Of a stretch of DNA of 64,000 nt, positions 1-64,000 are shown piece by piece. The DNA lies in assembly GCA_028277845.1 (NCBI GenBank), contig JANQFL010000011.1, positions 264,887-328,886 of the forward strand. The letters run 5' to 3'. Each line of letters starts with the position of its first letter. Position 1 is the stretch's first letter. The notes beneath the pieces are model-generated. The model was not told the DNA's origin and searched no databases. It saw nothing but the letters and a program-made list of their open reading frames with translations. The position numbers and the translations under genes are program-made. The stretch is from Sneathiellales bacterium. Its GTDB lineage: Bacteria > Pseudomonadota > Alphaproteobacteria > JANQFL01.

Positions 1-1224
1 TCGCCCCTGTAGCGGCTGGGAGTGATCGTGGGGAAAGGCCGTCGTTTGGACCGTGGGGCACAACAGCACGTCGTAGTCGTCGAAAAACGCGGCCCATTGG
101 GCGCGCAGTTGCTGCCGCATTTCGTCCAGGTGGAGTGCGTTGCGATAAGTCTGCGTCGCGCCACGGGCAAACCGCGCCGCACTCGAATTGTCGTCGGCAT
201 CGAGGCGTCCGGCCACATCCGCCAGATGTTGATAGACCGGATCGGGAAATCCGGCGCCCATGACCCCGGCCAGCAGGATGTGATAGATCTGATGGGAAGC
301 GGCCAGGTCGATCTCCGGCTTGGCCAGGCGGATGTCGGCACCGGCCCGGTCGAGCGCGTCGACCGTGTCGCTTAGAACATCCGCCACCACCGAGTCGACC
401 GGCGCGTAGGAATCATCAAGCCACACGGCGATACGGAAATCACCGATCTCCCGGCCGCGGGCAGACGGCAGATCGAGACTGTAGGCCTTGGCATTCCAAG
501 CGCGCGGTGCCGCCAGTACATCAAGGGCCAAAGCCAAATCGGCGGCGCTTCGCGCCATCGGGCCGGCGACCGCAAGGTCGATATCGGCCAGCGCGCCGGG
601 CGGTCCGGGAATATGGCCACGGGTCGAGATGATGCCGTAGCTCGGCTTGTGGCCATAGATGCCGCAATAGTGGGCGGGATTGCGGATCGAACCGCCGATG
701 TCGGAACCCAATTCCAGCGGTGCCATACCGGCCGCCAGGGCTGCCGCCGAACCGCCGCTCGAGCCACCGGCGCCACGGCTTTGATCCCACGGATTGTTCG
801 TCGTGCCGTAAACGTCGTTATAGGACTGAAAGTCACCGGCATAGATCGGCAGGTTGGTCTTGCCCATGACGATGGCGCCGGCATCGATCAGGTGCTGCAC
901 CGCGTCGGCGTTGGTTTTCGGACGGTAATCCTTGAGTTCCGGTGCGCCGGAGGTGGCGGCAAATCCCACCGCCTCGTAGCTGTCCTTGACCGTCATCGGC
1001 AAACCGTGCAGCGGACCGGCATCATCGCCACGCGCACGGGCGTCGTCGGCCTCCCTGGCCCGGGCCATGGCGGCATCGCCATCGAGGTCGACGACGGCAT
1101 TGATCGGACCGTTGACGGCGTCGATCCGGTCCAGGTGCAATTGCACCAGATCCTGCGAGGAGATGGCACCGGATCGGAGATCGGCGAGCCAGTCGACGGC
1201 GGAACGGTAGCGGAATTCGGTCAT
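1..1224 (-). CDS. Amidase (amidase signature family), C-terminus cut by window edge
   Basis: Amidase-signature hydrolase that would cleave a carboxamide or related amide; the substrate cannot be told from sequence. I read 408 codons without a stop, running off the left edge. The Ser-cisSer-Lys triad is visible: Lys80 in MTVKDS, Ser155 in GGSSGGS, and the nucleophile Ser179 in GSDIGGSIRNPA. The chosen ATG at 1224 has GGGAG about 6 bases upstream; an in-frame ATG at 1230 would abut that Shine-Dalgarno, so it is less likely. There is no signal peptide, so it is probably cytoplasmic. It is transcribed leftward, away from a 139-bp gap that separates it from gshA. The family call is firm, the substrate unknown. 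Confidence 0.9.
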   Translation of the reverse strand, partial: MTEFRYRSAVDWLADLRSGAISSQDLVQLHLDRIDAVNGPINAVVDLDGDAAMARAREADDARARGDDAGPLHGLPMTVKDSYEAVGFAATSGAPELKDYRPKTNADAVQHLIDAGAIVMGKTNLPIYAGDFQSYNDVYGTTNNPWDQSRGAGGSSGGSAAALAAGMAPLELGSDIGGSIRNPAHYCGIYGHKPSYGIISTRGHIPGPPGALADIDLAVAGPMARSAADLALALDVLAAPRAWNAKAYSLDLPSARGREIGDFRIAVWLDDSYAPVDSVVADVLSDTVDALDRAGADIRLAKPEIDLAASHQIYHILLAGVMGAGFPDPVYQHLADVAGRLDADDNSSAARFARGATQTYRNALHLDEMRQQLRAQWAAFFDDYDVLLCPTVQTTAFPHDHSQPLQGR

Positions 1225-1363
1225 GATCATCTCCCTATGGACGCAACACTTTATACCAAACCGTCGGCAACGGCGGCGCGCATTATGGCGCAGGCGCCGG
1301 AGGGTTTCCTGACCGTTCTTGCTGATTTGGCCGCGCGGAGGCGGCACCGGCGCCCAATTCGAA

Positions 1364-2740
1364 CTAGTAGGCGAACTCGCGGAATACCGGATCGATCTGC
1401 CCGCCCCACGCGCCTTTGTACAGGTCCAGCAGATCCTCGGCCGGTGTCTTGCCCGCTTCGACGATGGTGGTCAGGGCATTGAGGAAATGCACTTCGTTTT
1501 CGCCGAAACTGTCCAGCCGGTTGCGGCTGCGCAGGCCGTCGGCCGCAACGGCCAGAACCTGCTTGGCGAGGTCGCGCACGGTACCACCACCGGTCCCTTT
1601 CGGTAGCGGCGCCGCCATGCCCATTTTCGGCACGGCGCTTTGGATGGCGCGGCGGTCTTCCTCGGTCCAGTGTTTGACGAGGTCCCACGCAGCTTCCTGC
1701 GCGGAGGTATCGTAGAGCAGTCCGACCCACAAGGCCGGCAACGCGCACAACCGCCGCCACGGTCCGCCGTCGGCGCCGCGCATTTCGATGAATCGTTTGA
1801 GGCGGGCATCCGGGAACAGCGTGGTCAGGTGGTCTTCCCAATCCTTGAGCGTCGGCCGTTCACCCGGCAGGGCGTCCAGTTTGCCGTCGAGGAAATCCCG
1901 GAACGAGTTGCCTGTCGCATCGTGATAGGTACCGTTGCGGTAGACGAAGTACATGGGCACGTCCAGGGCGTAATCGGTGTAACGCTCGAAGCCCATGCCG
2001 TCCTCGAACGCCCAAGGCAGGAAACCGGTACGGTCGGGGTCGGTGTCGGTCCAGACATGACTGCGGTAGGACAAAAACCCGTTTGGTTTGCCTTCGATGA
2101 ACGGCGAGTTGGCGAACAAGGCCGTGGCGACGGGCTGCAGCGCCAAACCGACACGCAGCTTGGTCACCATGTCCGCTTCCGAACCGAAATCCAGATTCAC
2201 CTGCACGGTGCACGAGCGGAACATCATGTCGACGCCAAGATTGCCCCGCGTCGGCATGTAGGCCCGCATGATCTTGTAGCGGCCCTTCGGCATGATCGGT
2301 GTGTCGGCATAGCTCCATTTGGGCTGGAAACCCATGCCGAGGAAGCCGACGCCGATCTCGTTGGCCACTTCCTGGACCTGCGCGAGATGAGTGTTCACCT
2401 CGTCACAGGTGCGGTGCAGGGTTTCGAGCGGCGCGCCGGACAATTCCAGCTGTCCGCCGGGCTCCAGCGTAATGGACTGACCGTTCATGGTCAGGGCAAT
2501 GACATTGTCGCCCTCGTAGACCGGTTGCCAGCCGAACCGCTGCAGGCCTTCCAGCATGGCGCGAATGCCGTTGGGACCGTCGTACGGCAACGGGCGCAAA
2601 TCCTCCAGCGTGAAACCGAACTTTTCGTGTTCGGTGCCGATGCGCCAGCTTTCCCGGGGTTTGCAGCCTTGTTCGAGATACGCGACCAGTTCATCGCGAT
2701 GGCCGATCGCGGCCGGTGCGGCGGATTGCGAGTCATTCAT
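1364..2740 (-). CDS. gshA: Glutamate-cysteine ligase, plant/alphaproteobacterial type
   Basis: ATP-dependent ligation of L-glutamate and L-cysteine, the first step of glutathione synthesis, in the cytoplasm. The 458-residue protein has the family pattern of the plant-type ligase: an early [10 protein letters not shown] segment, a glycine-rich [15 protein letters not shown] stretch, and [16 protein letters not shown] in the middle. The length fits this class of about 450 residues. ATG start at 2740; a GGAG lies about 13 bases upstream, which is rather far. The order gshA-rsmE with divergent ubiA is common in alphaproteobacteria. gshB is not in the window. Confidence 0.93.
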
Positions 2741-2926
2741 AATACGATCGTTTCTCCGCCGGCAGTGGTCGGGCGGTTGCCAACCTGTTTGTGACCGGCC
2801 ATTCCATAAATCCTAGAGTGTTTTCACTAGCCGGGGCGGCACATGGGCGCAACCGTAAATAAACTGTCGCACATGCCTGCCATGCATCAGAGACAGATCA
2901 CATCACGAATTCGTGGGTCCAGCCGG
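2741..2926. other. Intergenic gap between gshA and rsmE
   Basis: 186 bases between two leftward genes. No ORF with a usable start or ribosome-binding site and no strong hairpin was seen. It probably carries the gshA promoter, but no convincing -35/-10 pair was found by eye. Confidence 0.4.
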
Positions 2927-3670
2927 CTAGCGCCAATCGCCGACCAGAGCCTGCCAAATGCTCAGCGCGGAAACCACCGCCGTATCGGCCCGCAGGATAC
3001 GCGGCCCCAGGGAAACGGCGGTCGATTGCGGCAGACGACGGAGTTTCTCGCGCTCGTCGGGATGGAAGCCGCCCTCCGGCCCGATCACGACCGCCCAGGG
3101 CGCACCGGATTTCTCGGCCAGGGCTTCCCGTGCCCCGGGCGCGTCACCGCGCTCGTCGCACAGCAAAATACGCCGCTCGGTCGGCCATCCGGCCATCAAC
3201 TGGTCCAACGCCAACGGGTCTTCCACGGCCGGCACGGTCAGGCGCCCGCATTGTTCGGCCGCCTCGATGGCATTGGCCGCCAACCGGTCGGTGTTGACGC
3301 GATTGACCTGGGTATAGCGGGTCATGACGGGCTGGATGCGGCTGACGCCGAGTTCGGTGGCTTTCTGGGCGACGAAGTCGATGCGTGCCCGTTTGATGGG
3401 CGCGAACACCAGCCACAAATCCGGTTCGGCCAATTGCCGGCGGCTCTGGATTTCGACGGACAGCGAACACCAGCCGCGGCCCGCACCGTCCACGCCGGCG
3501 ATCCACTCCCCGTCCCGGCCATTGAACAATGCCACCTTGTCGCCGGACTTGAGCCGCAGGACCTGCGACAGATAATGGGCCTGCGACGGCGAGACACCGA
3601 TGGACAATCCGGCGCCAAGCTCGGCATCGACAAACAATCGGGTCTTGGAACTATCGAGGATTTCCGACAC
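2927..3670 (-). CDS. rsmE: 16S rRNA m3U1498 methyltransferase
   Basis: SAM-dependent methylation of U1498 in 16S rRNA. The 247-residue protein has an N-terminal PUA-like part (about 1-75) and a C-terminal SPOUT domain. The trefoil-knot motifs are visible: GPEGGFHPDE and SLGPRILRADTA near the C-terminus, where SAM binds. GTG start at 3670 with GAGAAG about 8 bases upstream. It is divergent from ubiA across a 43-bp gap, so the two promoters must overlap. The length is typical of the family. Confidence 0.95.
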   Translation of the reverse strand: MSEILDSSKTRLFVDAELGAGLSIGVSPSQAHYLSQVLRLKSGDKVALFNGRDGEWIAGVDGAGRGWCSLSVEIQSRRQLAEPDLWLVFAPIKRARIDFVAQKATELGVSRIQPVMTRYTQVNRVNTDRLAANAIEAAEQCGRLTVPAVEDPLALDQLMAGWPTERRILLCDERGDAPGAREALAEKSGAPWAVVIGPEGGFHPDEREKLRRLPQSTAVSLGPRILRADTAVVSALSIWQALVGDWR

Positions 3671-3713
3671 CAGCCGCTTCTCAAAACCTATCGAAGGGGG
3701 TACAGCTTACTCC

Positions 3714-4655
3714 ATGCCGCAACCGACGAACACTACCGAAGATCGCGTCATCGCCGATGCCCGGCCCGACAATTGGGTGGACAGATGGGCGCCGGCCGTA
3801 ACGCGGCCTTACCTCAAGCTCGCCCGCATGGACCGGCCGATCGGCACCTGGTTGTTGCTGTGGCCATGTTTGTGGAGCATTGCCCTCGCGGCGCCCGCGG
3901 GCTACTGGCCGGATGTGGTGCTGCTGGTTCTGTTCGGCATTGGCGCGCTGGTCATGCGCGGTGCGGGCTGCACCTTCAACGATATCGTCGATCGTGACTT
4001 CGATGGCCGGGTCGAGCGCACCGCGCTGAGACCCATCCCATCCGGTCAGGTCAGCGTCCCGCAGGCCTGGATTTGGCTGCTCGCCCTGTCTCTGGTCGGC
4101 CTTGGCGTCCTGCTGACCTTCAACGGTTTCGCCATCGCGGTCGGCGTCGCCAGCCTCGTCCTGGTCGCAATCTATCCGTTCATGAAACGCATCACTTATT
4201 GGCCGCAGGTTTTTCTCGGACTGGCCTTCAACTGGGGTGCCTTGCTGGGCTGGGCGGCGGTCCGCGGGGATTTGACATGGGCGCCGGTGGTCATGTACGT
4301 GGGCGGCATCGCCTGGACGCTGGGATACGACACGATCTATGCCCACCAGGACAAGGAAGACGACGTGCTGATCGGCGTCAAATCGACCGCGCTACGATTG
4401 GGCGACCGTACCAAGATGTGGCTGTGGTTTTTTTATGGCATCCAGACCGCGTGCGCCGGTGTGGCCGGTTGGATCGCCGGTCTCGCCTGGCCGTTTTATG
4501 TCGGCCTGGCCGTCTCCGCCGGACAACTGGCGTGGCAGGCGCGCAACGTGGATATCGCGTCGTCATCCGACTGCCTCGCCAAGTTCAAATCCAACAGTCA
4601 TTACGGTCTGATCCTGTTCGCCGCGATCGCCCTGGGCATCCGGTTCGGTGGTTAG
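3714..4655 (+). CDS. ubiA: 4-hydroxybenzoate polyprenyltransferase
   Basis: Integral-membrane prenyltransferase that attaches the polyprenyl tail to 4-hydroxybenzoate in ubiquinone synthesis. The 313-residue protein has several hydrophobic helices. Both aspartate-rich motifs are present: NDIVDRDFDGRVERTALRPIPSG, and YDTIYAHQDKEDD further on, which bind the prenyl diphosphate through Mg2+. ATG at 3714 is chosen because GAAGGGGG lies 13 bases upstream; the same frame is open further upstream but would run into the rsmE start. ubiD, two steps on in the same pathway, lies at 13.9 kb. Confidence 0.95.
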   Translation: MPQPTNTTEDRVIADARPDNWVDRWAPAVTRPYLKLARMDRPIGTWLLLWPCLWSIALAAPAGYWPDVVLLVLFGIGALVMRGAGCTFNDIVDRDFDGRVERTALRPIPSGQVSVPQAWIWLLALSLVGLGVLLTFNGFAIAVGVASLVLVAIYPFMKRITYWPQVFLGLAFNWGALLGWAAVRGDLTWAPVVMYVGGIAWTLGYDTIYAHQDKEDDVLIGVKSTALRLGDRTKMWLWFFYGIQTACAGVAGWIAGLAWPFYVGLAVSAGQLAWQARNVDIASSSDCLAKFKSNSHYGLILFAAIALGIRFGG

Positions 4656-4742
4656 GCCTTGAACGCCGTATCGCGAGCGTTTAATTGGTGGCGCACACAG
4701 GGACATGCAGATCGGCGGCAAAGCCGGTAAAGGGGGATCATC

Positions 4743-5921
4743 GTGAAACTGGTCAAACGGGGCCTGGCCGTACTTGTCGTGCTCGCCGTATTGGTAGTCG
4801 GCGGCGTGCTGATCTTCGCGCCGGCCGTCCTCGAAGACGGCATGAACGTCGTGCAGCCCCATGACCCCTATGACATTTCCGATGACGCCAAGGCCCTGCA
4901 TGCCCGTTTGATCATCGGCGATTGGCACGCCGATTCGCTGCTATGGAAGCGCGACCTGCTCACCCGGTCCGACCGTGGCCATGTCGACATTCCGCGCTTG
5001 CAGGCCGGCAATGTGGCGCTACAGGTATTCACCACGGTCACCAAGTCGCCAAGCGGCCTGAACTACGACGAGAACGCCGCCGACGCACCGGATGACATCA
5101 CCCTCCTGTCGCTGGTACAGGCCTGGCCGCCGGGCACTTGGGGCAGCCTGCTGAAACGCGCCCTGTACCAGGGCCGCAAACTGCATGACTTCGCGGCGGA
5201 AGACCCGTCCGCGTTGAAGGTCGTGAAGAGCCGCAAGGATCTGGAAGAAGTCCTGGCACGCCGGGCCGGCGGGGATACCATCGTCGGCGGCATGCTCGGC
5301 ATCGAGGGCGCCCATGCGTTGGACGGCGACGTCGACAATGTCGATACGCTGTACGCCGCCGGTTTCCGGGTGATGAGCCTGCAGCACTTTTTCGACAACC
5401 GCCTGGGCGGTTCACTCCACGGCGTCAAACAGGGCGGCCTGACGGATTTCGGCCGGGCCGTGCTGCGGCGTATGCTGGAGCACCGTATCGTCATCGATGT
5501 TTCCCATTCGTCCGCGAAAGTCGTCGAGGACGTGCTGGAGATGGCCGACCGGCCGATCATCGTCAGCCATACGGGCATGTACGGCCACTGCCCCGGGCCA
5601 CGCAACATACCCGACAGCCTGATGAAACGCATTGCCGATGCCGGCGGCGTCATCGGCATCGGTTACTGGGAAGGCGCCATATGCAAGACCGCGCCCGAAA
5701 ACGTCGCCGACGCCATCGTCTACGCGGTCAAAACACTGGGTGAAAATCATGTCTCCCTCGGGTCCGACTATGACGGCACGGTGACCACCACCTTCGACAC
5801 CTCGGAACTCGCGGTCGTGACACAGGAGCTGATCAACGCCGGACTGTCGGAATCCGCCATCCGAAAAGTCATGGGCGGAAACATGGTCAGGATGTTGAGG
5901 CAGCAACTGCCCGACCAATAG
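4743..5921 (+). CDS. Membrane-anchored dipeptidase, peptidase family M19
   Basis: Zinc dipeptidase of the renal-dipeptidase family that hydrolyses dipeptides. The 392-residue protein begins with KRGLAVLVVLAVLVVGGV, a single N-terminal hydrophobic segment, so the catalytic domain is likely periplasmic and tethered. Metal-ligand motifs are in order: DWHADSLLW (HxD), GIEGAH, DVSHSS and VSHTGMYG, followed by LGSDYDG near the end. GTG start at 4743 with AAGGGGGA immediately upstream at a normal distance. It is followed by a 184-bp gap before the PspA-type operon. The physiological dipeptide substrate is not predictable. Confidence 0.92.
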   Translation: MKLVKRGLAVLVVLAVLVVGGVLIFAPAVLEDGMNVVQPHDPYDISDDAKALHARLIIGDWHADSLLWKRDLLTRSDRGHVDIPRLQAGNVALQVFTTVTKSPSGLNYDENAADAPDDITLLSLVQAWPPGTWGSLLKRALYQGRKLHDFAAEDPSALKVVKSRKDLEEVLARRAGGDTIVGGMLGIEGAHALDGDVDNVDTLYAAGFRVMSLQHFFDNRLGGSLHGVKQGGLTDFGRAVLRRMLEHRIVIDVSHSSAKVVEDVLEMADRPIIVSHTGMYGHCPGPRNIPDSLMKRIADAGGVIGIGYWEGAICKTAPENVADAIVYAVKTLGENHVSLGSDYDGTVTTTFDTSELAVVTQELINAGLSESAIRKVMGGNMVRMLRQQLPDQ

Positions 5922-6047
5922 CATAAAGACTTCTCCGCGCGTTCACGGCATCGCGCAATCCAAAAAATTTTGACCCTCGTTTCCGTAGGGAATTCCTTAC
6001 CATACGTTGTATTGGCGGTCCGCCGCGAAAAATATTTCCGCGATTCT

Positions 6048-6085
6048 TGTTTACATTCGTAAACACAATACTTACATATGTATTC
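6048..6085. promoter_or_regulatory. Two dyad operators ahead of the PspA-type operon
   Basis: TGTTTACattcGTAAACA (6048-6065) is a perfect 7-bp inverted repeat with a 4-base spacer. It is followed by AATAC (6067-6071) and GTATT (6080-6084) flanking the palindrome TACATATGTA (6073-6082). TTACAT occurs at the same place in both sites, about 20 bases apart, so the sites lie on one helix face. They end about 20 bases before the GTG of the first operon gene. I infer operators, probably for the first gene product itself; no direct proof. Confidence 0.6.
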
Positions 6086-6105
6086 ACAAGATCTTGGAGA
6101 GCGAC

Positions 6106-6639
6106 GTGCCACACAAATCGCATCTCGTCAGCGTACGTCTGACGGACGAAGACGCCGCATTTCTCGCAGTTGTGCAGATACCCGGCGCCAGTACACCGAG
6201 TGAAAAGATCCGCTCCATCCTGATGGACGCTAAACGAAAAAATAAAGGGACGACCGATTATTCTAGCTGCCTATCGCTTGTACACGATATGATGTTGCCC
6301 GCGCGAAAGCGGATAAAGCAAGAAGAGCACAATTCCGACGTGCAATCGGAATTCGTGGCCAAGTTGTACGAGTGGATGGAGGAAGTGACGGCCCTGCTGG
6401 TCATAGGGCCGGAACAACATAACGACCGGGGGGAAGAACTAAGACACTTCGAATCCAGGCTCGCGGACCGTGCATTCGCGTTGTCCGAAACCATTCTGCG
6501 CCTGGGCACCACTTCGAGTTGCCGGTGTTACGACACGCATCTGGTGCGCGACCGTATCGCGCCGTCGCTGGAACTGTGTGACGTGATCAAGGCGAAAACG
6601 GCCATGGATGAACGACATGGGGAAAGGAACGGGGAATGA
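6106..6639 (+). CDS. Small regulator-like protein, first gene of PspA operon
   Basis: 177 residues; not assigned to a named family with confidence. The N-terminal part (HLVSVRLTDEDAAFLAVV...STPSEKIRSILMDA, about residues 4-40) resembles a ribbon-helix-helix fold: a short strand followed by two helices. The rest is helical and charged, with an unusual CRCYD cysteine pair near residue 142. GTG start at 6106 with GGAG (6096-6099) 6 bases upstream; the frame is open upstream, but those codons lie inside the operator region. Its stop overlaps the pspA start (ATGA), so the genes are translationally coupled. A role as operon regulator is inferred from fold and position. GC is lower at its 5' end. 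Confidence 0.65.
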   Translation: MPHKSHLVSVRLTDEDAAFLAVVQIPGASTPSEKIRSILMDAKRKNKGTTDYSSCLSLVHDMMLPARKRIKQEEHNSDVQSEFVAKLYEWMEEVTALLVIGPEQHNDRGEELRHFESRLADRAFALSETILRLGTTSSCRCYDTHLVRDRIAPSLELCDVIKAKTAMDERHGERNGE

Positions 6640-7322
6640 CTGAAGGAATTGCATCGCGCGTCGCCCGGCTCGTCGCCGGCAGTGTGAACATGCTGATCGA
6701 CACGGTGGAAAACGCCGCGCCGGAAGTGGTCATGGAACAGGCCGTCCGCGAAATCGACGGCGCCATCGAGGATGTGCGCAGCGAACTCGGCCGCACTCTT
6801 GCCAACCGTCATGTGGCCAGTTCGCGCCTGATGGAGGAAAACGGCCGTCATGAGGACCTGGCCAACAAAATCGCCCTGGCCATCAAGGAAGGCCGTGACG
6901 ATTTGGCCGAAACCGCCATTTCCCAACAGCTGGACGTGGAAGCTCAGATCCCCGTCCTGGAAGCCGCCATCGCCGACGCCGGCGCCAAGGAACGGGAACT
7001 GGAAGGCTACATCGAAGCGCTCAACGCCAAGAAGCGGGAGATGGAAGAGGAAATCCGCGAGTTCAAGTCGCGCCAGGACGCACCCACCGGCGGTGCAGGC
7101 GACGGGTCCGCGCCACCGCCCGGCCGCAGCGTCGAGGACAAGGTGCGCAAGGCGGAAGGCGCCTACGACCGTGTCATGCGCGACGCCACAAACCTGCCGG
7201 GGCGGGCCGGCACACCCGACGCCAGGACTGCGGCGCAGGTTGCCGAACTTGAGGACCTGGCCCGGACCAACCGCATCAAGGAACGCCTCGCCGCCGCCAA
7301 GGCCGCGGCCAAAGGCGCCTGA
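6636..7322 (+). CDS. PspA/IM30 family protein
   Basis: Peripheral membrane protein of the PspA/IM30/Vipp1 (ESCRT-III-like) family, which binds and stabilises the inner membrane under envelope stress. The 228-residue protein is almost wholly alpha-helical coiled coil (about 20-150: AVREIDGAIEDVRSEL, then EGYIEALNAKKREMEEEI). The C-terminal part is linker-rich (PTGGAGDGSAPPPGR), then helical again. The N-terminal amphipathic stretch GIASRVARLVAGSVNMLID is the expected membrane-binding helix. It overlaps the preceding gene by four bases and is 5 bp from the next. The neighbours suggest it belongs to the YjfJ-like, flotillin-associated branch rather than to pspABC. Confidence 0.88.
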   Translation: MTEGIASRVARLVAGSVNMLIDTVENAAPEVVMEQAVREIDGAIEDVRSELGRTLANRHVASSRLMEENGRHEDLANKIALAIKEGRDDLAETAISQQLDVEAQIPVLEAAIADAGAKERELEGYIEALNAKKREMEEEIREFKSRQDAPTGGAGDGSAPPPGRSVEDKVRKAEGAYDRVMRDATNLPGRAGTPDARTAAQVAELEDLARTNRIKERLAAAKAAAKGA

Positions 7323-7327
7323 CACCC

Positions 7328-8104
7328 TTGATCGCGTTTCTCGGCATCGACGGCAACCTGCCGTTCCTGGTCGCGCTGGGCGTCATGCTGGCCATCGCCC
7401 TGGTCGAGGGCGTCGGCCTGCTGTTCGGCATCGCCGTGTCCAGCCTGGTGGACGAATTGCTGCCCGACATGGACATCGATGCCGATGTGGATCTCGACAT
7501 TGACGCCGATGCCGACCTGGATTTCGACGTCGACATGGACGCCGATGTTGATGCCGACCTGGACGTCACGGCACCGGACAGTCCCGATCTGGATGGGTCC
7601 GGCGCCCTGGAGGGTGGTGCCGGGGCCTTCACCCGGGTCCTCGGCTGGCTGACGGTCGGCCGGGTGCCGGTGCTGATCCTGCTGGTGGCGTTCCTGACCG
7701 TGTTCGGGCTGGCCGGCCTGATTTTACAAGGTGCGTTGCACACGGTTATCGGCTTCGCATTGCCGGGCAGCCTCGCCAGTATCGCCGTGCTGTTCGTCGC
7801 GGTACCGGCGACCCGGTATTTCGGCCTCGGATTCTCCAAGATTGTGCCCAAGGCGGAAACCTCGGCCGTATCGAGCGATACCTTTATCGGCAAGGTCGCG
7901 GTCGTGTTCCGCGGCGAAGCCAAAGCCGGACAGCCGGCGGAAGCCAAGCTCACCGACCGGCACGGCCAGACCCACTACATCCTGGTCAGCCCGGACAAGT
8001 CCGACGAGGAATTCGGCACCGGCGACGAAGTCCTGCTGGTGCGCAAACTGGGCAGTCAATTCACGGCCATCCGCAATCCAAACGCGGCACTGTCACGACG
8101 CTGA
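7328..8104 (+). CDS. YqiJ-like/NfeD-type OB-fold membrane protein with Asp repeat
   Basis: 258 residues. Probable partner of the downstream flotillin, as YqiJ is for YqiK in E. coli (known pairing). An N-terminal hydrophobic helix (about 10-40) is followed by 17 aspartates at strictly alternating positions (residues 47-80: DMDIDADVDLD...). Two more hydrophobic segments follow (about 118-170), then a C-terminal OB-fold-like domain (about 180-255: DTFIGKVAVVFRGEAKAGQPAEAKLTDRHGQTHYILVSPDK). TTG start at 7328, five bases after the pspA stop; no strong Shine-Dalgarno beyond AAAGGC. The aspartate run is unusual and could bind Ca2+ or act as a charged linker. Confidence 0.82.
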   Translation: MIAFLGIDGNLPFLVALGVMLAIALVEGVGLLFGIAVSSLVDELLPDMDIDADVDLDIDADADLDFDVDMDADVDADLDVTAPDSPDLDGSGALEGGAGAFTRVLGWLTVGRVPVLILLVAFLTVFGLAGLILQGALHTVIGFALPGSLASIAVLFVAVPATRYFGLGFSKIVPKAETSAVSSDTFIGKVAVVFRGEAKAGQPAEAKLTDRHGQTHYILVSPDKSDEEFGTGDEVLLVRKLGSQFTAIRNPNAALSRR

Positions 8105-8232
8105 AGAACATTCGAGGCACCGTTATGACGTCTTCGGCGGATCCGTACGGCCTGGTTACCACGGACGGCACCAACGCTGGTGGCCTGACCGAACCGACAT
8201 TCGAAATCGCAACCAACCAAGGGGAGATCATC

Positions 8233-10023
8233 ATGGATAATTTAGTCACTGCCGGAATTTTGGTTGGCGTGATTGTCGTCGCATTGCTGACGGTCGGCTT
8301 GATTTTCTCGCGCCTCTACCAGCGCGCGTCGAAGGAAATCTCGTTTGTCCGGACCGGTTTCGGCGGCCAGAAGGTCATCATGAACGGGGGCGCCCTGGTC
8401 TTTCCGGTGCTGCACGAAATCATCCCGGTCAATATGAACACGCTGCGGCTCGAAGTGCGCCGGTCCACCGACCAGGCGCTGATTACACAGGACCGCATGC
8501 GCGTCGACGTGTTGTCGGAGTTTTACGTCCGTGTGCAACCGACCGAGGAATCCATCGCCGCCGCCGCCCAGACGCTGGGTATGCGCACACTGGAGCCGGA
8601 ATCGCTCAAGGAACTGGTCGAAGGCAAGTTCGTCGACGCCCTGCGCGCGGTGGCCGCGGAAATGAAGATGGAGGATCTGCACGAACAGCGGGTGGCTTTT
8701 GTGCAAAAGGTGCAGACCGCCGTGTCGGAAGACCTGTTGAAAAACGGTCTCGAACTGGAATCCGTTTCGCTGACCGGCCTCGACCAGACCAACCGCGAAT
8801 TCTTCAGCCCCGATAACGCGTTCGACGCCGAGGGTCTGACCAAGCTGACCCTGGAAATCGAGGACAAGCGCAAGAAGCGCAACGACATCGAACAGGACAC
8901 CGAGGTGGAAATCCGGCGCAAGAATCTGGCCGCCGAGCAGCAGAAGCTGGAACTGGCGCGGGAGGAGGAATACGCCCGCCTCGCCCAGCAGCGCGAAATC
9001 GCCGTGCGCAAGGCCGAGGAAGCGGCCGAAACGGCGGCCAAGGAAGCCGGCCGGCACAAGGAGGCCGAGGAGGCCCGCATCGGTGCCGACCAGAGCATCC
9101 GCCAGCGCGAGATCGAGTCCGAACGCGTGGTGACCGAAGACAAGCTGGCCATGGAACAGCAGGTCAAGGAGCGTGAAATCGCCAAGACCCGCTCCGTCGA
9201 GACCACAGAGGTCGAGAAGGAAAAGACCGTCGAACTGGCCAAGCAGGACCAGCACATCGCCATCGCCTTGAAATCCAAGGAACAGTCCGAGGCCGAGGCC
9301 CTGGCCGACGAAGCCCGCGCCGTGGCCAAGCTGGCCGAGGAAAAGGTCACCACGGCCCAGGAGGCGGAAATCGCCGAGCGCGCCAAGATCGTCGAGTTGA
9401 TCGAGGCCCGCAAGAAAGCAGAGCGCGATGCCATCGCCATCACTGTGGCCGCCGAGGCGGAAAAGGCGGCGGCGGAGGACCAGGCCGATTCGGTCCGCAT
9501 CCTGGCCAACGCCACGGCTGAGAAGAGCAAGATCGAGGCCGAAGGTGAAGCCGACGCCGAACGGGCGCTGGCCCAGGCCGCCGAGGTACGCTACCAGGTG
9601 GATGCGGCCGGTAAGGAGCAGATCAACCTGGCCGCCAACCAGTTGTCTGTCGAACAGATCGCCATGCAGATCCGCATGGCCCTGATCGAGGCCATGCCGC
9701 AGATCATCGCCGAAAGTGTCAAACCCATGGAACAGATCGACGCCATCAAGATCCTGCAGGTCGATGGCCTGGGCGCGACGGTTCCCGCCGGTGGCGGCGG
9801 AAACGGCACAGCGGTGCCGTCCGGCGGCGGCAATCTGGCGGACCAGGTGGTCGATTCGGCCCTGCGCTACCGCGGCCAGGCACCGCTTGTGGATGCCCTG
9901 CTGGCAGAACTGGGCCTGTCGGCCGATTCGTTGAAAGGCATGACCAACAGCCTGGGCGACCCGGCCGCTGCCGGCGACCGGGCCGCCACTGCGGCACAGG
10001 TCGAGCACGACGGCGCGGAGTAA
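8233..10023 (+). CDS. yqiK: Flotillin-like YqiK family protein (SPFH domain)
   Basis: Inner-membrane scaffold of the SPFH/flotillin family. The 596-residue protein starts with one transmembrane helix (about 5-27). The SPFH domain follows (about 35-200, SFVRTGFGGQKVIMNGG, NMNTLRLEVRRSTDQALITQDRMRVDV), then a long Glu/Ala/Lys-rich coiled coil (about 205-480). It ends in a glycine-rich linker (VPAGGGGNG) and a short helical tail. ATG at 8233 is preferred: GGGGAG sits 6 bases upstream and the first residues match the YqiK N-terminus. An in-frame ATG at 8125 would add 36 poorly conserved residues before the membrane helix. A 128-bp gap separates it from the YqiJ-like gene, but no terminator is seen there. 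Confidence 0.9.
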   Translation: MDNLVTAGILVGVIVVALLTVGLIFSRLYQRASKEISFVRTGFGGQKVIMNGGALVFPVLHEIIPVNMNTLRLEVRRSTDQALITQDRMRVDVLSEFYVRVQPTEESIAAAAQTLGMRTLEPESLKELVEGKFVDALRAVAAEMKMEDLHEQRVAFVQKVQTAVSEDLLKNGLELESVSLTGLDQTNREFFSPDNAFDAEGLTKLTLEIEDKRKKRNDIEQDTEVEIRRKNLAAEQQKLELAREEEYARLAQQREIAVRKAEEAAETAAKEAGRHKEAEEARIGADQSIRQREIESERVVTEDKLAMEQQVKEREIAKTRSVETTEVEKEKTVELAKQDQHIAIALKSKEQSEAEALADEARAVAKLAEEKVTTAQEAEIAERAKIVELIEARKKAERDAIAITVAAEAEKAAAEDQADSVRILANATAEKSKIEAEGEADAERALAQAAEVRYQVDAAGKEQINLAANQLSVEQIAMQIRMALIEAMPQIIAESVKPMEQIDAIKILQVDGLGATVPAGGGGNGTAVPSGGGNLADQVVDSALRYRGQAPLVDALLAELGLSADSLKGMTNSLGDPAAAGDRAATAAQVEHDGAE

Positions 10024-10035
10024 GACATACCGCCT

Positions 10036-10103
10036 ACGCTGCGACCCATGACGCAGCGTCTCGGGGCCTGGTTTCGGACTCGCAAGGGGGGAGCCAGGCC
10101 CCG
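10036..10103 (+). terminator. Double hairpin after flotillin gene
   Basis: Two stems follow the yqiK stop. ACGCTGCG (10036-10043) pairs with CGCAGCGT (10052-10059), 8 bp. CGGGGCCTGG (10062-10071) pairs with CCAGGCCCCG (10094-10103), 10 bp. Neither has a T-run, so intrinsic termination is uncertain, but they likely mark the operon end or protect the transcript. Confidence 0.5.
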
Positions 10104-10121
10104 TTCCATTGGATGCCGGCC

Positions 10122-10147
10122 ACGTGATGCTGGTAACGTGATGCTGG
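10122..10147. repeat. Short tandem repeat, 14-bp period
   Basis: ACGTGATGCTGG occurs at 10122-10133 and again at 10136-10147, one unit apart, between the yqiK hairpins and bioB. No function is evident. Confidence 0.6.
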
Positions 10148-10173
10148 CATGAACCTCCGGATGTCTTTATAAA

Positions 10174-10190
10174 GCGCCCGGTTTGGGCGC
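10174..10190. promoter_or_regulatory. Small hairpin ahead of bioB
   Basis: GCGCCC (10174-10179) pairs with GGGCGC (10185-10190) around a 5-base loop, 22 bases before the bioB ATG. There is no T-run. It may modulate bioB translation or be a weak operator; this is inference. Confidence 0.3.
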
Positions 10191-10212
10191 ACTGGCATTT
10201 ATGGGGACGACG

Positions 10213-11169
10213 ATGACAACCGGCAGCATTCGCAACGATTGGACGCGGGACGAGGTTTCATCTCTTTTCGCCCAGCCCTTCAACGATCTGATATTCCAGG
10301 CGCAAACGGTGCACCGGGAGCATTTTCCGGCCAACCAGGTCCAGCTCAGCACCCTGCTCAGCATCAAGACGGGCGGCTGCCAGGAAGATTGCGCCTATTG
10401 CCCGCAGAGCGCGTCCTTCGACGCCGGCGTCAAGGCCGAGAAGCTGATGGACGTGGACGCCGTGCTGGTGGCGGCCAAGGACGCCAAGGCCGCCGGCGCG
10501 ACGCGGTATTGCATGGGCGCAGCCTGGCGCAGCCCGAAGGACCGCGACCTGGACGCGGTTTGCGACATGATTACCGGGGTCAAGGACCTGGGCATGGAAA
10601 CCTGCGTCACGCTCGGTATGCTGACGGCGGATCAGGCCCGGCGCCTCAAGGAAGCCGGCCTGGACTACTACAACCACAACATCGACACGTCGCCGGACTA
10701 TTACGGCGAGATCATCACGACGCGAACATTCGATGACCGATTGGACACCATCGGTCATGTCGGTGACGCCGGCATCAATCTATGCTGCGGCGGCATCGTC
10801 GGCATGGGCGAAAGCGTTCGGGACCGGGCGGAAATGTTGTGGGTCCTCGCCACGTTGCCCAAGCATCCCGACAGCGTCCCCATCAACATGCTGGTCCGGG
10901 TCGAAGGTACACCGTTGGCCGAACAGGGCACGGTCGACCCTCTGGATTTCGTCCGCACCATCGCCGGCGCCCGCATATTGATGCCCGCTTCGATGGTCCG
11001 GCTGTCGGCCGGGCGCGAATACATGAGCGAAGAGCTTCAGGCCCTGTGTTTCCTGGCCGGGGCCAACTCCATCTTTACCGGCCCCCGGTTGCTGACCACG
11101 CCGAACCCGGAACACGATGCGGACATGCAAATGCTCGGCAAACTCGGCCTGGAAGCCATGCCGGCCTAG
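10213..11169 (+). CDS. bioB: Biotin synthase
   Basis: Radical-SAM enzyme that inserts sulfur into dethiobiotin to make biotin. The 318-residue protein has the CxxxCxxC [4Fe-4S] motif in [13 protein letters not shown], followed by YCMGAAWR and [13 protein letters not shown], and ends in the [24 protein letters not shown] region typical of BioB. ATG at 10213 is chosen because of the GGGGAC just upstream; in-frame starts at 10183 and 10201 are possible. No other bio genes are next to it, so it is a stand-alone copy here. Confidence 0.96.
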
Positions 11170-11200
11170 AAAACCGGCCTTTTCCGCCAAAATTTAACGA

Positions 11201-11215
11201 TTAATGCGGCGTTAA
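11201..11215. promoter_or_regulatory. CtrA-type box TTAA-N7-TTAA
   Basis: TTAATGCGGCGTTAA fits the full TTAA-N7-TTAA consensus of the alphaproteobacterial cell-cycle regulator CtrA, with further TTAACG copies on both sides (11194-11199 and 11212-11217). It lies about 150 bases before the histidine kinase start. Function is inferred from the motif only. Confidence 0.45.
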
Positions 11216-11361
11216 CGTTACCGCCCCATGATGACCGCGCGCCTCTTTGTAGGTAGTGCGTTTCGGGGGAAAACGACTTTCGGCGACCGGACCCCGCCGA
11301 TTACCTGGCATTTGTGGCGCGTACATGTGTGCTTTTGGTAACGGTGTTCAGTAGTTCGGTC

Positions 11362-13671
11362 ATGGCGTTTTCCCTTCCCACAGCCATTCTCGGTGCCATC
11401 CTGGGGTCCATCATCCTCGCTGGCGCCCTGGCAATCCTGCGCCGGGGTCCGGCGCCCATACCCGGTGTCGGCCTGTGGGCGGCGGCGTTCGCAATCAACG
11501 CGTTGCGCCAAGCGGCGTATCTAAGCGTTCCCCTGTTCGGCCGCAATACCGCGTTGGTCAGTGCCGAAATCCTACACGTGACCATGACCGTGCTATTGCT
11601 TGCCGGCTCCATGCAGTTCATCGGACGCAAGCCGTATTTACCCGCGTTGCTGGGTGTCTGGCTCGCCGCAGGGCTCTGGGCGATGCTGCCCCTCGCCGTC
11701 GACATGGGTTTCCTTGTCCGGACTGCACCGCTTTATCTTTTCGCCGGCGGCGCCATGATCCTCACCGGCATCATGTTCCTGCGCAGTTCCGAGAAAGGCC
11801 AATACAAGGGGCTGTGGATCGTCGGCGCGGTCTTCATCGCCTGGGGCATTCATAAACTCGATTTCCCACTTCTGCGCCCGGTGGATTGGTTTGCGCCGAT
11901 CGGGTTCCTGCTGGCACAGGCTTTGTCCACGTTCGCCGGCATCACCCTGATTACCCAGGCTCAGCGCCGGCGAATCGAAACGGCAGAGAAGGCGGCGTTT
12001 CGTGCCGAAGCGTCGGAGCAACAACTGAAGGAAAGCCAGGAACGCTTCAACGACTTCGCCGGTATCGCATCGGATTGGTTCTGGGAGACCGATCACGACA
12101 ATCGCCTCACATATGTGTCCGATCTGCCCGAAGGTGCTGACGGAAAAACCATCGGCAAGCTGATGGGGACCCGCAGCGATGAAATACTCAGTGCATCGAG
12201 CAACAAGCTATCCGCCATCGACCGCGAATCGCTGGCCAATCTCAACAAAAAGCTGACCGACCGCGATTCGTTCCACAATCTTCCGCTCACCATTTCCGGA
12301 GAAGACGGAACGCCGCGGGTGCTCCTGGTCAGCGGCAAGCCGGGCTTTCGAAACAACGGCGAATTCACCGGTTATCGCGGCAGTACCCTGGATATCACCA
12401 GTCAGATTCACGCGGACAGGAAACTGGGGGAGACCCTGCAAACGCAAAAGGTCCTGAACGATCTGCTGCAGACGTCCTTGGAAGCCGGGTCACTCAAGGA
12501 CTTGCTGGACAAATCTCTCGAGTTGATCTTGTCCATACCCTGGCTTGCCGTACAGTCCAAGGGCGGTGTTTTCCTGACCGATCCGGACGGTGTCACGCTT
12601 CGCCTTGTTTCCAGTCGAGACCTCTCACCGGCGGTCGAAGCCGGGTGCGACAAAATACGGTTCGGGCAATGCCTCTGTGGCAAAGCGGCGAAATCCCAGG
12701 ATATCCAGTTCGCTTCGTGCGTCGATGACCGACATGAAATCCGTTACCCCGGAATGGCCGGTCATGGACATTACAACGTGCCCATCATTTCCCAAGGCCA
12801 GACTGTCGGTGTTTTAGTACTCTACCTCAATGAATGTCATCGCAGCGAAGTCCGGGAGGTCGAGTTTCTCGAGAGCGTGGCCGCGACGCTGGCCGGTATA
12901 ATCCGCCGGAAACAGACCGAGGAGAGCTTGAAACTGGCTAAAGAACAGGCCGAAGTGGCCAACAAGGCCAAATCGGCGTTTCTCGCCAACATGAGTCATG
13001 AATTGCGCACGCCACTCAATGCGATCCTGGGTTTTGCCCAGGTCATCCAGAGCGAGGTGATGGGATCTGTCGGCAACAACCGCTATGTCGAATACGGCAA
13101 GGACATCGTCAACAGCGGTGAACATCTGCTGGCCATCATCAACGACATTCTCGACCTATCGAAAATCGAGGCCGGCGAAACCGAACTGGAAGAAGATATC
13201 GTCGACATAGGTTACGTGGTCGGCGTTTGCACCAAACTCGTTGAAGAGCGGGCCCAAAAGGCCGGCGTGTCGCTCGATGTCGAGATCAACGGCATACCGT
13301 CCCTACGGGCCGATGAACGTAAATTGAAGCAGGTGGTGACCAACATCCTGGCAAACGCCGTCAAGTTCACGCCCCCGGGTGGACATGTATCCGTTGGTGC
13401 GGAAGTCGCCGGAGACGGTACGTTCGAAATTCAGATCGAAGACACAGGCGTCGGCATGGCCTCCGATCAAATCCCCAAGGCCCTGGCGCCTTTCAGCCAG
13501 GTCGACAGCTCCATCACCCGGTCGCACGAAGGCACCGGCCTCGGCCTGCCGATCGCGCGTTCTCTATGCGAACTCCATGGCGGTTCGTTGAAACTGGACA
13601 GCGCCCTCGGTATCGGCACGAAAGTGACCATGCGGTTCCCGGGCGAACGCATCGTACAGACCTTACAATAG
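11362..13671 (+). CDS. Membrane sensor histidine kinase (7-TM-like, PAS, GAF, HisKA, HATPase)
   Basis: 769 residues; autophosphorylating sensor kinase with no receiver domain and no response regulator gene beside it. About 210 N-terminal residues form a run of hydrophobic helices. A PAS domain follows (about 220-350, [22 protein letters not shown]), then a GAF domain (about 360-520, containing [11 protein letters not shown]). The HisKA phosphoacceptor is His546 in [11 protein letters not shown]. The HATPase has [17 protein letters not shown] and [12 protein letters not shown] at 11362 is a choice between weak options; GTG at 11314 is also in frame. A CtrA-like box lies upstream. The ligand is unknown. 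Confidence 0.9.
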
Positions 13672-13919
13672 GTCGTGCAGCCCGCTCGATACCCGTCACG
13701 GTTCATCCCATTTACAGTGTCGTGAAGTTTAGTCATCCGGCCGGAAAGCTCGGCGTCTCCGTCGACAGGCACCGCCTGAGGCACTAACGCATTCCCGTAA
13801 ATTACTGATTCCGTTATCCGTCCTGCCAAGTAGGGTTGAGCGCAACCTGGGCTCTTGTCGCCGGCCCTGATCGCGGCTATGAGAACGGAACCACATGCAC
13901 GCGTTGCGGATGGAAACCG

Positions 13920-15437
13920 ATGTCCTACACATCCCTGCGGGAGTTTATTGCCCGGCTTGAGCAGGAAAACCGGCTCGTCCGGGTCAGCGAACCCGTGTCG
14001 ACCGTTCTCGAGATGACCGAGATCCAGACCCGGCTGCTGGCCGAGGGCGGACCCGCGGTCTTGTTCGAAAACCCGGTCAAGGCCGATGGCACGCCGTCAT
14101 CCATGCCCGTGCTTGTCAATCTGTTCGGGACCGTCGAGCGGGTCGCCTGGGGCATGAACCGGGCACCGCGGCAACTGCGCGAGGTGGGCGAGACCTTGGC
14201 GTTCCTGCGCCAGCCCGAACCACCGGGCGGCATGCGCGAGGCGTTGGGCATGCTGCCCTTGGCCAGAACCGTCATGGCCATGAAACCGAAGTCGGTCGGA
14301 TCGGGCCCGGTACAGGAGGTGGTGCTGCAAGGCGACGACATCGACCTCAATGCCCTGCCCGTCCAAACCTGCTGGCCCGGCGAGCCGGCGCCGCTGATCA
14401 CATGGCCGCTGGTGGTCACCCAAGGCCCCAAGGCCGCCGACGGCGTGCGTGAGGATGACTTCAACCTGGGCATCTACCGCATGCAGGTGACCGGCCGCGA
14501 CACCACCCTGATGCGCTGGCTCAAGCACCGGGGCGGTGCCCAGCATCATCAGCGCTGGTCCAAGGAAAGATCCGAACCCCTGCCCGCCGCGGTGGTCATC
14601 GGCGCCGATCCGGCAACCATCCTGGCCGCCGTCACGCCGGTGCCGGACACTCTGTCGGAATACCAGTTCGCCGGCCTGTTGCGCGAACGGAAACTGGAAC
14701 TGGTCGACTGCAAGACCGTACCGCTCAAGGTTCCGGCCAGTGCCGAGATCGTGCTGGAGGGCCATGTGTCGCTGGACGATTACGGCGACGAAGGACCGTA
14801 CGGCGACCACACCGGTTATTACAACGCCGTTGAACGCTTCCCGGTGTTCACGGTCAGCGCCGTCACCATGCGTCGCGACCCGATCTATCTCTCTACCTTC
14901 ACCGGCCGCCCGCCGGACGAGCCCAGCGTGCTGGGGGAAGCTTTGAACGACGTCTTCGTCCCGCTGCTGCGCCAGCAGTTTCCCGAGATTACCGATTTCT
15001 GGCTGCCGCCCGAGGGCTGTTCCTACCGCATCGCCGTGGTGTCCATGCGCAAGGCATACCCGGGCCACGCCAAGCGGGTGATGATGGGCGTGTGGTCGTA
15101 TTTGCGCCAGTTCATGTACACCAAGTTCGTCATCGTTATCGACGACGACCTGAATGCCCGCGACTGGACCGATGTCATGTGGGCCGTGTCGACCAACATG
15201 GATCCGGCCCGGGACATCACGGTGATCGAGAACACACCGATCGACTATCTCGACTTCGCCTCGCCCGAATCCGGCCTCGGCAGTAAAATCGGCCTCGACG
15301 CCACCGCCAAGATCCCACCGGAGACCAAACGCGAATGGGGCCGCAGGATCCGCATGGCCGACGACGTGATCGCAGCCGTCAACGAGAAGTGGCCACGCCT
15401 TGGGCTTCCGGGCGCGGGCAAATCGATCTGGAAATAA
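13920..15437 (+). CDS. ubiD: UbiD family decarboxylase (3-polyprenyl-4-hydroxybenzoate)
   Basis: Prenylated-FMN-dependent decarboxylase acting after UbiA in ubiquinone synthesis. The 505-residue length and the start [21 protein letters not shown] fit the family. Landmarks are [62 protein letters not shown] and [16 protein letters not shown] at 13920 is chosen because homology-like sequence begins there; the frame is open back to 13836 and the Shine-Dalgarno is weak. It is a single gene, convergent with the DUF4328 gene. It needs UbiX for its cofactor, and no ubiX is in the window. Confidence 0.93.
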
Positions 15438-15479
15438 ATACGGCAAAACGCCGGCGACAAAAAAGGGCAACACGTCTGC

Positions 15480-16157
15480 CTACGCGAAAGCCTCGGCGTA
15501 CTTCGTTACGCGTGGCAAACTTTGACGCCGATCGATCTCCCGGATGATCTTGATGGCCAGATAAGCACCGAACGCCCAGATCAACCCACCAAGGATGTGG
15601 AGAACGAAAGCGGAAATATAGGCGTCGATATCAACGCCGGTACTTCTGTTCATTCGCGACGCGATTGCTATCACAATCCTTCCTGCCAAAAACACGAGCC
15701 ACCAGAGACCCAGGATGCTCGACACGGGACCGTCGCGCCATGCACCGGGCTGCGCGTCAGCGCTGCTGGCCAGCCAGATTTCCTTGACGACCTGATAGGG
15801 GCGAAAAATGTTCATGACGGGAATGAACCACCAGCCGACGGCCCATCCGGGGCTCCACCGCATATCTTGAACGCCTAGGGCGGGCAAATTCGCGCTGACG
15901 CGGTATAGCCAAAAGAGGAATACAATGGCGCCCGCCAAATAGACGAGAAAATCCAAAACACTGATCAGGCTCACGCTGTAGTCGCTGAACTCGACCTCGT
16001 TGTTGCTCACCATGTCACCACGATCGATGCGCTGCAAAAGCATGATCTGGTGTACGTACGTCGCTGTGGCGATGAATTGCATGGCAATAGCGGTGCCAAA
16101 AAGCCAAATGACTGCTTTGGCCAAGCTACTGCCTGAAACAAACTCGTTGTCTGACAT
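15480..16157 (-). CDS. DUF4328 domain membrane protein
   Basis: 225 residues with about five hydrophobic helices; function unknown. The DUF4328 core is recognisable in NLPALGVQDMRWSPGWAVGWWFIPVMNIFRPYQVVKEIWLAS, including the tryptophan-rich centre and the PYQ turn. ATG at 16157 is preferred over the longer frame because GGGGGAAG sits just upstream. It faces away from the exported-protein gene at 16472 across a 314-bp region with several dyads. It is convergent with ubiD. Confidence 0.8.
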   Translation of the reverse strand: MSDNEFVSGSSLAKAVIWLFGTAIAMQFIATATYVHQIMLLQRIDRGDMVSNNEVEFSDYSVSLISVLDFLVYLAGAIVFLFWLYRVSANLPALGVQDMRWSPGWAVGWWFIPVMNIFRPYQVVKEIWLASSADAQPGAWRDGPVSSILGLWWLVFLAGRIVIAIASRMNRSTGVDIDAYISAFVLHILGGLIWAFGAYLAIKIIREIDRRQSLPRVTKYAEAFA

Positions 16158-16471
16158 TCTTCCCCCACCATAGCCGTTGCAGTGCCAGACAATTGAATTT
16201 GGGTTGCAATGGCTATCCACATACATCCTTCACATAGAGACTATCATAAATAGTATAATCTCTATTTACAGCAACCATATTTAGCACGTCAGTTCCGAGT
16301 TCTAGTGATTGGCCAATCACTCGTTCTATTGACGAGTTGGCCCGTTTTCGAACGCAAATGGTGTCGGAACTACCATTTCCACAGTCGCGTGGATCGCACG
16401 ACCGTGCACTACACCGTCACGGTTATCCGCTACAGTGACAGTGTCGAACACCTGATCGAAAGGACATTTGA
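16158..16471. promoter_or_regulatory. Divergent intergenic region with several dyads
   Basis: AT-richer than its surroundings and without a gene. It holds a perfect 18-bp palindrome AGTGATTGGCCAATCACT (16304-16321). An ACTCG/CGAGT pair (16319-16323, 16333-16337) partly overlaps it. An AAATGGT/ACCATTT pair (16356-16362, 16372-16378) lies further on. They sit between the divergent genes at 16157 and 16472 and look like protein-binding sites. The regulator is unknown. Confidence 0.5.
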
Positions 16472-17443
16472 GTGACGACACGGTTTGCATGGATTTGGAT
16501 CGGTATGATCGTCTTCACCGCGCTCTCGCCGGCCTTTGCTCCGGCGCAAGCAACCGGCACCGTTGTCGAATTGCCCGTCAATTGGACCGTCGGCGAGAGA
16601 CACCGCTTCGACATGATCAAAACCCGCCAGAACGCGCGGGGACGGGCGAACCCCACTGTTTCCCGTGCCAGTACGTCCGTCGAAATCGAGGTTCTGGAAA
16701 AACGTGCCGACGGATATCTGATCCAATGGACCTTCGGCCGTTCCAGACTGCTCTCCAATCACGGGCCGGGTACGGTGCTGGCGGAGCGCATGGCCAACAT
16801 CACGGCCGGAATGCGTCTGGTGATCGCGCTGGACCGGACCGGGTCGGTCACCGGTTTGGCCAATGTCGACGAAATCGTCGCCCACTATCAGAAAGCATCG
16901 AACGCCATCCTCGGCTGGCTGCAGGAAGCCGGCGCGGGCCCCGCGGTCGTACGGCAAATCAAGGGTGCCACACGGCAGTTGCTGAATCCGCGGTTTGTCT
17001 CGGTCGTCTCGCTGAAGGAACCGTCGCTGTATTTCCTGGCGTCCGGCGGCCGCTATACACTCAACGTCAAAAGCGAGTACGAGGACGCTCTGCCCAATCC
17101 ATTCGGCGGACAGCCATTTCCGTCGAAGGCCTATTTTCTGCTCAGTGACCTGAACGCCGGTCGAAACCAGGCAACGGTGCAGTGGGTCCAGGCCCTCGAT
17201 CCCATGCGGTCGGCGCCCATTCTTCTGGAAGCGGCGTCGCGCCTCGCCCAAGGGGCCGGCCGGCCGCCACCGACAGACCTGGAAGCCAAGGCCTTTTCCT
17301 CCACCATTTCCGTGGAGGATCAGGCCAGCTATGTCTTCGATCTGTCCGACGGGTGGCTGATATCCGGCGTTCACCGCCGCAGTTCCCGCATTCAGGAACT
17401 GCGTAAGGTGGAACAGGTCGAATTCAAATCCGTGCCGCGCTGA
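16472..17443 (+). CDS. Unknown exported protein
   Basis: 323 residues, not recognised. It has an N-terminal signal peptide (FAWIWIGMIVFTALSPAFAPAQA, cleavage after AQA likely), so it is periplasmic or outer-membrane attached. The mature part is mixed alpha/beta with no transmembrane helix: VELPVNWTVGERHRFDMIKTR, EIEVLEKRADGYLIQWTF and GMRLVIALDRTGSVTGLANVDEI, near the start of the mature region. GTG start at 16472 with AAAGGA about 8 bases upstream. It stands alone, followed by a repeat element. Confidence 0.75.
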   Translation: MTTRFAWIWIGMIVFTALSPAFAPAQATGTVVELPVNWTVGERHRFDMIKTRQNARGRANPTVSRASTSVEIEVLEKRADGYLIQWTFGRSRLLSNHGPGTVLAERMANITAGMRLVIALDRTGSVTGLANVDEIVAHYQKASNAILGWLQEAGAGPAVVRQIKGATRQLLNPRFVSVVSLKEPSLYFLASGGRYTLNVKSEYEDALPNPFGGQPFPSKAYFLLSDLNAGRNQATVQWVQALDPMRSAPILLEAASRLAQGAGRPPPTDLEAKAFSSTISVEDQASYVFDLSDGWLISGVHRRSSRIQELRKVEQVEFKSVPR

Positions 17444-17466
17444 ACCGGCCGGGCGTTCCGGGTGTC

Positions 17467-17749
17467 TAGAGCAATTCCTCTTTAGATGGAAGCATTCTGA
17501 CGGAGCGTATTGGCGCCAAGGCCAAGGCTGGCGGTGATGGCCATACCGGGGGTATGGCCGAGACGGCAGCCGCCGGATTTGGCGCCAAGACGCCCGTCCC
17601 ACAAAAGCGCAATGGGGGTTTCCGAGCGGCCGCCCCCCACGGCGTAAGACGGCTTGCGCGATGCCCGGCATCGCGCGGCCCCGTCTTCCTGGTGGATGGG
17701 CAGGCCGCTCGAGAAACAGAATGCTTCCATCTAAAGAGGAACTGCTCTA
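17467..17749. mobile_element. MITE-like element with 33-bp terminal inverted repeats
   Basis: The left end (17467-17499, starting TAGAGCAATTCC) and right end (17717-17749, ending GGAACTGCTCTA) are inverted copies of 33 bp with a single mismatch. The whole is 283 bp and too short for a transposase. Both ends carry TA, consistent with TA target duplication as in IS630/Tc1-mariner elements; this is inference. The inside is GC-rich with secondary structure and a chance open frame on the minus strand, which explains an apparent ORF across it. Confidence 0.75.
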
Positions 17750-17917
17750 AGGCCTTGATTTCTTAATATTTGGCCATTAGCTTGGCCCTATGACTATTCG
17801 GACCGATACGGGCCTTCTCGGCCTACGACTTATCGGCCCGGCGTCCTGAGACGTCGGGGGCCGTTCGCGGCCGTCTGCGGATAATCCGCACCCCACCCCA
17901 AAACCAGGTTCGAAGTC
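17750..17917. other. Spacer between repeat element and leuA leader
   Basis: 168 bases without a gene. It contains a GGCCGttcgCGGCC hairpin (17859-17872) with a stable UUCG-type loop and a GGCGTC/GACGTC near-dyad (17840-17855). The leuA promoter probably lies here or just downstream, but no clear -35/-10 was found. Confidence 0.35.
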
Positions 17918-18040
17918 ATGACTGCCCACAGCACATCTGATTCACGCGATAACGTACGAAATTGGTTGTTTGTTCCGCCTTTAGGGCTAATGCGACTTAG
18001 CGGCGGCCGCCGGACCATTGCGGCCACCCGGCGGCTGTAA
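17918..18040 (+). CDS. Candidate leuA leader peptide
   Basis: A 40-codon ATG ORF upstream of leuA. Its middle (codons 16-27) reads NWLFVPPLGLMRL with leucine codons TTG, TTA, CTA and CTT, three of which are rare in this GC-rich genome. The ORF ends inside a GC-rich stem (18006-18013 with 18028-18035). Attenuation by leucine leader peptides is known for leuA in proteobacteria. There is no run of contiguous leucine codons and no clear Shine-Dalgarno, so this is a candidate only. Confidence 0.35.
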   Translation: MTAHSTSDSRDNVRNWLFVPPLGLMRLSGGRRTIAATRRL

Positions 18041-18111
18041 CGGGGCCAAGTAGACCGACATAACCACCCGGATATACGTCCCGGCGCGGCACCGGATAGA
18101 GGCCCCGGGAC
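18006..18111 (+). promoter_or_regulatory. Structured leuA leader with competing stems
   Basis: Stem 1 is GCCGCCGG (18006-18013) with CCGGCGGC (18028-18035). Stem 2 is CGGGGCC (18041-18047) with GGCCCCG (18101-18107). Stem 3 is GTCCCGG (18078-18084) with CCGGGAC (18105-18111). Stems 2 and 3 share 18105-18107 and exclude each other just ahead of the leuA ribosome-binding site. This suggests attenuation or translational control; there is no T-run. Confidence 0.4.
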
Positions 18112-18134
18112 AAGCGAGTTGAGAGGACAGAGGA

Positions 18135-19841
<1,707 letters not shown>

Positions 19842-19905
19842 TGCCTGTTTCCCGGGTCCGCTGCATAATCGCGCGGCGGCGGACCCGGATTTCCTTTATC
19901 GGTAC

Positions 19906-20883
19906 TCAGCCTTCGACCCGAGGCAGGTATAGGCGAACCGTTGTCCCTTGTCCCGGTGTGCTGTCCAGCCGGACGGTCCCGTCGGATTGCCGGGCATATC
20001 CGTAAGCCATACTCAACCCCAGACCGGGGCCGTCGCCCACATTGCGCGTGGAAAAGAAAGGCTCGATCGCCCGATCCCTCACGTCGGACGTCATGCCTGC
20101 ACCGTAATCCCGGACGTCGATACACACATAGGGACCGGTCGCCAGATCGTCTGCCTCCGCGTCTGGCCCGACGTCGGCTGCGTACACGCGGATGTCGACA
20201 TTCCCGTCAGACGGACTGGCCTTAATCGCATTGTCGATCAAACGGACCACGGCAAACTCAAGCTCCGAATCGTCAGACGTCGCTTGCCATCGGCCGGGCA
20301 CAATATCGTGCGGCACGAGGTCGATATGGGGAGAGGCGCATTTTTCCATCGCCGCCAACACGACAGCCGCCGGGTCCACAGGTTCGAGTTTCAATGGCTT
20401 CCTTTGTGAATAGGACAGCAGCTGGTCCGTCAGGTCCTTCGCCCGCAAGATCGCGCGGCGTGCCCGTTCCAGGTGTGCAGCCGACGCCTTGGCGTCGCCG
20501 GACTTGTCGTCCAGCAATTCCAAATTTCCCAGCACAACAGCCATGATGTTGTTGAATTCGTGTGCCACACCGCCGGCGATTTGACCGGCTTCCTTCAGGC
20601 GCAACGCCCGCTGGAGATCGTCTTCGGCTTTGCGCAATGCCGTCTCGACGGCGTCCCGGCGGCGAATTTCCACCCGCGCCTCCCGCCAACGGCGAAATGC
20701 GAACCAACCCAACGTCGCGATCAGCGTCACCAGCGCCGGCACGATCTCATCGATTTCCCAATCTTCGTGCGCGCGGCTGAAGTCGTACAACATCTCGAAC
20801 AAATCGAGTTCCGCACCAACAGCGGTAGACAGGACGAGAACGACGACGACTATTCCGAGGTCAACAAGAACGGTTCGACGCAA
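19906..20883 (-). CDS. Membrane sensor histidine kinase, small
   Basis: 325 residues. Two N-terminal membrane segments (about 5-24 and 47-64), a short coiled coil, HisKA with His108 in GGVAHEFNNIM, and HATPase with LIDNAIKASP, DYGAGM and GPGLGLSMAYG. There is no sensory domain beyond the short loop between the helices, and no receiver. TTG start at 20883 is taken because starting at the next Met would lose the first helix. The HEFNN-type H-box resembles that of the hybrid kinase at 38 kb. No cognate regulator is adjacent. A nested inverted repeat lies just upstream. Confidence 0.85.
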   Translation of the reverse strand: MRRTVLVDLGIVVVVLVLSTAVGAELDLFEMLYDFSRAHEDWEIDEIVPALVTLIATLGWFAFRRWREARVEIRRRDAVETALRKAEDDLQRALRLKEAGQIAGGVAHEFNNIMAVVLGNLELLDDKSGDAKASAAHLERARRAILRAKDLTDQLLSYSQRKPLKLEPVDPAAVVLAAMEKCASPHIDLVPHDIVPGRWQATSDDSELEFAVVRLIDNAIKASPSDGNVDIRVYAADVGPDAEADDLATGPYVCIDVRDYGAGMTSDVRDRAIEPFFSTRNVGDGPGLGLSMAYGYARQSDGTVRLDSTPGQGTTVRLYLPRVEG

Positions 20884-20936
20884 GAGGGGTACCCTGACTG
20901 GTTGTGGTCTACATCAGCCAACCACAATCACCCCTC
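20884..20936. repeat. Nested inverted repeats upstream of kinase gene
   Basis: Outer arms are GAGGGGT (20884-20890) and ACCCCTC (20930-20936); inner arms are TTGTGGT (20902-20908) and ACCACAA (20921-20927). They sit directly ahead of the leftward kinase start at 20883 and may form a cruciform, operator or 5'-leader hairpin. The two spacers differ in length (11 and 2 bases). Confidence 0.4.
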
Positions 20937-21025
20937 AAACAGAAACAACCTTTTTGTTGCTTTTTGGCCCGGAAATTCGCGCGATCGGGTTGCCACAAAG
21001 GCGGCCCGGCCGACCGTATCTGGGA

Positions 21026-21280
21026 TCAAGGAGTGTTGTTCGCCAAATCGTCGGCGACCTTGGCGATATCGCACCGCTCGATCCCGATGTCCCGCAACGT
21101 CCTGTCATCCAGGCGATCCAATGTACGCACGACGTCTTGGCGGTGGCGGAATTTCGTCAATCCGCTGACCACGGCCTGCCACCAGGCTCCCCCCGGAAGA
21201 TGGCCGCCGGAGTTCTCCACAGGCGCACGTCGGCTGATCGGAATGTCTGCATTGACGCAAATATCTTGACGTACGGTCAT
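21026..21280 (-). CDS. DUF1127 domain protein
   Basis: 84 residues. The C-terminal half has the arginine/aspartate-rich DUF1127 (YjiS-like) motif: HRQDVVRTLDRLDDRTLRDIGIERCDI. Small DUF1127 proteins in alphaproteobacteria are linked to RNA turnover and to phosphate and carbon metabolism; whether this one is cannot be told. ATG at 21280 is chosen because GGAG lies 7 bases upstream; an ATG six codons earlier lacks that. A GTTAA...GTTAAC dyad (21281-21296) overlaps the ribosome-binding site. Confidence 0.8.
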   Translation of the reverse strand: MTVRQDICVNADIPISRRAPVENSGGHLPGGAWWQAVVSGLTKFRHRQDVVRTLDRLDDRTLRDIGIERCDIAKVADDLANNTP

Positions 21281-21298
21281 GTTAATCTCCGTTAACAA

Positions 21299-21412
21299 GT
21301 ATTCAAGAAAAGCGAAACCATTACGGTGGATTGCTTCCCTGAAAATGTCTATTATTTGTCATATTTACAAATGATCTTCTTTCAAGAGTGATTTAGTTTT
21401 TCTAACAATAAA
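21299..21412. promoter_or_regulatory. AT-rich divergent promoter region (DUF1127 / LysR)
   Basis: 114 bases of markedly AT-rich sequence between divergent genes, with several TA-rich -10-like stretches. The LysR start at 21413 has no recognisable Shine-Dalgarno (the preceding bases are AACAATAAA), so its mRNA may be leaderless or weakly translated. LysR operators of the T-N11-A type are likely here but not resolved. Confidence 0.4.
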
Positions 21413-22324
21413 ATGCCCCGGGCTCTGCCAACCCTCAATGCTCTGCGCGCCTTCGAGGCCGCCGCCCGGCTGCTCAGCGTCACCAAGGCGGCGGAGGAAC
21501 TGCACGTGACGCCGGCGGCCATCAGCCATCAGATCAAGGCATTGGAGGAGCAACTGGGCACAATCCTGTTCCGGCGCGAAAACCGGCGCCTGTTGCTGAC
21601 CGATGCGGGTCAGTTGCTGCTGCCCGGTATGAGCGACGGACTGGACGCCATGGCCGCCGCGGTCACCCAGGTCCGCATGGCTGAGGCATCGCCGCGCCTT
21701 TCGGTCAGCACCACGCCGTCCCTGGCCAGCCGCTGGCTGGTGCCCCGGCTCAATTCCTTTCAGATTGCGCATCCGGATATCGACGTACGCATTCAAGCCA
21801 GCATCAAGCTGATGGATTTCGACCGTGACGGCCTGGATGTCGGCATCCGATTCGGACGCGGCGACTATCCCGGCCTGCGTGCGGACTCCTTGGGAACGCC
21901 ATGGGTCATACCCGTCTGCAGCCCGCGCTTGACCGAGGGCCCGCCTGCGCTCATATCGCCGAGCGACCTGCGTCACCACACATTGCTGCACGATACGTGG
22001 GAGGCGGAAGACGGCACCTGGGTCGACTGGCCGATCTGGTTGCGCGCCGCCGGGGTCGATGATGTCGATGGCAATCCGGGTCCGCGCTTTTCCGATTCCG
22101 ACCTGACCATCACCGCCGCCATCGAAGGACAAGGCGTTGCCTTGATCGATCATGTCCTGGTCGAACGGGAAATCGCCGCCGGGCGCTTGGTGATCCCGTT
22201 CGACATCGGTCTGGAATCGGACTTCGGTTACTACGTCGTCAGCACCACGCAGGCAGCCAACCGCCCCGCCGTCAAAGCCTTCCGCGAATGGGCGTTGGCG
22301 GAAGCGGGGCGCGCCGGCAATTGA
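21413..22324 (+). CDS. LysR-family regulator, GcvA type
   Basis: 303 residues. The N-terminal winged HTH (LNALRAFEAAARLLSVTKAAEELHVTPAAISHQIKALEEQLG, about 7-50) and the C-terminal substrate-binding domain (from about 90) match the GcvA subgroup: the phrase SLASRWLVPRLNSF and a VGIRFGRGDYPGL motif are diagnostic. The effector and targets are unknown; no glycine-cleavage genes are near. ATG at 21413 lacks a Shine-Dalgarno. Its stop codon lies within a 13-bp inverted repeat that ends the unit. Confidence 0.9.
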   Translation: MPRALPTLNALRAFEAAARLLSVTKAAEELHVTPAAISHQIKALEEQLGTILFRRENRRLLLTDAGQLLLPGMSDGLDAMAAAVTQVRMAEASPRLSVSTTPSLASRWLVPRLNSFQIAHPDIDVRIQASIKLMDFDRDGLDVGIRFGRGDYPGLRADSLGTPWVIPVCSPRLTEGPPALISPSDLRHHTLLHDTWEAEDGTWVDWPIWLRAAGVDDVDGNPGPRFSDSDLTITAAIEGQGVALIDHVLVEREIAAGRLVIPFDIGLESDFGYYVVSTTQAANRPAVKAFREWALAEAGRAGN

Positions 22325-22340
22325 GCATCAATTGCCGGCG
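22312..22340. terminator. Bidirectional hairpin overlapping LysR stop codon
   Basis: Arms 22312-22324 and 22328-22340 are perfect 13-bp inverted copies (CGCCGGCAATTGA and its complement) around a 3-base loop. The stem contains the LysR TGA and lies between convergent genes. It has no T-run but is symmetric, so it could end transcription or protect 3' ends in both directions. Confidence 0.55.
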
Positions 22341-22366
22341 GGTGACAGAGATCGAGGGATCTATCC

Positions 22367-22948
22367 CTACGGCAACGGCACCGTTTCGTTATCGGCGTCG
22401 CGGCCAAGGCGGGTGAGCAGGATTTTGGCCAGGGCCTGGCTGGCACGGTAGGTGTCGCTCGTACGCGTCGACGTGACGGCCTTGCCGCTCCACAAGGGAA
22501 GCTCGCCGGCCCGGTCGATAACGATCTCGACGCCATAGAGCGGCGCCGTACCACGCACATCCGAAGGACCGCCGCCGCCGGCGAGGCGCATGGTCAGCTC
22601 CCATTCGATGTCACTGCGTTGGCCACCGCGGGCTTGCAGGCGGAACCGGCTGTTGTCGGGCATGTTGTTCTGCACGTCCGTCGCAAATGTAAACCGCAAC
22701 GGCGCATTTTCGTCGACGACATATCCCAGCTTGGCCAACTCCTTGGCGATGACTTCGCCAAGGCGCAGGTTGAGGTCGCTGTCATCGCGCGGCTCGACCG
22801 CCATGCGGGCTTGGGAGGGAATGGTGTCGCCTGCCTGCGCACTGACCACCGCCACGGGGCCGACGTCAGCGGCGCTTTGCGCCAAAGCGCCCGGTATTGC
22901 CCCCAGCACGAAACCGAGAACTGTCAATACAATAGACCGGTAAGCCAT
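22367..22948 (-). CDS. Unknown small exported protein
   Basis: 193 residues, not recognised. A signal peptide is clear (MAYRSIVLTVLGFVLGAIPGALAQS, cleavage after ALA). The mature part is a compact soluble alpha/beta domain (SDLNLRLGEVIAKELAKLGYVVDENAPLRFTFATD, early; SDIEWELTMRL, late). The layout vaguely recalls lipoprotein-like domains that handle beta-barrel or pole proteins, but no family call is made. ATG at 22948 is chosen for the strong GGGAGAGGGG upstream. It is convergent with the LysR gene. Confidence 0.7.
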   Translation of the reverse strand: MAYRSIVLTVLGFVLGAIPGALAQSAADVGPVAVVSAQAGDTIPSQARMAVEPRDDSDLNLRLGEVIAKELAKLGYVVDENAPLRFTFATDVQNNMPDNSRFRLQARGGQRSDIEWELTMRLAGGGGPSDVRGTAPLYGVEIVIDRAGELPLWSGKAVTSTRTSDTYRASQALAKILLTRLGRDADNETVPLP

Positions 22949-23110
22949 TGCCCCTCTCCCGCCGGCGCCCCGCATATGGGCAGACTATACCATGGTTGTA
23001 GGCGTTCGCTGTGACCATTCCGTAAACGGCCCTGGAACGCATCACTGCCCTTGACCCGTGGGGGCCGGCATTCAAGACTGCGCGCCTCGTACAAGCAGTT
23101 GGGGGACATC

Positions 23111-24382
23111 ATGCGGAATTTTTCGTCACGCATTTCCGGATTTCACAAACAGAGCCTGGATCAGCGGATCGACACGGTCGCGGATTTGACCGGCCTGGAC
23201 GGAACCGCCGCGGCCCACTTGCGTGACACCGGCAACCTGCCGCCCGAAACGGCCGAGCGCATGATCGAGAATGTGATCGGCACCATGACGGTGCCGATCG
23301 GCGTCGCCACCAACATGATCGTCGACGGCCGGGACGTGCTGGTGCCGATGGCGACCGAGGAATCGTCGGTGGTCGCCGCCGTATGCAACGCCGCCCGTCA
23401 GTGCCGGGATTCGGACGGTTTCGTCACTTCTACCTCGGGCGCGTTGATGATCGCCCAAATCCAATTGCTCGATATCGGCGACCCGGAAACGGCGCGTATC
23501 CGTATCCTGGAACGGCGTGACGACATACAGGCCATCTGCGACGACATGGATCCGGTGCTGATCAGGCTGGGCGGCGGCTTCCGTGACCTGGAAGTCCGGG
23601 TGCTGGAGACCCGCTCGGGCCCCATGGTCATCACCCACATCGTGGTCGACGTGCGTGACGCCATGGGCGCCAACGCGGTCAACAGCATGGCCGAGGCCCT
23701 GGCGCCGCATATCGCCGAGTGGACCGGCGGCCGCACGTGTCTGCGGATCCTGTCAAACCTGGCCGACCGCCGCCTCGCCCGCGCCCGGGCCGAATGGACA
23801 CCCGAGGCCATCGGCGGTGAGAGCGTGCGCGACGGCATGGTCGAGGCCTTCCACTTCGCCGACGCCGATCCCTACCGCGCCGCCACCCACAACAAGGGCA
23901 TCATGAACGGCGTCTCGGCCGTGGTGCTGGCCACCGGCAACGACACCCGCGCGGTGGAAGCCGGCGCCCATGCCTTCGCCGCCCGCACCGGCCGCTACCG
24001 CAGCCTGACCAGGTGGGAGGTGACCAACGACGGTAATCTGGCCGGGGTGCTGGAACTGCCCATGGCCGTCGGCCTGGTGGGCGGCGCCACCAAGGTGCAC
24101 CCGACGCCGAAGATCTGCCTCGACATCATGGGCGCGGAGACGGCCGAGGCACTGGCCCGCATCATCGCCGCCATCGGCCTGGCGCAGAACTTCTCGGCCC
24201 TCAAGGCCCTGGCCACCACCGGCATCCAGAAAGGCCACATGGCCCTGCACGCCCAGAACATCGCCATGATGGCGGGGGCCGAGGGCACCGAGGTCGACAC
24301 CGTCGCCAAGGCCCTGGTCGACCGCGGCCAGGTACGTATCGACGTGGCCGAGGAAGAACTGGCCAGGCTGCGTGGCAATTGA
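23111..24382 (+). CDS. mvaA: Hydroxymethylglutaryl-CoA reductase, class II (degradative type)
   Basis: Interconverts HMG-CoA and mevalonate. The class II enzymes characterised so far include catabolic ones such as that of Pseudomonas mevalonii. 423 residues; motifs are ENVIGTMTVPIGVATNM (catalytic Glu), DAMGANAVN, GIMNGVSAVVLATGNDTR (dinucleotide/active-site Asp) and KGHMALHAQNIA (catalytic His). There is no membrane anchor, as expected for class II. ATG at 23111 with GGGGGAC 4 bases upstream. No other mevalonate-pathway genes are in the window, so mevalonate synthesis is not indicated; catabolism or a solitary role is inferred. Confidence 0.93.
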   Translation: MRNFSSRISGFHKQSLDQRIDTVADLTGLDGTAAAHLRDTGNLPPETAERMIENVIGTMTVPIGVATNMIVDGRDVLVPMATEESSVVAAVCNAARQCRDSDGFVTSTSGALMIAQIQLLDIGDPETARIRILERRDDIQAICDDMDPVLIRLGGGFRDLEVRVLETRSGPMVITHIVVDVRDAMGANAVNSMAEALAPHIAEWTGGRTCLRILSNLADRRLARARAEWTPEAIGGESVRDGMVEAFHFADADPYRAATHNKGIMNGVSAVVLATGNDTRAVEAGAHAFAARTGRYRSLTRWEVTNDGNLAGVLELPMAVGLVGGATKVHPTPKICLDIMGAETAEALARIIAAIGLAQNFSALKALATTGIQKGHMALHAQNIAMMAGAEGTEVDTVAKALVDRGQVRIDVAEEELARLRGN

Positions 24383-24386
24383 CCGG

Positions 24387-24860
24387 TTACGCCTTGTCAA
24401 TGCGGAACTGATAACAGTTGTTGGACGCCGAACGCAGGTGCACGTAGTGGACGTTGTCCTGCGTCAGCAACGTCTGCGCCTGTGCTTCCATATCGGCTAC
24501 CGAAACGACTTGACCGGTACCGTAAACGATACGGTCGTCCGAACCGTATCCGCGCATGAGATAGCTTTCCCGGGTCTCGGTAATCGGCGGCGGGCCGGCA
24601 TCTTCGTCGTGGCGCGGACAATTGCCGGCATGCAGAAAGACCGGTCCCACCTCGGCGTAGGGCTGGGCATTGGGAAACGGCCTGTGGGCTAAAACGAGGT
24701 ATTCCTCACCCTCGGCGATATCGGACAAACAATGACGGCACGGAATGCCGCTCCCATCTGAAATCTGCCGTTCCGGGATTTGGCCGTTGGCGTCGGTTGC
24801 GCCGTTACGGTAGGCGGCGGCGATGTCGGAGGGCATGGCGGTGTAGCGAAGCGTGGTCAT
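24387..24860 (-). CDS. DUF1203 family protein
   Basis: 157 residues. The DUF1203 core is visible: PCRHCLSDIAEGEEYLVLAHRPFPNAQPYAEVGPVFLHAGNC, with a CxxC pair that may bind metal. The C-terminal half continues with LMRGYGSDDRIVYGTGQV. Function unknown. The ATG start gives the full family length. It is convergent with the HMG-CoA reductase gene with only four bases between stops. Confidence 0.78.
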   Translation of the reverse strand: MTTLRYTAMPSDIAAAYRNGATDANGQIPERQISDGSGIPCRHCLSDIAEGEEYLVLAHRPFPNAQPYAEVGPVFLHAGNCPRHDEDAGPPPITETRESYLMRGYGSDDRIVYGTGQVVSVADMEAQAQTLLTQDNVHYVHLRSASNNCYQFRIDKA

Positions 24861-24959
24861 GGCTGCGGCCCCTGTCGATTGATTGCAGGTTTAAGAAACC
24901 AGAAGGCCGGGGAGCGTTCTGCCCGTTTCTTGTCGGCAAAGCCGGACAATTCGGAAAAA

Positions 24960-25007
24960 ATGAACATTGATTCATATCAATATTATGTTATTTTGAATTT
25001 ATATTCA
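24960..25007. promoter_or_regulatory. TetR-type operators upstream of the TetR/ECH pair
   Basis: A markedly AT-rich stretch with three dyads: ATGAAcattgaTTCAT (24960-24975), overlapping TTGATtcatATCAA (24967-24980), and TGAATttatATTCA (24994-25007). The TGAA...TTCA arms recur. They lie 19-66 bases ahead of the TetR start, as expected for autoregulation. Inference from pattern only. Confidence 0.5.
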
Positions 25008-25025
25008 TTTTTTTGAAAGTCGACC

Positions 25026-25634
25026 ATGCCGTATCGGGCAACTGAAAAGACCAAGGCACGGAAGCGGGAAACCCGCACGCGCATCCTCAAGGCGGCGCGG
25101 TCCGTGATTGCTGCCGAGGGGTTTGGCGGGGCGCAGATGTCGGCGGTGGCCGACGCCGCTTATGTCAGCGTCGGCACGCTGTATTCGTATTTTCCGGGCA
25201 AAGCTGAGCTGTTCCGCGACGTTTTCCGGCGCACGGCCGAGCGCGAGGTCGCGGTATTGGAGGAGGTCGCGGCCCGCGACCTGCCGCCGGCCGAACGGCT
25301 GGAGCAGGCGGCCCGTGCCTTGGCCGGCCGTGCCATCGAGGCCGGGCCGCTGGCGTTTTCGCTGATCGCCGAGCCTGTGCATCCGCTGGTCGAGGCCGAA
25401 CGGCTCAAGGCCCGGGAAGCCTATGCCCGCGTCTATGCCGGCATCCTGCGCGACGGCATGGACAGCGGCGTGTTCCGCCGTCAGCGGCCGGAACTCGTGG
25501 CGGCCTGCCTGGTCGGCGCCGTCGCCGAAGCCCTGATCGCCCCGTTCGCCACGACCGGCACGAACGCAACCCTCATCGACGAAATCATCGCCCTGTGCCT
25601 GAACGGCATTCTTGCTGGAGAAGCGAAACCATGA
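25026..25634 (+). CDS. TetR/AcrR-family transcriptional regulator
   Basis: 202 residues with the TetR HTH at about 15-60 (TRTRILKAARSVIAAEGFGGAQMSAVADAAYVSVGTLYSYFPGKAELF). The C-terminal ligand domain ends in a helical segment. It overlaps the enoyl-CoA hydratase start by four bases (ATGA), so the pair is one operon and the ligand may be an acyl-CoA or related lipid; this is inference. The Shine-Dalgarno is weak (GAAAG). Confidence 0.9.
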   Translation: MPYRATEKTKARKRETRTRILKAARSVIAAEGFGGAQMSAVADAAYVSVGTLYSYFPGKAELFRDVFRRTAEREVAVLEEVAARDLPPAERLEQAARALAGRAIEAGPLAFSLIAEPVHPLVEAERLKAREAYARVYAGILRDGMDSGVFRRQRPELVAACLVGAVAEALIAPFATTGTNATLIDEIIALCLNGILAGEAKP

Positions 25635-26488
25635 ACAGTCCTGTCGTTACCTACGAGCGTGACGAACGTATCGCCCGCATCACCCTGAACCGCCCCGACG
25701 TCATGAACGCCATCAACGCCGAGATGCCGCCGGCCATCGCCGAAGCGGTACAGCAGGCCCAGGACGACGACGATGTCCACGTCATCGTGCTGTCGGGCAA
25801 CGGTCCGGCCTTCTGCGCCGGCTACGACCTGACCGCCTACGCCCAGGCGGCCGGCCCCAATCCCGGCGTGCAGGAAATGCCGTGGGATCCGATGAAGGAC
25901 TACACCTTCATGAAGCGCAACACCGAACAGTTCATGAGCCTGTGGCGCAGCTACAAGCCGGTGATCGCCAAGGTGCACGGTTTCGCCGTGGCCGGCGGCA
26001 GCGACATCGCGCTGTGCTGCGACATCGTCGTCATGGCCGAGACCGCCCGCATCGGCTACATGCCGGCCCGGGTGTGGGGCTGCCCGACCACGGCCATGTG
26101 GGTCTACCGGCTGGGCGCCGAGCGGGCGAAAAGGATGTTGTTGACCGGCGACAAGATCGACGGCCGCGAGGCCGAGCGCATGGGCCTGATCTACAAGGCG
26201 GTACCCGACGCCGACCTGGACGAGGAAGTCGAGACCCTGGCCCGGCGCATGGCCGGCGTGCCCAAGAACCAGCTGATGATGCAAAAGCTGATGATCAACC
26301 AGGCCTACGACAATATGGGCCTGGAGAGCACCCAGATGGTCGCCACCATCTTCGACGGCATCACCCGCCACTCGCCCGAAGGCATGAACTTCAAGGCCCG
26401 CTCCGAAACGGCGGGCTGGAAGAAGGCCGTCGAGGAACGCGACCTCGGCACCTTCGACTGGAGCAGGAACGAACCGCTGAACCGGTAA
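25631..26488 (+). CDS. Enoyl-CoA hydratase/isomerase family protein
   Basis: 285-residue crotonase-fold enzyme. Oxyanion-hole motifs: NGPAFCAGYDLTAY and VAGGSDIALCCDIVVMAETARIGY; the C-terminal helices RMAGVPKNQLMMQKLMINQA follow. The catalytic glutamates of typical hydratases are not obvious, so the exact reaction is open (hydration, isomerisation or other). It shares the operon with the TetR gene and starts inside its stop codon; there is no other beta-oxidation gene nearby. Confidence 0.87.
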   Translation: MNSPVVTYERDERIARITLNRPDVMNAINAEMPPAIAEAVQQAQDDDDVHVIVLSGNGPAFCAGYDLTAYAQAAGPNPGVQEMPWDPMKDYTFMKRNTEQFMSLWRSYKPVIAKVHGFAVAGGSDIALCCDIVVMAETARIGYMPARVWGCPTTAMWVYRLGAERAKRMLLTGDKIDGREAERMGLIYKAVPDADLDEEVETLARRMAGVPKNQLMMQKLMINQAYDNMGLESTQMVATIFDGITRHSPEGMNFKARSETAGWKKAVEERDLGTFDWSRNEPLNR

Positions 26489-26749
26489 ATCAAACTTCTC
26501 GAAACACATAGGAATGCGTATGACACTAGTCGCCGGGTCGTAACGTCTGTTACAGAACCGCAACCGGGTTACATCCCTGGATGACAACCCCATTGGCTCG
26601 CTCGAACGAGCGATGTGCGCCTCGTTGAAACGGGTAGCTACTAAGCCCTGGTGACGTCCATGTTGTCCGCTTTCAAAGCGTTTTCGGACACAAAATTACT
26701 GATGGGTACCGTACCGGGTATAGCCAAGAGCGGACATGTTCATCTGTGT
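26489..26749. other. Intergenic region with two hairpins
   Basis: 261 bases without a gene. TCGCTCG (26598-26604) pairs with CGAGCGA (26607-26613). Further on, CGCTTT (26668-26673) and AAAGCG (26675-26680) are followed by TTTT and lie inside a TGTCCG/CGGACA pair (26664-26669, 26685-26690). The second could end transcription coming from the left. Confidence 0.4.
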
Positions 26750-27907
26750 TCATTCCACAGCTGCCGTCGTTGTCAGGCGGGTCAGCAGCCGCATCAGTTC
26801 CGATTGCCGGCGGCAATCCGTCTTGGCGAGGAGCTGCTTCATCGTCGAACGCGCTGTGCTGACAGCTATTCCAGACTTTTCCGCGTATGAATTGACGCTC
26901 TCGCCGGCGAGAAAGGCGGATGCCATGCGGGCTTCTGCGGGCGTAAACCCAAACAATTGCCGTAGTCGTCCATCTTGAGTTTGTGGTCGATCTTCTTCGT
27001 TCGCCACGATCAAAAGCACCAACGGCAATTCCTCTTTTTTATAGGGGAAGTCCCGCTGCTCTTTTGAAAGAGGCAGACCCAGCATCTGGAGTGGACGGAG
27101 TCCATGCTTTTGCGGCAGGGCGATGGCCTGGCCGGCGTCCGGTCCCGGCGCGCGCCGAGCCGCCGAAGCGACCGTATCGTGCAATATGCGTGTGGATTCG
27201 GCGTTTTCGGTCATCAGGTAACGCCGCCAGACGCGCAGTCCACTTTCACTCCGCAGCAACGCTTCAGCGTTGCGATTGAGATCCACTACGCTCGCATCGG
27301 CATTCAGGACAAATATGGCGTCCGGCAGGTAGTTGATGGCGACCCGAAGGTCCGCGCTGATATTTGCGACGGAATCGATCCGCCGGGCAAACTCACAAGC
27401 CTGCGATAAATGCCGCGCAATTTCGCCGGTTAACACGGTTTCGCGCGGCTTGACATGTCCGCGGTCGGCGCTCCGCAGGGAACCGAGCAGGGAGAATTCT
27501 CCCGCCTCACTCTCCAGTTTCGCGCCAACCATGTAACGCAAGCCCGACGGAAAAAGGAGTCTCTGGTAAAATTCGCTGGCATCGATCTCTTGTTCGGAAA
27601 TGTAATCGTAATCGGAAAAGACCTGATGCTTGCGTAAGACAGGAAACAGTGTGTTCTTCGGGTCGAGATCGGATACTTGTGCATATGCCTCCCATTCACC
27701 CGGAACCGTGCCCCCCTCTCGGATGCTTGTCAGCATGGGACGGGGGAATGGGCGAACGCGAACCACGAAACTCAAATCAGCGCCGATCAGGTGATTGATC
27801 CGAGAAAAGACGTCTTGCCAAGCGCTGTCATCAATTGAAGCGGAATAGATGGCTTCTATGGTTTCGCTCAATCGCGCGCTGTCGGACGGGAGAAATCTCG
27901 GTTTCAT
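26750..27907 (-). CDS. LuxR-type HTH regulator, paralogue 1 (divergent)
   Basis: 385 residues: a sensory N-terminal half, a PAS-like middle (VLNADASVVDLNRNAEALL) and a C-terminal LuxR HTH (FGFTPAEARMASAFLAGESVNSYAEKSGIAVSTARSTMKQLLAKTDCRRQSELMRLL). It shares this layout with the three genes at 28.3-31.8 kb but is the most divergent copy and is transcribed the other way. ATG at 27907 is chosen; an in-frame TTG at 27922 is possible and neither has a good Shine-Dalgarno. The signal is unknown; the N-terminal region is not an autoinducer-binding domain I can recognise. Confidence 0.85.
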   Translation of the reverse strand: MKPRFLPSDSARLSETIEAIYSASIDDSAWQDVFSRINHLIGADLSFVVRVRPFPRPMLTSIREGGTVPGEWEAYAQVSDLDPKNTLFPVLRKHQVFSDYDYISEQEIDASEFYQRLLFPSGLRYMVGAKLESEAGEFSLLGSLRSADRGHVKPRETVLTGEIARHLSQACEFARRIDSVANISADLRVAINYLPDAIFVLNADASVVDLNRNAEALLRSESGLRVWRRYLMTENAESTRILHDTVASAARRAPGPDAGQAIALPQKHGLRPLQMLGLPLSKEQRDFPYKKEELPLVLLIVANEEDRPQTQDGRLRQLFGFTPAEARMASAFLAGESVNSYAEKSGIAVSTARSTMKQLLAKTDCRRQSELMRLLTRLTTTAAVE

Positions 27908-28305
27908 TGTGAGAACAGACAAATTGGTCGTGTAAGCTACCGATGCCCTTCTGAATTGGAACGCTTTTGCGGCCCAAACGCAACCCTAAGTATATCTTGG
28001 CGGCGTCGATAGAGCCGCTCATATCCGCCTCCGCACAGATATACTTCCATAGATAAAATGCCGCTTCAGCGAATATCCGCCATCAGTGCGGACTAGATTA
28101 GACCACTGTCCCGGTGGCATTCGCCCCTTCGTCAACCCCCAAATGGTGGTATCGGGGCCTAGAATGAAGTCCGTAGATTCGGGTGGATCAGTAAGCGCGT
28201 TTTGCGCAGAGCAACACAATAACTGGCGCAGTTTTTGTATGTGATTGCCGACAAGAAAACTCACAGCGCGAACGCGACTCGGGCATCTCAGGGGAGGGTG
28301 AACGG
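27908..28305. promoter_or_regulatory. Divergent LuxR intergenic region with paired inverted site
   Basis: 398 bases without a credible gene. AAGTATATCT (27988-27997) and AGATATACTT (28037-28046) are exact 10-bp inverted copies 39 bases apart. Such a pair between divergent regulator genes could be two operators bound in opposite orientation. A minus-strand open frame (28019-28264) here lacks a ribosome-binding site and is not called. The regulator is unknown. Confidence 0.45.
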
Positions 28306-29457
28306 ATGGCCGGTGCAGACGACGTCGACAAGCTTATTGGGGGCATCTACGAAGCGGCGGTCAGTCCTGATCGCTGGTCTGATCAGCTCAAGCTGATCTC
28401 GGACGAAATCGGTTCGGCCGGTGCCGCCCTATTCGCCGCCGACGCCAAATCCCTGGACCTCCTGTTTGTGCACACTGTCGACATGCCGGCCGAGGCATCG
28501 GTCGAGTACGATGCACATTATCTGAAGATCGATCCGCGTGTCCGGTACGGGTTGGAAAATCCGTCCTTGGAGTTCGTTTTCGACTCCATGCACATCACCG
28601 ATAGGGAGATCAATCGCAACGAATACTACGATTGGATGGGCGGCTATGGTTGGCGCTACTACATCGCCGGACAATGGCAATCGGGGCCTTCCGAACTTGC
28701 GTACATTTCCGTGCAGCGTACACCACGACAGGGGCACGTAACGGCGGACCAGGTCCGGCTGTTCGAACAGCTACTGCCGCATGTCCGGCGCGGAGTCGCG
28801 ATCTCACGCCGGCTGGAAGAAATGGACCGGTGTCAGGCGGCGGCGCTCGACGCGGTCGACAGGCTGCCCCACGGCGTCGTTCTACTTGACGACCACGGAC
28901 GGGTGCTGACCTGCAATCGCGCGGCGGAAGCGATTTTCGTCGAAAGCGATGGGCTGGCCAGGTCCGTCGACGGAATCCACAGCGCCTACGCCACCGATGA
29001 CCGACAGCTACAGCGCCTGATCGGCGGTGCCCTGAAAACGAACAGGGGCGGCACCATACCGCTGTTGCGACCCTCGGGCAGGAAGCCCTTTGTCCTGACG
29101 GTTGCGCCCTATGCAAGCGATGACAATTTGCTTGCCGTCGTTCGTCCGGCAGCGATTGTCATGCTCACTGATCCGGAAACTCAACCGGAAACGCCGGCCG
29201 ATGTCTTGCGTAACCTTTACGGCCTGACGGCCCGGGAAGCCGAACTTGCCACCTTGCTCGCCACCGGCACGTCACTCGACGCGGCGGCCGACCAACTGGC
29301 CATGGCCAAGGAAACCGCGCGGCGTCACGTCAAGAGCCTGTTCAAGAAAACCGATACGCGACGCCAGGCCGAGCTGGTGCGCCTGCTCGTCACATTGCCA
29401 CCGGTCGAAGCCGCTTCCGCTCTAAAACGCAAAAGTAAGCGACAGGTTTCTCCATGA
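28306..29457 (+). CDS. LuxR-type HTH regulator, paralogue 2
   Basis: 383 residues. The N-terminal sensory half begins VDKLIGGIYEAAVSPDRWSDQL. The PAS-like part is LPHGVVLLDDHGRVLTCNRAAEAIF (about 185-210), followed by LRPSGRKPFVLTVAPY. The C-terminal LuxR HTH is YGLTAREAELATLLATGTSLDAAADQLAMAKETARRHVKSLFKKTDTRRQAELVRLL. ATG at 28306 has GGGGAGGG just upstream. It is the first of three tandem paralogues and its stop overlaps the next start (ATGA), so they are co-translated. The signal and DNA targets are unknown. Confidence 0.88.
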   Translation: MAGADDVDKLIGGIYEAAVSPDRWSDQLKLISDEIGSAGAALFAADAKSLDLLFVHTVDMPAEASVEYDAHYLKIDPRVRYGLENPSLEFVFDSMHITDREINRNEYYDWMGGYGWRYYIAGQWQSGPSELAYISVQRTPRQGHVTADQVRLFEQLLPHVRRGVAISRRLEEMDRCQAAALDAVDRLPHGVVLLDDHGRVLTCNRAAEAIFVESDGLARSVDGIHSAYATDDRQLQRLIGGALKTNRGGTIPLLRPSGRKPFVLTVAPYASDDNLLAVVRPAAIVMLTDPETQPETPADVLRNLYGLTAREAELATLLATGTSLDAAADQLAMAKETARRHVKSLFKKTDTRRQAELVRLLVTLPPVEAASALKRKSKRQVSP

Positions 29458-30629
29458 CGCACATCACCGATGAAACGATCGCCGATGTCATAGGAACCGT
29501 TTACGACGTCGCCGCCGGAGACGGCGATTGGGACCGCGTGCTGAACCCTCTGCAGTCTTTGGTCGGCGCATCGGTGGGCGTCATCCACACGCCGGGTTCC
29601 GACAACGGGCAAACCCGGTTCTGGGGCGAAAGCACGCTGCCGGACGGTGCCCTGCAGACATATGCCGACTATTTTTATCAGACCGACATCTGGCTTGCCG
29701 GCGGCGTGCAAAAGGGATTTGTCTCGCTCACAGGCCATGTCGCGTTGGGGCAGGCCTTGGTTCCCTGGGACGACTTCCGGAACAGCGAATGGCGCAATGA
29801 TTTCCTGCATCCGAACGGCCTCGAACACTTATTGTCTCTGACGGTTGCCGGGGACCGTGATCCGGAATTATCGCCAATCCTCATGGCACTGTACCGGCCT
29901 CCGGGAACGGAAACGTTCTCTGCCGACAGCACGGCAGCGATGCGCGCCATTGCGCCGCATCTGTATCGCGCGTTCACCGTTCAGCGCCGGCTCGAACATC
30001 TCGATCTATACACCCAAGCGACACAATCGGCTCTGGACAGAATGACCTACGCCGTGCTCGTGCTTGACGCGTCTGGGAGGATCGTGGCTGCCAATCGGGC
30101 GGCGATTGTCATTGCCGGTGCCGGCGATGGCCTGGTTGTCAGTAGCCAAGGGGTGCGTTGCCTACGTCAGACGGACAACCGGCGCCTACAGCAAATGATT
30201 CATGGTGCCATCGCCACAGGTCGCGGTGCGGCGACCAACGCCGGTGGCGTGATGCAGCTGATGCGGCCGTCGGGCAGGAAACCCTATGCGTTGACGGTGG
30301 CACCATTGACCGAACACCGTCCACTGTTTGCCCGGCGCCGAACGGCGGCAATCGTTTTCATTTCAGATCCCGAAGACCGAATGGAAACGCCGGTGGGTTT
30401 GTTGCGCCGCGTGTATGGCTTGACCCCGCGGGAGGCCGAATTGGCCGCTGTACTCGCCACCGGGGTCCCCCTTGCGACCGCGGCGGATCACTTGTCGATG
30501 GCCAAGGAGACCGCGCGGCGACATCTCAAGAGCGTATTCAAAAAGACCGATACGCAACGCCAGGCCGAGCTTGTGCGCCTGCTTGTGATCCTGCCGTCGG
30601 TCAGCAACTTTTCAAAGCGATCGCCGTGA
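29454..30629 (+). CDS. LuxR-type HTH regulator, paralogue 3
   Basis: 391 residues, same architecture as its neighbours: a sensory N-terminal half (IADVIGTVYDVAAGDGDWDRVL), a PAS-like middle (MTYAVLVLDASGRIVAANRAAIVIAGAGDGLVV), an MRPSGRKPYALTVAPL motif and a LuxR HTH ending KETARRHLKSVFKKTDTQRQAELVRLL. The HTH is nearly identical in its recognition helix to paralogues 2 and 4, so all three may bind the same DNA sites. The N-terminal halves differ, suggesting different signals. It starts within the stop codon of paralogue 2. Confidence 0.88.
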   Translation: MTHITDETIADVIGTVYDVAAGDGDWDRVLNPLQSLVGASVGVIHTPGSDNGQTRFWGESTLPDGALQTYADYFYQTDIWLAGGVQKGFVSLTGHVALGQALVPWDDFRNSEWRNDFLHPNGLEHLLSLTVAGDRDPELSPILMALYRPPGTETFSADSTAAMRAIAPHLYRAFTVQRRLEHLDLYTQATQSALDRMTYAVLVLDASGRIVAANRAAIVIAGAGDGLVVSSQGVRCLRQTDNRRLQQMIHGAIATGRGAATNAGGVMQLMRPSGRKPYALTVAPLTEHRPLFARRRTAAIVFISDPEDRMETPVGLLRRVYGLTPREAELAAVLATGVPLATAADHLSMAKETARRHLKSVFKKTDTQRQAELVRLLVILPSVSNFSKRSP

Positions 30630-30636
30630 AAGAAAA

Positions 30637-31782
30637 ATGACGATGGAGGCCGAACACTCCCTGCTCGAACTCATCGACGACATTTACGCCGCCGCCGTCG
30701 ATCCTGAGCATTGGGGACCAACCCTAAATCGCTTGGCGACCGCGATGAACGCCAATTCAAGCGCGTTCTATCACAAAAGCGCCTTGTTGCCCGCTCCCAA
30801 GTTCTTCGGCACGGTCAACCTCGACCCCGACCTGATGGCGGAGTACGGCGCCTATTATCACAGAATCGATCCGTGGGAGAGCTTCAACGAGGAAACGCCT
30901 GAAGGTTCCGTTCATCTAACGCAGGAAGTCATGTCGGATCGGGAAATGGAGAAGACTGAGTTTTACTACGACTTCCTCAGACGAGTGAAAGTGTTCAGTG
31001 CCTTCGGCAGCAACATCGTAAAGAGCGAATCCGACATCATGTATCTGGGATTTCAGCGACCGCAAAACAATGAGAAGTTCGGCGAACGGGAAGCCGCAAT
31101 CTTGCGAAAACTATCCCCCCACATCCAGCGGGCCGTACAGATCGGCATCCGGTTGGGCGAACGCGACCTGCGTCGGGCGGCGACGGCCGAGGCACTGAAC
31201 ACCGCGCCCTACGGCGTGCTGCTGCTCGGCGAAATGGGACAGGTCGTGTTCGCCAACCGGACGATCGAGACCCTGGTCAATGACGGCGACGGTATGGTCC
31301 TGGCTCCGACCGGTTTGCGCTGTGAGCGCCAAAGCGACGACCGACGGCTGCAGCAGGTGATCGGCGGCGCCATCGCCAAGGGCCTGGGTGCCGGCGGTGT
31401 CATCGCTGTGCCGCGGCGGTCCGGCAAGAAACCGTACACAGTCACCGTCGCGCCCCTGGCCAAACGGGACGTGCTCTTCGCCCTGATCCGCCCGGCGGCG
31501 ATCGTCTTCATTGCCGATCCGGAATACCACGCGGTGACACCGGCCGACGCGTTGCAGCGGCTCTATCACCTGACGGGACGGGAAGCCGAACTGGCCATGT
31601 GGCTGGCGACCGGCATCTCCCTCGACGCCGCGGCCGATCATCTGTTGATGGCCAAGGAAACCGCGCGGCGGCATCTCAAGCGCCTGTTCAGGAAAACCGA
31701 TACGCGCCGTCAGGCCGAGCTGGTGCGCCTGCTGGCGACCCTGCCGCCGGTTGTCGGCAGCGCCGAACAAGCGACCAAATAA
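30637..31782 (+). CDS. LuxR-type HTH regulator, paralogue 4
   Basis: 381 residues: a sensory N-terminal half (LLELIDDIYAAAVDPEHWGPTLNRLATAMNANSS), PAS-like TAPYGVLLLGEMGQVVFANRTIETLVNDGDGMVL, then PRRSGKKPYTVTVAPL. The C-terminal LuxR HTH is YHLTGREAELAMWLATGISLDAAADHLLMAKETARRHLKRLFRKTDTRRQAELVRLL. It begins seven bases after the stop of paralogue 3, in the same operon. It is the last of the array; an AT-richer region with PEP-CTERM genes follows. Confidence 0.88.
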   Translation: MTMEAEHSLLELIDDIYAAAVDPEHWGPTLNRLATAMNANSSAFYHKSALLPAPKFFGTVNLDPDLMAEYGAYYHRIDPWESFNEETPEGSVHLTQEVMSDREMEKTEFYYDFLRRVKVFSAFGSNIVKSESDIMYLGFQRPQNNEKFGEREAAILRKLSPHIQRAVQIGIRLGERDLRRAATAEALNTAPYGVLLLGEMGQVVFANRTIETLVNDGDGMVLAPTGLRCERQSDDRRLQQVIGGAIAKGLGAGGVIAVPRRSGKKPYTVTVAPLAKRDVLFALIRPAAIVFIADPEYHAVTPADALQRLYHLTGREAELAMWLATGISLDAAADHLLMAKETARRHLKRLFRKTDTRRQAELVRLLATLPPVVGSAEQATK

Positions 31783-32079
31783 TCCTCATTCAAGACGGCG
31801 GATTTCGAGCCTGTTTGGCCTGTCGGTATTCTTGACAGGTTTCGGTGTCAAAAATCCCCGAGCTGTTCTAGCAACACCTTGTTTTTGAAGGGCTATTTAC
31901 ATTTCACTGACCCATTTGGGTCTGTCGAAACTCATTACACGTTGATGGTGTTCGCTTGGTCGCCGCGGCTTCTAACTCTTTGAATTTGCGCGGAGTAATT
32001 CCGGTGGCACGGCAATTGCTCAGAATCATCCCAATCGGTATCGAGCACTCCCATTTGCAGAAACTTTGGGGGCACAAAA
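31783..32079. other. Intergenic region ahead of the PEP-CTERM gene
   Basis: 297 bases with lower GC than the LuxR array. It contains a CCTTgtttttgAAGG hairpin near 31878-31892 and no convincing gene. The right part carries the leader of the PEP-CTERM ORF, including TTTGCAGAAAC (32054-32064) and the Shine-Dalgarno TTGGGGG (32066-32072), of which the first is repeated inside the following ORF. Confidence 0.4.
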
Positions 32080-33870
32080 ATGAAAACCATCAACGCAGTA
32101 GCGGCAATCGTAACCATAAGCGTATCCGTCGCGGGATTTACGGCATATTCCGCTTCTGCAAGTGTCATTACGACGGGATGCGCCGATACAAACAGCTCAT
32201 GTACAATGCAAGAGTTGCTCAATGGCGGAAGCATTCAGGTATTTGACAAGGTCTTCGACAATTGGCGATTAGGGAATTTTCAGGGAGATCCTGTTCCTTT
32301 ACCTGAAAGTATTGTCGTTGCGCCATTGGCGGACAATGTGATGAATCCCGGCCTGCAATACACGACCTCGTTACAGGCCAACGATCTCAACAGTCCGGAC
32401 GGACTAGCCGATACTGTTAGTGCTTCTTGGGCCTACGACGTCAGCGTTTCTGACGGTTCAATCATGCGAATTCATGACTACGAAATCGCATTGATCGACT
32501 ACTCGCTGATGAGGGATCCCAATTTCGACACCTCTTTGAGTACTCTCTCCTATGTGCAGGATTTCGTGGATTTGTACGAAGATCCAGATTTTATCTTTGC
32601 CATAGTTAACCCACTACCAACCGCTGCAATCCATTCGGCGCCGCCGGAAAATGATTTGGTGAACGTTGGAAGCTCCTCACAGCATTTCCTTATTGAGCCG
32701 CGCACTTCGTTATCCGTTGCGCACACCGTGATCGTCTGGGCAGACCAAGGGACGGCATCATTGGGGATGTTTGAGGAGCGGTTCTCCCAGATCTCCCAGA
32801 TACCGGAACCGGCCACCCTTGCGCTTTTCTGTCTCAGCTTGCTTGGGATGATGTTTTTGAGGTGGCGGAAAAAGAAATTGCTTAGTGGAATTGTGTTTGG
32901 GAATTTGCGTTTGCAGAAACGAAGTTGCACCACAAAAATTGCCGTAGTTAACATATCCGTACTTATTACGTTTCTGGCTCCTCTAATTTTGTCGCATTCT
33001 TCCTCTGCGATCACAATCACTACGTATTGCTCCAATCGACAACATGGAGTCTATGGCCTTGACGAGGTTTCAAAGAAAACAAATTCGACGTTTTCTGCTT
33101 GCCTGGTTTCTGGAGAAACAAGGTCAGGAAGGTGGCCGTTTGAATACGAGGCACGAGCAGAGGCGAGGGCTGCCGACGGCAAAATAAAGCTCTATACGTC
33201 GATGTCTCAACAAACTGCTGGCGCTGGAGCGGCGAGAGCGAATGCGGGAATAAAGGCGACAGGGGTTATTAGCGATCCATGGGTCGGTGATTTACCGATT
33301 TCCACCGGCATTGATGGTGATTGGCTTTCAATATTCTCAAGTGGAATCGGAAACACACATTTTCGTATTTCACTTAAGATTCTTGGCAAGGAAGTTCGTC
33401 CGGGCGCCAGAGGTCCACAGATCGTAGACGGCATAATGGATATTTTTTATGACGAAGAGGATCTCTGGAGAATAGGAACACAAAGTAACATTGGCGACTT
33501 CAAATATACGCTAGTTGGTCACAGCTTTGGCGCTCAAGTATCGGTACGGCTAGAAGGTTTGCTACCGGATTTCTATGTCGGAAAGGAGTTAGAATACGAA
33601 TGGGGGCTTGAATGGTTTCAATTTCATCCTGGATTTATGGATGCGGGAGGAACGGCAAACATTGGAATTTTGCTTCCCGAAGACTATTCGTTTGTTCCCA
33701 ATGAACAAGAGTTTCTTGCAGATGCAGCTCCACTAACAAGAGATCCTCTAACATTTTCAAGTCAGACCATTCCTGAACCCACATCTCTCTTTCTCTTTGG
33801 TTTCGGACTAATCGGAATTACGGCGATACGAAGAATATGGTCCTTGCACGCATGGGAGGCAGCATCATGA
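32080..33870 (+). CDS. Tandem PEP-CTERM protein: two exported proteins in one ORF
   Basis: 596 residues that read as two proteins in one frame. Unit 1: signal peptide (about 1-28), soluble domain, then a PEP-CTERM anchor at 241-268 (IPEPATL, hydrophobic stretch, RWRKKK). Unit 2: a second signal-like hydrophobic segment (about 287-310, after RLQKRSCTTK), a soluble domain, and a second PEP-CTERM anchor at 564-590 (IPEPTSL, hydrophobic stretch, RRIW). PEP-CTERM signals are processed by exosortase in known systems; none is seen here. ATG at 32080 with TTGGGGG upstream. GC and codon use differ from the neighbours, suggesting transfer. A missing A in the run at 32869-32873 could have fused two genes; see findings. 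Confidence 0.82.
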   Translation: MKTINAVAAIVTISVSVAGFTAYSASASVITTGCADTNSSCTMQELLNGGSIQVFDKVFDNWRLGNFQGDPVPLPESIVVAPLADNVMNPGLQYTTSLQANDLNSPDGLADTVSASWAYDVSVSDGSIMRIHDYEIALIDYSLMRDPNFDTSLSTLSYVQDFVDLYEDPDFIFAIVNPLPTAAIHSAPPENDLVNVGSSSQHFLIEPRTSLSVAHTVIVWADQGTASLGMFEERFSQISQIPEPATLALFCLSLLGMMFLRWRKKKLLSGIVFGNLRLQKRSCTTKIAVVNISVLITFLAPLILSHSSSAITITTYCSNRQHGVYGLDEVSKKTNSTFSACLVSGETRSGRWPFEYEARAEARAADGKIKLYTSMSQQTAGAGAARANAGIKATGVISDPWVGDLPISTGIDGDWLSIFSSGIGNTHFRISLKILGKEVRPGARGPQIVDGIMDIFYDEEDLWRIGTQSNIGDFKYTLVGHSFGAQVSVRLEGLLPDFYVGKELEYEWGLEWFQFHPGFMDAGGTANIGILLPEDYSFVPNEQEFLADAAPLTRDPLTFSSQTIPEPTSLFLFGFGLIGITAIRRIWSLHAWEAAS

Positions 33871-33959
33871 CTCGCTATGATCTTCTTCTGTGGTCGTGCA
33901 GTGGCGTGCTGGCTGGAGCGGCTGTCGGCGTGTGGATGGGCTTTGCATTGTTTGCATGA
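33867..33959 (+). CDS. 30-residue membrane micro-ORF coupled to PEP-CTERM gene
   Basis: A 30-codon ORF whose ATG overlaps the PEP-CTERM stop (ATGA at 33867-33870). The Shine-Dalgarno GGGAGG (33854-33859) is excellent, seven bases before the ATG. The peptide is one hydrophobic helix with aromatic ends (RYDLLLWSCSGVLAGAAV..., then WMGFALFA). Such single-helix microproteins are often missed by annotation. It may be co-translated with the PEP-CTERM protein; function unknown. Confidence 0.5.
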   Translation: MTRYDLLLWSCSGVLAGAAVGVWMGFALFA

Positions 33960-33969
33960 CAATGTTGCC

Positions 33970-34170
33970 ATGGACCGGGTTCGCGAGGCCGTTCTGACGG
34001 CCGTCATCGACAACCGATACAGCCTGTCTTCGGCGTCCCACATGATCGGCGAAGATGCGCAATTCCTGGCACGTTATCTCTACGACCATGTGCCCGACTC
34101 GCTGCCAAACGAACTGCTTGGCAAACTGGCGGACGTGCTCGGACTGCCAGTCTATGCGCTCAAGCCATGA
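33970..34170 (+). CDS. Small HTH-like protein
   Basis: 66 residues from an ATG at 33970; the frame continues upstream, but the readable protein begins with MDRVREAVLTAVIDNRYSL. The pattern SLSSASHMIGEDAQFLARYLYDHVPDSLPNELLGKLADVLGLP resembles the short XRE-like HTH found at the N-terminus of C1/S24-type repressors in alphaproteobacteria, here without the peptidase part. No Shine-Dalgarno is evident. It could be a free-standing DNA-binding protein or a remnant. Confidence 0.45.
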   Translation: MDRVREAVLTAVIDNRYSLSSASHMIGEDAQFLARYLYDHVPDSLPNELLGKLADVLGLPVYALKP

Positions 34171-34249
34171 CTTGAACACCGTTCCCGTTTGGCCGAAACC
34201 GGCCTCTGTGATTCAATGACGGCGCATCTTAAATCGTGGAGGACCGGGC

Positions 34250-35764
34250 ATGGTGACCGAGTTTCTGATCAACTTCATCACCCTGACGGCGGGGCTGTTC
34301 GTGTTCGCCGTCGGGCTCGGTCTATTGGTTCTGCTGGTGCTGTACGTCGTCGACGTCACCCAGACCAGGCACGCCATCCGGCGCAATTATCCCATCATCG
34401 GCCGGCTGCGTTATGTCTTCGAACATCTGGGGGCGTTCTTCCGTCAGTATTTCTTCGCCATGGAACGCGAGGAACTGCCGTTCAATCGGGAACAGCGCAG
34501 TTGGGTTTACCGCGCGGCGAAAAACGTGGACACCACGGTGCCGTTCGGTTCGACCCGCGATCTGCGGCCGATGGGCAGCCTGCTGTTCGCCAACACCACC
34601 TTCCCCACCCTGGATGCGGAGGCCCGACCGGCGGCGCCGGTCGTTATCGGCCCGGATACGGCCCATCCCTTTACGGCGACCAGTTTTTTCAACATCTCCG
34701 CCATGAGTTACGGCGCCATCTCCAAGCCGGCTGTGCAGGCGCTGTCCAACGGCGCGAAGAAGGCCGGCTGCTGGCTCAACACCGGTGAAGGCGGCCTGTC
34801 GCAGTGGCATTTGGAAGGCGGCGCCGACCTGGTGTTTCAGATCGGCACCGCCAAGTACGGCGTGCGCGACGGCAACGGCAGGCTCGACGACGACAAGCTG
34901 CGCGCCGTCGCCCGTCACGACACCGTGCGGATGTTCGAGATCAAGCTGAGCCAGGGCGCCAAACCGGGCAAGGGCGGCATCCTGCCCGGCGCCAAGGTGA
35001 GCGACGAAATTGCCGGCATCCGCGGCATACCGGCGGGACAGGACTCGATCAGCCCCAACCGCCACCCCGATATCGACGACGCCGGCAAGCTGTTGGACCT
35101 GGTCGGCCGGGTGCGGGCCGTCACCGGCAAGCCCACCGGCTTCAAGCTGGTGCTGGGCGATCCCGCCTGGCTCGATACGCTGATGGCCGAGATCGGCCGC
35201 CGGGGTGTGGCGCACGCGCCCGATTTCATCACCCTGGACAGCGCCGACGGCGGCACCGGCGCCGCGCCCATGAGCCTGATCGACTATGTCGGCCTGCCCA
35301 TCCAGGAAAGCCTGCCGCTGCTGGTCGACGCCCTGGCCGACCACGGCCTGCGCGACCGCGTCAAGGTCGTGGTTTCGGGCAAGCTGATCAATCCGGCCGA
35401 AGTGGCGTGGGCGTTGTGCGTCGGCGCCGACTTCATCAATTCGGCGCGGGGGTTCATGTTCGCGCTGGGCTGCATCCAGGCCATGCAGTGCAACAGGAAC
35501 ACCTGCCCCACCGGTGTCACCACCCACGATCCGCGTTTGCAAAAGGGCCTCGATCCGGCCGACAAGGCCGCGCGGGTGGCGCATTACGTCAAATCGGTGA
35601 GCAAGGAGGTCGGTATCATCGCCCATTCCTGCGGCGCCGCCGAACCGCGTCATCTGCGCCGCGAACACTGCCGTATCGTCGTCGCGCCGGGCCGCTCGCA
35701 GGGGCTGGATGCCGTGTACGGACCACCGGCCGGCACCGCCGGTGTTTCTTTAAGTGGAAAGTGA
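34250..35764 (+). CDS. FMN-binding glutamate synthase-family protein
   Basis: 504 residues. The synthase-like (GltB alpha/beta-barrel) domain has NISAMSYGAISKPAVQALSNGA, GEGGLSQWHLEGGADLVFQIGTAKYG, ITLDSADGGTGAAPMSL, and a cysteine cluster in CIQAMQCNRNTCPTGVTT for a 3Fe-4S-type centre. An N-terminal hydrophobic segment (about 5-35) anchors it to the membrane. It lacks the glutaminase domain of GltB, so it is not a stand-alone glutamate synthase; substrate unknown. ATG at 34250 follows GGAGG. Confidence 0.9.
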   Translation: MVTEFLINFITLTAGLFVFAVGLGLLVLLVLYVVDVTQTRHAIRRNYPIIGRLRYVFEHLGAFFRQYFFAMEREELPFNREQRSWVYRAAKNVDTTVPFGSTRDLRPMGSLLFANTTFPTLDAEARPAAPVVIGPDTAHPFTATSFFNISAMSYGAISKPAVQALSNGAKKAGCWLNTGEGGLSQWHLEGGADLVFQIGTAKYGVRDGNGRLDDDKLRAVARHDTVRMFEIKLSQGAKPGKGGILPGAKVSDEIAGIRGIPAGQDSISPNRHPDIDDAGKLLDLVGRVRAVTGKPTGFKLVLGDPAWLDTLMAEIGRRGVAHAPDFITLDSADGGTGAAPMSLIDYVGLPIQESLPLLVDALADHGLRDRVKVVVSGKLINPAEVAWALCVGADFINSARGFMFALGCIQAMQCNRNTCPTGVTTHDPRLQKGLDPADKAARVAHYVKSVSKEVGIIAHSCGAAEPRHLRREHCRIVVAPGRSQGLDAVYGPPAGTAGVSLSGK

Positions 35765-35800
35765 CTTGATCTTGCCGGGCGGGCCAAACAGGATCACCTC

Positions 35801-37180
35801 GTGACCCACCACGACGATCGACCCGGCACCGACGGCCACGCCCGCGCCGCCTTCATCCAGGAGGAACTGACGGCGCTGTCGCTCGCCGCCAAGGTGCGGC
35901 TGATCGGCCTGCCGGTCATCGCCGTATGGGTGACCATCGAGAATCTGTTCCCCAACGCCTTCTTCTATTATGGGCTGTTGGTGGCCTTGGCGTTGACCGG
36001 TTGGATTCCGTTGGCGATTCGGCGCCGCGCACCCAGGGCCATGTGGACGCGCTACGCCTTCCCGTTGCTCGATCTGGCCCTGATCGTTTTCGCCGTCGTC
36101 TACCCCAATCCCCTCGACGACAATACCTGGCCGACCGCCATGCGGCTGCGGTTCGACAACGAAAACTATCTCTACCTGGTTATCGCCATGACGGCGTTCA
36201 GCTATTCGTCGCGCGCCGTCATCGTGTCGGGTATCGGCGCGGTGGGGTTTTGGACCATCGGCACTCTGTGGATCGTCTCGTTGCCGGACCACAGCCTGTT
36301 TGTCACTGACGCCGCCTGGGAAACCCTGCCCGTGGACCGGCAGTTGGCCGCCTTCAACGACCCGTATCGCGTCGACCTGATGGCGCTGGTGCGCCAGGGC
36401 GTGATCATGCTGTTGATCACGGCGGTGCTGGCGACCCTGGTGTGGCGGGCCCGGCTGCTGGTCAGCCGCGAGGCCGAAATGGAGCGGCAACGGTCGAACC
36501 TGTCGCGCTACTTTTCCGCCAACATGGTCGAACAGTTGGCACGCTCCGAAACCGACCTGTCCGCCGTCCGCGGCCAGGACGTGGCCGTCCTGTTCGTCGA
36601 TATCGTCGGCTTCAGTCGAATGAGCGAACAGGCGGCGCCGGAACGCATCATCGATACCTTGCGCCAGTTCCACGGCCGCATGGAACGCTGCGTTTTCGCA
36701 CACGGCGGCACGCTCGACAAATATCTCGGCGACGGCCTGATGGCGACCTTCGGCACGCCGGCCCCCGGCCCGCGAGACGCCACCAACGCGCTGGCCTGCG
36801 GACGGGCCATGCTGGCGGCCTGCGACGATCTCAACGCGGACCGGCAAGACGGTGGGCATGCGCCCCTGGGAATCGGTGTCGGCGTGCATTTCGGGCCGGT
36901 CGTCATGGGCGACATCGGCGGCCGCCAGCGGCTCGAGTTCGCGGTGATCGGCGACACGGTCAACGTCGCCAGCCGGCTGGAAGCGTTGACCCGGTCGCTG
37001 GATACCCGGCTGGCCGTGAGCGGCGACATGATCCAACGTGTGCAGGCGGAAAGCGGCCCCGACGCCGTCGCCGGCCTGTCGACCGCCGGCAGACACCGCC
37101 TGCCGGGCCGTCAATCCGCCGTCGAGGTCTGGATCCAGCCGGCCCACGATTGCCCCCCGGCGCCGCTACCCCTCAGCTAG
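35801..37180 (+). CDS. Membrane adenylate/guanylate cyclase
   Basis: 459 residues. About six membrane segments (about 30-215, MTRYAFPLL...) precede a class III nucleotide cyclase domain (about 255-440). The domain starts VAVLFVDIVGFSRMSEQ with the first metal aspartate, has DKYLGDGLMATFG with the second, and carries FAVIGDTVNVASRLEA with the Asn/Arg pair. Key residues look intact, so it should make cAMP or cGMP; which one is undetermined. GTG start at 35801. It follows the FMN protein by 36 bases and may be co-transcribed. Confidence 0.9.
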   Translation: MTHHDDRPGTDGHARAAFIQEELTALSLAAKVRLIGLPVIAVWVTIENLFPNAFFYYGLLVALALTGWIPLAIRRRAPRAMWTRYAFPLLDLALIVFAVVYPNPLDDNTWPTAMRLRFDNENYLYLVIAMTAFSYSSRAVIVSGIGAVGFWTIGTLWIVSLPDHSLFVTDAAWETLPVDRQLAAFNDPYRVDLMALVRQGVIMLLITAVLATLVWRARLLVSREAEMERQRSNLSRYFSANMVEQLARSETDLSAVRGQDVAVLFVDIVGFSRMSEQAAPERIIDTLRQFHGRMERCVFAHGGTLDKYLGDGLMATFGTPAPGPRDATNALACGRAMLAACDDLNADRQDGGHAPLGIGVGVHFGPVVMGDIGGRQRLEFAVIGDTVNVASRLEALTRSLDTRLAVSGDMIQRVQAESGPDAVAGLSTAGRHRLPGRQSAVEVWIQPAHDCPPAPLPLS

Positions 37181-37200
37181 AGAATACGCCGGCAGTACAC

Positions 37201-37848
37201 TCAGGTCTCCGGCTTCCATCCGCTCGCCTGGGCCTCATCGGGCGAATCCGGCACGGCGGCGACGGCCGGCAACGCTTCGCAATGCCGACGATGCGCGGCC
37301 AGTCCGGGATAGGTATCGTGGCCGGCGAGATGGGGCACGACGCGGGACAGGTACTGGAACGCCACGACGACGGCCAGATCGGCACGGGAAAACTCCTGTC
37401 CGTGGAACCATGGCGATGGCGCCCGGGCCTCGAGCCAGGACAACACCGACGTCACCTGGGTCTCCAGCCGCGCCTGCCAGTCCACGTCGCGGGTCCGCGC
37501 CGTCCGCCGATTGACTTCGATCCCGCGCTCATACGTTTTCTCGGCCAGGCCGATGCCCATCACTTCGGTACGCAATACCCGCCGCCGCTCGGGCTCCCCT
37601 GCCGGCGCGAGACGCCTGTCGGCCGGCGCAATACCATCGAGATAATCGATGATCGCCCGGCTGTCGAACAGGGTGTCGCCATCATCGAGGATCAATGACG
37701 GTACCTTGCCCAATGGATTGACCCGGCGCATGGCATCGAAGTCCTTGAACACCGACAAGACTTTGCGCTCAAACGGCAAGCCGTAATGATGCAGCGCGAT
37801 GGCGACCCGGCGCACGAACGGGGAATCGAATTGGCCGACGAGAATCAT
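37201..37848 (-). CDS. Glutathione S-transferase family protein
   Basis: 215 residues. The thioredoxin-like N-domain starts MILVGQFDSPFVRRVAIALHHYGLPFERK, with GKVPSLILDDGDTLFDSRAIIDYLD as the glutathione-binding cis-Pro/Asp-Ser motif. A helical C-domain follows. ATG at 37848 is chosen because the family pattern begins there; the frame is open for 34 further codons. It is convergent with the cyclase gene. The substrate is unknown; gshA at the start of the window supplies the co-substrate pathway. Confidence 0.88.
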   Translation of the reverse strand: MILVGQFDSPFVRRVAIALHHYGLPFERKVLSVFKDFDAMRRVNPLGKVPSLILDDGDTLFDSRAIIDYLDGIAPADRRLAPAGEPERRRVLRTEVMGIGLAEKTYERGIEVNRRTARTRDVDWQARLETQVTSVLSWLEARAPSPWFHGQEFSRADLAVVVAFQYLSRVVPHLAGHDTYPGLAAHRRHCEALPAVAAVPDSPDEAQASGWKPET

Positions 37849-38017
37849 GGCAAACGGTTCCTCAACACGGGCCAGCCTGACGCATTCCGGCAGACCGGGA
37901 TACTGGCACACACTCCCGCGCAACCCTATAGGGCAGTGGGATCGGGTCAAGCCTGTCTAGAAAGGAAATATCTCGTCGGTTCAGTTGCCGGATCCGGCGC
38001 GCCGGCTGTCATGGCCA

Positions 38018-40513
38018 TCAGTCGGGCGCGTCATCGTCGGTCAGCACTTTTCGCACCTGTTCCAGGAGTTCCCGCATACGGAAAGGCTTTCGCAGCAGCG
38101 GTGGGGTGTCGCCGGTTTCAAGCATTTCGAAGATCGCGTCATCGCCGACATTACCGGTCGTCAGCAGAATGGCCATGGCGGCGTTCAACTGCCGGGCCTT
38201 GCGCACCAAATCGCATCCATTCAGCGTGCCCGGCATGACGACATCGGTGACCAACAGATCGAACTGTCTGGATTGCAGACACTCCAGAGCGTCGTCCCCG
38301 TTCTCGGCGGCAGTTACTCCGAAACCGGCGGACTCCAGGACGTTGACCACGAGCTTGCGCAAGCTCGGGCTGTCGTCCACGACCAGCACCCTTCGCTGGG
38401 CCGATCCGGAGATGGGAACCGCTTCACTGAGTTTCAACGTCGCAGCATCCATGGCGGATATGTTACCGGTTTCCGGCGTAAACGCGGGCCTACAGAACGA
38501 GACGGGAAACAGAATACGGACCGTGGTGCCTTGGTTCGGTTCACTGAACAGTTCCACCCGGCCACCCGAGCGGACGGCGAACTGCTGCACCATACTCAAG
38601 CCCAATCCACTGCCTTTCTCGGCATCTTTTGTCGTGAAAAAGGGCTCCAACGCGCTGTCTAACACTTCGGTCGTCATCCCGCAACCGGTGTCCCGGACGG
38701 TCAGGCAGGCGACCGGCTTGCGGGACGCCGGCTGGTCGGGAATGACGCTCAAGCTTGCCGGTGATCCGTATTCCAGACCGATCATCAGCCGACCACCGTC
38801 CGGCATGGCGTCCCGCGCGTTGACGACGAGGTTCATAATCGCGTTTTCCAACTGATTGCGGTCGACCCGAACCACGCAGGACGGCATTTCGATTTCAAAC
38901 TCGGCCCGGACGGCGTCACCCACCGTGGACCGGATCAATCGCCCCATGTTTTCGAGCAATTCGACCAGGTTCACCGGTTCGGGCTCGGCGCGCCGTTTCC
39001 GCGTGAATGCCAGCACGCTGCCGGTCAAGGCCGCGCCGCGCGTCGCCGCGGCAATGCATTGATCGACCAAATCGCGGTTGCGTTCGTCATCACCGACGTT
39101 CATGCGCAATAGATCGAGGTTTCCCTGTATCACCGAAAGAATGTTGTTGAAGTCGTGCACGACGCCGCCGGCAAAACGCCCGACAGTTTCCAGTTTCTGC
39201 GCATGTTGCAACGCCGCTTCGGTCGTTTTCAGCTGCGTGACGTCAAACTGGATCAGCAACGTGCCGCCGTCGCTGGTCGTGTTTTCGCGCACATGGACCC
39301 AGCGGCCGTCACACAAACGGTGTTCGCGCTGACTCGGCCGGTTGCGATGATCGCGGATACGTTGCGTGACGAACGCATCGAGCTCCTGTTTGTCCACGGA
39401 ATACAACCCCCGCGCGGCGCACCCACGGACGAGGTCTTCGAAACGGGCACCCGGGATCAACAAAGTGGGTTCGCTGACCGGAAACATCTCCGAATACGCC
39501 CGATTGAAGGCGACCAGGCGATCGTCCGTATCGAACAGGGCGACGGCTTCGCCAAGATTATCGAACGTCTCGAGCATGCGGCGGTTGCTGGCTTCCATCT
39601 TCCGCATCGCCAGACGCTCTTCCGTCACGTCGGTGCACGTCCCGCGATACCCCAGGAACGTCCCGTCGTCGGCGAACTGGGGATAACCGTTCGCCCGGGC
39701 GATGCGCGTGATTCCGTCGCCCGAATGCCACTCGAATTCGTAATCCTCGAAAGGCCGCCGGGCGCGCAAGTCCGTCCAGAAGCCGTTCCAGCGCGGCCCG
39801 TCGGCCAACTCGCGGTCGGTCAGAAACGCATCAACGACCTGTTTGGGATCGCTGCCGATGGGATCGAACGGCAACATCCTGACCGCCTGATCCACTCCGC
39901 GCGATAAGAACGTGATTTGCAGATCGGCGCCGGTCTCCCAGAGAAATCCGTGCGTAACATCGTAGAAACCGCTGAGGCGCTCCTCGTTTTCGGCCAGAGC
40001 GCTGCGCATGCGGGTGGTTTCCGAGACATCCTGCACGACACTGACAAAGTGATCGACCGAACCGTCGGCTGCGCGCACCGGGGTCGACGAGACAACGGCG
40101 TTGAATGCGTTGCCGTCACGCCGCAGATACTTTTTCCGCAGGACGTACCCGTTACGCCGGCCTTCGAGAACGCCGTCAAAAAGCTCGAGACTGCGATCGA
40201 GTTCGTCCGCGTGGGTAATTTCGTCCCAACGCATTTCGAGCAGTTCGTCTTGGCCGTAACCGGTCAGTCGGCAAAGCGTCTTATTGACCCGCAAAAACCT
40301 CCGGTCGGGCGCCGTCAAGGCCACACCGACCAGCGGAGACTCGAAGAGTTCCTCGAAATCATCGCTGACGGGCAATGAGCGGGGTTTTTCAGCGCGTGAT
40401 TCGACGCGGGAATGACCACTCACAGGGATATCGGTCGTCGACATAGCGCTCGCCGCTCCAAAGCGCCAAGAGTTCATTTCGGCAACAGTAACAGATACAA
40501 AGGCATTGGACAT
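38018..40513 (-). CDS. Hybrid sensor histidine kinase, three PAS domains plus receiver
   Basis: 831 residues, no membrane helix, so a cytoplasmic sensor. PAS1 (about 52-165), PAS2 (about 175-300) and PAS3 (about 310-430) precede HisKA with His453 in GGVVHDFNNILSV, HATPase (NLVVNARDAMPDGG, DTGCGM, GSGLGLSMVQQ), and a C-terminal receiver (about 708-830) with RRVLVVDDSPSLRKL and LLVTDVVMPG. Phosphate may pass from His to the receiver and on to a free Hpt protein, none of which is here. ATG at 40513. It is divergent from pmbA. Confidence 0.92.
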   Translation of the reverse strand: MSNAFVSVTVAEMNSWRFGAASAMSTTDIPVSGHSRVESRAEKPRSLPVSDDFEELFESPLVGVALTAPDRRFLRVNKTLCRLTGYGQDELLEMRWDEITHADELDRSLELFDGVLEGRRNGYVLRKKYLRRDGNAFNAVVSSTPVRAADGSVDHFVSVVQDVSETTRMRSALAENEERLSGFYDVTHGFLWETGADLQITFLSRGVDQAVRMLPFDPIGSDPKQVVDAFLTDRELADGPRWNGFWTDLRARRPFEDYEFEWHSGDGITRIARANGYPQFADDGTFLGYRGTCTDVTEERLAMRKMEASNRRMLETFDNLGEAVALFDTDDRLVAFNRAYSEMFPVSEPTLLIPGARFEDLVRGCAARGLYSVDKQELDAFVTQRIRDHRNRPSQREHRLCDGRWVHVRENTTSDGGTLLIQFDVTQLKTTEAALQHAQKLETVGRFAGGVVHDFNNILSVIQGNLDLLRMNVGDDERNRDLVDQCIAAATRGAALTGSVLAFTRKRRAEPEPVNLVELLENMGRLIRSTVGDAVRAEFEIEMPSCVVRVDRNQLENAIMNLVVNARDAMPDGGRLMIGLEYGSPASLSVIPDQPASRKPVACLTVRDTGCGMTTEVLDSALEPFFTTKDAEKGSGLGLSMVQQFAVRSGGRVELFSEPNQGTTVRILFPVSFCRPAFTPETGNISAMDAATLKLSEAVPISGSAQRRVLVVDDSPSLRKLVVNVLESAGFGVTAAENGDDALECLQSRQFDLLVTDVVMPGTLNGCDLVRKARQLNAAMAILLTTGNVGDDAIFEMLETGDTPPLLRKPFRMRELLEQVRKVLTDDDAPD

Positions 40514-40642
40514 TTCAGCTCACGGTTTCGTGAACCCGTTGTTTCGTATTCGAACTTTGTGCCGCAGCCTTTTCACCTTGGGTCTCGTTTCGACCCGGAA
40601 TTCACCGTATAGTCGCCGCACCCGAGACCGTTGGAGTACATC

Positions 40643-42001
40643 ATGCCCGACTTAAAAGCCGCGCAGGACGCCGCGCTGACCCTGCTGGACAGCCTGATCG
40701 ACAGGGCCACGGCGCAAGGCGCGGAAGCGGCGGACGCCGTTTTGTTCGAAAGCACCTCCGTCGAGGCGTCGTGCCGTCTAGGCAAGCCAGAAGACCTGCA
40801 GCGCTCCGAATCCCGGGATGTCGGCCTGCGCGTGCTGATGGGCAAGTGCCAGTCGTTCGTGTCGTCGGGCGACACCACGCCGCAGGCCCTGGACGACCTG
40901 GTGGAACGCGCCGTCGCCATGGCGCGCGTTGCGCCCGAGGATCCCTATTGCGGCCTCGCCGATGCGGATTTGCTGGCGGCGGACATTCCCGAACTCGACC
41001 TCGCGGACACGACGCCGGAACCCGACGCGCAGACCTTGATCGACCGCGCTTTGGCGACGGAAGCCGCCGCCAGGGCGGTGGACGGCGTCACCAACAGCGA
41101 GGGGGCGGAGGCCGGCTGGGGCAGCGGCGTGGTGGCCTTGCGCACCAGCACCGGGTTCCGCAGGGCCTATGCGACGACCAATATCGGGCTCGGTGTCTCC
41201 GTGGTCGCCGGCGAAGGCACCGGCATGGAACGGGACTACGAATTCACCTCGGCCCGGCACATGGCCGACCTGGACGACCCGGACGCCGTCGGCCGGGCCG
41301 CCGGCGAACGGGCGGTCAAGCGGCTCAATCCGCGCAAGGTGGACTCGGGGCAGGTCCCGGTGGTGTTCGATCCCCGCGTCTCGAACAGCCTGCTGGGTCA
41401 TTTCGCCGGCGCCATCAACGGCGCGGCGGTGGCCCGGGGCACCAGTTTTCTCAAAGACAAGCTGGGCGAGAAGGTTTTTTCGGATACGGTCTCGATCGTT
41501 GACGATCCGCACCGCAAGCGCGGCCTGCGATCCAAACCGTTTGACGGCGAAGGCGTCGCCAACCGGCGCTGCGAGCTGGCCAGCAACGGCACGTTGAACC
41601 AGTGGCTGCTGGATTGCGCGGCCGCCCGGCAGTTGGGACTGACCACCACGGGCCACGCCAGCCGCGGCACCGCGTCGCCGCCCTCGCCGTCCACATCGAA
41701 CCTGTATATGGAACCGGGCGCGGTCAGTCGTGACGACCTGATCGGCGCCATCGACAACGGGTTCTACATCACCGAGCTGATCGGCTTCGGCGTCAACGGC
41801 GTGACCGGCGACTACAGTCGCGGCGCGGCCGGCTATTGGATCGAAAACGGCGCTCTCGCCTTCCCTGTCAGCGAACTGACCATCGCCGGCAATCTCAAGG
41901 ACATGTTCCAGGCGATCACGCCGGCCGACGACCTGGCCTTCAAATACAGCACCAATGCGCCGACCCTGCGGGTCGACGGTATGACCGTCGCCGGCGCGTG
42001 A
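40643..42001 (+). CDS. pmbA: TldD/PmbA family protein (PmbA)
   Basis: 452 residues. PmbA with TldD forms a metallopeptidase that matures modified peptides and antitoxins (known for E. coli). Landmarks: EASCRLGKPEDLQRSESRDVGLRVLMGKCQSFVSS early, SNSLLGHFAGAINGAAVARGTSFLKDKLG in the middle, and SNLYMEPG and FGVNGVTGDYSRGAAGYWIENG near the end. The HExxxH motif belongs to the partner TldD, as expected, and is absent here. ATG at 40643 with TTGGAG upstream. It is followed by a cysQ-like gene, a pairing common in alphaproteobacteria. Confidence 0.93.
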   Translation: MPDLKAAQDAALTLLDSLIDRATAQGAEAADAVLFESTSVEASCRLGKPEDLQRSESRDVGLRVLMGKCQSFVSSGDTTPQALDDLVERAVAMARVAPEDPYCGLADADLLAADIPELDLADTTPEPDAQTLIDRALATEAAARAVDGVTNSEGAEAGWGSGVVALRTSTGFRRAYATTNIGLGVSVVAGEGTGMERDYEFTSARHMADLDDPDAVGRAAGERAVKRLNPRKVDSGQVPVVFDPRVSNSLLGHFAGAINGAAVARGTSFLKDKLGEKVFSDTVSIVDDPHRKRGLRSKPFDGEGVANRRCELASNGTLNQWLLDCAAARQLGLTTTGHASRGTASPPSPSTSNLYMEPGAVSRDDLIGAIDNGFYITELIGFGVNGVTGDYSRGAAGYWIENGALAFPVSELTIAGNLKDMFQAITPADDLAFKYSTNAPTLRVDGMTVAGA

Positions 42002-42020
42002 CACATTTTCCGAGAGCCGT

Positions 42021-42821
42021 ATGAGACTGGAAACGGACAGCGACGCCCGCCGGCACGACCGGGCCCTGTTGGAGACCGCCACGCGCGAAGGCGGCGCCTT
42101 GGCCAAGCGGTTTTTCGAGCGCGGCTTCAAGTCGTGGGAGAAAAAACCCGGCGACCCGGTCAGCGAAGCCGACCTGGCGGTGGACGCCCTGCTGCGCGAA
42201 AGCCTGGGCGAGGAGCGGCCGCAATACGGCTGGCTGTCGGAGGAAACCGAGGACAACCCGGATCGCTTGACCCGGACCAAGGTCTGGGTGGTCGACCCGA
42301 TCGACGGCACCCGGGCATTCGTCAAGGGTAAGCCGCAATTCACCGTGTGTGCGGCCCTGGTGGACAGTGGCGCGGCCGTGCTCGGCGCCGTCTTCAATCC
42401 CATGACGGACGAGTTCTTTTTTGCCGAAGCCGGCGCCGGCGCGCAGTTGAACGGCGAACCCATCGGCGTCAGCGGCGCGGACTCCTTGGACGGGATCCGT
42501 TTGTTGGCCAGCCGCCGCACGTTCGAACACCACAATTGGACGGACTTGGTGCCGCATGCCCATTACGAGACGGTCAACTCCATCGCCTATCGCATGGCGC
42601 TGATCGCCAACGGCACACACGACGCTACCGTTTCCCTCGCCGGCAAGAGCGACTGGGACATTGCCGCGGCCGATCTCATCGTGCGGGAGGCCGGCGGTTT
42701 GTGTACCGACGCCGACGGCAAGGCCTTCACCTACAACGACAACAGCGCGCGCCACCCCAGCGTGCTGGCGTCGACACCGGACCTGCACGGACCGTTGTTG
42801 GATATCCTCGCAACCCGTTAG
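42021..42821 (+). CDS. Inositol monophosphatase-family protein, CysQ-like
   Basis: 266 residues. Mg2+-dependent phosphatase of the IMPase/FBPase superfamily, most like 3'(2'),5'-bisphosphate nucleotidase. Motifs: GWLSEETEDN, then VVDPIDGTRAFVKG (the DPIDGT motif), and SDWDIAAADLIVREAGG. The conserved neighbourhood pmbA-cysQ-lipid A genes supports the CysQ reading over inositol or histidinol phosphatase, but the sequence alone does not settle it. ATG at 42021, 19 bases after pmbA. Confidence 0.88.
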   Translation: MRLETDSDARRHDRALLETATREGGALAKRFFERGFKSWEKKPGDPVSEADLAVDALLRESLGEERPQYGWLSEETEDNPDRLTRTKVWVVDPIDGTRAFVKGKPQFTVCAALVDSGAAVLGAVFNPMTDEFFFAEAGAGAQLNGEPIGVSGADSLDGIRLLASRRTFEHHNWTDLVPHAHYETVNSIAYRMALIANGTHDATVSLAGKSDWDIAAADLIVREAGGLCTDADGKAFTYNDNSARHPSVLASTPDLHGPLLDILATR

Positions 42822-42831
42822 GAAAGCGGCG

Positions 42832-44883
42832 TCAGGCCGCCCGCACCCACACCGCCGTATCGTGGAAGGCGGCGCCGCCGGCCGGGTACGCCGCGTCGGC
42901 CCCGGTCAACACGTTGATGCCGATGCCTTCCTCGAAGGCGCCGTTGGGCCAAACGCTTTCGACGATGACCACGCCGGGTTGCAGCCCGTCGAACAGTTCC
43001 GCGTGCACCACCAGGCTGCCCCGGTCGTTGCCGATCCGGGTCCGCATACCGTCTTCCAGGTTGAGCCGCCCGGCATCGTCGGGATGGATCATCACCGTCG
43101 GGCGCTTCTCCCGTTTGATCGAAGTGGGCGTTTCCGTGAAGCTGGTGTTGAGGTAGTTGCGGGCCGGGGCCGTCACCAAACGGAACGGTTTGTCGTCGCC
43201 GGACTCGTCGATCACCGCCCAATGGTCGGGCAATGACGGCATCTCGTTGCCGCCGGGTCCGATGGCCGCCCAGTCGGGCGAGAACCGGAATTTGCCGTCC
43301 GGTTGGGAAAACTTGTCGAGGAAATGCGCCCGTTCGAATTCCGGTTGGCATTCGTGCCAGCGATTGGCCCGCAAAGTTTCGATCCCCGGCCAGTCCGACG
43401 CCTTCAGAGTGGCGTCGATCAGTTCCAGGGGCGTCATCTCGAAACCCGGATGCTCGGCGCCGAGGCGCTTCGCCAGGCCGCAGATGACGTCGTGATTGGA
43501 TCGGCACTCCGCCAAGGGTTCGATCACCTTTTCGCCCAGGATGATGTGATTGTGGCCACCGCCCTGATAGACGTCGTCGTGTTCGACGAAGGTCGTCGCC
43601 GGCAGGACGATGTCGGACAGTTTGGCGGTATCCGTCATGAACTGTTCGTGGGTGCAGACGAACAGGTCGTCGCGGCGGAAACCCTGTTGCACCAACGCCG
43701 ATTCCGGCGCCACGACGGCCGGATTGGTGTTCTGGATCAGCATAGCCGTGACCGGCGGACCATCGCCCAAATCCCGCGTATCGCCGGTCAGCACCGGTCC
43801 GATACGGGATTGGTCCAGTTGCCGGACCGACGGGTCGGCCACGTCCAACCCCTCGATCAGTGTCTTGTCCCAATGATAAATGGCGCCGTTGTTGTGGAAG
43901 GCTCCGCCACCCTTGTGCTGCCAGGCGCCCGACACCGCCGCCAGTGACAACGCGGCATGCATATTGACCGCACCGTTGCGGTTGCGGGAGAAACCGTACC
44001 CCAACCGCAGGAAACTCCGCTTGGTCGTCCCATACAGGCGGGCGAAGGAAACAATTTCCTCGACGGACAGTCCGGTGATTCCGGCGGCCCATTCGGGTGT
44101 CCGGCTTTCCAGATGACGCTCAAGGTCGCCGGGCACGTCGGTGTAGCGGGCCATATAGTCGCGATCGGCCATGCCTTCCTTGAACAGGACATGCATCACG
44201 GCACAGGCCAGGGCGCCGTCAGTGCCGGGGCGCACCGCCAGATGCACGTCGGCCTGTTGCGCCGTGCCGGTGCGGTAGGGATCGATGACGACGATCTTGG
44301 CGCCGCGTTCCTTGCGGGCCCGGATGGCGTGGGTCATCACGTTGACCTGGGTGTTGACCGGATTGGTACCCCAGATGACGACCAGGTCGGCGTCGGCCAT
44401 TTCACGCGGGTCGGTGCCGCGCAGCGTGCCGGTGCCGGCGATGTACCCGTTGAACGACAGCGCCACGCAAATGGTGGCGTACATCACGGAATAGCCCATG
44501 GCGTGGCGCAGCCGGTTGATGCCGTCGCGCTGCACCAGCCCCATGGTCCCGGCGTAATAGTAGGGCCAGACCGCTTCCGCCCCGTGGGTTTGCGTCGCCT
44601 TGACGAACCGGTCCGCGACTTCGTCCAGGGCGTCGTCCCACGTGATTGGGGCGAATTCGCCGCTGCCCTTGGCGCCGGTGCGGCGCAGCGGCACCGTCAG
44701 GCGGTCGGGATGGTGCGTGCGTTCGGCATAGCGGGCCACCTTGGCGCAGATCACGCCGGCGGTGTAGGTGTTGTCCTCGGCGCCCCGGACCCGGCCGATG
44801 GTGTGGGAATCCAGCCGCTCCACTTCCAAAGCACAGGTGGACGGACAGTCGTGGGGACAGGCTGAGGGCAGGATTTCGGTCAT
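42832..44883 (-). CDS. Molybdopterin-containing oxidoreductase (DMSO reductase family)
   Basis: 683 residues. An N-terminal [4Fe-4S] motif is seen (SACPHDCPSTCALEV then VICAKV), followed by molybdopterin domains (WGTNPVNTQVNVMTHAIRARKERGAKIVVIDPYRTGTA). The Cys in ATICVALSFNG could be the Mo ligand. The C-terminal dinucleotide-binding part ends NGAFEEGIGINVLTG. There is no Tat signal, so it is cytoplasmic, unlike many family members. It sits in reverse between cysQ and the lipid A block, which it splits. Substrate and electron partner are unknown. ATG at 44883. Confidence 0.9.
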   Translation of the reverse strand: MTEILPSACPHDCPSTCALEVERLDSHTIGRVRGAEDNTYTAGVICAKVARYAERTHHPDRLTVPLRRTGAKGSGEFAPITWDDALDEVADRFVKATQTHGAEAVWPYYYAGTMGLVQRDGINRLRHAMGYSVMYATICVALSFNGYIAGTGTLRGTDPREMADADLVVIWGTNPVNTQVNVMTHAIRARKERGAKIVVIDPYRTGTAQQADVHLAVRPGTDGALACAVMHVLFKEGMADRDYMARYTDVPGDLERHLESRTPEWAAGITGLSVEEIVSFARLYGTTKRSFLRLGYGFSRNRNGAVNMHAALSLAAVSGAWQHKGGGAFHNNGAIYHWDKTLIEGLDVADPSVRQLDQSRIGPVLTGDTRDLGDGPPVTAMLIQNTNPAVVAPESALVQQGFRRDDLFVCTHEQFMTDTAKLSDIVLPATTFVEHDDVYQGGGHNHIILGEKVIEPLAECRSNHDVICGLAKRLGAEHPGFEMTPLELIDATLKASDWPGIETLRANRWHECQPEFERAHFLDKFSQPDGKFRFSPDWAAIGPGGNEMPSLPDHWAVIDESGDDKPFRLVTAPARNYLNTSFTETPTSIKREKRPTVMIHPDDAGRLNLEDGMRTRIGNDRGSLVVHAELFDGLQPGVVIVESVWPNGAFEEGIGINVLTGADAAYPAGGAAFHDTAVWVRAA

Positions 44884-45057
44884 GAGCGGCTGATCGCAAT
44901 CGGTTGTTGTGATGTCTGAACGCAGTGGAATGTAGCGCTCTTGCCGTCCGGCGGCAATTTGCGCAATACGGGCCGCGATTCGAGGGCGGTTTACCCGTCC
45001 AACCGGCGTCAGTATGGTGGCGCCCCATTACTCCGATCAGCGCCCGAGGGAACTCCC
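44884..45057. promoter_or_regulatory. Divergent region: oxidoreductase / acyltransferase
   Basis: 174 bases between the leftward oxidoreductase start and the acyltransferase. It likely holds both promoters. The acyltransferase frame is open through here from a TTG at 44941, but no family-like sequence occurs before about 45058. Confidence 0.4.
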
Positions 45058-45921
45058 CTGCCCGACACCGTACCAGACCGGCCACCGTTTGCGTTCCGAC
45101 TCGTCCTGTTGGCCCGGTTGCTGTTGAGCGCATTACCGGAACCGGCATTGCGCGCCCTTTACGACGGTCTCGCGGCGTTGGCGTACCGTTTCGACGGCAA
45201 GGGCAAGCGCCGGGCGCTGCGCAACCTGGCCGCCGTGTACCCGGAAAAAAGCGAACGCGAAATCGCCGGAATCGCCAGAAAGTCCTACCGCAGCGCCGTC
45301 GAAGCCTGCGCCGATTTTCTGTGGCTGGACAAGGCGTCGGCCCATATCCAAAACGAGGACGTTCTGAACGATGCCCTGAAAGGCGGCAAGGGCGCCTGTA
45401 TCGTCGCCATGCACCTCGGCAATTGGGAGACCCTGCCTGCGACCCTGCACCGCCAGGGCCACGACGTCCGCACCCTGTTGTCCACGCCGCGCCGGGAATG
45501 GGCGCAGAAGATGGATACGGTGCGCCGGCTCTATGACCGCGCCGGATTGCGCTACATCCGCCGGGGCGGCTCGGAAGGCATGATGGACATGATGAAGGCC
45601 CTGCGCGGCGGCGCGGTATTGGTGTTTTTCGCCGACCAATACGCCGAGGATGTCGACGTCACGTTCTTCGGCCGGCCGACCATGGCACCGGCGGGCGCCG
45701 CCGCGATGGGCGTCCTGATGGGCGCGCCCGTCGTGTTCGCCCTGACATGGCGGGACGGAAACGGCGCCAATCGCGTGTCCTACGAGGACTTCGAGATCCA
45801 CCGAACAGGTGACCGGAGCGCCGATATCCAGGCCAATGTGCAGGCCCTGCTGGCGCGCATGGAAACCGCCATCCGCGAACGACCGGATCAGTGGCTGTGG
45901 CAATACAACCGTTGGCGTTGA
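45058..45921 (+). CDS. LpxL/HtrB-type lipid A acyltransferase, first copy
   Basis: 287 residues from the chosen start; membrane-associated acyltransferase that adds a secondary acyl chain to lipid A or a similar lipid. An N-terminal hydrophobic helix (about 10-25) anchors it. The HxxxxE catalytic motif is HLGNWE, and the conserved FADQYAEDVDVTFFGRP follows. The start is uncertain: GAGGG (45046-45050) is followed 7 bases later by CTG at 45058, giving family length; TTG at 44941 or 44959 in the same frame is the conventional alternative. It is upstream of the MsbA-type gene. Confidence 0.85.
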   Translation: MPDTVPDRPPFAFRLVLLARLLLSALPEPALRALYDGLAALAYRFDGKGKRRALRNLAAVYPEKSEREIAGIARKSYRSAVEACADFLWLDKASAHIQNEDVLNDALKGGKGACIVAMHLGNWETLPATLHRQGHDVRTLLSTPRREWAQKMDTVRRLYDRAGLRYIRRGGSEGMMDMMKALRGGAVLVFFADQYAEDVDVTFFGRPTMAPAGAAAMGVLMGAPVVFALTWRDGNGANRVSYEDFEIHRTGDRSADIQANVQALLARMETAIRERPDQWLWQYNRWR

Positions 45922-45945
45922 GAATTCTCTCCCAAACACGGAATT

Positions 45946-45965
45946 TGCGGTAAAATATTACCGCA
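45946..45965. promoter_or_regulatory. Perfect dyad between acyltransferase and MsbA gene
   Basis: TGCGGTAAaataTTACCGCA: two 8-bp arms around a 4-base spacer, 24 bases after the acyltransferase stop and about 90 before the exporter start. It looks like a dimeric regulator's operator, or less likely a small attenuator. Regulator unknown. Confidence 0.5.
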
Positions 45966-46054
45966 TTTCAGGGCGATTGGGGTGCGCATGCGTACTGCAA
46001 TCCCGCATATTCGTGTTATACAACGCCGCGCGTAACCACCGGATTGCAACGAAT

Positions 46055-47860
46055 TTGAAAAAGTCCAAGACATCGGCCCCGCGTCCGGGCTCCAATTCCG
46101 CCCTGATCAAGCGTCTGGTGACGGAGCATGTCCGGCCCCACGGCGGCCGTATCGGCCTGGCCATGTTCTTCATGGCCGTCACGGCGTTGACGACGGCGGC
46201 CCATGTGCGCTTGCTGGAGCCGGCGATCGACCTGGTCATCGTCGGCCAGGACAAGACCATGTTGTGGCTGATCCCGGTGGTCGTCGTGGCCATCGCCTTC
46301 GTCGATTCGGTCGCCACCTACGGCCAGTCGGTTCTCATGGCCATCGTCGGCCAGCGCATCATCGGCGACATCCAGAACCGCCTGTACGCCCATCTCGTGC
46401 GCGCCGACCTGGCCTTCATGCACGAACACCACACCGGCAAGCTGACATCCATATTCGTTTACGACACCAGCCTGCTGCGCGATGCCCTGTCGCGGGCATT
46501 GACCGGCCTGGTCAAGGACTTCCTCACCGCGCTGTTCCTGATCGGCGTCATGTTCATGATGGACTGGCAACTGACGCTGGGCACCCTGATCGTCCTGCCC
46601 CTGGTCGCCCTGTTCGTGCGCAAGATCGGCAAGCGCATGAAAAAGGCGTCCACCGCCGGCCAGATCGAGACCGGGCGGCTCAACGCCCTGTTGACCGAAA
46701 CCTTCGAGGGTGCCCGGCTGATCAAGGCCTACGGCATGGAGCGTTACGAGACCGGCCGCGTCGCCGACGCCGTCGAACGCCGTTTGGTGCCGCTGTTCAA
46801 GGCGGTGCGCATCCGCGCCGGGGCCTCGCCCATCACCGGGCTGCTGGCCGGTATCGCCGTCGCCCTGGCGTTTTTCTACGGCGGCTGGAAATCGGGCACG
46901 GGCGCGCTGACCGCCGGCCAGTTCGCCGCCTTCATCGCCGCCCTGCTGGCCAGCTACCGGCCGCTGAAGAGCCTGGCCAACCTCAATGCATCCCTGCACG
47001 AGGGCCTGGCGGCGGCGGAACGGGTGTTCGACCTGATCGATACCCCGCCCCAGGTGGCCGAAAAACCGGATGCGGAGCCGTTGCCCATCTACAAGGGCGA
47101 GATCCACTTCGACAATGTCACGTTCTCCTATACCGGGGACGCGGCGGCGCTGGACAATGTCTGCCTCACGGTTCCGGCCGGGCAGACGGTCGCCCTGGTC
47201 GGGCCGTCGGGCGCCGGCAAGTCCACTGTTCTCAATCTGATCCCGCGTTTCTACGACGCGGAACGCGGTGCCGTCCGCATTGACGGCATGGACGTGCGCG
47301 ACGCCACGACCGACAGCTTGCGCAACGCCATCGCCCTGGTCAGCCAGGAAACCACCCTGTTCGACGACACGGTGCGGGCCAATATCGCCTACGGCCGGCC
47401 CGATGCCACCAACGACGAACTGATCGCCGCCGCCAAGGCCGCCGCCGCCCATGACTTCATCCTGGAGCTGCCAAACGGCTACGACACGGTGGTCGGTGAA
47501 TCCGGCACCAAGCTGTCGGGCGGGCAGCGCCAGCGGGTCGCCATCGCCCGGGCCATGCTGCGCAACGCGCCGATCCTCCTGTTGGACGAGGCCACCTCGT
47601 CGCTGGATTCCGAATCGGAGCAGCAGATCCAGGGCGCCCTGCGGTCGCTGATCAAGGGCCGCACCACGTTGGTCATCGCCCACCGCCTGTCGACCGTGAA
47701 GGAAGCCGACTGCATCCATGTCATGGACAAGGGCCGGGTGGTCGAATCCGGCACCCATCAGGAATTGCTGGTCCGCGGCGGATTGTATGCCCGGCTGCAC
47801 GCATTGCAGTTCTCGGAAGACCCGCAACCGTTAGCGGCCGCAGCCCACACCGGGGACTGA
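46055..47860 (+). CDS. msbA: MsbA-type ABC exporter
   Basis: 601 residues from TTG at 46055; membrane permease and ATPase fused. Six helices (about 25-330) precede the ATPase: Walker A GPSGAGKST, Q-loop SQETTLFDD, signature LSGGQRQR, Walker B ILLLDEATSSLD, and the switch histidine in VIAHRLS. Position inside the lipid A block supports lipid A-core flipping, though the family also exports other lipids and drugs. The start lacks a good Shine-Dalgarno; GTG at 46013 is in frame too. It abuts the next gene with no gap. Confidence 0.9.
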   Translation: MKKSKTSAPRPGSNSALIKRLVTEHVRPHGGRIGLAMFFMAVTALTTAAHVRLLEPAIDLVIVGQDKTMLWLIPVVVVAIAFVDSVATYGQSVLMAIVGQRIIGDIQNRLYAHLVRADLAFMHEHHTGKLTSIFVYDTSLLRDALSRALTGLVKDFLTALFLIGVMFMMDWQLTLGTLIVLPLVALFVRKIGKRMKKASTAGQIETGRLNALLTETFEGARLIKAYGMERYETGRVADAVERRLVPLFKAVRIRAGASPITGLLAGIAVALAFFYGGWKSGTGALTAGQFAAFIAALLASYRPLKSLANLNASLHEGLAAAERVFDLIDTPPQVAEKPDAEPLPIYKGEIHFDNVTFSYTGDAAALDNVCLTVPAGQTVALVGPSGAGKSTVLNLIPRFYDAERGAVRIDGMDVRDATTDSLRNAIALVSQETTLFDDTVRANIAYGRPDATNDELIAAAKAAAAHDFILELPNGYDTVVGESGTKLSGGQRQRVAIARAMLRNAPILLLDEATSSLDSESEQQIQGALRSLIKGRTTLVIAHRLSTVKEADCIHVMDKGRVVESGTHQELLVRGGLYARLHALQFSEDPQPLAAAAHTGD

Positions 47861-48574
47861 ATGGCGAAGCTGACAAAACAGCCCTGGTTCCGCAGCCTGG
47901 TGGTCCGGGTCATCGTCGGCTATGTGCGTTTGGTGCGGTGGACGTGCCGCTGGACCATGCACACGGAGCATTTGGACCGTCTTCTGCGCGAGGGCAAACC
48001 GTTCATCGGTGCATTCTGGCACGGCCGCATGCTGATGATCCCCACCGTCTGGCCCAGGGACAGGACCATGAATATGATGGTCTCGCTGCATGGAGACGGC
48101 GAGATCATCGCCCAGGCCATCGACCGCTTCGGCATTCGGACGGTCCGTGGTTCGCCCAAAAAAGGTGGCGCGCGCGCCATGCGCGAGCTGATCAAACTCG
48201 TTCGCAACGGTGAATATGCCGCGATAACGCCGGACGGGCCGCGGGGGCCCCGCATGCGCGCGGCCAAAGGTGTCATCACCCTGGCCCGCCTGACCGGCGC
48301 GCCCATATTGCCGGTGAGTTACTCGACGACCCGGCGTAAAATCGCCGGCAGTTGGGACAGGTTTCTCCTGCCCCTGCCTTTCAGCCGCGGCGCGGTCGTC
48401 ACCGGCGACGCCGTTCATGTGCCCGCCGACGCGGATGAGGTCCAACAGGAGCGTCTGCGCCAGCAAGTCGAAGCCGCCATGATCGCCGTCACCGATCAGG
48501 CGGACCGGCTGTGCGGTCACGAGGCCGTACAGCCCGCGGAACTGTCCAGCGATTCCATGGTCGAGGGCGCCTGA
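47861..48574 (+). CDS. DUF374 lysophospholipid acyltransferase-like protein
   Basis: 237 residues. DUF374 landmarks: FIGAFWHGRMLMIP (HxxxxP-type), SPKKGGARAMRELIKLVRNGEYAAITPDGPRGPR, then LARLTGAPILPVSYSTTR. It is an acyltransferase-like membrane-associated protein that usually precedes waaA in alphaproteobacteria; its substrate is unsettled, probably the lipid A-Kdo precursor. It starts directly after the exporter stop, and its own stop overlaps waaA (TGATG). Confidence 0.85.
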   Translation: MAKLTKQPWFRSLVVRVIVGYVRLVRWTCRWTMHTEHLDRLLREGKPFIGAFWHGRMLMIPTVWPRDRTMNMMVSLHGDGEIIAQAIDRFGIRTVRGSPKKGGARAMRELIKLVRNGEYAAITPDGPRGPRMRAAKGVITLARLTGAPILPVSYSTTRRKIAGSWDRFLLPLPFSRGAVVTGDAVHVPADADEVQQERLRQQVEAAMIAVTDQADRLCGHEAVQPAELSSDSMVEGA

Positions 48575-49875
48575 TGCTGGGGCTGTATCGGTTTCTAACC
48601 CGAGTCTTGAGTCCGGTTCTGAGGCTCTATCTGCACCGGCGCCGGCGCGCGGGCAAAGAGCACCCTGAACGCATGCCCGAACGGTTCGGACGTCCCGGCC
48701 GAGAACGGCCGCCCGGGCGGTTGATCTGGCTGCATGCCGCCAGTGTCGGCGAGGCCAACTCGGTGCTGCCGCTGATCACGGCCCTGTCGGCCAGCGCCGC
48801 GCCACCCAACATCCTGCTGACGACCGGCACGGTGACGTCCGCCCGGTTGATGGAGGACCGTCTTCCCGCCGGCGCGATCCATCAATTCGTCCCCATCGAT
48901 ACGCCGGGCGCCGTGGACCGGTTTCTCGAACATTGGCACCCCGATCTGGCCTTGTGGCTCGAATCGGAGTTCTGGCCCAATCTCATTCTCGAAACCCACC
49001 GGCGCGGCGTGCCGATGATGCTGATCAACGCCCGCCTGTCGCCCCAGTCTTACCGCCGTTGGCGCCGCCAGCCGAACGTTATCGGACCCATTCTGCAATC
49101 GTTCGCCGCCTGCTTCGCGCGGTCCGACAAGGAGGCGCGGCAGCTCAACGAACTGGGGGCCAAAGACGCGCGCTATTGCGGTGACCTGAAGGCGGCCGCC
49201 CCGCCATTGCCGGCCGACCCGGACGCTCTCAAAGACTTGTCCCTGTTGATGGCCGACCGGCCCCGCTGGCTGGCCGCCAGCACCCATGACGGCGAAGAAG
49301 CGGCCGCCGCGGTCTGCCACAAGGCGCTGAAGGATTCCTTGAGCGGCCTGCTGACCACCATCGTGCCGCGCCATCCCGAACGGGGCGCAGCCATTCAGGC
49401 CGCCTTGGCGGGTCAGGGACTGACCATCGCCCGCCGCAGTCTGGGTGAACGGCCGGACGACAAGACGGACATCTATGTCGCCGACACCCTCGGCGAATTG
49501 GGCCTGTTCTACCGGCTGCACGAGGTCGCGTTCATCGGCGGCTCGCTGGTCGCGCACGGCGGCCAGAACCCGATGGAAGCGGCGCGTCTGGATTGCACCG
49601 TCCTGCACGGGCCGCACGTGTTCAACTTCGGCGACGTGTACGGCGAACTGACGGCGGCCGGGGCGGCGCGTCTGGTCGAGGACGGTCCTGCCCTGGAACA
49701 GGAGCTGTCGCGCCTGCTGCAATCCCCGGACATCGTCCGGCAGCGGGTCGCGTCGGCGGCCACCGCAGCCGCGGCCAGTACCCAGATTCTCGATCTGATC
49801 CTGGCGGAAATTTACCGGCACCTGCCCGACGGCGGAACTCCCGCAGAGGACGAGCCCATCCATGCGAACGCCTGA
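48574..49875 (+). CDS. waaA: 3-deoxy-D-manno-octulosonic acid transferase
   Basis: 433 residues; transfers Kdo from CMP-Kdo to lipid IVA in the inner membrane. Landmarks: WLHAASVGEANSVLPLI (catalytic Glu), TTGTVTSARLM, ESEFWPNLILE, LINARLSPQSYRRW, STHDGEEAAA, PRHPERGAAI and FIGGSLVAHGGQNPMEAA. It has an N-terminal hydrophobic helix. ATG at 48574 overlaps the preceding stop; its own end overlaps lpxK by 14 bases. Confidence 0.95.
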   Translation: MLGLYRFLTRVLSPVLRLYLHRRRRAGKEHPERMPERFGRPGRERPPGRLIWLHAASVGEANSVLPLITALSASAAPPNILLTTGTVTSARLMEDRLPAGAIHQFVPIDTPGAVDRFLEHWHPDLALWLESEFWPNLILETHRRGVPMMLINARLSPQSYRRWRRQPNVIGPILQSFAACFARSDKEARQLNELGAKDARYCGDLKAAAPPLPADPDALKDLSLLMADRPRWLAASTHDGEEAAAAVCHKALKDSLSGLLTTIVPRHPERGAAIQAALAGQGLTIARRSLGERPDDKTDIYVADTLGELGLFYRLHEVAFIGGSLVAHGGQNPMEAARLDCTVLHGPHVFNFGDVYGELTAAGAARLVEDGPALEQELSRLLQSPDIVRQRVASAATAAAASTQILDLILAEIYRHLPDGGTPAEDEPIHANA

Positions 49876-50875
49876 CTTCTGGCGCAAAGGATCGGCCAGT
49901 CCCTGGCCTGTCGTTCTGGCCCCGCTCGGCGCGCTGTATGCCTGGGCCGGCCGCCGGCGATTCAAACGCACGACGCCGAAACAGGCACCGGTGCCGGTCA
50001 TCTGTGTCGGCAATCTGGTCGCGGGCGGCGTCGGCAAGACGCCGGCGGCGCTGGCCATCGGCAGCCATCTGAAAGCGGAGGGTTGTGCGGTGCATTTTTT
50101 GTCGCGCGGCTATGGCGGGTCGATGAAGGGGCCGGTGCGGGTCGATCCCGCGCAGCACACCGCCGCCGACGTGGGTGACGAGCCTTTGTTGCTGGCCGCC
50201 ATGGCGCCGACCTGGGTCAGCGCCGACCGTCCCGCCGGCGCCCACGCGGCCATCGAGGCCGGTGCGCAGATCATCGTCATGGACGACGGACATCAAAACC
50301 CGACACTGCACAAGGATCTCTCTATTGTGGTCATGGACACGCAATACGGCGTCGGCAACGGCCGGGTCATGCCCGCCGGGCCTCTGCGTGAACCGGTGGC
50401 GGACGGCATGAAGCGAGCCGATGCGGTGGTGCTTGTGGGACTCGTGTCGGCGGAGACCGACCAGGCGCAGGTCCGCACGACCGGAACCGGCAAGCCCATG
50501 TTGCGGGCGCGCATCGCGCCGGGGCCCGAGGTTTACACCTTCGCCAATCAGGGCGTCGTGGCGTTCGCCGGTATCGGCCGGCCGGAAAAATTCTTCGAGA
50601 CCTTGCAGCAGGCCGGCGCCCACATCATCGCGGCCCACGCCTTTCCCGATCATCACGCCTATTCGCCGGACGAGATCATGCGCATGGCCGAGGAGGCCGC
50701 CGGACACGGCGCCAAGCTGGTCACGACGGAGAAGGACGCCGTGCGTTTGCGCCCGGACGCCCGCCCTATGGTCGAAACCCTGTCCGTGGTCATGGAATTT
50801 GCCGATCCGGCCGCATTGGAACACCTGCTGGCCCCGATGATCGCCCGCATACGGCGTACAAAGGCCGCATCGTGA
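49862..50875 (+). CDS. lpxK: Tetraacyldisaccharide 4'-kinase
   Basis: 337 residues; phosphorylates the 4'-position of the lipid A disaccharide, at the inner membrane. The Walker A motif is in GNLVAGGVGKTPAALAIG, followed by FLSRGYGG, the conserved MDDGHQNPTLHKD and the C-terminal TTEKDAVRL. The start overlaps waaA by 14 bases and the stop overlaps the next gene (GTGA), so translation is coupled. Confidence 0.96.
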   Translation: MRTPDFWRKGSASPWPVVLAPLGALYAWAGRRRFKRTTPKQAPVPVICVGNLVAGGVGKTPAALAIGSHLKAEGCAVHFLSRGYGGSMKGPVRVDPAQHTAADVGDEPLLLAAMAPTWVSADRPAGAHAAIEAGAQIIVMDDGHQNPTLHKDLSIVVMDTQYGVGNGRVMPAGPLREPVADGMKRADAVVLVGLVSAETDQAQVRTTGTGKPMLRARIAPGPEVYTFANQGVVAFAGIGRPEKFFETLQQAGAHIIAAHAFPDHHAYSPDEIMRMAEEAAGHGAKLVTTEKDAVRLRPDARPMVETLSVVMEFADPAALEHLLAPMIARIRRTKAAS

Positions 50876-51750
50876 CGAACGGCGTGCGGTACCGGGCCGA
50901 GGCGGCCGGCCTGAAACTGCTGTTCGCCGTTCTGGGCGCACTGCCGGTCGATACCGCGTCCAACTTCGGCGGCTGGCTGGCCCGCGCTATCGGCCCCCGG
51001 CTGGGGATCAACCGGCGGGCCGAGCGCAACATACGGCGCGCCCTGCCCGACCTGTCCGACGCCCAGGTCCGCGACGTGATCGTCGGCATGTGGGACAATC
51101 TCGGCCGGGTCGCCGCCGAATATCCCCATCTGAAAAAATTCGGCGACAGGGACTTCGCCCTGGACCGCATCACGACGATCAACCCGGAACACGCCGAAGC
51201 CCTGCGGGACGACGGCAAGGCCGGGATTTTCATCTCGGGCCATATGGGCAACTGGGAGCTCAACGCCGCCGGGGCAAAGGCCATGGGCATCGGCCTGGTG
51301 CAAGTCTACCGGGCCATGAACAACCCCATCTCCGACGGCGTCATCATCCGCATGCGCGACAATGTGGCCGCCGGTTTGATCCCCAAGGGCCGGGACGGCG
51401 CGCGCCAGATCCTCAAGACCATTCGCGCCGGCGAGCATCTCGGCATGCTGGTGGACCAGAAGATGAACGACGGAATCGCCGTGCCGTTTTTCGGCCAGGA
51501 CGCCATGACCGCGCCGGCGGTGGCGGAACTGGCGTTGCGTTTCGACATCCCGGTGCTGCCCGCCCACATCGTGCGGACCCACGGCGCCCATTTCAAACTG
51601 GTCATCGAACCGCCACTGCACTTCGAAACCACCGGCGACCGCGATCGGGACATCTACAACGCCATGCTGAAGATCAACCGGCTGTTCGAACGCTGGATCC
51701 GGGAAGAACCGGCCCAGTGGCTGTGGCTGCACAACCGGTGGCCCAAATAG
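50872..51750 (+). CDS. LpxL-type lipid A acyltransferase, second copy
   Basis: 292 residues. Same family as the gene at 45058 but clearly different: HMGNWE holds the catalytic HxxxxE, with LVDQKMNDGIAVPFFGQD and LWLHNRWPK further on. It ends the lipid A operon, starting GTG within the lpxK stop. Two copies around the operon suggest two secondary acyl chains on lipid A, as LpxL/LpxM do elsewhere; the assignment of each is open. Confidence 0.9.
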   Translation: MTNGVRYRAEAAGLKLLFAVLGALPVDTASNFGGWLARAIGPRLGINRRAERNIRRALPDLSDAQVRDVIVGMWDNLGRVAAEYPHLKKFGDRDFALDRITTINPEHAEALRDDGKAGIFISGHMGNWELNAAGAKAMGIGLVQVYRAMNNPISDGVIIRMRDNVAAGLIPKGRDGARQILKTIRAGEHLGMLVDQKMNDGIAVPFFGQDAMTAPAVAELALRFDIPVLPAHIVRTHGAHFKLVIEPPLHFETTGDRDRDIYNAMLKINRLFERWIREEPAQWLWLHNRWPK

Positions 51751-51765
51751 CCCGCAACGGACGAC

Positions 51766-52584
51766 TTAGTTTTTTGGCATCGGCGGGACCAGGAACGCCG
51801 GATCCAACCGTTCCTTGAACCAGTTGATGCGCCAGTCCAAATGCGGCCCCGTGGACCGGCCCGTGCTGCCGACGGCCCCGATCACGTCCCCTTGTGCAAC
51901 GGTCTGCCCGGCTTTGACGGTGACCCTGGACAGATGGGAGTAGACAGACGTGATGCCATGGCCATGGTCCAGCATCACCGTTCCACCGGTGTAATAGAGA
52001 TCGCCCTCGGCCATGGCGACGACCGCGTCCGTCGGCGCGACCACCGGCGTTCCCTTGGCCGCGGCCACGTCGATGCCGTAATGAGGACGGCGCGGTTTGC
52101 CGTTCAACACCCGCTGGCTGCCGAACACGCCGCTGACGATGCCCCGGGCCGGCCATATCCACCCATCGGCGAACCAGGTCGTGGCACTGTCGCGCCGGCG
52201 CACGGCGGCGATTCGGGCGTTTTCCGCGCGAATACGCTTGAGCACGTCGGGCGGCGGCGTCACCATTTTCGGCGGCAAGCCGTCAATGCGCTGGATGCGG
52301 TATTGGCGTTTGGCCACCTTGAGCCGGCGTTTTTCCCCGCCGCCGTCGGGATAGGTCACGGCGATGCCGACGTCGGGGCCGTGATCGCGGCCAAATCCGA
52401 AAACGAACACACCATCCGGCGAAACCCGCACGCGCGTACCGTTGACGGCGGCTGTACTGCCCGGCGGGACGGTGCCGATGACCATGCCGCCCTGTTCGAA
52501 CCTTCCGTCGAGCGACAACGATGCGGCCTGCACCGAGAAGACCGTCCACAAGAGAACCACGCAGGCAACGGCAAGACGGATCAC
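51766..52584 (-). CDS. Exported M23-family peptidase
   Basis: 272 residues with a signal peptide ([15 protein letters not shown]). An N-terminal beta-rich region precedes the M23 (LytM) domain (about 150-265): [33 protein letters not shown], which supply the zinc ligands. It likely cleaves peptidoglycan cross-links in the periplasm. Its start overlaps the xseA stop (ATGA), so both are co-translated in one leftward operon. Confidence 0.92.
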
Positions 52585-54029
52585 AACAAGGTTCCTTGAG
52601 ATCCGTCCGAGGGCTTTGACTTGGACGGTTTGCGCTTCGGTTTCGGCGCGGATTTGGTCGGCGCGCCGGCGTCACTCCCCACCGTTGCCGCCACATGACC
52701 GTCATGAAACTCGATATCAAGCGCCGTACCCGGGGCGGCACCGGCCGCGGAGACCAGCGGCGAACCGCCCGCCTCCCGCACGACGGCGAAGCCCCGTTCT
52801 AGCACCCCGTGGTAGGAGAGGGTCTTGAGCAACTTTTCCTGTTCTTCCAAGCGGCGCCGGCATGCGTCCCAAACCAGACGTCCGGCACGCTGCAGGTCGG
52901 CCGCCAGACGGGCGAGAGTCTGGCTGTCTTGCGCCATCCTGCGGCCCAGGGTGGCCGGGCGCAGGCCTCCGGCGATTTCGAGATAGCGGCCACGGCGCCG
53001 TTCGATTCCAACCGTCAGTCCCGTGGCGAGCCGTTCGCTCAAGTCATCCAACCGTTGTGCCCTGGCAGCCACCAATTCGCGCGGATCGCGCAATCCGCGT
53101 TCCGCGCCGACCAGGGCCCGGCGGTGGCTTTCCAGTTGCCGCGACCATGCCCCGGCAATCCGGCGCTGCAGGTCGAGCACGGTGTAGACCAGGTCCGACC
53201 GCACCGGCACCGCCATCTCCGCCGCCGCCGTCGGCGTCGGTGCCCGGCGGTCCGCGGCGAGATCGATCAGCGTCGTATCGGTTTCGTGCCCGACCGCCGA
53301 AATCAACGGAATTTGGCTGTCCGCCGCCGCGCGGACGACCACTTCCTCGTTGAAGGCCCAGAGATCCTCGATACTGCCGCCGCCGCGGGCCACGATCAGA
53401 ACGTCCGGCCGCGGAATGTCGCCACCCGGCGTCAGGCGGTTGAAGGCGCGAATGGCGCCGGCCACTTGATCGGCGGCCTTTTCGCCTTGAACCAAAACGG
53501 GCCACAACAGCACCCGGCGGGGGAAACGGTCCGCCAGACGGTGCAGAATGTCCCGGATGACCGCGCCGGTCGGCGACGTCACCACGCCAACCACTTCGGG
53601 CAGAAACGGCAACGATTGCTTGCGGTCGGCGTCGAATATCCCCTCCGCGGCCAGCTGTTTGCGCCGTTCCTCGAGCAGGGCCATGAGGGCCCCTACGCCG
53701 GCCGGCTCCATATGTTCGATCACCAGCTGATATTTGGAGCGGGCCGCGTAGGTGGTCAGTTTTCCGGTGCAGACGACCTCCAGGCCGTCCTCCGGCTGAA
53801 AGCGGAAACGCCCGGCCGTGCCGCGCCAGCACACGGCGTCCATCACCGCGTCGGGGTCCTTGAGCGACATGTAGAGATGGCCGGACGCCGCCTTCTTGAA
53901 CCCCGAAATCTCGCCCCGAACCTGCACCCGGCCGAAGGCGTCCTCGACCGTGCGCTTGAGGCGGGCGCTGAGTTCGCTGACGGAAAAGACAGGGATGTTC
54001 GACGCTGGGGCGGAGGATGGGTCGGACAC
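52581..54029 (-). CDS. xseA: Exodeoxyribonuclease VII large subunit
   Basis: 482 residues. OB-fold N-terminus ([44 protein letters not shown], about 15-58), then the catalytic core with [61 protein letters not shown], then a long coiled coil and a basic tail ([15 protein letters not shown]). The small subunit xseB is not in the window. GTG start at 54029; divergent from purD. Confidence 0.95.
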
Positions 54030-54170
54030 TGTGGACTAGCCGAATCTGGTCAATTTGTTCATGACGGCCGCTATGATACAAGAGGGTTCAAGGAGCGAAA
54101 AGCTTTCCGGGCCGTGGCTTTGAAATCCGCCGTGACCGCATGCGTATCTGTAGCAGAGAGGTTTGTCATC

Positions 54171-55442
54171 ATGAACGTCCTTGTCGTCGGGTCCGGTGGA
54201 CGGGAACATGCCCTGTGCTGGGCCCTGGGCAGATCCGCATCGGTTGAAAACCTGTACTGCGCCCCGGGAAACGGCGGGATCGCCGACGTGGCCCAGTGTG
54301 TCGACATCGATGGCGAGGACTTTTCCGCACTGATCGGTTTTTGCAAATCCGAAAGCATCGGCTTTGTCGTGGTCGGCCCGGAGGCGCCGCTGGTCGCCGG
54401 GCTGGTCGACGCCTTGACCGGAGCCGGGATCAAGGCGTTCGGGCCGGACGCCGCCGCCGCCGTCCTCGAAGGGTCCAAGGGCTTCATGAAGGACCTGTGC
54501 GCCAAATACGATATTCCGACGGCGGCCTACGCCCGCTTTACTGACGCCGAGGCTGCCAAATCCTATGTCCGCGACCAGTGTTTACCCATCGTCATCAAGG
54601 CGGACGGCCTTGCGGCCGGAAAGGGCGTGGTCATTGCCCGGTCCAAAGACGAAGCCGAAGACACGATCAACGATATCCTGGGCGGCCGGTTCGGCAGCGC
54701 AGGGGCGGAAATCGTCATCGAAGAGTTCCTGCGGGGCGAAGAGGCCAGTTGTTTCGCGCTCGTGGATGGAACGTCCGTGCTCATGCTGGCGTCGGCACAG
54801 GACCATAAGGCGGTCGGCGACGGCGATACCGGCCCCAACACCGGCGGGATGGGGGCGTACTCTCCGGCGCCCATTGTCGACGCGGCCATGGAACGGAAGG
54901 TCCTCGACACCATCATCCGGCCGACGGTGGCGGCGATGGCGGCGGAAGGCCGGCCCTACAAAGGCGTGCTGTTCGCCGGTTTGATGATCGACGGCGGCGA
55001 GCCCAAGCTGCTGGAATACAACATCCGCTTCGGCGATCCGGAATGCCAGGTTCTCATGAGCAGGCTGGACAGCGACCTGCTTCCGCTGCTGCTGGCGACC
55101 TGCGACGGGACGCTGGACCGGATCCAGCCGTCCTGGAAGCCCGAAACGGCGCTTGTCGTCGTCATGGCGGCACGGGGCTATCCGGGCGCCTACGAAAAGG
55201 GCTCCGAGATTTACAATCTGAATGCCGCCAACGACCTTCCCGACGTCACCGTTTTTCACGCCGGAACCGCGAAATCGAACGGGGCCGTGATCGCGACGGG
55301 CGGCCGCGTCCTCGGCGTGACGGCACTTGGCCGATCGGTTGCGAGTGCCCAGCAACGCGCCTATGAGGCCGTCGGCGTTATCGACTGGCCGGAAGGTTTC
55401 TGCCGAACGGATATTGGCTGGCGGGCCGTGGCCCGACGATAG
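54171..55442 (+). CDS. purD: Phosphoribosylamine-glycine ligase
   Basis: 423 residues; ATP-grasp enzyme joining phosphoribosylamine and glycine in purine synthesis. Landmarks: [90 protein letters not shown], and [18 protein letters not shown] at 54171 is taken; the frame is open for more than a kilobase upstream on the strand opposite xseA, a shadow of that gene. Divergent from xseA. Confidence 0.96.
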
Positions 55443-55522
55443 TCGTCTCATTGTCGGCCCGTCGGGAGCAATGCTCCGGACGGCGCATGCCTGATGGAAA
55501 AACGGAAGAAAGCCGTAAAGCG

Positions 55523-55897
55523 ATGACACTGTTCCTGCTGGGATTCATTCTTTTTACCGTGGTGTTTTCGGCGTTCGGGCAACTCGCGCTGAAAATGGCC
55601 GTCGCCAGACCGGACATGCAGGCGGCCATGCAAAGCAATGTGAGCGATGCCGTGTTGGCGGCGCTCATGTCGCCGCTGATCTGGCTGGGTCTGTCGATCT
55701 ACGGTCTGAGCGTATCGATGTGGATTTGGGTATTGTCGAAGACCGATTTGTCCGTGGCATACCCGTTCGTGGGCATCAGCTTTCTGGTGACCATGGGGTT
55801 CGGGGCCTTTGTCCTCGGTGAAAACGTCACGCCGATGCGAATCCTGGGCACTTTGTTGATCGCGGGCGGCTGCGTGCTGGTCGGCAGATCGGCGTAG
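55523..55897 (+). CDS. 4-TM EamA/DMT-type small transporter
   Basis: 124 residues, four hydrophobic helices. The pattern (GLSIYGLSVSMWIWVLSKTDLSVAYPFVGISFLVTM, then GENVTPMRILGTLLIAGGCVLV) matches small drug/metabolite-type proteins such as the ArnE/ArnF flippase subunits, which carry lipid-linked sugars; the exact substrate is unknown. ATG at 55523 is chosen before the first helix; ATG at 55487 would add 12 polar residues. It is eight bases from the following exported-protein gene. Confidence 0.82.
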   Translation: MTLFLLGFILFTVVFSAFGQLALKMAVARPDMQAAMQSNVSDAVLAALMSPLIWLGLSIYGLSVSMWIWVLSKTDLSVAYPFVGISFLVTMGFGAFVLGENVTPMRILGTLLIAGGCVLVGRSA

Positions 55898-55905
55898 GAA
55901 CAACC

Positions 55906-57432
55906 ATGATCGCCGTTACCGATTTTTTTGACAGACCGCTTTTGCCGTCCACGATTGCCGCGGCGGTCGCCCTGTCGGTTTGTTTGGCGCCCGCCTCGTT
56001 CGCGGACATGCGCGTTCGCACGACCGACGGTCAGGTTCACAACCTGCCGATCGATCCCGAAGACATCGCCAAGATCCAGTTTGGCAGCCGGCCGGAGCCG
56101 CCAAGCCCGGCAAAGGCGCAGACAAAGCCGGTTGCGAAACCGCCTGCCCGCAGCACCGGCAAGGACGGCCCGAAACTCGAACTGGGGACTTTTCAAGAGG
56201 TCCGGAAAAAGCGGGATATCTACCAGGACGATGCCGAAGTGGTGGGCATCGTGGAGAATTTGCCGCCCAATACGTCGGCAATCCTGCCGAACTTCAAAGT
56301 CCGCGGGAAAGATATCGAAAAGTGGCGCCACTTGTTCCCCGGCGGTCCTTACCGAAGGGATTTCGGCAACAAGATGGCGTACGCACCCGACCGGGACACC
56401 GCGTTGTACGCGGGTGGCAATCATGGCGTCCCCCACGTCCTGAACGACGCCTGGGAATACCATCTGCGTTCCAATTCATGGAATTTGATTTTCCCGCCGG
56501 ACGGTGGCGATCACCATATCCTCAACCGAAACCTTACGGCGGTGGCGAAGAACAACAGCGCGAAAGCCAGGCGGTTTCTCAAGTCGTGGTTTACCGAAAA
56601 CGTTGTCTTGAAAGATGGCACGCTGCAAACCCGAAACGGCGGACCGATCTACCCCAGACATACATGGGACGCGATCACCTACGACCGGCGTACCGGCCGG
56701 TTGATGTGGGCGGTTCTCAGCGACGGCAGCCAGTATCTGGAGACGTACGCCCGATACACCAATCAGGATCCGAACGCGTTGAAGAGCAAACTCCGGCGAG
56801 GTTCCAACCTGTGGACTCTCGACCCCGATGTCGGCCATTGGCAGCGCCAGACAGGTTCCGTGTTCAATCCCAAAATGGCCGGTTTCGGCGGCACGCTGCA
56901 TTACGTTCAGGATCTGGGAAAATCCATCTGGTTCGTCGCCGAATGGAACGACGACGACGGCGTCTGGGCTTTCGACGGGGTCACCAATCAATGGACGCGC
57001 CTGAACACCAACAACCGGTCCAAATTCTATCAGTGGACGAGCGATGAATTCCCCAGACCGTCGATGCAGGTCGCGTACAGCCCGAAACATAAAAAGCTCG
57101 TGGCGGTCAGAGGTCCGGGTGTCTATGTGTTGGACTTGCGGACGAACAGATGGTCGAAGGTGCACGACGACCCCGCCACCGGCGCAAGCGATTCCGTCAC
57201 CGTGTTCGACTACGACACGGTGAACGACGTGTTCCTGCTCGCGAACCCGGGCAAGTGGTTGAAGGCCTATTCGTTCGACACCAACCGCTGGACAACGCTC
57301 GATCCAAAAGGCGCCGGTGTGTTCGGATTAACGTCAGCCGGTTACTTCGACGAACGGCATGGGGTATTCGTTCTGACAAGCAAGGGCAACAAGGTATGGG
57401 TGTACCGCTACGGTCCCCAAACCGGCCAATAG
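55906..57432 (+). CDS. Exported beta-propeller-like protein, unknown
   Basis: 508 residues. Signal peptide (TIAAAVALSVCLAPASFA), a proline-rich linker (about 60-95), then a repeat-rich domain with Kelch-like strands (NDAWEYHLRSNSWNLIFPPDGG, GVWAFDGVTNQWTRLN, GVYVLDLRTNRWSKVHDD, WLKAYSFDTNRWTTLDPKG). The repeats run from about 140 to 505 and suggest a six- or seven-bladed propeller. Function unknown; co-transcription with the 4-TM gene is likely, so it may act in the envelope. Confidence 0.8.
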   Translation: MIAVTDFFDRPLLPSTIAAAVALSVCLAPASFADMRVRTTDGQVHNLPIDPEDIAKIQFGSRPEPPSPAKAQTKPVAKPPARSTGKDGPKLELGTFQEVRKKRDIYQDDAEVVGIVENLPPNTSAILPNFKVRGKDIEKWRHLFPGGPYRRDFGNKMAYAPDRDTALYAGGNHGVPHVLNDAWEYHLRSNSWNLIFPPDGGDHHILNRNLTAVAKNNSAKARRFLKSWFTENVVLKDGTLQTRNGGPIYPRHTWDAITYDRRTGRLMWAVLSDGSQYLETYARYTNQDPNALKSKLRRGSNLWTLDPDVGHWQRQTGSVFNPKMAGFGGTLHYVQDLGKSIWFVAEWNDDDGVWAFDGVTNQWTRLNTNNRSKFYQWTSDEFPRPSMQVAYSPKHKKLVAVRGPGVYVLDLRTNRWSKVHDDPATGASDSVTVFDYDTVNDVFLLANPGKWLKAYSFDTNRWTTLDPKGAGVFGLTSAGYFDERHGVFVLTSKGNKVWVYRYGPQTGQ

Positions 57433-57500
57433 TCCCTACTGTGCGGCGCGCCCTTTTCCGGTAACATTCAAGCGACCACGTATTTGCAGCCGAGTGTGAC

Positions 57501-58562
57501 ATGAACACCAGACAAGAGAAATTTTCGGGCACGCAACCGGTCCGGGAGGCCCATAAATTCGACGTTGCCAAGTTGGAAGACTATCTGAAAGGCCAGATCG
57601 AGGATTTCACCGGCCCGTTGGAGGTCGAACAGTTCAAAGGCGGTCAGTCCAATCCGACATACCGGCTCAAGGCCGGCGACAAACAGTATGTTCTCCGGCG
57701 CAAACCGCCGGGCACCCTTCTGCCGTCCGCCCATGCGGTCGACCGCGAATACAAGGTAATCACCGCCCTGGCGAAAGCCAACGTGCCGGTACCGAAAACC
57801 TACTGTCTGTGCACCGACGAGGACGTGGTCGGCACCTGGTTCTACGTGATGGATTGCGTGGAGGGCCGGATATTCTGGGAGCCGCAGCTCCCCGGCATGG
57901 AACCGGCGGACCGCGGCGCCATTTATGACGCCATGAACGACGTGATCGCCAAGATCCACAGCGCCGATTATGCCGCGATCGGATTGGACGATTTCGGCAA
58001 GCCCGGAAACTATTTCGAACGCCAGATCGCCCGGTGGAGCAAGCAATACAAGGCGTCGGAAACCGAAACGATCGACGCCATGGAACAGCTCATCGTCTGG
58101 CTACCGGAAAACATTCCACCGGGAGACGACGTATCCGTGGTCCACGGCGACTACCGGCTGGACAACATGGTCTTCCACCCGACCGAGCCCCGCGTCCTGG
58201 CGGTCCTGGATTGGGAATTGTCCACGCTGGGCAACCCCCTCGGCGACTTCGCCTATCATCTCATGCCATGGCGATTGGCACCCGACGTGTTCCGTGGCTT
58301 CGACGGCGTCGACCTGGAGAGCCTGGGCATTCCGACCGAACGACAATATGTCGACGCCTATTGCCGCCGCACCGGGCGCGACGGGATTCCCAACCTGGAT
58401 TTCTACATGGCCTACAACATGTTCCGGCTGGCGGGAATCGCACAGGGGATCATGGGCCGGGTGCGGGATGGTACCGCCGCCAGCAAGCATGCCGTCGAAA
58501 CCGGCAAGCTGGCACGGCCGATCGCCGAAGCCGGTTGGGCACAGGTCGAAGCCATGGGCTGA
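57501..58562 (+). CDS. ACAD10-like phosphotransferase (APH family)
   Basis: 353 residues with an aminoglycoside-phosphotransferase-like kinase fold. Catalytic motif VVHGDYRLDNMVFH (HGDxxxxN), metal motif LAVLDWELSTLGNP, and a substrate-side Lys in YVLRRKPPGTLLPSAHAVDREY. Relatives are found with acyl-CoA dehydrogenases (as fused in ACAD10), and one lies at 62.5 kb. The likely substrate is a hydroxyacyl compound; this is inference. ATG at 57501. Confidence 0.86.
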   Translation: MNTRQEKFSGTQPVREAHKFDVAKLEDYLKGQIEDFTGPLEVEQFKGGQSNPTYRLKAGDKQYVLRRKPPGTLLPSAHAVDREYKVITALAKANVPVPKTYCLCTDEDVVGTWFYVMDCVEGRIFWEPQLPGMEPADRGAIYDAMNDVIAKIHSADYAAIGLDDFGKPGNYFERQIARWSKQYKASETETIDAMEQLIVWLPENIPPGDDVSVVHGDYRLDNMVFHPTEPRVLAVLDWELSTLGNPLGDFAYHLMPWRLAPDVFRGFDGVDLESLGIPTERQYVDAYCRRTGRDGIPNLDFYMAYNMFRLAGIAQGIMGRVRDGTAASKHAVETGKLARPIAEAGWAQVEAMG

Positions 58563-58655
58563 TTGTAATTCCGCTGATCTCCACAATTCGTTACCAATCG
58601 TTAACCACCAGCGTGTACTTCTGAGGACCGAGGAACAACGTCCCGCGAGGACCGC

Positions 58656-61325
58656 GTGTTCGACGACAAGGAAGTCACAACGGGTCTACCCCGGTCGGTC
58701 ATCACGGCCATTGCAGGCACCGCACTTTCCCTGGCCGCTTTGATCTGGCTCGGAATCTGTCTGCTCGACGATTTGGAAGCCCGCGAAAACGCCGTCGACA
58801 AGATTGTGCGCGCCGAACATCTGTTGGGCGAGATCGCCAGGCTCGACGAAATTCTCACCATGTCCGCACACATGGCGGCGGAAACCGCGGACAACCGCTG
58901 GATCGAACGTTACGAACACCACGTCCCGCAACTCGATGAGGCGCTGGAAGCCGCCCGGCAGCTCCTGCCGGAGGCCAGCCTGGGGCCCCTTGGCGATGCG
59001 ACTTACATCGCAAACAAGGCACTCGTCGCCATGGGAACCGAAGTCCTCGAATTGCTACGCAAAGGCAAGCGCCCGACCGCGAAGAACCTGTTGATCAGCA
59101 AGGCCTATACGGATCAGAAAAAGATCTACAAGGACGGCCTCGAGGCATTCCATGAATTCGTGGAAATTCGGACCGAAGCCGACCGGCGGCTGGCGGAACA
59201 AGCCCTGCGGGACCGCATAGTTCTGATTGCCGTCATCGTCGTCGTATTGGTGCTGGCCTGGCTCTTCGCGTTTCGTGGTCTGCGCTTGGCCTGGCAGCAG
59301 GCCCAAGCGGCTTCGGCGGCCGCCGGCAAGGCGGAAAGCACGCTCCACGACGCCATCGAGACGATAAACGAGGGTTTTGCGCTTTACGACAAACACGATC
59401 GGCTGGTGACCTACAATAAGGGTTACATTTCGGTGAACTCGTTCATACGCGATCTGATCCGGCCCGGTGTCACATTCAGCGAAATGATCCAAACGATCGC
59501 GGCACGCGGTATGGTGAAACAGGCCATCGGGCGGGAACAGAAATGGATTGCCGAGCGCCTGCGCCTGCATCAGCAGGGTCAGGAATCCGTGGAGCGCCAA
59601 ATCGCCGATGGCCGGTGGTTCAAGGTCACGGAACGCCGGACCAAGGATGGCGGTTATGTCGGTGTTTGGAATGACATCACCGACATCAAGCAAAACGAAG
59701 AGAAACTCAGACGCGCCAAAGAGGTACTGCAGGCGTCGATCGACAGTTTTCCCGGCGGCATCAGCGTCTTCGATGCCGACCTGAAGTTGGCCGCGTTCAA
59801 TCAGACCTTCATCACATTGCTCGACTTTCCAGCGGACCGTTTCAAGGAGGGATCGGATTTTGCCGATGTCATCCGCTTCAACGCAGAGCGGGGTGAATAT
59901 GGTCCGGGTGATCCGGAGGAGCAGGTCCGGGAACGCGTTGATCTGGCGCGCGATTTCGAGCCGCACTGTTTTGAACGACAGCTCGGCGACGGTCGTTTTA
60001 TCGAAGTGCGCGGCAGCCCAATGGCCGGTGGCGGTTTCGTGACAACCTATGTCGACATCACGGAACGCAAGAAACAGGAACAGGTCCTGGAAGATTCGAA
60101 GCTGGCGGCGGAGGAGTCCGCGCGGCAGGCCATGGCCGCCAACAACGCCAAATCGGAGTTTCTGGCCACAATGAGCCACGAAATCCGCACGCCCATGAAC
60201 GGCGTGTTAGGCGCGGCCGATATTTTGAGCTCCTCTCAATTGAACCCGGAACAACGAAAACACCTGGAAACCATCCGTCATTCGGGCGAAACGCTGCTGG
60301 CCTTGTTGAATGACGTCTTGGACCTGTCGAAGATTGAATCCGGTCGACTGGAATTGGAGATGGTTCCCTTCGACCTGCACAAGCTCGTCCGGACATCGGC
60401 ATCCCATTTCGAATCCCAGGCTCTAAACAGAGGGCTCGAATTCGGCGTCCAGCTATCGGAAGGCCTGCCGCAGGCGATCAAAGCTGATCATGTCCGCATC
60501 CGTCAAATCTTGTTCAACCTGTTGGGCAACGCCGTAAAATTCACGCCCTCGGGCAAAATCGAATTGCGTGCATCGGCGGATGCACCGCAAGGCGACACCA
60601 TCGGATTGCGATTCGAAATTCGAGACACGGGGATCGGCATTTCCGACGACATCCAGGGTTATCTATTCGAAAAATTCACCCAGGCGGATGCATCGATCAC
60701 GCGTAAATTCGGTGGCACCGGACTAGGCTTGGCCATTTGCCGCCAATTGACGCATTTGATGGATGGTGAGATCGGAGTCGAGAGCATCGAGGGCGAAGGG
60801 TCGGTTTTCTGGTTCACGGTAAGATGTGAACTGGCGGACGCCAGCCAACTTTCAATACTTGACGAGGACAGCAGCCTCAACGTCACGGCGTCGAATGCGG
60901 TCGACCGGCCGTTGCGTGTCCTTGTCGCGGAAGACAACGCCATCAATCAAATGCTCGTCCGCACCATGCTGAACAAGGCGGGCATCGATGCCGATGTGGT
61001 CGACAACGGACAGGAGGCCGTCGCCGCGGTGCTGCGCACACATTACGATGTGGTGTTGATGGATGTGCAAATGCCGGTGATGGACGGCGTAACCGCCGTC
61101 GGGAAGATCCGCGCCATGGAAGATCGAGTATCGTCGATTCCCGTCATTGCACTCACGGCCAACGCCATGGCGGGAGATCGCGAAAAGTACCTTGCCGCGG
61201 GCATGACCGATTATGTCTCCAAGCCCATCGAACCGCACAAACTGTTTGGCGCCATAGAACGCTGCACCGGCGTCGCGGTACAGAAACGTTCGGCCGCCAC
61301 CGGCAACTCGCAGGCCGCCGGATAA
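58656..61325 (+). CDS. Hybrid sensor histidine kinase (periplasmic sensor, two PAS, HisKA, HATPase, receiver)
   Basis: 889 residues. Two membrane helices (about 15-37 and 187-208) flank a helical periplasmic domain. PAS regions (about 225-350 and 360-475) precede HisKA with His508 in NMSHEIRTPMNG-type sequence, HATPase (NLLGNAVKFTP, DTGIGI, GTGLGLAICRQ), and a C-terminal receiver with phosphoacceptor Asp803 in VVLMDVQMPVMDG. It has no Hpt domain, and no response regulator is adjacent. GTG start at 58656. A TTAACCA-containing motif (58601-58607) lies upstream. Confidence 0.92.
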   Translation: MFDDKEVTTGLPRSVITAIAGTALSLAALIWLGICLLDDLEARENAVDKIVRAEHLLGEIARLDEILTMSAHMAAETADNRWIERYEHHVPQLDEALEAARQLLPEASLGPLGDATYIANKALVAMGTEVLELLRKGKRPTAKNLLISKAYTDQKKIYKDGLEAFHEFVEIRTEADRRLAEQALRDRIVLIAVIVVVLVLAWLFAFRGLRLAWQQAQAASAAAGKAESTLHDAIETINEGFALYDKHDRLVTYNKGYISVNSFIRDLIRPGVTFSEMIQTIAARGMVKQAIGREQKWIAERLRLHQQGQESVERQIADGRWFKVTERRTKDGGYVGVWNDITDIKQNEEKLRRAKEVLQASIDSFPGGISVFDADLKLAAFNQTFITLLDFPADRFKEGSDFADVIRFNAERGEYGPGDPEEQVRERVDLARDFEPHCFERQLGDGRFIEVRGSPMAGGGFVTTYVDITERKKQEQVLEDSKLAAEESARQAMAANNAKSEFLATMSHEIRTPMNGVLGAADILSSSQLNPEQRKHLETIRHSGETLLALLNDVLDLSKIESGRLELEMVPFDLHKLVRTSASHFESQALNRGLEFGVQLSEGLPQAIKADHVRIRQILFNLLGNAVKFTPSGKIELRASADAPQGDTIGLRFEIRDTGIGISDDIQGYLFEKFTQADASITRKFGGTGLGLAICRQLTHLMDGEIGVESIEGEGSVFWFTVRCELADASQLSILDEDSSLNVTASNAVDRPLRVLVAEDNAINQMLVRTMLNKAGIDADVVDNGQEAVAAVLRTHYDVVLMDVQMPVMDGVTAVGKIRAMEDRVSSIPVIALTANAMAGDREKYLAAGMTDYVSKPIEPHKLFGAIERCTGVAVQKRSAATGNSQAAG

Positions 61326-61363
61326 ATCGACGGTTCAAACCGAATGGGATTCCCGTGTTTTGA

Positions 61364-62452
61364 TCAGACCTGACGGAGCCCCGTCAAGGCCTGACGCGTG
61401 ATTTCCTCCGACCGGCCGAAGATCATGGACTTCCAGTCGTCCTGGTCCTGGTAAAACGCGGCCCGCATCTGTGCCTTGATTTCCCGCCCCAATTCCGAAT
61501 CGACGTCGCCATACAGATGCAGCCAGTTGTCGGCCCGCAGGGCGTTGAGCACGTCCAGTACCGGCAAGGTACCGTACTCGATCGCCACCACGGTCAGCAC
61601 CGTTTCTTCGCTCAACTGGCGTTCGTAGGTGTCGGCGATGCTGCCCTCGACCACCGCGGATGCCGAGGACCCTTCGGCCGGGGACGTCACATCCGGGCCG
61701 TACCATGCCCGTGCACGGTTCAGTGCCTCGCTGCCGGGTTCATGAACGCAAATCAGTTCGCCGTGCCCATAGGGGCCAAGACCGGTGTGATAGTCGATGA
61801 CGGCCACCGCACGACGGCCGCGCAAACGGTCGGCGATGATTCGCTCGAGCGTATGACGGGACCAAGTCGGCCTGACTCCGCCATAAAACAGCCCATCGGC
61901 GAATTCATACTGGCCGCCGGTCACACAGGCCTGGAAATGCATCTGGCCGTTCTCGGCGATGAACTCCTTGATCGCGTCCTCGGCCGCCTGCCGGGCGGCG
62001 CCTTGCCAGTCGTCCGGCACCAGCATGGCATGCACGCTGCCGTAGTTGGGATTGGCCGGAACGGGTTCGTCGAAATCGATGTGGTTGCGGTTGAAATCCA
62101 CATTGTCCTCGGTGACCCGGCGCGACCAGGCGAAACCGTAAGGGTTAATGGCGTGGACCAGCAGCACGGCCGTGTCGGCCGGCAGGTTTTCGTAATCACC
62201 GGCCCGCAAGTGCCCGATCTGACAACCCGATCCGCAATGCCCCTCCACGCCGTGCGTGGCCGAACTGGCCACCAGAACCCGCGACGCGTCGAACGGGCCG
62301 ATCCACGCCGTATCGGCGAACAGTTCGCCGCCGTCCGGCCCTGAATTCGGATTGCGATGGCTGAAGACCGTGGCGCCGGCCGCCTCGCAGGCCTGCAGAA
62401 ATTTCTGACGCGCCTCCCCATAGGTGGCGGAAAAACAACTCGTAACGTCCAT
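61364..62452 (-). CDS. DUF2817 metallopeptidase-like protein (M14-like)
   Basis: 362 residues. DUF2817 belongs to the M14-like carboxypeptidase fold; ASSATHGVEGHCGSG holds the HxxE metal motif, and VIDYHTGLGPYGHGEL holds the later zinc histidine. There is no signal peptide, so it is cytoplasmic. Substrate unknown. ATG at 62452. It is convergent with the hybrid kinase and lies downstream of the acyl-CoA dehydrogenase in the same direction. Confidence 0.85.
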   Translation of the reverse strand: MDVTSCFSATYGEARQKFLQACEAAGATVFSHRNPNSGPDGGELFADTAWIGPFDASRVLVASSATHGVEGHCGSGCQIGHLRAGDYENLPADTAVLLVHAINPYGFAWSRRVTEDNVDFNRNHIDFDEPVPANPNYGSVHAMLVPDDWQGAARQAAEDAIKEFIAENGQMHFQACVTGGQYEFADGLFYGGVRPTWSRHTLERIIADRLRGRRAVAVIDYHTGLGPYGHGELICVHEPGSEALNRARAWYGPDVTSPAEGSSASAVVEGSIADTYERQLSEETVLTVVAIEYGTLPVLDVLNALRADNWLHLYGDVDSELGREIKAQMRAAFYQDQDDWKSMIFGRSEEITRQALTGLRQV

Positions 62453-62519
62453 TTGTATAATCCCGGAATAACAATTTGAGACAGACGGTAAAGGTCCGTC
62501 CGATCGTACCTATGAGTGC

Positions 62520-63725
<1,206 letters not shown>

Positions 63726-63899
63726 ACCGGACGCCCTTTCCATCTGCCTGACACCGTGGGAACCGCCGCCCACGGCCCATTGTCCACCGCGTACTGTGCG
63801 TTTCAAGATGTCGGCGGACGGCCCAAAAAGCAAGCCGCTTCCATTGCCGCGCAACGGCGGACAGCGTGGTGATACCCGACGGCCCCGGCGTCCCCTGCG

Positions 63900-64000
63900 T
63901 CAACCGGGTGGCGTGCTCTTGCCGGTGCGTGGATCGTATGTGCCGCCGCCAACGACCACGGCGCTGTACATCACCCTTAATCTCATTACCGCCATGGTGC
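63900..64000 (-). CDS. Possible C-terminal end of a gene running off the right edge
   Basis: About 33 codons open to the edge on the minus strand, ending with TGA at 63900-63902. The last residues read VVVGGGTYDPRTGKSTPPG. It is too short to judge; an in-frame ATG also lies within it, so a free-standing short ORF cannot be excluded. No family recognised. Confidence 0.3.
   Translation of the reverse strand, partial: TMAVMRLRVMYSAVVVGGGTYDPRTGKSTPPG

Follow-up and report, generated by a model that had tools for sequence, protein, structure and literature searches.

Organization of the locus

In the window, that is the whole 64,000-nucleotide stretch of DNA analysed here, positions 32080-33870 of the plus strand were read as a single open frame of 596 amino acids without a stop. 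Along this fused ORF lie, in order, a signal segment, a mature domain (together with its anchor, unit 1), a PEP-CTERM motif, a basic linker, a signal-like helix, a second mature domain (unit 2) and a second PEP-CTERM motif. The features, with the evidence on which each was assigned, are as follows.

31923..31939, plus strand: upstream box TGTCGAAACTCATTACA, a probable PrsR-type activator site judging by its recurrence before other PEP-CTERM genes
32005..32020, plus strand: sigma-54 promoter TGGCACGGCAATTGCT, full match to TGGCACGN4TTGCW
32068..32076, plus strand: Shine-Dalgarno-like sequence GGGGGCACA of unit 1, anti-SD duplex -8.4 kcal/mol
32080..33870, plus strand: fused ORF, 596 aa, from ORF reading and codon usage
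32080..32160, plus strand: signal peptide 1, about aa 1-27 (...SASA|SVITT), predicted from hydropathy
32161..32796, plus strand: unit-1 mature domain, full-length homology to 18 single-unit PEP-CTERM proteins
32797..32871, plus strand: PEP-CTERM motif 1, internal, above the PF07589 gathering cut-off
32863..32940, plus strand: linker WRKKKLLSGIVFGNLRLQKRSCTTKI, a predicted cytosolic loop from its charge, with no stop, no ATG and weak SDs in the SD/start scan
32938..33009, plus strand: second signal-like helix IAVVNISVLITFLAPLILSHSSSA, hydropathy up to 2.36, putative cleavage after SSA
33010..33765, plus strand: unit-2 mature domain, an orphan without credible homologue
33766..33834, plus strand: PEP-CTERM motif 2, C-terminal, above the PF07589 gathering cut-off
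33867..33959, plus strand: 30-aa hydrophobic ORF MTRYDLLLWSCSGVLAGAAVGVWMGFALFA, overlapping the stop of the fused ORF as ATGA, SD duplex -10.2 kcal/mol

The first-pass annotation of this DNA had described two sets of signal, domain and PEP-CTERM anchor in one frame without a stop. This was borne out by the 596 open codons and by the scores of both motifs. When each half was scored separately, PF07589 gave 26.3 bits on motif 1 and 27.0 bits on motif 2 (gathering cut-off 20.7 bits), and the NCBIfam cut-off of TIGR02595 was passed by both motifs alike. A six-frame search of the genome placed the two motifs inside one 623-codon open frame, and of 22 overlapping 150-nt windows scored by codon usage, 20 favoured the frame of the fused ORF. 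Hydropathy marked the first signal segment at aa 1-25, the first anchor at aa 241-262 and the second signal-like segment at aa 282-313, anchor 2 being less hydrophobic than anchor 1. Thus an N-terminal signal, as expected of a PEP-CTERM protein, is seen by hydropathy in unit 1, and a signal-like helix precedes unit 2. The linker (aa 262-287) contains eight K or R and no D or E. The fused ORF is a real, rare architecture.

Promoter and export machinery

The box and the sigma-54 site before the fused ORF are 65 nt apart. At five other PEP-CTERM genes of the same genome (L008, L013, L015, L023 and L028) a similar 17-mer (TGTCGR...TTACA or TTGACA) stands 62-64 nt before the sigma-54 site. A motif of 17 nt with TTTACA as its end has been reported at 63 nt on average (Haft 2006), and as a sequence pattern the pair before the fused ORF agrees with that motif pair. 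Control of a PEP-CTERM gene by sigma-54 has been demonstrated in Aquincola (PMC9850573). A second sigma-54 promoter was sought between the two units and none was found; the promoter pair stands before unit 1 only. Directly upstream of the fused gene, the segment 26750-31782 holds four genes for PAS/LuxR-type regulators: the first lies on the minus strand and is followed by three consecutive genes on the plus strand that overlap or nearly abut; the Pfam scores of their GerE/PAS matches lie around or under the cut-off.

The search for an exosortase, proposed in the first-pass annotation, was successful: contig C23 of the same genome encodes exosortase A (XrtA; 337.7 bits against a cut-off of 208) with its complete cluster, including five XrtA-associated families (an ATPase, a deacetylase, a FemAB-like protein, a glycosyltransferase and an outer-membrane protein). 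The locus shares with the XrtA/PEP-CTERM system (PF07589, TIGR02595, TIGR03109) the signal peptide, variable domain, PEP motif, transmembrane helix and basic tail, a promoter that is of the sigma-54/PrsR type by sequence, and an XrtA cluster in the genome. The fused gene is a rare variant of this already known system. The logic of a C-terminal motif, helix and basic tail is found also in the LPXTG/sortase surface proteins (comparison in PMC1569441), which, unlike PEP-CTERM proteins, depend on an unrelated enzyme family and belong to the Gram-positive envelope.

Position of the internal motif

What sets the fused ORF apart from that system is the position of the first tag. Behind motif 2 there are 11 residues, a terminal position, whereas behind motif 1 there are 332, with the second unit among them. 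In a survey of PEP-CTERM proteins, fewer than 10 residues follow the motif in 87% of proteins, with a median of three (PMC1569441). The genome itself (5.39 Mb, 124 contigs, 98.5% complete) holds about 20 further PEP-CTERM genes, and in all those read the chain ends 1-18 residues past the motif. A tail of 332 residues behind a motif is exceptional; in its present form unit 1 bears the motif in an atypical way. Among the other PEP-CTERM proteins of this genome, L020 (G000:C2:15183) and L011 (G000:C112:2975) carry tandem internal repeats (FHFVTESDPGGLNNMNLFSF... and ...LITELDPGxANxQLL...) and are apparently mutually related.

Chance accounts in part for two neighbouring motifs sharing a frame, since one frame in three would do so. 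From nine genomes of the same class that are rich in PEP-CTERM motifs, 208 motif matches were obtained at E <= 0.01; inspection by eye of the roughly 155 matches listed revealed no pair of motifs sharing a frame, which indicates that the fused architecture is not a recurrent design. Similarly, apart from the gene itself, no frame with two motifs was noticed by eye in the best-scoring hits from 385 class genomes. These comparisons bound the frequency of two-motif frames only loosely. The fused gene is known from one genome, no orthologue of it was found, and in the collection of papers searched none mentioned PEP-CTERM together with polyprotein.

Unit 1 is complete and its relatives are single genes

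Two full-length homologues of unit 1, L031 and L076, were found in the class and phylum genomes, and a profile-guided scan of GTDB genomes added 16 more (from Colwellia, Accumulibacter, Azonexus, Rhodocyclaceae, Hahella and others). Each of the 18 consists of a single unit and matches unit 1 over the full length at about 23-33% identity. The family (ELLNGGSIxxGDKLFDxW ... FEQRFSQ ... PEP; for example L078-L093) aligns with all of unit 1, the FxQxFSQ...PxP end included, and differs from it in that only the unit 1 of the window is fused to a unit 2. In those of the 16 scan homologues with a clear PEP, the C-terminus is 23-35 residues from it; L081 has a degenerate PVP at a comparable distance from its end, and in L031 and L076 the chain also terminates just past the anchor. 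L031, which comes from the same class as the genome of the window, resembles L089 from an alphaproteobacterial MAG, and by this resemblance the organism probably belongs to the Alphaproteobacteria. The end-to-end alignment of unit 1 with 18 homologues whose chains finish close behind the anchor shows that unit 1 is complete and that the fusion is derived. The comparison of relatives that had been suggested earlier thus returned, for unit 1, separate genes in every case, and placed the fusion in the lineage of the window.

Unit 2 is an orphan of different composition

No credible homologue of the unit-2 mature domain was found in 385 class genomes (queried with unit 2 alone), in 398 phylum genomes (queried with the whole protein), or in the plasmids, viral contigs and own genome. 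Matches in genomes G553 and G286 were judged by eye to be due to chance, the proteins being restriction specificity subunit-like and pyridine nucleotide-disulphide oxidoreductase-like, and an assignment of unit 2 as a hydrolase was rejected because the Pfam and PDB matches were weak (E 0.06 and 0.8). AlphaFold run without an alignment returned an unusable model, with a pLDDT of 30 both for unit 2 and for the full chain. The GC3 of unit 2 is 0.381, that of unit 1 is 0.566, and two neighbouring genes have 0.77-0.85. This gap between the units suggests that they probably have different histories. Tandem duplication of one gene was rejected, since the mature domains have no mutual similarity (BLASTP, phmmer) and their compositions differ.

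An AT-rich orphan with no promoter and no good start of its own might be nothing but a read-through tail of unit 1, which would be degraded or would leave unit 1 unprocessed; it was noted by Haft et al. that motifs with far longer tails, distant from the C-terminus, may be non-functional (PMC1569441). Against this, unit 2 is complete: it has a signal helix, a motif above the cut-off, and 328 codons free of stops and frameshifts. Orphan status is in addition ordinary in this group, because PEP-CTERM proteins are mostly without homology outside the tag (PMC1569441). We consider a non-functional fusion unlikely.

The junction between the units

The first-pass annotation had pointed to a run of five As (32869-32873), a TAG at 32883-32885 that appears after one added A, and a GTG at 32893. 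These details are correct. From them it had proposed that a lost A in the run fused two genes. In a mutation scan of the linker, a stop was made by every single-base deletion (69/69) and every single-base insertion (276/276), and 11 single substitutions also created one. Because any indel in the linker gives a stop, the five-base run carries no specific evidence, and it was discarded as a specific lesion. The loss of an A is disfavoured also because unit 2 would remain without an ATG in any frame: a scan of all frames from 32852 to 33043 found none.

An ATG upstream of the signal helix is the rule in this genome, being present in 18 of 19 other PEP-CTERM genes by script and in the 19th by eye; their median anti-SD value is near -7. 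The GTG and TTG candidates for unit 2 between 32893 and 32911 reach -2.4 to -4.2, as against -8.4 for unit 1. For the TTG at 32878 the SD-like match is stronger (-7.6) but far away, within the coding tail of unit 1, and the leader would be 20 residues long; this TTG seems less likely as a start. With no ATG and weak SDs, unit 2 looks dependent on translation from unit 1. At the far end, the short ORF that overlaps the stop of the fused gene has a strong SD, as would fit termination of ribosomes in the frame of unit 2; no family match was found for it. It is followed at 33970-34170 by a 66-aa ORF (MDRVREAVLTAVIDNRYSLSSASHMIGEDAQFLARYLYDHVPDSLPNELLGKLADVLGLPVYALKP), for which neither a Pfam match nor an SD was found. 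A remnant leader common to 32053-32081 and 32909-32939 (TTTGCAGAAAC...CACAAAAAT) was considered and dropped, since its score is reached by 8 of 500 shuffled sequences and a signal peptide begun at an ATG there would lack a basic end.

It is conceivable, with a minor but appreciable probability, that the living organism has two separate genes and that the open frame reflects a contig error or a very recent mutation of the strain, unit 2 being translated from GTG 32893 or TTG 32905/32911 on the same message. This would accord with the single-gene state of the unit-1 relatives and with the tandem PEP-CTERM genes that are common in the genomes compared, which may share a frame with a single stop between them (L046, below). 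A start at TTG 32911 would moreover give a normal-looking signal peptide (MQKRSCTTKIAVV...) behind a weak GGGA (SD -4.2). Such a reading has to face the lack of an ATG between 32852 and 33043, so that no single indel restores the usual start, as well as the weak SDs of the plausible starts and an A-run of only five bases in a linker where any indel gives a stop. These features make it less likely that a sequencing error joined two otherwise normal genes, though unit 2 could conceivably start at a TTG or GTG.

A related genome offers a comparison. At L046 (G299:C1:739719) two complete tandem PEP-CTERM genes share a frame and are parted by a single TAA and about ten codons. The fused gene likewise has two complete units in one frame and about ten codons between; unlike it, L046 keeps the TAA as separator and has its own ATG for the second gene. 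Loss of that one stop would give the architecture of the window, and the L046 arrangement is likely to represent the state before fusion. The L046 pair belongs to a run of three PEP-CTERM genes.

A possible two-in-one precursor

Hydropathy and charge predict that signal 1 starts inside, domain 1 is outside, anchor 1 runs from outside to inside, the basic loop stays inside, signal helix 2 runs from inside to outside, and domain 2 is outside, followed by anchor 2. With this topology both PEP motifs would face the periplasm, as in ordinary substrates, and the strongly positive linker fits a cytosolic loop. The same topology would permit the internal motif to remain uncut, as an ordinary membrane hairpin joining two periplasmic domains in a stable protein. 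That motif 1 scores equal to genuine C-terminal motifs, that its order of PEP, helix and basic residues is intact, and that XrtA is present make this highly improbable.

Taken together, the above results are best explained if, specifically in this lineage, two PEP-CTERM genes were fused by stop loss into one gene for a polytopic precursor, from which two anchored proteins could be released; we give this explanation about an even chance. Two adjacent co-directional genes for unrelated PEP-CTERM surface proteins would have become one reading frame when the first lost its stop codon. A single precursor may then be expressed from the sigma-54/PrsR-type promoter. Unit 1 would be exported by signal peptide 1 until the helix of anchor 1 stops transfer, the strongly basic linker would be kept in the cytosol, and signal helix 2 would restart export of unit 2, which ends with its own anchor. 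If no free C-terminus is needed, XrtA could cleave the chain at each PEP motif and signal peptidase behind each signal segment (behind SHSSSA in the second). Two proteins, each with its own anchor, and a short hairpin remnant of two helices would result. Several observations weigh against this explanation: the gene is known from a single genome, paired motifs did not recur among those listed from the nine PEP-CTERM-rich genomes, motifs distant from the C-terminus may lack function (PMC1569441), anchor 2 is less hydrophobic than anchor 1, and the GC3 of unit 2 is far from that of unit 1 and of other genes. The first-pass annotation had thought of a natural two-in-one precursor, and as far as sequence can speak the locus fits it, in its predicted topology, XrtA, single promoter and two intact units.

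The stop-loss fusion suggests that rapidly evolving tandem genes for surface proteins can fuse. PEP-CTERM signals are taken as C-terminal by definition, and the fused gene is a candidate for a natural substrate with an internal signal. Such a substrate would put directly to the test whether motif, helix and basic patch suffice for exosortase or a free C-terminus is required. That the gene encodes a natural bacterial polyprotein, cut at an internal exosortase signal into two different surface-anchored proteins in a fixed ratio, is a rather doubtful prospect; if true, it would mean that exosortase can act without the need for a C-terminal signal.
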